Source of the DNA: Candidatus Woesearchaeota archaeon
GTDB taxonomy: Archaea > Nanobdellota > Nanobdellia > SCGC-AAA011-G17 > UBA489
Assembly (NCBI GenBank): GCA_016845225.1
Contig: JAERTB010000006.1
Location: 1-36,925 of the forward strand
Direction of reading: 5' to 3'
Length of the DNA stretch: 36,925 nt
Below are positions 1 to 36,925 of the stretch, piece after piece (the stretch's first letter is position 1; each line of letters starts with the position of its first letter). The position numbers and the translations under genes are program-made. The notes under the pieces were generated by a model. It did not search any database. It had not been told where the DNA came from and saw only the letters and a program-made list of their open reading frames with translations.

Positions 1-44
1 AAAACTATTTAAATGTTTCAATATTTAAAACAATTGTTTCAAAA

Positions 45-638
45 ATGAAAACAATAATAAAAAAACCTTATTGGGATATATTAAGCGTTTTTTACAAAAA
101 CAAGAATAAGCAGATACATCTTAGGGCGCTCTCAAGAACAATTGATCTAAAAGAAGGCCCATTATCAAGACATTTAAATAATTTAATCAAAGAAAAGATA
201 CTAATATCTGAAACTGAAGGAAATTTAAAAAAATTTAAAATAAAAACTAATAAAGTTCCAGAAATTTTTACGTTGTTCCATATTGAAAGATACAAACAAC
301 TTCCCCAGATTAGAAAAAACTCAATTAAATTCTATTTGCAAAACCTAAAAGAAAAACCAATATTCCTAATACTATTTGGATCTACAGCAAAAGGATCATA
401 CAAATCTGACTCGGACATTGATATAATTTCAGTATTTAATAAAAAAACAGAAACAAGGAAAGCAAGAATGTATGCAGAAGCACAAACAGGAATAATAATC
501 AGTGAATTTCAATTAACTTATGAAGATTTCATAAAAGAAACTAAACTAAAAAAAGATCAGGTTATTCAAGCAGGAATAGAAACAGGATTTCCAACATACA
601 ATCATTTATTCTATGAGGAATCAAAACGTGGACAATAA
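45..638 (+). CDS. N-terminal HTH plus minimal nucleotidyltransferase (MNT/MntA-like) protein
   Basis: ORF; NTase motif LFGSTAKGSYKSDSDIDIISVF (GSx5-GxxxxxSDxDxx type); N-terminal winged-HTH-like region (IHLRALSRTIDLKEGPLSRHLNNLIKEKIL). Confidence 0.8.
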   Translation: MKTIIKKPYWDILSVFYKNKNKQIHLRALSRTIDLKEGPLSRHLNNLIKEKILISETEGNLKKFKIKTNKVPEIFTLFHIERYKQLPQIRKNSIKFYLQNLKEKPIFLILFGSTAKGSYKSDSDIDIISVFNKKTETRKARMYAEAQTGIIISEFQLTYEDFIKETKLKKDQVIQAGIETGFPTYNHLFYEESKRGQ

Positions 639-1137
639 AACCTTAAACTTACTTTTAAAAGATGAAAATTTTTTAAATCAGAGAATAGAATTCTACAAAG
701 AAAAAAACATTCTGTCCAAATCAGACTCAGAGCATGAAGTAAAAGGGCATTTGGAAAAATCAAGACACAATCTTAACTTCTTAGCTGAAATTAAAAAAGA
801 ATATGATGACTGGGCATTAGTCACTTGTTATTATGCGTCTTATCATGCAGCACTAGCCCTAATCACCCTAAATGGATATTCCTCAAAAAATCACAATGCC
901 ACTTTGTGTATTTTAATAAAAGATTTTTATAAAAAAGAACTTTCAAAGAAAGACATTGAATTGTTAAATTTATTTGATGCAAATGATTTGTTATTTTATG
1001 CTGAATCTCGAAATAAAAGAGAAGAGGCATCTTATTCTACAAAAATAAACTTCAATCCTCAAGAAGTAAACAAAATTAAATTAAAAACAAGATTATTCAT
1101 AAATAAAGTAGATAAAATAATAAAAGAGAAGGATTAA
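613..1137 (+). CDS. HEPN-domain protein (PF05168-like), partner of upstream NTase
   Basis: ORF overlapping the upstream NTase ORF; helical pattern HLEKSRHNLNFL...YDDWALVTCYYASYHAALALI and ESRNKREEASY resembling the RxxADY motif of HEPN proteins. Confidence 0.7.
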   Translation: MRNQNVDNKTLNLLLKDENFLNQRIEFYKEKNILSKSDSEHEVKGHLEKSRHNLNFLAEIKKEYDDWALVTCYYASYHAALALITLNGYSSKNHNATLCILIKDFYKKELSKKDIELLNLFDANDLLFYAESRNKREEASYSTKINFNPQEVNKIKLKTRLFINKVDKIIKEKD

Positions 1138-1290
1138 TATAATCCTTCAAAATCCATTAAATCCTTCAAATAATTTTGGAATCAGATAATGAAGAAGTAA
1201 AACCCTTAGAATTTGTAGGCGTTCAACAAGTTAAAATCACTAAGTGAAATTATTTAACATAACTCTAACTCATCTTAAAACGCAGCGTAA

Positions 1291-1614
1291 CTAAACTTTA
1301 TCTTCTAATCCTTCTCTTAAACGTTCACCAACATGAACTTCAGAATGAATAGATTTACGACAATATACTTCAAGCATATCTTCAAAAGAATAATGGTCTC
1401 CACAATCAGAATCTAATGCTCCAAGTTCAGTTTTCAAGTAGCTCATACAAGGTTCATCACAAAGAATAGAATCATAGAATAATTGAGCAGTTTCAAAATG
1501 AGCAATATTCACGCCGGTTTTATATCTTCTTTTAATGGTAACTGGCAAGTCTTTAATATCTCTTAGTCTTAATTTTCCAGTCAATCCTTTATCAAAAACA
1601 TAATTTTCAGTCAT
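1291..1614 (-). CDS. hypothetical protein
   Basis: ORF only; 107 aa, no recognised domain. Confidence 0.55.
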   Translation of the reverse strand: MTENYVFDKGLTGKLRLRDIKDLPVTIKRRYKTGVNIAHFETAQLFYDSILCDEPCMSYLKTELGALDSDCGDHYSFEDMLEVYCRKSIHSEVHVGERLREGLEDKV

Positions 1615-1801
1615 AAGAATTATTGCAATATTCAGCTATTTAAGGATTGTCATTTTTTCGAAATATACAACTACTTTCTCGAAAAGCTTTCATAATTTTC
1701 GTAAATTAAAACACATTTACCGTACTTAATGCCTCTGCGGAGACGTTTTATAAATAACCCTCTCCACATATTAATAATCAAAAACAAACGATAACTTTAA
1801 A

Positions 1802-1834
1802 TATCAATTGATAATATAAATTATCATATGATAA
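1802..1834. promoter_or_regulatory. candidate operator: palindromes TATCAATTGATA (1802-1813) and TTATCATATGATAA (1821-1834, spanning the ATG)
   Basis: Two perfect palindromes with GATAA/TTATC half-sites directly at the start of the HTH-NTase gene; another GATAA at 1790-1794. Confidence 0.45.
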
Positions 1835-2361
1835 GAATAAATATCAAAGAAAAACTAAAAGGATATTTTCTGATGAATCCCACAAAGAAACTGAGAGTTA
1901 GAGAAATAGAGAGAGAAGTAGATATTCCTTTACCTTCAGCAATAAGATATTGCACAGAATTAGAACAAGAAGGAGTACTAAAAACAATAAAAATGGGCAA
2001 TATAAAATTTTACACAACAGATAGATCAAATGAAAATTATAAATTAGAAAAGAAACTTTTCAACTTAAAACAAATTCACAAATCAAAGATAATTACACAT
2101 ATCAAAGAATCCTTAAACAATCCATCAATAATTCTTTTTGGATCTTATGCAAAAGGAGAAGACATAGAAGATAGTGATATTGATATTTACTTAGAAACGC
2201 CTTCAAAAAAAACAATAAACCTAGAAAAATTCGAAAAAACATTACAAAGAAAAATTCAAATCTTTAAATTTAAGAACTTAAAACAAATCTCGAACAAACA
2301 TTTAGCAAATAACATCATCAACGGAATATCACTCAATAATCAAATAGAGGCATTTAGGTGA
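1828..2361 (+). CDS. N-terminal HTH plus minimal nucleotidyltransferase, second copy of the module
   Basis: IILFGSYAKGEDIEDSDIDIYLETP NTase motif; N-terminal HTH-like KLRVREIEREVDIPLPSAIRYCTELEQEGVLK. Confidence 0.8.
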   Translation: MIRINIKEKLKGYFLMNPTKKLRVREIEREVDIPLPSAIRYCTELEQEGVLKTIKMGNIKFYTTDRSNENYKLEKKLFNLKQIHKSKIITHIKESLNNPSIILFGSYAKGEDIEDSDIDIYLETPSKKTINLEKFEKTLQRKIQIFKFKNLKQISNKHLANNIINGISLNNQIEAFR

Positions 2362-2789
2362 AGGAAGCTTCTTGGAAAGAATGCATAGAATATAATTCTG
2401 CAAAAAAAGTTTCTCCAAATCTTGAAAGAGCAGATTCGTTAAGAGAGATAGCAGAAGAAAGAATAAGCATAATAGAAGAAATAAATCAAAGAAACTGCAA
2501 CTTTGTATTTGAAGATTATTATACTTCATTATTAGAACTGTTACAAGCATTAATAATTCAGAGAGGATACAAAATATTAAATCACGTTTGCCTAGCATAC
2601 TTCTTAAGAGATATCCTAAAAGAAGATAGACTATACAATATATTCGACGATTTAAGATACAAAAGAAATTCTCTTACTTATTATGGAAATAAGATGGATT
2701 TTGAAACAGCAAAAGCAACAATAAAAAATTGTAAAAATTTAATGAAAGAACTTGACCATTATTTAAATTCAACCACAAAAACAGCGTAG
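2358..2789 (+). CDS. HEPN-domain-like protein, partner of upstream NTase
   Basis: GTGA overlap with the NTase stop codon; DDLRYKRNSLTYYGNKMDFETAKATIKNCKNLMKEL HEPN-like C-terminus. Confidence 0.65.
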   Translation: MKEASWKECIEYNSAKKVSPNLERADSLREIAEERISIIEEINQRNCNFVFEDYYTSLLELLQALIIQRGYKILNHVCLAYFLRDILKEDRLYNIFDDLRYKRNSLTYYGNKMDFETAKATIKNCKNLMKELDHYLNSTTKTA

Positions 2790-4271
2790 CTAAACAAGTT
2801 CTTTCAACTTATCAACAATAAGTACTTCAGCAAGAGTATCCATTTTACAATACTCTAACAAATCATTTCTAACTTTATCCTTATCACCAACACCAAGATA
2901 ATTAACATTAAAGAAACTAACAGAAGCAAGTTCTCCACCACTAATATCTAAATCACTATAATCTCTACCAACTAAAGCAGGTAAAACATCTTTCAAAGAA
3001 GCACTCCCTTTCTGCAAAGAATTATAATAATCAAATTTTCTAAAAGGCACCCACAAATCAACAACACGAGAATTAACTCCATCTACAAAATCACTAAAAG
3101 AAGGATACAATTTCTTCAAATCTTCTAATTTACTTTTTTCAAAATTCTGATTATAAACCAACACACTTCCTTCATCTAACATATCTTCTTTCAACGTACT
3201 AATAAATTCTTCACGAGGATCTCCAGAACCATCATAAAGAAATTCCTTATGTTCTACATTTCCATCCTCATCAACAATATGCAAACTATATTGGAAACAT
3301 ATTTGTTCATAGGGTTTACAACCATCAAACATAGGAACAGCAGTTTGAAAACTTTCAAAATCCAAACATTGTAATGGATATTTCAATCCATCTAAAAATC
3401 CTTTCAAATTATTTTTATCAACATGAACCTTATCATTCAAATCACAATCTCTTTGAATTCCCTGTTTATCATTTAATTTAAAATCAGAAGGTATATCTCT
3501 TATCCCTTGAATTCCATCTTCAAATAACTCTAAAGACTTTTTACCTCCACGATACAGATGAAAAACATGATTCTCAGGTAAGAAATCCCAACACTCAGTT
3601 AATGGACAAGCATAAGGACTTTTACATCTAGGTCCAATATCTGCCTCAGGTATATTGCCTAACTTCATAACTTCTAATAACTCAGTTACTTTAGATTCAA
3701 TACCTCCGTATAACTCTTCAACTTCAGAAGTAATATCTCTTTTACTAAATAATTTCTCAAGATCTAACTCTCCATCTCGAATATATTTATTGTTCAAATG
3801 CATAACGTAACAATTTCTAATTTTTAATCCACAACCTTCATAACAATATTTCTGAAAAGCAACATCATGCAAATTAACTTCTTTAACACTAGTTCCACTC
3901 TTAACTTCAACAATATCCCATTCATCACCAGCAGGCACTAATATATCTGCACGCGAATAACAATCACCAAATTTAAAACCAGCTTCAAACAATGGCTTTC
4001 CTTCACTTAACAATTCTTTACTTTTTTCTAAATTAGTTTTAAAATCATCAAAAGGAACTTCCACACCTTCAGGATATAGTTTGGTAGCCAATTCTCCAAC
4101 TTCAGTTCCTTGTCTAAATATAAATTGAGCACGTTCATCAGGCTCAGGAATTTTATTTTTATCCTTCATTGCAGTCCAGAAGTACCTAGGACACTGCATT
4201 CCCATCAAATATTTGGATTTTGTTAACAACATATGAATTAAAATCATTCCAAATTTAAAAAGGCTAGCCAA
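2790..4271 (-). CDS. DUF2779-family protein: PD-(D/E)XK/Cas4-like Fe-S nuclease region plus RNase H-like C-terminus
   Basis: MQCPRYFW near N-terminus; DIVEVKSGTSVKEVNLHDVAFQKYCYEG; Cys cluster RCKSPYACPLTECWDF; LDFESFQTAVPMFDGCKPYEQICFQYSLH typical of DUF2779. Confidence 0.7.
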   Translation of the reverse strand: MASLFKFGMILIHMLLTKSKYLMGMQCPRYFWTAMKDKNKIPEPDERAQFIFRQGTEVGELATKLYPEGVEVPFDDFKTNLEKSKELLSEGKPLFEAGFKFGDCYSRADILVPAGDEWDIVEVKSGTSVKEVNLHDVAFQKYCYEGCGLKIRNCYVMHLNNKYIRDGELDLEKLFSKRDITSEVEELYGGIESKVTELLEVMKLGNIPEADIGPRCKSPYACPLTECWDFLPENHVFHLYRGGKKSLELFEDGIQGIRDIPSDFKLNDKQGIQRDCDLNDKVHVDKNNLKGFLDGLKYPLQCLDFESFQTAVPMFDGCKPYEQICFQYSLHIVDEDGNVEHKEFLYDGSGDPREEFISTLKEDMLDEGSVLVYNQNFEKSKLEDLKKLYPSFSDFVDGVNSRVVDLWVPFRKFDYYNSLQKGSASLKDVLPALVGRDYSDLDISGGELASVSFFNVNYLGVGDKDKVRNDLLEYCKMDTLAEVLIVDKLKELV

Positions 4272-4307
4272 AAAACTATTAAATCAAAACTTAAACACTA
4301 AATCTCC

Positions 4308-4973
4308 ATGAAAAGGCCATTGTTTATCACATTTGAAGGAATAGATGGAGCAGGAAAAGACTACCAACTAAACCAACTCTCTTCATTAATAAGAGATGAT
4401 GAAAATAACTTCTTAGGAGACAAATATTCTACAGTTTGGATAACCAGAGAACCAACAAAATTAACAGAATCAGGAAATACTATTGCAGACTTAATAAGAG
4501 AAAGAGACGTAACAAAAGAAGAAGCAACAAAAGGTTTCATCAATGATAGGATAGAACATTCTGAAAATTATATTAAACCAATTTTAGAACATTCCTTCGT
4601 TTTAAGTTCAAGATATGATATTTCTACTTTAGCGTATCAATTAACACAAGGAATGGACTTTGATGAATTATACTTCTTACATAAATATCATCAATCTCCA
4701 GGAACACTAACGCCAGACATTACTTTGTATTTTAATATCCCTGCAGAAGTTGGAATAAAAAGGCAAGAAAAAAGAAATGGTATTGAAGAATGTTTTGAAA
4801 AGAAAGACTTTCAAAGAGATTTAGAAGACTCTTACAAATATGCAATAGCAATGTTAAAAGAATATGATGCAAGAAATATTTTAACTATAAACGGAAATCA
4901 AAAGAGAGAATATGTAACAAATGAAATGGTAAATAAAATTCTATTATATTCCAGGCATAATCAACGTTCTTAA
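4308..4973 (+). CDS. tmk: dTMP (thymidylate) kinase-like
   Basis: FITFEGIDGAGKD P-loop region; SSRYDISTLAYQ resembles DRYxxSxxAYQ; FNIPAEVGIKRQEKR. Confidence 0.75.
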   Translation: MKRPLFITFEGIDGAGKDYQLNQLSSLIRDDENNFLGDKYSTVWITREPTKLTESGNTIADLIRERDVTKEEATKGFINDRIEHSENYIKPILEHSFVLSSRYDISTLAYQLTQGMDFDELYFLHKYHQSPGTLTPDITLYFNIPAEVGIKRQEKRNGIEECFEKKDFQRDLEDSYKYAIAMLKEYDARNILTINGNQKREYVTNEMVNKILLYSRHNQRS

Positions 4974-5013
4974 AAACATAATTCTTATAAAATTAAACTT
5001 CTTCTAAATCTCC

Positions 5014-5343
5014 ATGAAAAATAGAGGTTTCACATTAACAGTCCTATTAATTCTTGCTGCAGCTATGTTTGCAAGTAATTTAGTAACTGATAATTCTAAT
5101 GATTTAAGTGGGATGCAAATTAGAGAACCAGAAGAAAAGCCAAATTGTTTTTGCGAAGGAAGTCATATAATCTATTCTGACATAGTAGGTCTTCCAATGG
5201 GATATTGTAGACTAATAAGTGAAGAATGCGATTCAGAAACTTTAGCTTGTAGTGCACAATTGGGGTGCGATTACAAGTGTAGGATGCTTCCAGATATGAA
5301 TACTTTTGAAATAATGGATTTTTGCGAAGGAACAAATAAATAA
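5014..5343 (+). CDS. small secreted/membrane-anchored Cys-rich hypothetical protein
   Basis: N-terminal hydrophobic segment FTLTVLLILAAAMFASNL followed by a Cys-rich region. Confidence 0.5.
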   Translation: MKNRGFTLTVLLILAAAMFASNLVTDNSNDLSGMQIREPEEKPNCFCEGSHIIYSDIVGLPMGYCRLISEECDSETLACSAQLGCDYKCRMLPDMNTFEIMDFCEGTNK

Positions 5344-5346
5344 AAT

Positions 5347-5853
5347 TTAATTCTCAACTTCAATTATTCTTTCCCAAGGATAATCAAAATCTCCAAAGTG
5401 TCCATAAGCAGCAGTTTCTCTGTACATTGGTTTTTTCAAATCAAAGTATTTCAAAATCTCTGCAGGTTTTAATGGAAAATTTTTCTTAACAACTTCAACT
5501 AATTCTTCTTCAGTTTTTTCAGAAGTTCCAAAACTATCTACAAAAATACTTACAGGTTCAGCAACGCCGATAGCATAACTTAATCCAACTTCACATTTTT
5601 TACAAAAATTATTAGCAACTAAATTCTTAGCAATAAATCTTGCAGCATATGCAGCACTTCTATCTACTTTGCTAGGATCCTTACCAGAAAAGGCTCCACC
5701 ACCATGTCTCCCCATTCCACCATAAGTGTCTACAATAATTTTTCTTCCAGTTAAACCGGCATCAGCATAAGGTCCACCCAAAACAAATCTTCCAGTAGGA
5801 TTAATGAAATAACGAGTATTTTCAGTTAAGTAATCTCCACAAACAGGTTTCTT
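5347..5853 (-). pseudogene. metK: bacterial-type S-adenosylmethionine synthetase, C-terminal fragment only
   Basis: [64 protein letters not shown]...VSYAIGV-type region...[11 protein letters not shown]; open frame ends at two in-frame stops (5859-5857, 5856-5854); the N-terminal part of about 230 residues is absent. Confidence 0.85.
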
Positions 5854-6366
5854 TTATTAACAATTTTAATCCTATCAGTTACATTAGTTTCTGCTACCAA
5901 TTTCAATCAAGTATTAATCTCAGAAGACTTAAACAATGATGGATACATTTCCGTTTATCTTTACACTAATACAGAATATGACAAAGATATTTATTTAGAT
6001 GGAACTTGGACATATTTAGAATATTGGTATCCTCCAGAAGGAGAAGACCCATATCAAGAAATGACAATTGGAACAAACGTAACCAAAGGATACAACTATC
6101 ACAGTACTGGAACAAGAGTCAGATACATGAATCAACTTCTAGATTCACCAATACCTCAAAAAGTGCATCTAAAATGGAATCCTACTTCAGAACTACAAGA
6201 ACAAAAAACATATTTAATATTAAACTCAAACCACTACAAACAAAATAATGAATATTTACATTTCTCTTTAGAACAAGGTACTGGAACAATACTTACTTGG
6301 ATTGGTGATGCATATGCAAGAAAACGAGCAGGAAGGATCTGGAATCAAGGAACATACATAATTTAA
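5845..6366 (+). pseudogene. secreted hypothetical protein lacking its start codon (5'-truncated)
   Basis: Frame from TAA at 5827-5829 reads ...[34 protein letters not shown]... through the listed 6061..6366 ORF; clear signal peptide but no ATG/GTG/TTG upstream of it in frame. Confidence 0.65.
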
Positions 6367-6368
6367 TG

Positions 6369-6641
6369 TTATGTGTGTTCTTTTCTTATGATTCCACTAT
6401 ATGGGCAAAAACATCCGCCATATTTGTTACAAGTACCTATCCCTGAATTATTTCTTTCAAGTTCTTCAACTTTAAAATATTCACAAACTGGTTCTCTAAA
6501 AACTTTGTACCACTGATGGGTTCCTCTAAGAATACATTCTATTCCTTCAACATTAACTTGTTCAGGGCCACTATCACAAACAAAGTTTTCATCTGTTGAT
6601 TCTGCCCTTGCCCATTTTTCTAATTCGGACCATTTATCCAT
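6369..6641 (-). CDS. hypothetical protein, Cys-containing
   Basis: ORF; 90 aa; several Cys residues (GTCNKYGGCFCPY). Confidence 0.5.
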   Translation of the reverse strand: MDKWSELEKWARAESTDENFVCDSGPEQVNVEGIECILRGTHQWYKVFREPVCEYFKVEELERNNSGIGTCNKYGGCFCPYSGIIRKEHT

Positions 6642-6642
6642 T

Positions 6643-7185
6643 TTAGATCACACTTACTTTAGTTATAATAATTTCTTCAACAGGTCTATCTGCTTCACCA
6701 GTTTCAACAGCACCTAATGCATCTAAAACATCTTCGCCTGAAGTAATTTTTCCAAAAATAGCATGTCTTCCATCTAACCAAGGAGTTGGAACTAAAGTAA
6801 TAAAGAATTGACTTCCTCCAGTATTTGGTCCAGAGTTTGCCATACTTAACAAACCTTTTTTATCATGAATTAATTCATCTACAAATTCATCTTTAATAGA
6901 ATAATCTGGGCCACCTGTTCCCCATCTTGCCATATTAGCTACATCTTTACTTAGTGGATCTCCGCCTTGAACCATAAAATCCTTAATTATTCTATGAAAT
7001 CTTTGTCCATCATAGAATCCTTCTTCAACTAATTTTTTAAAATTTCCTGCAGTTTCAGGAACTAACCCATCAAATAGCTCAAATTCCATCTCACCCATAC
7101 TAGTTTCCATCTTTATTTTTGTATTATCCATTTTGCATCCTCCAACAAATACCATTATTAGCAATAAAGCCACCAATTTTTTCAT
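6643..7185 (-). CDS. peptidyl-prolyl cis-trans isomerase, cyclophilin type, putative lipoprotein
   Basis: FHRIIKDFMVQGGDP, GTGGPDYSIKDEF, LLSMANSGPNTGGSQFFITLVPTPWLDGRHAIFGK; N-terminal signal with lipobox-like VGGC. Confidence 0.92.
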   Translation of the reverse strand: MKKLVALLLIMVFVGGCKMDNTKIKMETSMGEMEFELFDGLVPETAGNFKKLVEEGFYDGQRFHRIIKDFMVQGGDPLSKDVANMARWGTGGPDYSIKDEFVDELIHDKKGLLSMANSGPNTGGSQFFITLVPTPWLDGRHAIFGKITSGEDVLDALGAVETGEADRPVEEIIITKVSVI

Positions 7186-7288
7186 ACAATTATTATTAAA
7201 TCACAATTTAAAAGGGTTATGGAGTTAAAATCCCAATAAACCTTAAATATATACTTTAACTAAAAAAACTCTTCAAAGGAGCTTTAAA

Positions 7289-7726
7289 ATGACTGAAGAA
7301 ACAAAATATGAACCAACAAAAGAGAGTGAAGAAGACACAATAGATTCATCCTGTGCGAATGAGAGCATTCCTTTAGGAGATTTAGAAAAAGGAATAAACA
7401 ATTCAAATTCAAATACTGGATTATTAGGATTTGTTTTAGGAGCAGCAATTACTGGATTATTGGCATTTGGAATAAGTTCTTACAATCAAGAACCAGTGAA
7501 AGAATTAAACCTAATTCCTAATGTAAACATTACAGAGCCAAGATACATAACTCCAAACAATATCAGAATACAAATGAATGATTCAAACTTTAATACTCTA
7601 GAAGAAACTTATTTTCTTCACAAAGAAGATAAGAAATGGATACCTTATTTATTAAAGTACGGAGAAAAAGGAATTCCAGAAATAGTTCCCTATGAAATTA
7701 AAGAGTGGCCAGAAGAAAAAAAATGA
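7289..7726 (+). CDS. hypothetical single-TM protein
   Basis: ORF; central hydrophobic segment GLLGFVLGAAITGLLAFGISS. Confidence 0.55.
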   Translation: MTEETKYEPTKESEEDTIDSSCANESIPLGDLEKGINNSNSNTGLLGFVLGAAITGLLAFGISSYNQEPVKELNLIPNVNITEPRYITPNNIRIQMNDSNFNTLEETYFLHKEDKKWIPYLLKYGEKGIPEIVPYEIKEWPEEKK

Positions 7727-8013
7727 AGATAACAAGAGAAATTGAATCCGGATTATTGAATTATAAGTCAAAATTAGAAACAATGATTCGAGATTATTCT
7801 TCTAAGCTAGTAGAGATAGATCAAAAGATGAACAAGATGGGAGAAACTGGATTGGGATTAAAAAACACCTATGAAAGATTTTTAGGAATAAAAAATGCAT
7901 ATCAAGATTCTTTAAATTCATTATATCAAGAATTTCCGGCACTAGATCCTAATAATAAGAATTCAACAATGACCCATATAGATAATTCTCCTCAAAGTCC
8001 ATATCCTCTTTAG
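7723..8013 (+). CDS. short coiled-coil-like hypothetical protein
   Basis: ATGA overlap with previous stop; protein MKITREIESGLLNYKSKLETMIRDYSSK (internal start of the listed 7705..8013 ORF). Confidence 0.5.
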   Translation: MKITREIESGLLNYKSKLETMIRDYSSKLVEIDQKMNKMGETGLGLKNTYERFLGIKNAYQDSLNSLYQEFPALDPNNKNSTMTHIDNSPQSPYPL

Positions 8014-8014
8014 T

Positions 8015-9181
8015 ATGAAAATAAAACAATTACCAGAAGATTTCGTAGTAGAAGAAATTTCTTCAATAGGTCCAAAGAAAAAAGGACCTGTTTCTTTATA
8101 TTTATTAGAAAAGAATAATCTGGATGTTCTTGCAGCAAAAGGAGAAATAAGAAAAAAAATAAAATCTAAACAAGCAACAATTTCTTTTGCAGGAATAAAA
8201 GATAAAAGGGCAATAACAAAACAATTTCTAACAATAAAAGGAAAGTACGGAGATAAACTAAACTTCAAAACAAAACAGATTTCTTTAACACATCTAGGAT
8301 TTACACAAAAACCTCTAAAAACTGGAGACCTAAAAGGAAATAGGTTCACAATAACATTAAGAGATTTGAACAAAAATCAAGTTAAACAAATAAAAAACAA
8401 CGTAGAAAAAATAAAACAACTAGGATTCATAAATTATTTCGATTCTCAAAGATTTGGAGAAGCATTACCTGAAGAAGGATTTATCGCTAAACACCTTATG
8501 AGGGAAAACTACGAATTAGCCCTAAAAATATATTTTACCCCCACAGAAAAGATTTCTCCAGAAAGAAAAAAAGCATATGCAATTATACAAAAAAACTGGG
8601 GAAAATGGAAAAAAATACAAAATGAAATTCAATCATTAGACGGCATAAAGAATGAACTAAAAGTAATTTATTCATTAGTAGAAAACAATGATTTTCTAAA
8701 AGCATTCAAAGTAATAGATCTAAAGATAAGAGAAATACTAATGGCTTCTTATCAAAGCTATCTTTGGAACAAAGCATTATCTCAGTTCATAAAATTAAAC
8801 ATAGAAAAAACCAATGAAGTTGAATATGGTGCCGGTAAATTAATCTTTCCAAATTTAGAGAAAGAAGATTATGATAAAGTTTCTCACATAGTTCTTCCAA
8901 TGATAGACAAAGACACTATCTTTAGAAATCCTCAAATAAAAGAAATAATGGAAAGGATTCTAAAAAAAGAAAAATTAACTCAAGAACAATTAAAATTAAA
9001 GAAAATGGGAAATGTTTTTCTTAGATCTAGACTTAGGGACATAGTAATTCATCCAAAACAATTGAAGGTAGTTTCAGAAGGAGAAGATACTGAAAATTCA
9101 GGAAAACAACAAGTAACAATTAAATTTGATTTACAAAAGGGCTCATATGCAACAGTTTTATTAAAAACGTTAGAACTTTAA
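8015..9181 (+). CDS. truD: tRNA pseudouridine(13) synthase TruD
   Basis: MKIKQLPEDFVVEE, FAGIKDKRAITKQFLTIKG, GNRFTITLRDL, NYFDSQRFG motifs. Confidence 0.93.
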   Translation: MKIKQLPEDFVVEEISSIGPKKKGPVSLYLLEKNNLDVLAAKGEIRKKIKSKQATISFAGIKDKRAITKQFLTIKGKYGDKLNFKTKQISLTHLGFTQKPLKTGDLKGNRFTITLRDLNKNQVKQIKNNVEKIKQLGFINYFDSQRFGEALPEEGFIAKHLMRENYELALKIYFTPTEKISPERKKAYAIIQKNWGKWKKIQNEIQSLDGIKNELKVIYSLVENNDFLKAFKVIDLKIREILMASYQSYLWNKALSQFIKLNIEKTNEVEYGAGKLIFPNLEKEDYDKVSHIVLPMIDKDTIFRNPQIKEIMERILKKEKLTQEQLKLKKMGNVFLRSRLRDIVIHPKQLKVVSEGEDTENSGKQQVTIKFDLQKGSYATVLLKTLEL

Positions 9182-9516
9182 TCTTCTTCAATTATTCTTT
9201 CTAACGTACTATCTAGACTAGTAAGAACTTTGATAGAATCTTCAAGAAGAGTTTTATCTTCAGGATCATAACACTTTTGAGAATCTTTTTCTAATTCGTT
9301 TAAACAAGCAGAAATATAGTCTCTAGAGATATTTACGTTTCTAATATATTCATCCTTAAGATCAAAAGCATAATCATCATCAGCATCTTCTAATTTTCTA
9401 ATTGCTTCTCTTGCATATTCGATACTCATTTCACTATAAACTTCTCCATTGAATGAGTCTATAGTAGGCGGTACTGCTCCCATAATCATACACCTATACA
9501 TATCTGTTCTATCCAT
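9178..9516 (-). CDS. hypothetical protein
   Basis: ORF; likely start MDRTDMYRCMIMG within the listed ORF. Confidence 0.5.
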   Translation of the reverse strand: MDRTDMYRCMIMGAVPPTIDSFNGEVYSEMSIEYAREAIRKLEDADDDYAFDLKDEYIRNVNISRDYISACLNELEKDSQKCYDPEDKTLLEDSIKVLTSLDSTLERIIEED

Positions 9517-9910
9517 TTTTTGATTTCTCCATTTTGTAGTTATACCCCATAACAGTTCCAGCAATAACCTCTGTTAATTGTTTTGGAAGTTTTTCACAAG
9601 AATGGCTATAACAATCAATTATTCTAGAATATCCGGATTTATAATTTCTATCCAATACAACTCTAAATCCTACACTATAATTTTCTTCACAATTAATACT
9701 ATTTGTAAATTCAAGAATTTCTCCAAGTCCAGTTACATGGCAGTTTCCTGCAACACAAAGATGTTCTTTACCTGTTTTTTCATCAAAATATGTTCCAGCA
9801 TTTCCCACAACACTTTCAGTAATTAAGAAATCATGAAATTCGCTATTGACTAGGTCTGTTCCCAACATCTTTTCAAGATTTTTCTCTAAAATTGTAGATT
9901 TTGCCATCAA
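9509..9910 (-). CDS. hypothetical protein of a local paralog pair (GLGEILEFTN motif)
   Basis: Shares ILEKNLEKM, GLGEILEFTN and a similar C-terminal LTEVIAGTVMGYN with the 9958..10332 product. Confidence 0.6.
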   Translation of the reverse strand: MMAKSTILEKNLEKMLGTDLVNSEFHDFLITESVVGNAGTYFDEKTGKEHLCVAGNCHVTGLGEILEFTNSINCEENYSVGFRVVLDRNYKSGYSRIIDCYSHSCEKLPKQLTEVIAGTVMGYNYKMEKSKNG

Positions 9911-9957
9911 TTAAATTAAGAATAAATCCTATTTAAATCTTTACTTCTTAGTGATAA

Positions 9958-10332
9958 CTATTCTTTAGAATTATATGCCAAAACGCTTTCTGCAAGAGTT
10001 TCATATGCTAAATCAGGAATATTGTCACGATCTAACAAATCTTCAATAACAGGCTTAGAAACAGAATATCTTCTTTTACTATTAAATCTTGAAGAAATAA
10101 GAAATGAGCCAGAATAAACTCCTTTTTCACTTGGACGATTATTTGTAAACTCAAGAATTTCTCCTAATCCATCATAATGGAAGTTAAGAACCGTACAAGA
10201 AGTATCCCTATCCAAAACATCTCCAATAAAACAGTTAGAACTTACAGCTTTTCCAACATAATCAAAACAATCTTTTGCTTCTAATTTTTCAAGATTTTTT
10301 TCAATCAAGTCTTCATAACAAGTAATATTCAT
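9958..10332 (-). CDS. hypothetical protein of a local paralog pair (GLGEILEFTN motif)
   Basis: IEKNLEKL, GLGEILEFTN, LAESVLAYN shared with neighbour; likely start MNITCYEDL within the listed ORF. Confidence 0.6.
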   Translation of the reverse strand: MNITCYEDLIEKNLEKLEAKDCFDYVGKAVSSNCFIGDVLDRDTSCTVLNFHYDGLGEILEFTNNRPSEKGVYSGSFLISSRFNSKRRYSVSKPVIEDLLDRDNIPDLAYETLAESVLAYNSKE

Positions 10333-10373
10333 AAAAATATTAATACCAAAACATATAATAATGTTTCTAAAAT

Positions 10374-10730
10374 TCAACAACCACCAGGAAGTACGGCACA
10401 AACCCTTTTTCCTTCTTTTATTGCAGAATTAATCAATTTTACAGCTTCTGAATTTTTTACAACATGTGCAACTGGCCGGTTTGGACTATTTATCTTCCAT
10501 GCAATAAGAAACTCTTTAATTTCATCATCAACTTCCAACATTGCTCCAGCACCAGTACCAATCACAAAAACATCTGGTTTTTCTTTAAGCAATTCGTTAA
10601 TATGTTCCACTTTTAATTTTCTGCCTTCCAAGCCTTCCCAATAATGCGCAACATTATTTTTAATTCTTAAATCGCCAAGAAATTCTTTTCCATCTGCTTT
10701 AAAACAACCATAAGTATATTCGTCAATCAT
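10374..10730 (-). CDS. Mth938-like (DUF498) domain protein
   Basis: KPDVFVIGTGAGAMLEVDDEIKEFL...SEAVKLINSAIKEGKRVCAVLPGGC. Confidence 0.75.
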   Translation of the reverse strand: MIDEYTYGCFKADGKEFLGDLRIKNNVAHYWEGLEGRKLKVEHINELLKEKPDVFVIGTGAGAMLEVDDEIKEFLIAWKINSPNRPVAHVVKNSEAVKLINSAIKEGKRVCAVLPGGC

Positions 10731-10767
10731 ACTTTTTAGACGCTAAGGAGATATTTATTGCTTTCTA

Positions 10768-11349
10768 TCAAGGGTTCCAGTCTTTATAAGTTTCGTAGAT
10801 TTCAAAGTCACTCAAGGGTCTAAACTTCTTATGGGCTACATCAAAGGTTCTATATGCTGGATCAACAAGAGTAAATCTATCCAATTTTCCAGGAATATCT
10901 ATCATTGCACAAGCATGATATACGTCAGCTCCTGCATAATCTTTTCGAACAGAAACATAAGAACTTCTTATTCCAACAGAACGAGCCAAGGTAACATAAA
11001 GTGAAGCCATCTCTCCACAAACCCCTTCTCTAGTTTCAAAAACTTCAATACTATTTCTATATCCTTCTCTGCCTCTTTTTTGTTTACCGTATTTTATATT
11101 TTTTACAGTCCAATCAAATAACCTTCTTGCTTTAGTTTCATTATCTGGCGCATTGTTACAAATTCCTTCTGCAATAGTTTTCATCTTATTGTTTAAAATA
11201 AATGGAATCTTATATTCAAAACCTCTGTCTAAAATTGCAACATAATATTCATCTTCGCGAATGCCCTTATGGTTGGATCTAACTCTCTCAGTTTTAGCCT
11301 CATTTCCAGACAACCCTCCAAGATTAGACATTAAAGTTTCAAGGCCCAT
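10768..11349 (-). CDS. transglutaminase-like superfamily protein
   Basis: ARRLFDWTVKNIKYGKQ; EVFETREGVCGEMASLYVTLARSVGIRSSYVSV; YHACAMIDI; VDPAYRTFD (Cys-His-Asp pattern). Confidence 0.8.
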   Translation of the reverse strand: MGLETLMSNLGGLSGNEAKTERVRSNHKGIREDEYYVAILDRGFEYKIPFILNNKMKTIAEGICNNAPDNETKARRLFDWTVKNIKYGKQKRGREGYRNSIEVFETREGVCGEMASLYVTLARSVGIRSSYVSVRKDYAGADVYHACAMIDIPGKLDRFTLVDPAYRTFDVAHKKFRPLSDFEIYETYKDWNP

Positions 11350-12330
11350 TTAAAATAAACCCCCATAACTTTTAGGTTTCAAATAAACTCCATTTTTCTT
11401 AATAAAGTCCACGACATTAGTTATTCCATCATCTGCAGCATTTTGTGCAGCGCACATAACATCGACCAATCCACTAATTGAACTATTTGTATCTCTAAAA
11501 CTTCTATTGATGCTAGTTGCTTGTAAATAAGTAGCTAAAGTTTCATTAAGATGCAATGCATAATTGTCCATTCTTTCCTTTCCAAATGCTAGCACATTTT
11601 TCATTCCAGAACACCATTTCATCAATCCATCAACTTCACACATTGCATTTCCATTTTCATCAACAAGTTTTTCTAAAATTTCTTTAGAATCCTTAATTTC
11701 ATCATACTTCATTTGAGTCCGACTAATCAAAGAACTCTTAGCTCTTTCAGAAATTCCTTCACTAAGTTTAATTTTTTCAACAAGTTCTTCTTTGTCATTA
11801 AAACCAAGTTCTAACAAACCACCCACATCTTCTTTTTTAGTTTCATAAAATTGATTTTTTTTAATCAATTCATTACTATAGTTTGTTAGCTTGTTTTCTC
11901 TTTCAACAACATGATAAAATAATTCGCCAAAATCTGAAGCTTGTTCTTCAAAGAATTCACAATATTTTCCAACCAATTCTTCAGTGCTATATCCTTCTAC
12001 TCCTGAAACAAGAAATTTTCTCAGAGGTTTAAAACTCAAAAGGCCATTTTCCCCATACTTTAAAGCTCTAACAAGTCCTTTATTGAAAGGTTTCAAGTTT
12101 TCATCCCTTTTACTTATCCTATCAATTATAGAATTAAATTGATCTACATTAGAAGAGTATGCAACCATTTCTCTATGCAACAAAGAATTTTGTTTTTTAT
12201 GTTCCTGTAATGAATTTTTAAATTCATCAATATCAAAATCATTTTGAACTAAACTTTCTAATTCATTAGGAATTTCAATTTTACCTTCTCCGCTAGAATA
12301 TCCCCGTATATTAAACACAGAATTAATCAT
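11350..12330 (-). CDS. long charged helical/coiled-coil hypothetical protein
   Basis: ORF of 326 aa in tight operon context. Confidence 0.55.
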   Translation of the reverse strand: MINSVFNIRGYSSGEGKIEIPNELESLVQNDFDIDEFKNSLQEHKKQNSLLHREMVAYSSNVDQFNSIIDRISKRDENLKPFNKGLVRALKYGENGLLSFKPLRKFLVSGVEGYSTEELVGKYCEFFEEQASDFGELFYHVVERENKLTNYSNELIKKNQFYETKKEDVGGLLELGFNDKEELVEKIKLSEGISERAKSSLISRTQMKYDEIKDSKEILEKLVDENGNAMCEVDGLMKWCSGMKNVLAFGKERMDNYALHLNETLATYLQATSINRSFRDTNSSISGLVDVMCAAQNAADDGITNVVDFIKKNGVYLKPKSYGGLF

Positions 12331-12614
12331 TATTCATCCCTCCATTTATTTTTTAAATTATTCAATGTTTCTTTCAATTTATCGTCTTCAACCAAACATT
12401 CAATCCTATATTCTAAATCTCCAAGCTGCATTTTTCCATCTTCGTTGATAATTTCAACTCTTTCACTTAACTTTTTATCAACTAAGAATGGTTTTTTATC
12501 ATACCTCGTTACATCATATCTAATATCTGTATTTACACAACTGCTAACTGCATATCCAGCAACAAATATTCCTCCGTAAAACATAGCTTTTCCAAATCCG
12601 TGAAAAAAACTCAT
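12330..12614 (-). CDS. small membrane/lipoprotein-like hypothetical protein
   Basis: N-terminal hydrophobic segment ending in VSSC (lipobox-like). Confidence 0.5.
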   Translation of the reverse strand: MSFFHGFGKAMFYGGIFVAGYAVSSCVNTDIRYDVTRYDKKPFLVDKKLSERVEIINEDGKMQLGDLEYRIECLVEDDKLKETLNNLKNKWRDE

Positions 12615-13037
12615 TTAATTACCTCCTGCTAAAAAGAATAATAATTCATCTAAATTGTTTTCAGCATAATCCTTTACACCATGAATTACATCTTTTGATC
12701 CGTCTCTCAAGATATCTTTCATAATTTGATATCTTTCTTCTTCAGGAAGTTTACTAATTTCTAAAATTATTCTTTCTGCATCTTCCTGAGTTGTGTCTTC
12801 CTCTAATCCTTGGTAAATAGAAACATTTCCAGAATTGTAATCTCTAGCTAAATTTTCCAAAGCATAAAGATTTTTTTCTTGATAACTAACAGTTCTAGGT
12901 TCTATGCTTTTTGTTTCAATAGTTTCTCCACCTCTTCCAAGAAGATAACTTCCAATAAGACCAGTACAAACTATCAATCCTGTTCCTCTTTTCCACCAAT
13001 TTTTTTTGCTATGGCAATAATCATCCAAAAAGGCCAT
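12615..13037 (-). CDS. hypothetical single-TM protein
   Basis: Likely start MAFLDDYCHSKKNWWKRG within the listed ORF; TM segment GTGLIVCTGLIGSYLLG. Confidence 0.5.
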   Translation of the reverse strand: MAFLDDYCHSKKNWWKRGTGLIVCTGLIGSYLLGRGGETIETKSIEPRTVSYQEKNLYALENLARDYNSGNVSIYQGLEEDTTQEDAERIILEISKLPEEERYQIMKDILRDGSKDVIHGVKDYAENNLDELLFFLAGGN

Positions 13038-13089
13038 ATCTCTCTCAAAGAAGTTTGTTTTAAAGAAGGTTATTTCGATTTTCTCGAAA

Positions 13090-13130
13090 AATATTCGAAA
13101 AAACATTAAATTAAACTAAATATTCGAAAA
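13090..13130. promoter_or_regulatory. repeated AAATATTCGAAAA boxes in divergent intergenic region
   Basis: AATATTCGAAAA at about 13090-13101 and AAATATTCGAAAA at about 13118-13130, plus TTCTCGAAAA at 13081-13090. Confidence 0.3.
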
Positions 13131-13157
13131 CTTTTCAGAAAAAATCGCAATCGCAAT

Positions 13158-13167
13158 TTATAAATAC
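13158..13167 (+). promoter_or_regulatory. TATA box upstream of cca
   Basis: TTTATAAATA about 21-30 bp upstream of the ATG at 13188; spacing suggests a leaderless transcript. Confidence 0.5.
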
Positions 13168-13187
13168 TTTTCACCTAACCTAAAACC

Positions 13188-14432
13188 ATGCCAATAACTA
13201 AAAAGCATAAAGAAATAGTAAGTTCCATACTGGAAGAAGTATCTCCTAAACCAGAAGATAAAAAAATACTTTCAAAAATTCAAAAAGAAGTTTTAAACAA
13301 AATTAAACTGCCACATACAACTCCCAAAATAGGAGGTTCCGGGGCTAAAAATACTTGGTTAAAAAATACTCACGATATAGATATTTACGTTAAATTCAAT
13401 TATTCTAAATATAAAGACAAATCCAATAAACTTTCAGATTTATTGCATAATGCATTAAAGAAATCTTTCTCTAAAGTAATTAGAATACATGGTTCAAGAG
13501 ATTATTTTCAAATAAGTCATAAAGGATACACCTTAGAAATAGTTCCAATACTTGCAATTACCAAACCAGAACAATCCAAAAACATTACAGACTTTTCAAT
13601 TTTTCATGTAAAGTATGTTACAGATAAAATAAAAAAGAATCCTAAACTTGCAGATGAAATTAGAGTTTCAAAAGTTTTTGCAAAAGCAAATAGATTTTAT
13701 GGTGCAGAGTCACACATAGGAGGATTTTCAGGTTACGTATTAGAGTTATTAGTTTCAAAATACGGTTCATTTTTAAAATTTGTAAATGCAGTATCTAAGT
13801 GGAAAGCAAATACAATTATAGGAAATAAAAAAGAAGCAGAAGAATTAAACTGGGCAAAAAAACAATCACCTTTAATCCTAATTGATCCAGTTCAACCAGA
13901 AAGAAATGCAGCTGCAGCATTATCAAAAAAACAATATAAAAATATTATCTCAACTTGTAAAAAGTTTATCAATTCTCCAAAACCAGAAAATTTTGAACTC
14001 CAACCAGTAGATATAAATAAATTACAAAAGAAAGGAAACTTAACAATAATAGGGGCAAAACCATTAACTGCTAAAAGGGACGTAGCAGGGGCAAAAGCAC
14101 TAAAGGCTTTTGAATTTTTAGTAAAACACTTAGCACCCTTTGAAGTCACAGATTCATTTTTTGATTATGATGATAAAACTGCAACATATTATATTTCAAC
14201 TAAAAAAACAGAAATTCCAAAAGAATATACTCACTATGGGCCACCTTTAGATTTCAAAAAAGAAATAAATGCATTCAAAAAAGCAAATAAAAATGTAAAG
14301 ATAGATAAAAAACAAAAGAGAGTTTATGCAATAAGGAAAACAAAGAACCCTGATTTAAATTCTTATATCAAAGATTTATTAACACAAAAAGAAGTCAATG
14401 AAAGAATTAAAGATATCTTTCTAATGTGTTAA
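13188..14432 (+). CDS. cca: archaeal (class I) CCA-adding tRNA nucleotidyltransferase
   Basis: GGSGAKNTWLKNTHDIDIYVKF; RDYFQISHKGYTLEIVPIL; archaeal CCA-enzyme layout. Confidence 0.93.
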   Translation: MPITKKHKEIVSSILEEVSPKPEDKKILSKIQKEVLNKIKLPHTTPKIGGSGAKNTWLKNTHDIDIYVKFNYSKYKDKSNKLSDLLHNALKKSFSKVIRIHGSRDYFQISHKGYTLEIVPILAITKPEQSKNITDFSIFHVKYVTDKIKKNPKLADEIRVSKVFAKANRFYGAESHIGGFSGYVLELLVSKYGSFLKFVNAVSKWKANTIIGNKKEAEELNWAKKQSPLILIDPVQPERNAAAALSKKQYKNIISTCKKFINSPKPENFELQPVDINKLQKKGNLTIIGAKPLTAKRDVAGAKALKAFEFLVKHLAPFEVTDSFFDYDDKTATYYISTKKTEIPKEYTHYGPPLDFKKEINAFKKANKNVKIDKKQKRVYAIRKTKNPDLNSYIKDLLTQKEVNERIKDIFLMC

Positions 14433-15119
14433 ATTTGGGTGATCATCATAAAACAATCTTCTTTGTTTACTTTCATCAAAAATTAAAGTCCCTTGTCTCA
14501 ATCCTTCCGATGTTGGAGAGCTAGGCACAATATGGTGATCAAAGCACCTACATTCATATCCTTCCTCTTCATCCCCAATTAAAACAATCTCAGAATCATA
14601 AGGTGCTGGTTCGCCACCAATAAGTCTTTGAGTTCTAGTTGCAGGTGAACCGCATCCGTGATAATCACAAACACCTCTTAATTTATACACTTCATCAGCC
14701 ATACTCAACAAATAATCCATTTTTCCAAAAGGTTCTCCTCTAAAATCTAAATCTAAACCGCCAACTACAACATTAACATTATTTCCAATTAATTCCTTAA
14801 CTACTTCCTCAATTCCTCCATGAAAAAATTGAGATTCATCAATTGCAACCAACATAGACGCAGGATTCATTTTTTCTAGAATTTCATATGGACTTTTTTC
14901 ATCTGCGAATTTACAGTCATAAGATAATGATCCAAATCTAGAACTAACTACTGGGTCTCGTGTATCTAATACTGGCTTAAAAATATCAAACTTAACTTCT
15001 TCAGGCAAATAATTTAGTTTATCCACCCGATTTAACAATTCTCTAGTTTTTCCACTTTTCATGGGCCCACAATATATCTCAAGAACTCCTGGTTTAATCA
15101 CTGGATAATATTTATGCAT
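14421..15119 (-). CDS. tdk: thymidine kinase
   Basis: GVLEIYCGPMKSGKTRELL P-loop; VAIDESQFF; VVVGGLDLDFRGEPFG; CDYHGC and CRC Cys pairs (zinc). Confidence 0.93.
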   Translation of the reverse strand: MHKYYPVIKPGVLEIYCGPMKSGKTRELLNRVDKLNYLPEEVKFDIFKPVLDTRDPVVSSRFGSLSYDCKFADEKSPYEILEKMNPASMLVAIDESQFFHGGIEEVVKELIGNNVNVVVGGLDLDFRGEPFGKMDYLLSMADEVYKLRGVCDYHGCGSPATRTQRLIGGEPAPYDSEIVLIGDEEEGYECRCFDHHIVPSSPTSEGLRQGTLIFDESKQRRLFYDDHPNLTH

Positions 15120-15244
15120 AAAACAAAAATAGTGAACTAACTTAATAATCTTAGTTGTTTTTTATAATATATATTTAATCAAGAATTTCTTAAAAGATAA
15201 ACCCCACCCAAACTTATATATATTAAACTCTCTATGGTTCAAGC

Positions 15245-15748
15245 ATGGGAGAGGGCGCAAAACAATATCTTTTTCAAGATATGAAGATCAAACAGGATTC
15301 TATATTTGACTTCGGAGAGCTATATCAGAGACTTTTTGCTTGGTTCGAAGTTATGGGTTATGATTTCTATGAAAAATCTTATGAAAAGTTTGATTTAGGC
15401 GGAGCAACAAATCTAAAAATATTTTGGGAAGCAACAAAAAAAGTAGATGGCTATACTAAATTTGTAATCGAGCCAAGTTTTTTTATCATTGGATTAAGTA
15501 AAGTTGAAATAGAAAAAGACGGGTTAAAAATCAAAACAAACAAATGCACAATGGAAATGCGTATCTCTGCATATTTGATTAAGGATGTAGAAGATAAAAT
15601 GAAAGGTTCTGTAGGCAATTTGGGAAGACATATTTATGAAAAGTATGTAGCAAAAGATAGGTTAGACGATCATGAGTTAAGACTTTACGAAGAAGCACAT
15701 TTATTCATGGATGAAATAAAATCTTTTGTAAGCATGCACAAATTCTAA
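15245..15748 (+). CDS. hypothetical protein
   Basis: ORF with upstream TATA-like TTATATATATT at about 15212. Confidence 0.6.
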   Translation: MGEGAKQYLFQDMKIKQDSIFDFGELYQRLFAWFEVMGYDFYEKSYEKFDLGGATNLKIFWEATKKVDGYTKFVIEPSFFIIGLSKVEIEKDGLKIKTNKCTMEMRISAYLIKDVEDKMKGSVGNLGRHIYEKYVAKDRLDDHELRLYEEAHLFMDEIKSFVSMHKF

Positions 15749-15749
15749 A

Positions 15750-16136
15750 ATGAAAATTTCTAAAAAACAAGGAATTCTTTTTGCAATCTTATTATTAATT
15801 TTAGATCAAATTTCTAAATTCTTTATAATTAAAAATTCCACATACATCTCAAACACAGGGGCAGCATGGGGAATATTAAGCAATTCACAGTATTTACTAA
15901 TAATAATATCCTTGATAGTAATCTTTTACACTCTTAGATATTTTTCATATCACCCATTAGCGCTTTCATTTCTTTTAGGAGGAACACTAGGAAACTTAAC
16001 AGATAGAATTTTTAGAAAAGAAGTAATTGATTTCATCAACATAAGAATCTTCAATTATCCATTATTTAATTTAGCAGATGTATTTATCACAATAGCAATC
16101 ACATTATTGATAATAAAAACAATTAAAGAAAAATAA
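15750..16136 (+). CDS. lspA: lipoprotein signal peptidase (signal peptidase II)
   Basis: LDQISKFFI, NTGAAWGIL, GGTLGNLTDRIFRKEVIDFI and FNLADVFI; both expected catalytic Asp motifs; four hydrophobic segments. Confidence 0.9.
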   Translation: MKISKKQGILFAILLLILDQISKFFIIKNSTYISNTGAAWGILSNSQYLLIIISLIVIFYTLRYFSYHPLALSFLLGGTLGNLTDRIFRKEVIDFINIRIFNYPLFNLADVFITIAITLLIIKTIKEK

Positions 16137-16475
16137 TCACCAGTCTCTTCTATTTTTGCCTTCAATATTTTCAAGTCTTCTACTTACATTATCAAGTCTG
16201 CTACTTATCAAATCAAGTTTACTTAAAATTAATTGAACATCTTTATCAGAAACATTAGATCTAATTCCTTCACCACTCACAATTCCTCTCGGTTGATGAA
16301 CTTCGGGAACATGAAATTGTTCCATTTCTTCACTTCTAGCACTAGGATAATTTCCAAAATCTTGAGGTTCTTCGATTCTAGGCGCACCCCACCCACTTTC
16401 ATCTAGATTAAAATCTGAAGGAAGTTCAGGAATAGATTCCTCTCTTTTACCGAATAACTTACTAAATATCCCCAT
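16137..16475 (-). CDS. hypothetical protein, amphipathic N-terminus and C-terminal helix
   Basis: MGIFSKLFGKRE N-terminus; LILSKLDLISSRLDNVSRRLENIEG coiled coil. Confidence 0.5.
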   Translation of the reverse strand: MGIFSKLFGKREESIPELPSDFNLDESGWGAPRIEEPQDFGNYPSARSEEMEQFHVPEVHQPRGIVSGEGIRSNVSDKDVQLILSKLDLISSRLDNVSRRLENIEGKNRRDW

Positions 16476-16553
16476 TTAAACACCTCTTTACAACAACATT
16501 TATAAATTTGCATATATAAAAGATTTTTGTAACAACTCCACAAGAGGAATTCT

Positions 16554-17981
16554 ATGGCAGAACAAAAAAAAGAGGAAAACACAGAAGATTATTTTACAGA
16601 AAACTTAGCTGGAGGCAAGTTTGGTGGTAAGGCAAGATATAGATTATTAGTAGACTCTCCTCAATCTGGTGTAGAAGCAAAATATTTTTCAGTATTAAGA
16701 GCATTAACAAATAAAACTCCATTTGGAAGAGGAATTTCTGGAGACGATGGTTACGTTGTAAAAACAAAAGACATCTACACTGCAGGAGAAACTTCATCTT
16801 ATTGGGGAGCAGTAGAACAAAAAAAAGGAGCACAGATAGATAAGTTTCAACAATTAATGCAAAATGTTGGTGGAATGGTTAAAGCACTATTTCAATTATT
16901 AAGAGATTTAAGAATTCTAGAAGAACGTCTTCAATTTTATGAAGATTCAAATAAGGGAGACAAAAATGCAGAAGTTCACTTAAAGTCAGTTTGGGTAGAC
17001 GTTGTTGAAGGTGGATCTCAAAACGCAACATCCGTTATTGGATTATCTGGTCAGCCAGGATATGCAACATTGCCAGATTTATTTTTCTCAGTACATCCTA
17101 AAACAGATAAAGATGTAGATAAAGAAGTAAACAAACTAAAAGAGTCTCATGGAATAAATAAAAAAGTTAGACAAATTCTTGGAAGGAAATTAAAACAATA
17201 TTTAATTTGGAAACAAAAAACAGAGAAAGAATTATCTGTGGGTCAAAAATTCAAATTAGGATATTTAAGACAACATTATTCAGTAATCAGATTATACTTA
17301 GGATGGTTAAGACCATACTTGAGAAACATTAAAAGGTTACAAATGAAAACAGAAGGAATTGCAGAAGATAAGGATCTTGCAGCTGCATTTGAAACAAGCA
17401 AGTTAGAATTAGAATTTTTAGCAATAAGGACTAAATTTACAAAAGATACGGACAGAGGCGAGATAGATGCAAAATTCAATGAAATCTTTCCAGTAATAAG
17501 AGTTAGAATTAATTTCTTAGCTATACCTCAAATGGCATATCAAAACGAAGGTCAAAGAGGAGCATTACATAGTGGACAAGCAGAAATATTGATTGATGGA
17601 GCATCACTAACAAAACAACAACTAGAAGATTACAAAAAAGGATTAACCGAAGACGATATGGATTTATTGGAAGAAGTAGATTCATCAATTGCAGCCATGA
17701 GGGATGAATTAACATATTATCTAAAAAAAGCTGGAGGGGCATTTGATATTCAAAAAGAACCTCCAAAAGAAGAAGAAAAGCCAGAAGGAATGTTAAAAGG
17801 CGCATTTGAACCATTCATAGCATTAGGTGATTTCTTCAAAGAATTTGCAGGAATTGAATTTAAAGAAAAGAAAGACGGACCATCGGATGCAGAAAAGGGC
17901 GCAGCAAAGTTTTTTGCAAAATTAGATTCATATCTAGCATATTACATTTTCAAGAAAGAAAATGGAATGATTACAGAATAA
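16554..17981 (+). CDS. large hypothetical protein, no recognised domain
   Basis: ORF of 475 aa, strong coding character, upstream TATA-like element (CATATATAAAAG). Confidence 0.75.
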   Translation: MAEQKKEENTEDYFTENLAGGKFGGKARYRLLVDSPQSGVEAKYFSVLRALTNKTPFGRGISGDDGYVVKTKDIYTAGETSSYWGAVEQKKGAQIDKFQQLMQNVGGMVKALFQLLRDLRILEERLQFYEDSNKGDKNAEVHLKSVWVDVVEGGSQNATSVIGLSGQPGYATLPDLFFSVHPKTDKDVDKEVNKLKESHGINKKVRQILGRKLKQYLIWKQKTEKELSVGQKFKLGYLRQHYSVIRLYLGWLRPYLRNIKRLQMKTEGIAEDKDLAAAFETSKLELEFLAIRTKFTKDTDRGEIDAKFNEIFPVIRVRINFLAIPQMAYQNEGQRGALHSGQAEILIDGASLTKQQLEDYKKGLTEDDMDLLEEVDSSIAAMRDELTYYLKKAGGAFDIQKEPPKEEEKPEGMLKGAFEPFIALGDFFKEFAGIEFKEKKDGPSDAEKGAAKFFAKLDSYLAYYIFKKENGMITE

Positions 17982-18015
17982 AAACGTTTTTTAATCAACT
18001 AAACTACATAATAAC

Positions 18016-19836
18016 ATGATTTTTGATACAGATTACTGGAATGCTTTAAACAAAAAAGAAAAAGAAACAGTTAATCTTAATCCTAACCAATTAGGTTATT
18101 CTTTAGGAGGAGATCCTCTAAAAAATTTAAGGGCAGGAATAGGAGTAGGTGCACAAAATATTGAACTTACTTTTTTTAATTCTCCAGGGAAAAGTTCAAG
18201 ATCTCAAGGACAACCTTCTCCAGAAGCAATTGGAAAAGTAGAAAGACAAGAATTAAAGGAACTTGCAAAAGTAAATGAAGTGGGGGTTACAATTCACGCA
18301 ACACCAAATATGGGTGGAGGCGGAGGTTCTTTCTCAGGGTTTACAGGCCAAGGATTTTCAGAAGATGCAAGACAAAAAGCAATTGATGAAATGAAACGTA
18401 CTGCGGAGTTCACTGCAGATGTAACTGAAGGCGGTCCAATGGTATTGCATATTGATGGTTTTGAAAGACCTATTTTTGCTGCAGGAGTTAAGGAAGGTGC
18501 AAAAGAAGATACCTTCAAGAGTTATGAAGCAGAAAAAGAAAAAGCCCCATTACACTTCGTAGATAAAAAATCAGGAAAAGTTGTAGGATTAAGTAGGGAA
18601 GAAGAAATTGTTTCAGCAGAGAGAGATGATAATGGAGACATCATTATTGAAGATGGAAAAGTAAAACTAAAAACTGAAACATTTAATCAAGCAGTTGAAA
18701 ATTACAAATTATTAGATCAAAAAGAAAAGAAGAAGTATTCTAATGAAATTGATTATTTTTACAAAGGAGTAAAGAGGGGCCAACAAGAAATTCAAGAAGG
18801 TGAAAAATTCAGATATATTGATAGAGCAAAAGATGCAGGAAACATGGAAAAAAGATATTCTGGATTAATTGAAGCATATGATTCAACAAAAAAATCAAAA
18901 CAACAAGTTCTTGCAGAAGTTTTAGCTGAACAAGAAAAAAGTTTTATGGTTGGAGGTAAGGAAGAAATGGATCAATTATTAGAAGATCCAACAAAATATC
19001 TAAAAGAAAAACAAGAGATGTATGCTAATGAAAGAAAAATCTGGCAAAATGCAGCTGCAGGCGAAGAAAGAAAAATTCATGATGCACAAAAAGAGTTAGA
19101 GGATTATCAAGATATTACTACTTATGGTGTTGCAAAAGAAGCAGACACAATAGCACAATCTGCAATGCAAGCATTTGAAATAGAAAAGAAAAGAAAATTA
19201 AAAAAATCTCTGTGGGTTGCTCCAGAAAATTGGGCAGTTGAAAGATATGGTTCTCATCCTAAGGAATATAGAAATATTATTGAAAAATCTAGAGAAAACA
19301 TGGCTCAAAGATTAATCGATCAAAAGAAAATGAATCCAAGTCAGGCAAAAAAAGTAGCTGCAGACCACATCAGAGGAACCTTTGATATTGGACATTTAAA
19401 TATGTGGAAAAAACATTTTGGTGGAGATGATAAAGAATTTGCAAAATGGATGAAAAAAGAAATTAAACCTTTAGTAAAAGATAAAATAATTGGTCATGTC
19501 CACATAGCAGATAACTTTGGATACCACGACGAACACTTAGAATTGGGAGAAGGAAATGCGCCAATTAAAGAATTCTTAAAAGTTCTAAAAGAAGAAAAAT
19601 TTGAAGGAAAACAAATTGCAGAACCAGGTGGCCAAAGAGAAGGACAATTACACAGGGCTTGGACTTCAGCATTACAAATTGGAGGCTCACCAATTTACAG
19701 AATAGATTCTTCAGCACGTTCTTGGACAGACATAGGGGGTTCTTATTTTGGACGAACACAATCCCCTTCATTCTTTGTAGGAGATTATGCACCCACTAAA
19801 GATTGGTCTTCATGGTCAGAAGTTCCATTAGAGTAA
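18016..19836 (+). CDS. Endonuclease IV/xylose-isomerase-like TIM-barrel protein with long charged insertion
   Basis: N-terminal strands AQNIEL, VTIHATP, PMVLHIDG; C-terminal FDIGHLNMW, IGHVHIADNFGYHDEHLELGEGNAPIKEFL, IAEPGG; about 250 aa Lys/Glu-rich helical segment in between. Confidence 0.7.
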   Translation: MIFDTDYWNALNKKEKETVNLNPNQLGYSLGGDPLKNLRAGIGVGAQNIELTFFNSPGKSSRSQGQPSPEAIGKVERQELKELAKVNEVGVTIHATPNMGGGGGSFSGFTGQGFSEDARQKAIDEMKRTAEFTADVTEGGPMVLHIDGFERPIFAAGVKEGAKEDTFKSYEAEKEKAPLHFVDKKSGKVVGLSREEEIVSAERDDNGDIIIEDGKVKLKTETFNQAVENYKLLDQKEKKKYSNEIDYFYKGVKRGQQEIQEGEKFRYIDRAKDAGNMEKRYSGLIEAYDSTKKSKQQVLAEVLAEQEKSFMVGGKEEMDQLLEDPTKYLKEKQEMYANERKIWQNAAAGEERKIHDAQKELEDYQDITTYGVAKEADTIAQSAMQAFEIEKKRKLKKSLWVAPENWAVERYGSHPKEYRNIIEKSRENMAQRLIDQKKMNPSQAKKVAADHIRGTFDIGHLNMWKKHFGGDDKEFAKWMKKEIKPLVKDKIIGHVHIADNFGYHDEHLELGEGNAPIKEFLKVLKEEKFEGKQIAEPGGQREGQLHRAWTSALQIGGSPIYRIDSSARSWTDIGGSYFGRTQSPSFFVGDYAPTKDWSSWSEVPLE

Positions 19837-20535
19837 TTATTCAAAACCTGGCTTATTGAAGAATTTTTTAATTTTAAATTTAGTTTTTGTTATTTTATAA
19901 TTCACTCTTTGTTTAAACAATCTAATTCTTTCATTACGTTCTCTCTTAACACCTTCTACATATCTCTGTGCAGAACTTGAAGCAGGTATAAAATGTCTAA
20001 ATATTTTAAAGAAAATACTAACAAATAATAAAATAAATAATGAGGTAATTGCAGTATCTCCATCAAAAGGAATATCACTATACACTAAAACTACTGCAAC
20101 AAATGAAAATACACTCAAAAATATTGAACTACTCAAAAAGAAAGAAAACTTTTCATCAACTGTGTGAAAAAAGTCAATAAACATTAAACTAAATGCAACA
20201 ACACCCACAGCTAAGGCAGTCATTGTTTTATAAAATGCAGTTGTTCCGAATATATCAAAACCAGTTAAACCAAATTCATTATACACATAAGTGGCTAAGT
20301 GCGCAGTAACAAATAACAATACAATACAATTACCATAAGCACTATCCCAACTAATGCTTTCATCTTTATTTCTTCCAAAATAAATTTGAACTAAGAACAT
20401 AGTAATTAACAAAGGAATTAAAATCTCTAGAGTTTCTTTTCTACGAATGGTTAAAATCACCATATCCATAAACCTAGGAAGTACTACACTTACAAAATAT
20501 TCCTTAAAAGTGAGTAAACCATCTACAAAACTCAT
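19837..20535 (-). CDS. multi-pass membrane hypothetical protein
   Basis: Several hydrophobic segments; likely start MSFVDGLLTFKEYF within the listed ORF. Confidence 0.6.
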   Translation of the reverse strand: MSFVDGLLTFKEYFVSVVLPRFMDMVILTIRRKETLEILIPLLITMFLVQIYFGRNKDESISWDSAYGNCIVLLFVTAHLATYVYNEFGLTGFDIFGTTAFYKTMTALAVGVVAFSLMFIDFFHTVDEKFSFFLSSSIFLSVFSFVAVVLVYSDIPFDGDTAITSLFILLFVSIFFKIFRHFIPASSSAQRYVEGVKRERNERIRLFKQRVNYKITKTKFKIKKFFNKPGFE

Positions 20536-20632
20536 TTTAACACCTCTATAAAAATACAAGACTTTTAACTTATAAATATTCTGTTAAACTCAAAAGTTAA
20601 ACTTAAATATTCAAAAACACTAAAATACTTAG

Positions 20633-21136
20633 ATGAATCAAAAAAAATTAGGGGTAACAGTACTAATCTTATCGTTATTAATTGGTTTTGTACTAATAGA
20701 TTTTATTGCAGAAACTCAAGATTTTAGTGAGCAAGAAGGATGTTTTCAAGATGAAAATTGTGAAAATGCAGCAGTCGCATTAACATCTTCGCATCTAGGA
20801 ATTGGAATTATTTTCTCATTATTCTCTTTAGCATTGTATCTTATAGTCTTTAGTAAAAGTGAAGATTTCTGGTTAAAGAAACTAGAACAACAAAGACAGG
20901 ATTTAACTGAAGATGAAAAATGGAACATCATTAAATTAATGTTAGATGAAAATGAATTAAAGGTAATCAAAGAAATAAAAAAACAACCAGGAATAACCCA
21001 GTTCACATTAAGATTAAGAACAGATCTTTCTAAATCCAAATTAAGCGATATCCTTTCAAGATTTGAAAAGAAAGGGTTAATCGAAAGACAAGTAAAGGGA
21101 AAAACTTTAGCAGTTTTTCTAAAACCTTCATTTTAA
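20633..21136 (+). CDS. membrane-anchored winged-HTH transcriptional regulator
   Basis: Two TM segments (VTVLILSLLIGFVLIDFI; IGIIFSLFSLALYLIVF) then ELKVIKEIKKQPGITQFTLRLRTDLSKSKLSDILSRFEKKGLIERQVKGKT. Confidence 0.7.
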   Translation: MNQKKLGVTVLILSLLIGFVLIDFIAETQDFSEQEGCFQDENCENAAVALTSSHLGIGIIFSLFSLALYLIVFSKSEDFWLKKLEQQRQDLTEDEKWNIIKLMLDENELKVIKEIKKQPGITQFTLRLRTDLSKSKLSDILSRFEKKGLIERQVKGKTLAVFLKPSF

Positions 21137-21285
21137 TCTCTAAGAACGGAAAAAAGTTCAAATTAAGCTTCTTTTTAAAATTTAAACCACTATGTTGCCT
21201 CCGTTCTAAAACATAAGTATTAATAAACAAATTTCTTATTTTTCAACATTAGATTATATCTAAAAATTAAAAGGAGAGATACAAT

Positions 21286-22008
21286 ATGGCAAAAGACAGA
21301 GGTAAAAGAGTCAAAATAGAATTTGACGAAATTAGCTTGTGGAAAGCAGGCACAATTATCTTTGGTATTTTATTCATTCTTTGCTCAATGAAGGGAGGAT
21401 CAGATGCAGGCGTAGGAGATGTTCCTACAATCGAAGCACCAACACCTTCCCCTCAAGCAGCACCAACACCATCTGCACCAGTAGATATTGAAGTTGGTGA
21501 CGCATATGTTAAAGGTAAAAAAAATGCTAAAGTAGAAATTATAGAGTTTTCAGATTTTGAATGTTCTTTTTGTGGAAGATTCTACAGTCAAACATACGGA
21601 CAAATCTTAGAAAACTATGTAGACAAAGGTAAGGCAAAATTTGCTTTCAAACATTTACCATTACCATTCCATAGTAATGCACAAAAAGCATCAGAAGCTA
21701 CAGAATGTGCAGGTAAAATTGGAGGAGACGATAGTTTCTGGGGAATGCACGATGCAATCTTTGATAATCAGGCAAGCGGTATGAGTGTATCACAATTAAA
21801 AGGATACGCAGCAGACTTAGGTCTTGACCAAGGAGACTTCGATTCATGTCTTGATAATGGAGATATGGAATCAAAAGTTAAAGCACATGCAGCAGAGGCA
21901 GCTAAACTTGGAGCTAGTGGAACACCTACATTTTTCATTAATGGTGTGAAATTAGTTGGAGCACAACCTTACGCAGCTTTCGAAGCAGCAATAGAGGCAG
22001 CTCTTTAA
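21286..22008 (+). CDS. membrane-anchored DsbA-family thiol oxidoreductase
   Basis: N-terminal TM; EFSDFECSFCGRFY active site; GTPTFFINGVKLVGAQP (cis-Pro region). Confidence 0.88.
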   Translation: MAKDRGKRVKIEFDEISLWKAGTIIFGILFILCSMKGGSDAGVGDVPTIEAPTPSPQAAPTPSAPVDIEVGDAYVKGKKNAKVEIIEFSDFECSFCGRFYSQTYGQILENYVDKGKAKFAFKHLPLPFHSNAQKASEATECAGKIGGDDSFWGMHDAIFDNQASGMSVSQLKGYAADLGLDQGDFDSCLDNGDMESKVKAHAAEAAKLGASGTPTFFINGVKLVGAQPYAAFEAAIEAAL

Positions 22009-22023
22009 GTAAATAATTTTGGT

Positions 22024-22050
22024 TAGGGGGTCTTCCCCTTTCCTTTTTTT
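22024..22050 (+). terminator. GGGG/CCCC hairpin followed by T-rich tract
   Basis: AGGGGGTCTTCCCCT then TTCCTTTTTTT between dsbA-like gene and next ORF. Confidence 0.35.
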
Positions 22051-22054
22051 CCAA

Positions 22055-22603
22055 ATGTCAAAAATAAAAACAGCATTAAATTCAACAAAAACAGTTTTAT
22101 CTAAAAAGAAATATTTTCTAATATTTTTTGTAGTTTCATTTTCATTATTTTCATTAAGTATTCTTTCAAAAAATTATCAACTGATTACTCATTCATTTTC
22201 AAATTTATCTTTAATTCAATATTCTAAATTAATAGGTTCACTTTATGTTGGAGGAATTACCTTAAATGAAATTCATTCAAGCATAATCTTAATTTCAATA
22301 AGTTTACTTTTAGGAATAACTGTAGCGTTAATGACTTTCAAAATAAATTCTAAAAATGCATTAACTCCCAGACTAAACAAAACTGGAACTGTTGGAGCAG
22401 TATTGGGGATGGCTACACCTGTTTGTGCTCCTTGCGGCATTGGTTTACTTTCCATGATAGGACTTGGAGGAGTATTAACTTATCTTCCTTTTCAAGGAAC
22501 AGAATTAGGAATAATGAGTATCGGTCTTCTAACTTATTCTATTGTTCATATTGGCGGAGATATTGAAGAATGCAAATCTTGCCAAATAAATCTAAAAAAA
22601 TAA
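22055..22603 (+). CDS. polytopic membrane protein with two CxxC motifs
   Basis: Hydrophobic segments; ATPVCAPCGIGLLSMIGLGG and C-terminal ECKSCQINLKK; likely start MSKIKTALN within the listed ORF. Confidence 0.6.
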   Translation: MSKIKTALNSTKTVLSKKKYFLIFFVVSFSLFSLSILSKNYQLITHSFSNLSLIQYSKLIGSLYVGGITLNEIHSSIILISISLLLGITVALMTFKINSKNALTPRLNKTGTVGAVLGMATPVCAPCGIGLLSMIGLGGVLTYLPFQGTELGIMSIGLLTYSIVHIGGDIEECKSCQINLKK

Positions 22604-22643
22604 ACATAATCTTTATATAAACCCAAACCAACTCTCAATTAAG

Positions 22644-24104
22644 GTGAAATTAAGTCTAAAAAGGGGTAAATTATCTTCTATAAAACAAGGAGACCTATTT
22701 GTAATTCTATCTGAAGAGCAAATAAAAAATATAAGGAAGAAGCCAAAAACATTCTTAGAAACACAAATTGCTTCTAAAATTCCAAAACAACAATTTGAAG
22801 GAAAATCTTCTCAAAAAGCATTAATTAATTCAGACAAATTAAGATTTCACCTATTTGGAATAGGAAAAGAATCAGAAATAAACCGAGAATCAGTAAGAAA
22901 AGTAGCAGGATCAATTTCAAATTATTCTTTAGCAAATAAAATCCAAGAATTCACAATCAACTCAGAAGTTTCAAAAGTATCTAATTTTCATTCAGTAGAG
23001 TCAATAACTGAAGGAATTCTTTTAGGACAATATAGGTTTGATAAATATAAAACAGAATCTAAAACAAAATTGAAACAAGTTTCAATATTAACTAATTCAG
23101 AAGAAAAAGGATTAGATAAAATAATAAAAGAATCTACAATAATTTGTAACTCTACAAACTACGTAAGAGATTTACAAACAGAAAATGCAGATGTAGCAAC
23201 TCCATTATATTTAGAAAAACAAGCAAGAGATATAGCAAAGAAACAAAAATTAAAAATTAAAGTTCTAGACGAAAAAACCTTAAAGAAAATAGGCGCAGGA
23301 TTAATTCTTGCAGTTGGAAAAGGAAGTAAATATCCTCCAAGAATAATAACTTTAGAATACAAAGGAAATCCTAAATCAAAAGAAAAATTAGCAATTGTTG
23401 GAAAAGGAATAACTTTTGATAGTGGAGGAATTAACCTAAAACCTACAGGTTACATAGAAACTATGAAGACAGACATGTCTGGAGCAGCTACAGTTTTAGG
23501 TACAATTCAGGCCGCAGCAAAATTAAAATTAAAGAAAAATCTAATAGCTGTAGTTTCAACTGCAGAAAATGCAATCGGTTCAGCAGCATATAAACCAGGA
23601 GATGTATTCAAATCTCTTTCAGGTAAAACTGTTGAAATTGGAAACACTGATGCTGAAGGAAGATTAGTTTTAGCAGACGCATTAACTTACATAGAAAAGA
23701 ATCTAAAACCCTCAAAGATAATTGATATAGCGACATTAACTGGCGCAGTATTAGTTGCATTGGGAGATTATGTAGCAGGGATGACTAGCACAGATTCAAA
23801 AATGATTTCATCATTAAAGGAAGCAGGTGAAAATACTCACGAAAGAGTTTGGGAACTTCCACTATACAAAGATTATATCAATGAAGTAAAAAGCGATATT
23901 GCAGATTTTAACAATATGAATTATGGAAGAAACGCAGGATGCATAATGGCTGCGGCATTCCTCTCAAAATTTGTAGAAAAAACGCCTTGGACACATTTAG
24001 ACATTGCAGGCACCGCATGGTTAGATAAGCCAAGAGATTATTATCAAAAGGGGGCTACAGGTTTCGGAGTTAGATTACTAATTGAATATCTAAAAAACAA
24101 TTAA
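22644..24104 (+). CDS. pepA: leucyl aminopeptidase, M17 family (GTG start)
   Basis: VGKGITFDSGGINLKP, MKTDMSGAATVLG, NTDAEGRLVLADALTY. Confidence 0.94.
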   Translation: MKLSLKRGKLSSIKQGDLFVILSEEQIKNIRKKPKTFLETQIASKIPKQQFEGKSSQKALINSDKLRFHLFGIGKESEINRESVRKVAGSISNYSLANKIQEFTINSEVSKVSNFHSVESITEGILLGQYRFDKYKTESKTKLKQVSILTNSEEKGLDKIIKESTIICNSTNYVRDLQTENADVATPLYLEKQARDIAKKQKLKIKVLDEKTLKKIGAGLILAVGKGSKYPPRIITLEYKGNPKSKEKLAIVGKGITFDSGGINLKPTGYIETMKTDMSGAATVLGTIQAAAKLKLKKNLIAVVSTAENAIGSAAYKPGDVFKSLSGKTVEIGNTDAEGRLVLADALTYIEKNLKPSKIIDIATLTGAVLVALGDYVAGMTSTDSKMISSLKEAGENTHERVWELPLYKDYINEVKSDIADFNNMNYGRNAGCIMAAAFLSKFVEKTPWTHLDIAGTAWLDKPRDYYQKGATGFGVRLLIEYLKNN

Positions 24105-24135
24105 TTTATATAATTTCCAAATTTAATATTTAAGG

Positions 24136-24951
24136 ATGAAAATTCCAATAAAAAAGAGAGAAAACAAAAATTTATCTAATTTTCTTTTCGAAGATTTGAA
24201 GATATCTAGAAAGTTTGCTAAATTAATGTATCAAGAATTTGGTAAATTTATTTCGTCCATGGTTCTCTTTGGTTCAGCAACAAAGAACATTCCAAATCCA
24301 AAAAGAGATATTGACATCTTAATTGTGTTAGACGATACTAGGATTCAATTTACTCAAGAGTTAGTTCAAACTTATAGAATCATTTTAGAAAAAACAATTG
24401 CAAAGGTTGATCCAAGAAGACTACATATTCAAACCATGAAGCTAACTTCATTTTGGGAATACGCAAGAGCAGGAGATCCAGTTGCAATTAATATTTTACG
24501 TTCAGGTGTAGCATTAATCGATACAAACGTATTTGATCCATTACAAGCACTTTTAGAACAAGGAAGAATAAGACCTTCACAAGAATCAGTTTGGACTTAT
24601 TATACAATGGCTCCAGCATCACTTAGACGTTCAGAACAACATCTTTTAACTGCGGCAGTTGATTTATACTGGGCGGCAGTTGATGCAGCACACGCAGCAT
24701 TAATGCACGCAGGACAGATTCCTCCTTCACCAGACCATGTAGCAGAAATGCTTCAAGAAAAATTAAATGCTCCCCATCAAGTTTCTAGAAAATCATTAAG
24801 AACCATGAAAGAACTTTATACAACTTTCAAAAAAATTGTTCACAGGGATATTAAATCAATTTCAGGAAAAGATTATGACATTTACAAAAAGAAAGCAGAA
24901 GATTTTGTGGATGAAATGAAAGAATTCTTAGAACATCATCCAAAAAATTAA
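24136..24951 (+). CDS. nucleotidyltransferase fused to HEPN-like helical domain
   Basis: MVLFGSATKNIPNPKRDIDILIVLDD NTase motif; C-terminal helical LRRSEQHLLTAAVDLYWAAVDAAHAALMHAG and FKKIVHRDI. Confidence 0.7.
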   Translation: MKIPIKKRENKNLSNFLFEDLKISRKFAKLMYQEFGKFISSMVLFGSATKNIPNPKRDIDILIVLDDTRIQFTQELVQTYRIILEKTIAKVDPRRLHIQTMKLTSFWEYARAGDPVAINILRSGVALIDTNVFDPLQALLEQGRIRPSQESVWTYYTMAPASLRRSEQHLLTAAVDLYWAAVDAAHAALMHAGQIPPSPDHVAEMLQEKLNAPHQVSRKSLRTMKELYTTFKKIVHRDIKSISGKDYDIYKKKAEDFVDEMKEFLEHHPKN

Positions 24952-25508
24952 TTTAGATATTTTTCCAAAAAACTTTTTCTCATATTTTCTATCACTGTAA
25001 CATCTCTCGCTTCAATTCTTTTTTCAACAGCTTCCTCAGCTAAATCTAAATAAGCAAAATCTGTAGAAAGATACAATATCCCTTCAAAAAGATTATTAAA
25101 AGCAAAATATTTTTCCAAACCCAATGTTTTTTTAAAACTATGGCCCATAACACTTGAACAACTAGTTTCCCATTCCACCTTTTTTAAATTAATCTGAGGA
25201 TAATTTGTAGTTTCTTCTTTGAGGGCATCATTGTTCAAAAAATTAGTATCTGGTGTGAAAATCATAGGTTTTGTTTTATTTGTAAATGGGTTATAATCTC
25301 CTACAAGTTCAAAAAAATGTTCCAGTTTACCAGAAACAACAATGGAGCGCAACCGCTTAGCTTTTCCACCAATATCTTCAGCAAGATGTTTCACAAGAAT
25401 ATCATACTTGTCTTCAACAATTCTAGCAAATTTATTCAAATCTCTAGACTTATCTAATTCTTTCTCAAGAATAATATAATTATTACAAATCTCATCTAAA
25501 TAAGACAT
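24948..25508 (-). CDS. hypothetical protein
   Basis: ORF only. Confidence 0.5.
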   Translation of the reverse strand: MSYLDEICNNYIILEKELDKSRDLNKFARIVEDKYDILVKHLAEDIGGKAKRLRSIVVSGKLEHFFELVGDYNPFTNKTKPMIFTPDTNFLNNDALKEETTNYPQINLKKVEWETSCSSVMGHSFKKTLGLEKYFAFNNLFEGILYLSTDFAYLDLAEEAVEKRIEARDVTVIENMRKSFLEKYLN

Positions 25509-25583
25509 AAGTAATAGAATTAATCTGATTTAATATAGATATAGTAAATATAAAATAATAAATAAAAAAGTGGGGATTTCTCC

Positions 25584-26039
25584 CTACTTTTTATAAGAAT
25601 CGCCTAAAGCCTGTAATAACTTATTTGCAAAAAGTTCTTCTTTGTCTTCTGGAGTTACTTTAATGCCCATTTCTTTAGCAGCATCTTCTGAACTACCCAT
25701 AAGGAAGGTTTGAGTTATTCCGCCAATAGCTTCTTCAAGTCCGCCAAGTATTTTTCCTCTAGGTTGCATACTTCTAGGAAGATCTTTAATTTGTTCTAAA
25801 GCAGCATTATAATTAGTTACTCCTTTGATAAGTTGTGTTTGGTAGGGTTGAGAAAAAGCATTCATTTTCTTTTCACTTACTCCACCAAAATAAGCTACAA
25901 TAGCTTTATTCAAATCCTTTGCAAGATCTCCAGGTTCTGCAGTACCTGTTTCAGCTTTTTCCAATATTTTTCCCATTGAATTATATGCTCCTTTAAGAGA
26001 GTCAAATTCAGGGGTTGCTTTTTTAGTTTCTTTAGTCAT
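25584..26039 (-). CDS. hypothetical protein
   Basis: ORF only. Confidence 0.55.
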   Translation of the reverse strand: MTKETKKATPEFDSLKGAYNSMGKILEKAETGTAEPGDLAKDLNKAIVAYFGGVSEKKMNAFSQPYQTQLIKGVTNYNAALEQIKDLPRSMQPRGKILGGLEEAIGGITQTFLMGSSEDAAKEMGIKVTPEDKEELFANKLLQALGDSYKK

Positions 26040-26254
26040 TTTATAATTAATCTCCTAGTAATTATTATATTATCCCCTAAATTAATAACTATTTAAACCT
26101 TTCTATTTGTATTTACTGTTAAGTAACAAATATCAAAAAGTCTCCGAAAAAATATAAATCTCTCGTAAATTTTCCGAACAAAAACCATTATAAATCTATT
26201 TTAATCAACAGCTATAAGGGCCAACGAGTCAATCAAACACCCCTTTAAAATAAA

Positions 26255-27427
26255 ATGAAACCAGACTGTTTTGTAGTACATTACGCAGAGATTGCAATCA
26301 AAGGAAAGAATCGACCACTTTTCGAAAGAATTCTAATTGAAAATATAAGAAAATCAATCAAAGGATTAAAGGCATTGGGGGTAAGAAGAAGATATGGAAG
26401 ATTAATAGTTGAATTAAAAGAAGACTCAAAATTAGATGAAATAGAACAAAAACTAAAGAAAGTTCCAGGAATAAGCTCATTCTCACCAGCAATAAAAACA
26501 AATCATGAGCTAGATAAAATCAAAGACGCTTCATTAATCCTAATGCAAGAAGCAACTGAAAATTCTTTTTATATTAAAGTAAAAAGATCATACAAAAAGT
26601 TCCCATTAAAGTCTATGGAAATTTCAAAAGAAGTAGGAACGCATCTAGGGAAAGTAAAGGGAAAAATTGTAGACTTTGTTACACCAGAAATAACCCTTTT
26701 CATAGAGATAGTTGAAAACGGAGCATATGTTTACACAAAAAAAGTCCAAGGAATAGGTGGACTTCCAGTAAGTGTTTCTGGAAAAGTGATGGTTTTACTT
26801 TCAGGAGGAATCGATTCTCCAGTTGCAGCTTATTTAACATTAAAAAGAGGGTGTAAAAATATTTATGTTCATTTCCATTCAGAACCATACACAAAAGAAT
26901 CATCAAGAAAGAAAGTAGAAGAGTTAGCTAGACAAATAGCAGAACATCAAAACGAAACTAAAATATTTATGGTTCCTTTAATTGATATTCAAAAAGAAGT
27001 AATGACTAAAACAGATAAAAAATACAGAATAATCCTTTACAGAAGATTCATGTTTAGAATTGCAGAAGCACTAGCAAGAAAGAGTAAGGCAAAAGCATTA
27101 GTTACTGGGGAAAACTTGGGACAAGTTGCATCACAAACAATTGAAAATATTCACGCAATACATTCAACAATCAATATGCCAGTAATACAACCCTTAATCA
27201 CATTTGACAAACAAGAAATAATTAACTTAGCAGAAAAAGTAGGAACTTATGAAAAATCAATTGAACCTCATGACGATTGTTGTTCTTTATTCGTACCTAA
27301 ACATCCTGCAACAAAATCAGATATTAATAAAGTAATAGAAGAAGAATCAAAATTAGATGTCGAAACATTAGTTAAAGCAGCAATAAAGAAAACAGAGAAA
27401 GTTTCAATAAACAATCCAGATAATTAA
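26255..27427 (+). CDS. thiI: tRNA 4-thiouridine synthase ThiI (THUMP plus PP-loop)
   Basis: YAEIAIKGKNRPLFE; KVMVLLSGGIDSPVAAYL; LGQVASQTIENI. Confidence 0.93.
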   Translation: MKPDCFVVHYAEIAIKGKNRPLFERILIENIRKSIKGLKALGVRRRYGRLIVELKEDSKLDEIEQKLKKVPGISSFSPAIKTNHELDKIKDASLILMQEATENSFYIKVKRSYKKFPLKSMEISKEVGTHLGKVKGKIVDFVTPEITLFIEIVENGAYVYTKKVQGIGGLPVSVSGKVMVLLSGGIDSPVAAYLTLKRGCKNIYVHFHSEPYTKESSRKKVEELARQIAEHQNETKIFMVPLIDIQKEVMTKTDKKYRIILYRRFMFRIAEALARKSKAKALVTGENLGQVASQTIENIHAIHSTINMPVIQPLITFDKQEIINLAEKVGTYEKSIEPHDDCCSLFVPKHPATKSDINKVIEEESKLDVETLVKAAIKKTEKVSINNPDN

Positions 27428-27518
27428 TTCTTTATAAATCTCCGTAAACCTTCCGAATATTTCTAAGAAACTTACTTAAACTATTATACGCTCTAAAAAA
27501 ATAAGTTTGGGGGTCAAA

Positions 27519-27622
27519 ATGGAACTTGAAAACATAGTAGAAAATTATTCAAAGAATCTACTATCAATTTGCCAGAGGATCACAAAATTAGGATAGATCA
27601 CGATAAGTTCTATCCGAAATAA
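27519..27622 (+). pseudogene. small ORF with apparent frameshift (MELENIVENYSKNLLS.../...LPEDHKIRIDHDKFYPK)
   Basis: Frame from ATG 27519 stops at 27594-27596; an alternative frame over the second half reads LPEDHKIRIDHDKFYPK to TAA at 27620-27622. Confidence 0.3.
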
Positions 27623-27626
27623 AAAA

Positions 27627-27942
27627 ATGAAACTAATAAGTAGCGGAAACAGAAAGGGAAGATTTTATTATTTATTTAATAAAGAAGATAATTTTTTTTT
27701 CAAGATTCCCAAAATTTTTAATTGGATGCGGTTTTGAAAATTTAAAAGAATACGAAGATTATCAAGAAAATACTCCAGATATAAGAACTTTTGAAAATAA
27801 AATTGAACATTTTAAAAATGAAAGCTATGATATTGATGTTATATTTACCCATAATAGCATAGTATTAATCATAAGAACAGACGAAGATAATAAAGAAAAT
27901 CTAAATATGGGAATTAAAAAACTAGCTTTTGAAAATAATTAA
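27627..27942 (+). pseudogene. about 104-aa hypothetical protein split by a frameshift at a T9 tract
   Basis: MKLISSGNRKGRFYYLFNKEDNFF | SRFPKFLIGCGFENLKEYEDYQENTPDIRTFENKIEHFKNESYDIDVIFTHNSIVLIIRTDEDNKENLNMGIKKLAFENN is restored by removing one T at 27692-27700. Confidence 0.6.
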
Positions 27943-28187
27943 TTCGAGTAAAATGTTTTTTCACAAAGAGGACAATAGTACTGCTGTTTCCAATCTACTT
28001 GGATTTCTTCATAGTAAGTAGGTTGTACAGTAGTCATAGAATCATAAGGCAAATTAGTTTCACAATCAATACAATATAAATCGGAATTTTCATTAGAGGC
28101 CATTTTCTCAAAACTGACTTTCCTCACAAAATAAACAAATTCATCATCAATTCCAATTTTGCTTTCAAGATCGTCATTATTGTCCAT
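27939..28187 (-). CDS. small zinc-ribbon-like hypothetical protein
   Basis: LYCIDCETNLP ... YYCPLCEKTF (two CxxC pairs). Confidence 0.6.
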   Translation of the reverse strand: MDNNDDLESKIGIDDEFVYFVRKVSFEKMASNENSDLYCIDCETNLPYDSMTTVQPTYYEEIQVDWKQQYYCPLCEKTFYSN

Positions 28188-28270
28188 TTAAATTATTTAA
28201 TCAAAGAAATATTTAAGGATTATTGTTCAAAATCCAACATATTTATAAATATCCAACCCATGATTATTTT

Positions 28271-28975
28271 ATGAAAAGAGAGAGTGTGATTTCTTTAAAG
28301 AACGTTTGGAGATCTTATCAGATGGGAGATTCAGTTCTTCATGCAGCTAAACAAATAAATTTAGAAATTCCAAAAGGAGAATTTATTGCAATTGTTGGTC
28401 CAAGTGGAGCAGGAAAAAGCACAATCATGAATTTAATCGGTTGTTTAGATATTCCAACAAAAGGAAAAATTTCTTTAGACAACAAGGATATTTCAAAATT
28501 AAAAGAAAGCGATTTATCAAACATCAGAGGAAAAAAAATAGGTTTTGTATTTCAACAGTTTAATCTTTTGCCTTCATTAAGTGCATTAGAAAATGTCTAT
28601 CTCCCAATGTCTTTCCAAAACACAGATAGAGTAAAGGGAATAAAGAAAGCAGAACAACTACTAAAAAAAGTAGGCATGTCCCACAGACTTCATCACAAAC
28701 CTTCAGAACTTTCAGGAGGAGAAAGACAAAGGGTATCGATTGCAAGATCTTTAGCTAATTCTCCAGAAATAATTTTAGCAGATGAACCAACTGGAAATTT
28801 AGACACCAAAACAGGAAAAAATGTGATGGATTTACTTAATGAGATACATCAAACAGGTTCAACAGTAATTTTAATTACTCATGATCTTCATTTAGTGAAA
28901 CATGCAGAAAGAATAATATTTTTAAAAGATGGAATCATAGAAAAGATAAAGAATAATGGTAAAAGAGGTAAATAA
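28271..28975 (+). CDS. ABC transporter ATP-binding protein, MacB/LolD-like
   Basis: GPSGAGKSTIMNLIGCLD Walker A; LSGGERQRVSIARSL signature; EIILADEPTGNLD Walker B; start MKRESVISLKNVW within the listed ORF. Confidence 0.93.
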   Translation: MKRESVISLKNVWRSYQMGDSVLHAAKQINLEIPKGEFIAIVGPSGAGKSTIMNLIGCLDIPTKGKISLDNKDISKLKESDLSNIRGKKIGFVFQQFNLLPSLSALENVYLPMSFQNTDRVKGIKKAEQLLKKVGMSHRLHHKPSELSGGERQRVSIARSLANSPEIILADEPTGNLDTKTGKNVMDLLNEIHQTGSTVILITHDLHLVKHAERIIFLKDGIIEKIKNNGKRGK

Positions 28976-29822
28976 TTATTTGAGAGTATTCTCAACACTA
29001 TTAATAGTTCTATTAGTTGCACCTATAATCTCTGCACAGAGCATTCAAATAGGTTTAATCAATCAAGATCCTGATCCTGTTCATGCAGGTTCAGTTGTAG
29101 AGGTTAAATTTAAATTAGAAAACTTTTGGCAAGAAACAAGGGAAGAAGTGATCGTAGAAATAATTCCCGAATATCCATTTTCATTATATTCTGGCTCAAA
29201 AACAAAAAATATTGGTGTTCTAGAGGGAAGACAATCAGGCAGCGACGCAGTAATTGTAGATTATCAAATTAAAGTAGATGAACACGCAGTAGATGGAGAT
29301 CAAGAAATTAAAGTTTCTTTAAGAATTGGAGAAACAGAATGGATATATGAAGATACTTTCTATATTGATGTTAAAAAAGAAAAATTAAATCTTAAAACCT
29401 ACATAAGAAGTAGTGAATTAATCACTCCGGGTTCAAAAGGAAAAGTTTCAATAGAACTTGCAAATGCCGGAGGATATGATATTGAATTTTTAGAATTAAC
29501 CTTATTGCCTTCTGAAGATTACAAACTACTTTCAACAAGCAATTATGCTTACATTGGAGATCTAGATTCAGATGATACAGAAAGTGAAGAATTTCAAATT
29601 TATGTTTCAGAAGAAATTTCAGAAGTAAACCTTCCAGTAAAAGTAGTTTACGAAATAAACGATTACACTTACGAATCAGAAGAATCATTAAAACTTCAAT
29701 TACTAACCAAACAAGAAGCAATAAATATTGGATTAATTAAAGTTAGTTACGCAAAACAAATCTGGTTAGGTATTTTAATTGGACTAATTCTCCTTTTCAT
29801 ATTCAAAAAATTTAAGAAATGA
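28956..29822 (+). CDS. secreted COG1361-like beta-rich protein with C-terminal TM
   Basis: Signal peptide STLLIVLLVAPIISAQS; repeated beta-rich domains; C-terminal TM IWLGILIGLILLFIFKKFKK; overlaps both neighbours. Confidence 0.65.
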   Translation: MVKEVNNYLRVFSTLLIVLLVAPIISAQSIQIGLINQDPDPVHAGSVVEVKFKLENFWQETREEVIVEIIPEYPFSLYSGSKTKNIGVLEGRQSGSDAVIVDYQIKVDEHAVDGDQEIKVSLRIGETEWIYEDTFYIDVKKEKLNLKTYIRSSELITPGSKGKVSIELANAGGYDIEFLELTLLPSEDYKLLSTSNYAYIGDLDSDDTESEEFQIYVSEEISEVNLPVKVVYEINDYTYESEESLKLQLLTKQEAINIGLIKVSYAKQIWLGILIGLILLFIFKKFKK

Positions 29823-31039
29823 TTAAGGACAATCTTAGAGTAGTTTATTCTTCTCTGAAAAGAAGGAAGCTAAGAAGTTGGCTTACACTTGTAGGAATTT
29901 TAATAGGTATAACTGCAGTAATTACTTTAATTTCACTAGGAGAAGGTATAAGGGGAGCAGTTACCTCGCAATTTGATTTTCTTAATCCGGAAGTTTTAAC
30001 AGTTAGGGCAGAAGGTATAGCTCTAGGTCCGCCAGGTTCTGGCGTTTCAAATCCATTACAAGAAAAATACATTAAAGATATTGAAAAATTAAAAGGGGTA
30101 GATTTAGCCATAGGGCGTATCATCGAAGATTCGCAAATAAGATTCAATGGCAGAAGCCATTTTTCCTTTGCCATAAGTTTTCCAAAAAATGGAGATAAGG
30201 ATATAATAAAAAAAGTAGTTCAATTAGAGGTTGAAAAAGGAGAGATGTTAGATTCTTCAGACACTTACAGAATTGTAGTTGGGAGCGATTATTCCAAGTC
30301 AGATATGTTTGGAAAAGCTGTAGAATTGAGAGATGAATTAGAAATTGAAGGAAAAAAATTCAAAGTTAAGGGAATTTTAGAAAAGAAAGGGAGTTTCATA
30401 GTAGATCACGCAGTAATAATTAATGAAGATCCTCTAAAAGAGTTATACAATCATGAAGACACCTATGAGTTAATTGTAGTAAAGGTTGAATCAGAATCAC
30501 AAATTGAACAAGTAAAAGAAAGACTAGAAAAATATCTCAGAAAAGAAAGAGATGTAGATGAAGGGGAAGAAGATTTCACTGTGAGTTCACCAGAAGAAAC
30601 TTTAAAATCCTTAGACAGCACATTATTCGGAATTCAATTATTCATATATTTAATAGCAGCAATTTCAATTTTAGTTGGAGGAATAGGGATTGCAAACACT
30701 ATGTATACTTCAGTTTTAGAAAGGACAAGAGACATTGGAGTGATGAAAGCAGTAGGTGCAAAAGATTCTCAAATAACTGCATTATTTCTTTTAGAATCAG
30801 GATTGTTGGGATTAGTTGGGGGAATAGTTGGAATAATTTTTGGAGCATCTACCTCAGTAGTTCTAGCAAAAATAGGAAATAAATTTCTTTCAGAAGGATT
30901 AATTCAAATCAATTTACCTTTAGAATTTATTTTAGCAACTCTAATTTTCTCATTCTTAGTTGGCGTAATCTCAGGAATAGTTCCTGCAATAAAGGCTTCA
31001 AGATTAAAACCCATTGATGCCCTGAGGTACAGAAGATGA
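29819..31039 (+). CDS. ABC transporter permease, MacB/FtsX-like
   Basis: LRSWLTLVGILIGITAVITLISLGEG N-terminus; ANTMYTSVLERTRDIGVMKAVGA; IVPAIKASRLKPIDALRYR. Confidence 0.9.
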   Translation: MIKDNLRVVYSSLKRRKLRSWLTLVGILIGITAVITLISLGEGIRGAVTSQFDFLNPEVLTVRAEGIALGPPGSGVSNPLQEKYIKDIEKLKGVDLAIGRIIEDSQIRFNGRSHFSFAISFPKNGDKDIIKKVVQLEVEKGEMLDSSDTYRIVVGSDYSKSDMFGKAVELRDELEIEGKKFKVKGILEKKGSFIVDHAVIINEDPLKELYNHEDTYELIVVKVESESQIEQVKERLEKYLRKERDVDEGEEDFTVSSPEETLKSLDSTLFGIQLFIYLIAAISILVGGIGIANTMYTSVLERTRDIGVMKAVGAKDSQITALFLLESGLLGLVGGIVGIIFGASTSVVLAKIGNKFLSEGLIQINLPLEFILATLIFSFLVGVISGIVPAIKASRLKPIDALRYRR

Positions 31040-32253
31040 TTAACCAACATTTATTAAAAATTTCACTTTCAAATTTAAAGAAAAGAAAATTAAGAAGTTT
31101 TTTAACAATTCTTTCAGTATTCATAGGGGTAACAGCATTATTTGTATTAATCAGTTTTGGACAAGGATTGGTTGGTTTTGTTGATGATTTTGCAACTAAA
31201 ATGGGTGATGATAAAATTATTGTTCAACCAAAAGGAACTGGTTTTGGTCCACCTTCTCCAGACTCAAACATTGTGTTTACAGAAAAAGAATTAAATTTTG
31301 TAGAAGATATTTCTGGAGTAGAAGAGGCATCTGGAATTTATTTTGACATAGCCGAAGTAGAGTTTGAAGAAAGAAAAAAATATATTTACATAATTGGATC
31401 AGATATCAAAGAACACAAAAAATTAATTGAAGAGGTTTATAGTTTAGAAATTGAAACAGGGAGAGAATTAAAAGGAAAAGAAAAGAAAGATGCAGTTTTG
31501 GGTTATGGATATTCAAGTGATGATGGAACATTTCCTAATGAAGTAAAACTAGGAGATAAGCTTTTAGTAAATGGGATTGAAGTAAAAGTAAAGGGATTTT
31601 ATGAAGAAGTTGGAAATCCTGTAGATGATTACAATGTTTATTTAACCTTAAATGGATTTGAAGAAATTTTCTCTCCAACTGCTTACCAATCAATCATTGT
31701 ACGCTCCTCTCCAGGTGAAGAACCAGCAGAACTTGCAAGTAAAATACAAGAAGAATTAAGAAAAGAAAGAGGACAGTCAAGAGGCAATGAAGATTTCTTT
31801 GTTGAAACTTTTGAACAAGTAATAAAATCATTTACTTCAATTTTATCAACAATAAATGTAGTGTTAATTTTAATCGCCTTAATTTCTTTGATTGTTGCAG
31901 GGGTAAATATTGCAAACACAATGTACGCTTCAGTTTTAGAAAGAACAAGAGACATAGGAGTGATGAAAGCAATAGGTGCAAAAAATCATTTAATCCTAAT
32001 TAGCTTTGCATTAGAATCTGGATTCCTTTCTTTAATCGGAGGAGTGTTAGCAACATTAATCGGAACTTTAATTTCAATAAGCGCAGGAAAATTAGTTGCA
32101 AGTTCTGGTTACGGAATGTTAAGTCCTGCATTAAATTTTAAATTATATCTTGGATGCATTTTATTTTCAGTATTTATTGGAATTTTTGCAGGAATTTTGC
32201 CGGCATACAGAGCTTCAAAAATGAATCCTGTTGATGCATTAAGATACGAATAA
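31036..32253 (+). CDS. ABC transporter permease, MacB/FtsX-like (tandem paralog)
   Basis: LRSFLTILSVFIGVTALFVLISFGQG; ANTMYASVLERTRDIGVMKAIGA; ILPAYRASKMNPVDALRYE. Confidence 0.9.
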   Translation: MINQHLLKISLSNLKKRKLRSFLTILSVFIGVTALFVLISFGQGLVGFVDDFATKMGDDKIIVQPKGTGFGPPSPDSNIVFTEKELNFVEDISGVEEASGIYFDIAEVEFEERKKYIYIIGSDIKEHKKLIEEVYSLEIETGRELKGKEKKDAVLGYGYSSDDGTFPNEVKLGDKLLVNGIEVKVKGFYEEVGNPVDDYNVYLTLNGFEEIFSPTAYQSIIVRSSPGEEPAELASKIQEELRKERGQSRGNEDFFVETFEQVIKSFTSILSTINVVLILIALISLIVAGVNIANTMYASVLERTRDIGVMKAIGAKNHLILISFALESGFLSLIGGVLATLIGTLISISAGKLVASSGYGMLSPALNFKLYLGCILFSVFIGIFAGILPAYRASKMNPVDALRYE

Positions 32254-32267
32254 TAAGACTTCTCTAC

Positions 32268-32284
32268 AGCAAAGCTTATAAACA
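32268..32284 (+). promoter_or_regulatory. rRNA operon promoter (TATA box)
   Basis: GCTTATAAAC at about 32274-32283 downstream of the permease stop and about 255 bp upstream of 16S. Confidence 0.55.
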
Positions 32285-32452
32285 CTCTACGGACACTTAT
32301 TCCCACAACATCCAAGTGTGTGGGGATGTAATACAAACATAGTAAGAGTTACTCTTATGCCGTTTTATTCTCGACCACAAAATGATGTTTTAATGATAGG
32401 ATGTATCCCGATCAATGAAGGTTACATTTGTAATGAGTACTTACAATGGTAT

Positions 32453-32484
32453 GATGTTGGCATGAATTTTGGTAGATGGTAGCG
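32453..32484 (+). other. 5' half of 16S processing stem with bulge-helix-bulge-like core
   Basis: GATGTTGGCATGAATT-TTGGTAGA-TGGTAGCG complementary to 34032-34063. Confidence 0.75.
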
Positions 32485-32538
32485 CAAAAAGAAACTGTCT
32501 AAACCTTAAACAAATATATTACAAAATAAGATCGTACA

Positions 32539-34006
32539 ATTCCCGTTGATCCTGCGGGAGGTCGCTGCTATCGGGATTCGAATTAGACATGCAAGTCAAA
32601 ATCTCTTCGGAGGTTGGCGAAAGGCTCAGTAACACGTCGATAATCTGCCCTATGGTCTGGAATAACCTCGGGAAACTGAGGGTAATACCGGATAGAAGAT
32701 TGATACTGGAAGGTTCTTTCTTTGAAAGGTTACGCCATAGGATGAGTCGGCGGCTGATTAGGCTGTTGGTGAGGTAACGGCTCACCAAACCGATGATCAG
32801 TAGGGGGTATGAGAGTACTGTCCTCGAGAAGGGCACTGAGACAAGGGCCCTAGCCCTAAGGGGTGCAGCAGTCACGAAAACTTTACAATGCGCGAAAGCG
32901 CGATAGGGGAATCCCGAGTGCTTACTTTATAGTAGGCTTTTGTCAAGTGTAAGGAGCTTGACGAATAAGTGGTGGGTAATACTGGTGCCAGCCGCCGCGG
33001 TAACACCAGAGCCACAAGTGGGGACCATTTTTATTGGGTCTAAAGCGTCCGTAGCCGGTTCAGAAGGTCTTTTGTGAAATTGTTGAGCTTAACTCAGCAG
33101 CGTGCAAAAGAAACCAATGGACTTGGGACCGGGAGACGATAAGAGTATGCCGAGGGGAGCGGTAAAATGTTTTAATCCTCGGTAGACTACCGATAGCGAA
33201 GGCACTTATCGAGAACGGGTCCGACGGTCAGGGACGAAGGCCAGGGGAGCGAAACGGATTAGATACCCGTGTAGTCCTGGCAGTAAACGCTGTCCATTAT
33301 ATGTTGCGCATCCTACAAGGGTGTGCAGTGTCGTAGCGAAGGCGTTAAATGGACCACCTGGGTAGTACGGTCGCAAGACTGAAACTTTAAGGAATTGGCG
33401 GGGGAGCACTACAATCGGTGACGCGTGCGGTTTAATTTAACTACACACAGAAAATCTCACCAGGGGCGACGGCAGAATGAAGGTCAGATTAAAGGTCTTA
33501 CCTAACGAGCCGAGAGATGTTGCATGGCCGCCGTCAGCTCGTGCCGCAAGGTGTCCGGTTAAGTCCGGCAACGAGCAAGACCTGTACCCTTATTTGCTAA
33601 CAAGTCCTCCGGGATGATTGAGTACAATAACGGGACTGCCTTGGTAACAAGGAGGAAGGTGCAGGCAACGGTAGGTCTGTATGACTCGAATCTCCTGGGC
33701 TACACGCGCGCGGCAATGGCTAGTACAATGGGATGCAACACCGAGAGGTGAAGCTAATCCTCGAAAGCTAGTCTTAGTTCAGATTGAGGGTTGTAACTCA
33801 CCCTCATGACGCTGGAATCGATAGTAATCGCTTGTCATTAGCGAGCGGTGAATACGTCCCTGTTCCTTGCACACACTGCCCGTCAAATCAACCGAGCAGG
33901 GCCTGAGTGAGGGTTGCATCACGGTGCGATTCGAACTTAGGTTCAGTGAGGTGGGTTAAGTCGTCACAAGGTATCCGTAGGGGAACCTGCGGATGGATCA
34001 CCTCCT
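32539..34006 (+). rRNA. 16S ribosomal RNA (archaeal)
   Basis: ATTCCCGTTGATCCTGCGGGA 5' end; GTGCCAGCCGCCGCGGTAA; AAGGAATTGGCGGGGGAGCAC; 3' end GGATGGATCACCTCCT. Confidence 0.97.
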
Positions 34007-34031
34007 ATTTTATTATTTAGCGTTTTTTTAA

Positions 34032-34063
34032 CGCTACCAGCCATAAGAATTCATGCCAACATT
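34032..34063 (+). other. 3' half of 16S processing stem
   Basis: CGCTACCA-GCCATAAG-AATTCATGCCAACATT complementary to 32453-32484. Confidence 0.75.
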
Positions 34064-34071
34064 TTCATATC

Positions 34072-34145
34072 GGGCTCGTAGCTCAGCCTGGTAGAGCACC
34101 TGCTTTGCAAGCAGGGGGCCTCGGGTTCGAATCCCGACGAGTCCA
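34072..34145 (+). tRNA. tRNA-Ala(UGC), CCA not encoded
   Basis: Acceptor GGGCTCG/CGAGTCC, anticodon arm CCTGC-TTTGCAA-GCAGG, T-arm TCGGGTTCGAATCCCGA; located in the 16S-23S spacer. Confidence 0.97.
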
Positions 34146-34353
34146 CTTTTACATAAACGTAAAAGTTATAAAAAAATCAAGTATCACAAATCACACTCAA
34201 CCATGTTGGGAAAAATAAAAAGTGCAGCTCTCAAATTCGCAAGAATTTTTGGGTGAAGTGTAATTATTGATTTAAAGAAAATCAATTTGGCTAGTCCATA
34301 TTGCATAGATCTTTATTCATATTTGCAGTGCATAGGAAGGTTTAAGTCTTCAC

Positions 34354-34374
34354 ACTAGTATTTTTTTTACTAGT
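34354..34374 (+). repeat. inverted repeat ACTAGTA-T7-TACTAGT upstream of 23S
   Basis: Perfect 7-bp stem with poly-T loop in the spacer. Confidence 0.6.
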
Positions 34375-34394
34375 ATGTATATAGATAATCCTAT

Positions 34395-36925
<2,531 letters not shown>

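Follow-up and report, generated by a model that had tools for sequence, protein, structure and literature searches.

Does a woesearchaeal cell mature lipoproteins with the enzymes of bacteria? The question is raised by a short gene in the genome of a Candidatus Woesearchaeota archaeon (GCA_016845225.1, contig JAERTB010000006.1), which lies within the 36,925 nt of that contig that were analysed here as a whole (hereafter, the window) and which reads as the lipoprotein signal peptidase gene lspA. Published accounts find no counterparts of the bacterial lipoprotein enzymes among archaea (PMC2945643, 2010; PMC12186497, 2025), and as of 2022 the archaeal signal peptidase II was described as yet to be identified (PMC7613921). 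According to a survey published in 2026, archaea have no Lgt (PMC13251419), but it relied on RefSeq genomes as of February 2021 and, because of this, may have missed lineages known only from metagenome-assembled genomes (MAGs), such as the present phylum. Lipoproteins are not mentioned in the DPANN genome surveys that were checked (including PMC9723730), and a prior mention elsewhere is possible. The premise of the preliminary description of the window, that archaea have no recognised LspA, agrees with this literature and proved wrong for this phylum.

The gene, its neighbours and the ribosomal RNA genes of the contig are arranged as follows.

15245 to 15748, forward strand: ORF167, directly upstream of lspA, no Pfam match; its place beside lspA is conserved in the genus (L002-L005, L149-L151)
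15750 to 16136, forward strand: lspA, 128 aa, ATG start; predicted lipoprotein signal peptidase II (protein families, alignment, AlphaFold model, Foldseek)
16137 to 16475, reverse strand: ORF112, convergent with lspA; stays beside it in genus and family
32539 to 34006, forward strand: 16S rRNA gene of archaeal type, sharing its contig with lspA
from 34384: archaeal 23S rRNA gene, on the window contig

The predicted protein matches the Pfam family Peptidase_A8 (PF01252) with 91.2 bits (E 9e-26; cut-off 25 bits) and the 'equivalog' model TIGR00077 lspA with 80.8 bits (NCBI cut-off 73.95), and all the hallmark motifs named in the preliminary description (LDQISK, NTGAAWG, GGxLGNLxDR, VIDFI and FNLAD) were found in the ORF. 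In Staphylococcus aureus LspA, 14 residues are highly conserved, namely D21, K25, N52, G54, G102, N106, D109, R110, V116, D118, F132, N133, A135 and D136 (PMC6952399). Alignment recovers 14/14 of them in the window protein, as D19, K23, N35, G37, G78, N82, D85, R86, V92, D94, F106, N107, A109 and D110, and all these positions are invariant across 25 archaeal LspAs; the same approach assigns the catalytic dyad to D94 (in VIDFI) and D110 (in FNLAD). The AlphaFold (AF2) model has a pLDDT of 91.8 and contains four transmembrane helices. Its top Foldseek match is S. aureus LspA 6ryp (TM 0.85, E 2.7e-8), with S. aureus 6ryo among the further matches and Pseudomonas aeruginosa LspA 5dir coming after those of S. 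aureus. By family, residues and modelled fold, the window gene is a genuine signal peptidase II with predicted activity. It shares the four-helix fold, the 14 residues and the catalytic aspartates with bacterial LspA (PF01252; 6ryo/6ryp, 5dir), from which it differs in being compact and in being encoded by an archaeon.

The spacing between K23 and N35 is 12 residues, against 27 in S. aureus LspA (K25 to N52), and about 15 residues are missing in the alignment between TM1 and the NTGAAWG motif, around the first strands of the beta-cradle. Among the 25 aligned archaeal LspAs, those of the same genus and family have 12-13 residues from the TM1 lysine to the asparagine; the stretch is of the longer type in most relatives at class level, and elsewhere in the order its length falls in between. 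Only two short strands are present in the AF2 model, and the beta-cradle would be at least reduced. A complete beta-cradle is a structural feature of the solved LspAs and no part of how the family is defined catalytically. Its proposed role is to hold the portion of the substrate that follows the cleavage site (PMC6952399), and the activity of the window LspA could be altered because of the residues missing from this region. The compact LspA represents a natural minimal form for structure-function studies.

Bacteria anchor proteins to the membrane by a lipid through a route of two enzymes, Lgt and LspA, and the preliminary description was correct in stating that Lgt is not in the window. A search of the rest of the genome, which it had proposed, recovered Lgt on another contig (G000 contig 7, about 12539-13282; PF01790, matched at 12554-13261 with E 9.4e-73). 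Five residues are essential in Escherichia coli Lgt, H103, R143, N146, G154 and R239 (PMC4728403, PMC13251419), and they align with H90, R131, N134, G142 and R203, which are invariant. The likeness to bacterial Lgt (PF01790; 5azb, E. coli) extends over the full length, with the GRxxNFxNxELxG and HGG motifs kept and 37% identity to the E. coli protein across the aligned block; the archaeal enzyme differs in residing in a cell without the phospholipid head-group enzymes tested here.

Both enzymes are widespread among the relatives of this archaeon. All five genomes of the genus (5/5) carry LspA, as do 64/70 in the order sample (41/42 when high-quality genomes alone are counted) and 243/371 in the phylum sample (190/243 under the same restriction); it was not found in four archaeal control genomes. 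For Lgt the counts are 5/5 in the genus and 251/371 in the phylum sample. Taken together, 228 of the 371 genomes have LspA and Lgt, 15 have LspA only, 23 have Lgt only and 105 have neither, with an odds ratio of 69 in a test that ignores shared ancestry and whose p-value is therefore too small. Many of the genomes with a single enzyme are incomplete, and the co-occurrence is the pattern of linked function. Families f23 and f54, together with many members of f55, have neither enzyme among the phylum genomes listed, which reads as loss or absence at the level of the lineage. LspA is thus routine in related archaea, an outcome that the preliminary description had itself named as refuting its reading, and the two enzymes are an overlooked feature of much of an archaeal phylum and not a one-off transfer.

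In bacteria, the N-acyltransferase Lnt carries out an optional third step which is missing from many species. No match to Lnt (TIGR00546) was found in the genome of this archaeon or in the genus, none above the cut-off was found in the order, and 2/119 phylum genomes have one above it. These are full-length Lnt-like proteins (G098:C32, L309, and G106:C4, L310), and a few archaea of the phylum may on this evidence have all three bacterial lipoprotein enzymes. The combination of Lgt and LspA without Lnt is also that of the diacyl lipoprotein pathway of low-GC Gram-positive bacteria, from which the present case differs in belonging to another domain of life and in a donor lipid that is probably scavenged.

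Two candidate substrates had been proposed within the window.

6643 to 7185, reverse strand: cyclophilin, predicted lipoprotein substrate; lipobox MKKLVALLLIMVFVGG followed by the cysteine (VGG, then C); Pro_isomerase 179 bits; in the strict census
12330 to 12614, reverse strand: small protein with a possible lipobox (VSS, then C); weak candidate substrate; no Pfam family

The cyclophilin, with its VGGC, is well supported. Its lipobox is kept in 20/30 of the best-matching cyclophilins of the order, in 19 by pattern and in one by eye (LNGC of G406), while the other 10 have a plain membrane anchor, and all four genus cyclophilins listed have it. The VSSC of the small protein passes the loose lipobox rule and fails the strict one. 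On the scale of the genome, a census was made of signal-like N-termini ending in the lipobox pattern, counted for each residue at the cysteine position, in a proteome rebuilt from genome stretches with gene starts called mechanically. Under the strict rule, lipobox cysteines in the genome of this archaeon number 9 against 1.74 expected (p 1e-4), an excess of the kind that the preliminary description had suggested looking for. Two other genomes with LspA and Lgt gave 5 against 0.63 expected (G077) and 5 against 0.66 (G008). None were found in G101 and G128, both without the two enzymes, where 0.19 and 0.11 were expected, and these zero counts are weak when taken alone because of the low cysteine content; a pooled Fisher test gives p 8e-4. 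The other lipobox proteins include thioredoxin-like, SNase (staphylococcal-nuclease-like) and ChaN-like proteins, and the candidates as a whole would be plausible, ordinary types of lipoprotein. The bacterial-style maturation first proposed from the window is therefore strengthened by the Lgt of the same genome and by the genome-wide enrichment of lipoboxes.

It remains to weigh how these genes came to be in an archaeal genome. Chimeras are a general risk with MAG data, and bacterial DNA might have been binned with the archaeon or joined to it in a chimeric contig, as the preliminary description had itself allowed. The archaeal 16S and 23S rRNA genes, however, identify the contig as archaeal, and the order ORF167, lspA, ORF112 (reverse strand), ORF475 is repeated in separately assembled members of the genus. 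There is one LspA copy per genome, and a single-contig genome of 1.3 Mb from the class (G008) carries both LspA and Lgt. Contamination or chimerism is ruled out by the rRNA genes, by synteny across assemblies and by single-contig genomes, and its residual probability is negligible. The GC content at the locus is unremarkable, and the closest named LspA records are Woesearchaeota/Nanoarchaeota MAGs, with that of SI072_bin118 being 88% identical. The stop codon of ORF167 lies one base before the lspA ATG, and the layout suggests that the two genes are probably co-transcribed; ORF112 is a neighbour only, and nothing ties it to lipoprotein maturation. A lone LspA, acquired recently by this lineage and with no pathway around it, would agree with the bacterial type of the fold and sequence, and with LspAs of Bacilli that are about 40% identical to the window protein, close to the level found within the phylum. 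Such a recently acquired oddity, as the gene had initially been taken to be, is at odds with the presence of LspA in most of the order and phylum samples, with the Lgt of the same genome and with the gene order kept within the genus; in its simple form it is refuted by the distribution, and it is very improbable. While a recent horizontal event is thereby set aside, an ancient acquisition is possible. In the tree of Lgt, one group (100/98) holds 36 archaeal rows and 4 from proteobacteria; Firmicutes, Actinobacteria, Cyanobacteria, Deinococcus and Lentisphaeria fall outside it. Neither of the best trees unites the archaeal rows in one clade: that of Lgt has 2 changes, with the proteobacteria beside one archaeal row, and that of LspA, where there are too few columns to resolve the origin, has 5. 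This would be in line with several separate transfers of lgt and lspA out of different bacterial donors, a history compatible with the same function. With the narrow bacterial sampling of both trees, the AU test does not reject a single archaeal clade (p 0.40 for Lgt and 0.42 for LspA), and monophyly is not supported either; moreover, the starred branches force only one origin, and the genes are near-universal within the order. Repeated acquisition is a possible history, though the less favoured one, and the sequences are compatible with genes gained from bacteria long ago and since then inherited mostly by vertical descent.

Whatever the origin, it is very likely that a functional LspA takes the second step here in a lipoprotein pathway of bacterial type, one that is resident in the phylum of small archaea to which Woesearchaeota belong. 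The genes, their conserved residues, co-occurrence, the lipobox enrichment and the absence of two lipid families are computed results, from which we infer the enzyme activities, the order of the steps, which lipid is used and where it comes from. Proteins exported by means of an N-terminal signal that closes with [LVI]x[GAS]C would reach the membrane, where Lgt would move a diradylglyceryl group from a phosphatidylglycerol-type lipid onto the cysteine thiol. LspA, through D94 and D110, would then cut just before the lipidated cysteine, and the cleaved protein would stay on the outer face of the membrane, held by its lipid. Since no Lnt-like step was found in the order, the product should be a lipoprotein of the diacyl type with a free N-terminus.

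In bacteria, the usual Lgt donor is phosphatidylglycerol made by the cell itself, although this does not define the pathway. CDP-alcohol phosphotransferases (PF01066) were found in 0/5 genomes of the genus and in 14/14 controls, and CarS (PF01864) in 0/5 of the genus. Across 56 sampled genomes of the order, 53 have both lipoprotein enzymes and only 19 have any PF01066 enzyme. Because both families are lacking in the genus, a partner cell is the probable source of the donor lipid; within the scope of these two head-group enzyme families, scavenging from a partner is the simplest reading, and enzyme families other than PF01066 and PF01864 could also make the donor. A bolder extension would be that cells unable to make phospholipid head groups themselves use lipid scavenged from partner bacteria to anchor the proteins of their surface, that Lgt was kept for a bacterial-type phosphatidylglycerol donor, that the membranes contain bacterial lipids and that the shortened LspA is adapted to a mixed membrane; we regard this picture as speculative and rather unlikely in its entirety. 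The same lack of detected PF01066 and CarS enzymes in the genus, together with the shortening of LspA in the region proposed to hold the substrate, might instead point to repurposing of LspA and Lgt, with LspA acting for example as a general intramembrane aspartyl protease and no lipoprotein being made. Repurposing is improbable in view of the full set of conserved LspA residues, the catalytic residues kept in Lgt, the co-occurrence of the two enzymes, and lipobox cysteines that are both enriched and kept in the relatives of the cyclophilin.

The rest of the window contains several further features. Of a bacterial-type S-adenosylmethionine synthetase, the reverse-strand ORF at 5347-5781 encodes the C-terminal domain only (PF02773, 222 bits). 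Stop codons interrupt the reading frame upstream, no further part of MetK turned up when the genome was searched with motifs, and the fragment looks like a decaying or truncated gene. Three proteins with nucleotidyltransferase domains (PF01909) are encoded on the forward strand at 45-638, 1828-2361 and 24136-24951. Each of the first two overlaps a small ORF without a Pfam match (613-1137 and 2358-2789, respectively), and these layouts resemble MNT-HEPN toxin-antitoxin pairs, the HEPN partner being a guess from layout alone. A run of genes on the reverse strand (9178-13106), most of them of no known kind, includes a transglutaminase-like gene (10768-11349, PF01841), a DUF498 gene (10374-10730) and the possible lipobox protein at 12330-12614. 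On the forward strand, a DsbA-like gene followed by that of a membrane protein with a CAPC motif (21286-22603) may encode a disulfide-forming pair; its DsbA/thioredoxin-like member (21286-22008) matches a '(seleno)lipoprotein' family below the cut-off and has no lipobox. The small membrane protein at 20633-21136 (forward strand) has a C-terminal winged helix (MarR/HTH_24) and is a possible membrane-bound regulator. Finally, an ORF resembling thymidylate kinase by eye (4308-4973, forward strand) and a thymidine kinase gene (14421-15119, reverse strand; PF00265) suggest nucleoside salvage in a reduced genome.

Archaeal lipoproteins are known from another route. In haloarchaea such as Haloferax volcanii, lipobox proteins are likewise lipidated at the cysteine (PMC12186497), by a route with AliA and AliB, which were reported to be non-homologous to the bacterial enzymes (PMC13251419), whereas the genomes studied here encode the bacterial enzymes as such. 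Annotation pipelines in public use may well assign names to these archaeal genes. Recent statements notwithstanding, the genomes point to an Lgt-LspA pathway of bacterial type in much of an archaeal phylum, in cells that are probably unable to make the donor lipid. With both enzymes and matching substrates predicted in most of a large archaeal phylum, the stated distribution of the pathway, which is an antibiotic target, changes. Furthermore, since Lgt depends on a donor of the phosphatidylglycerol type, for which the enzymes tested are lacking in the genus, the pathway would provide a handle on the lipids of these host-dependent archaea.
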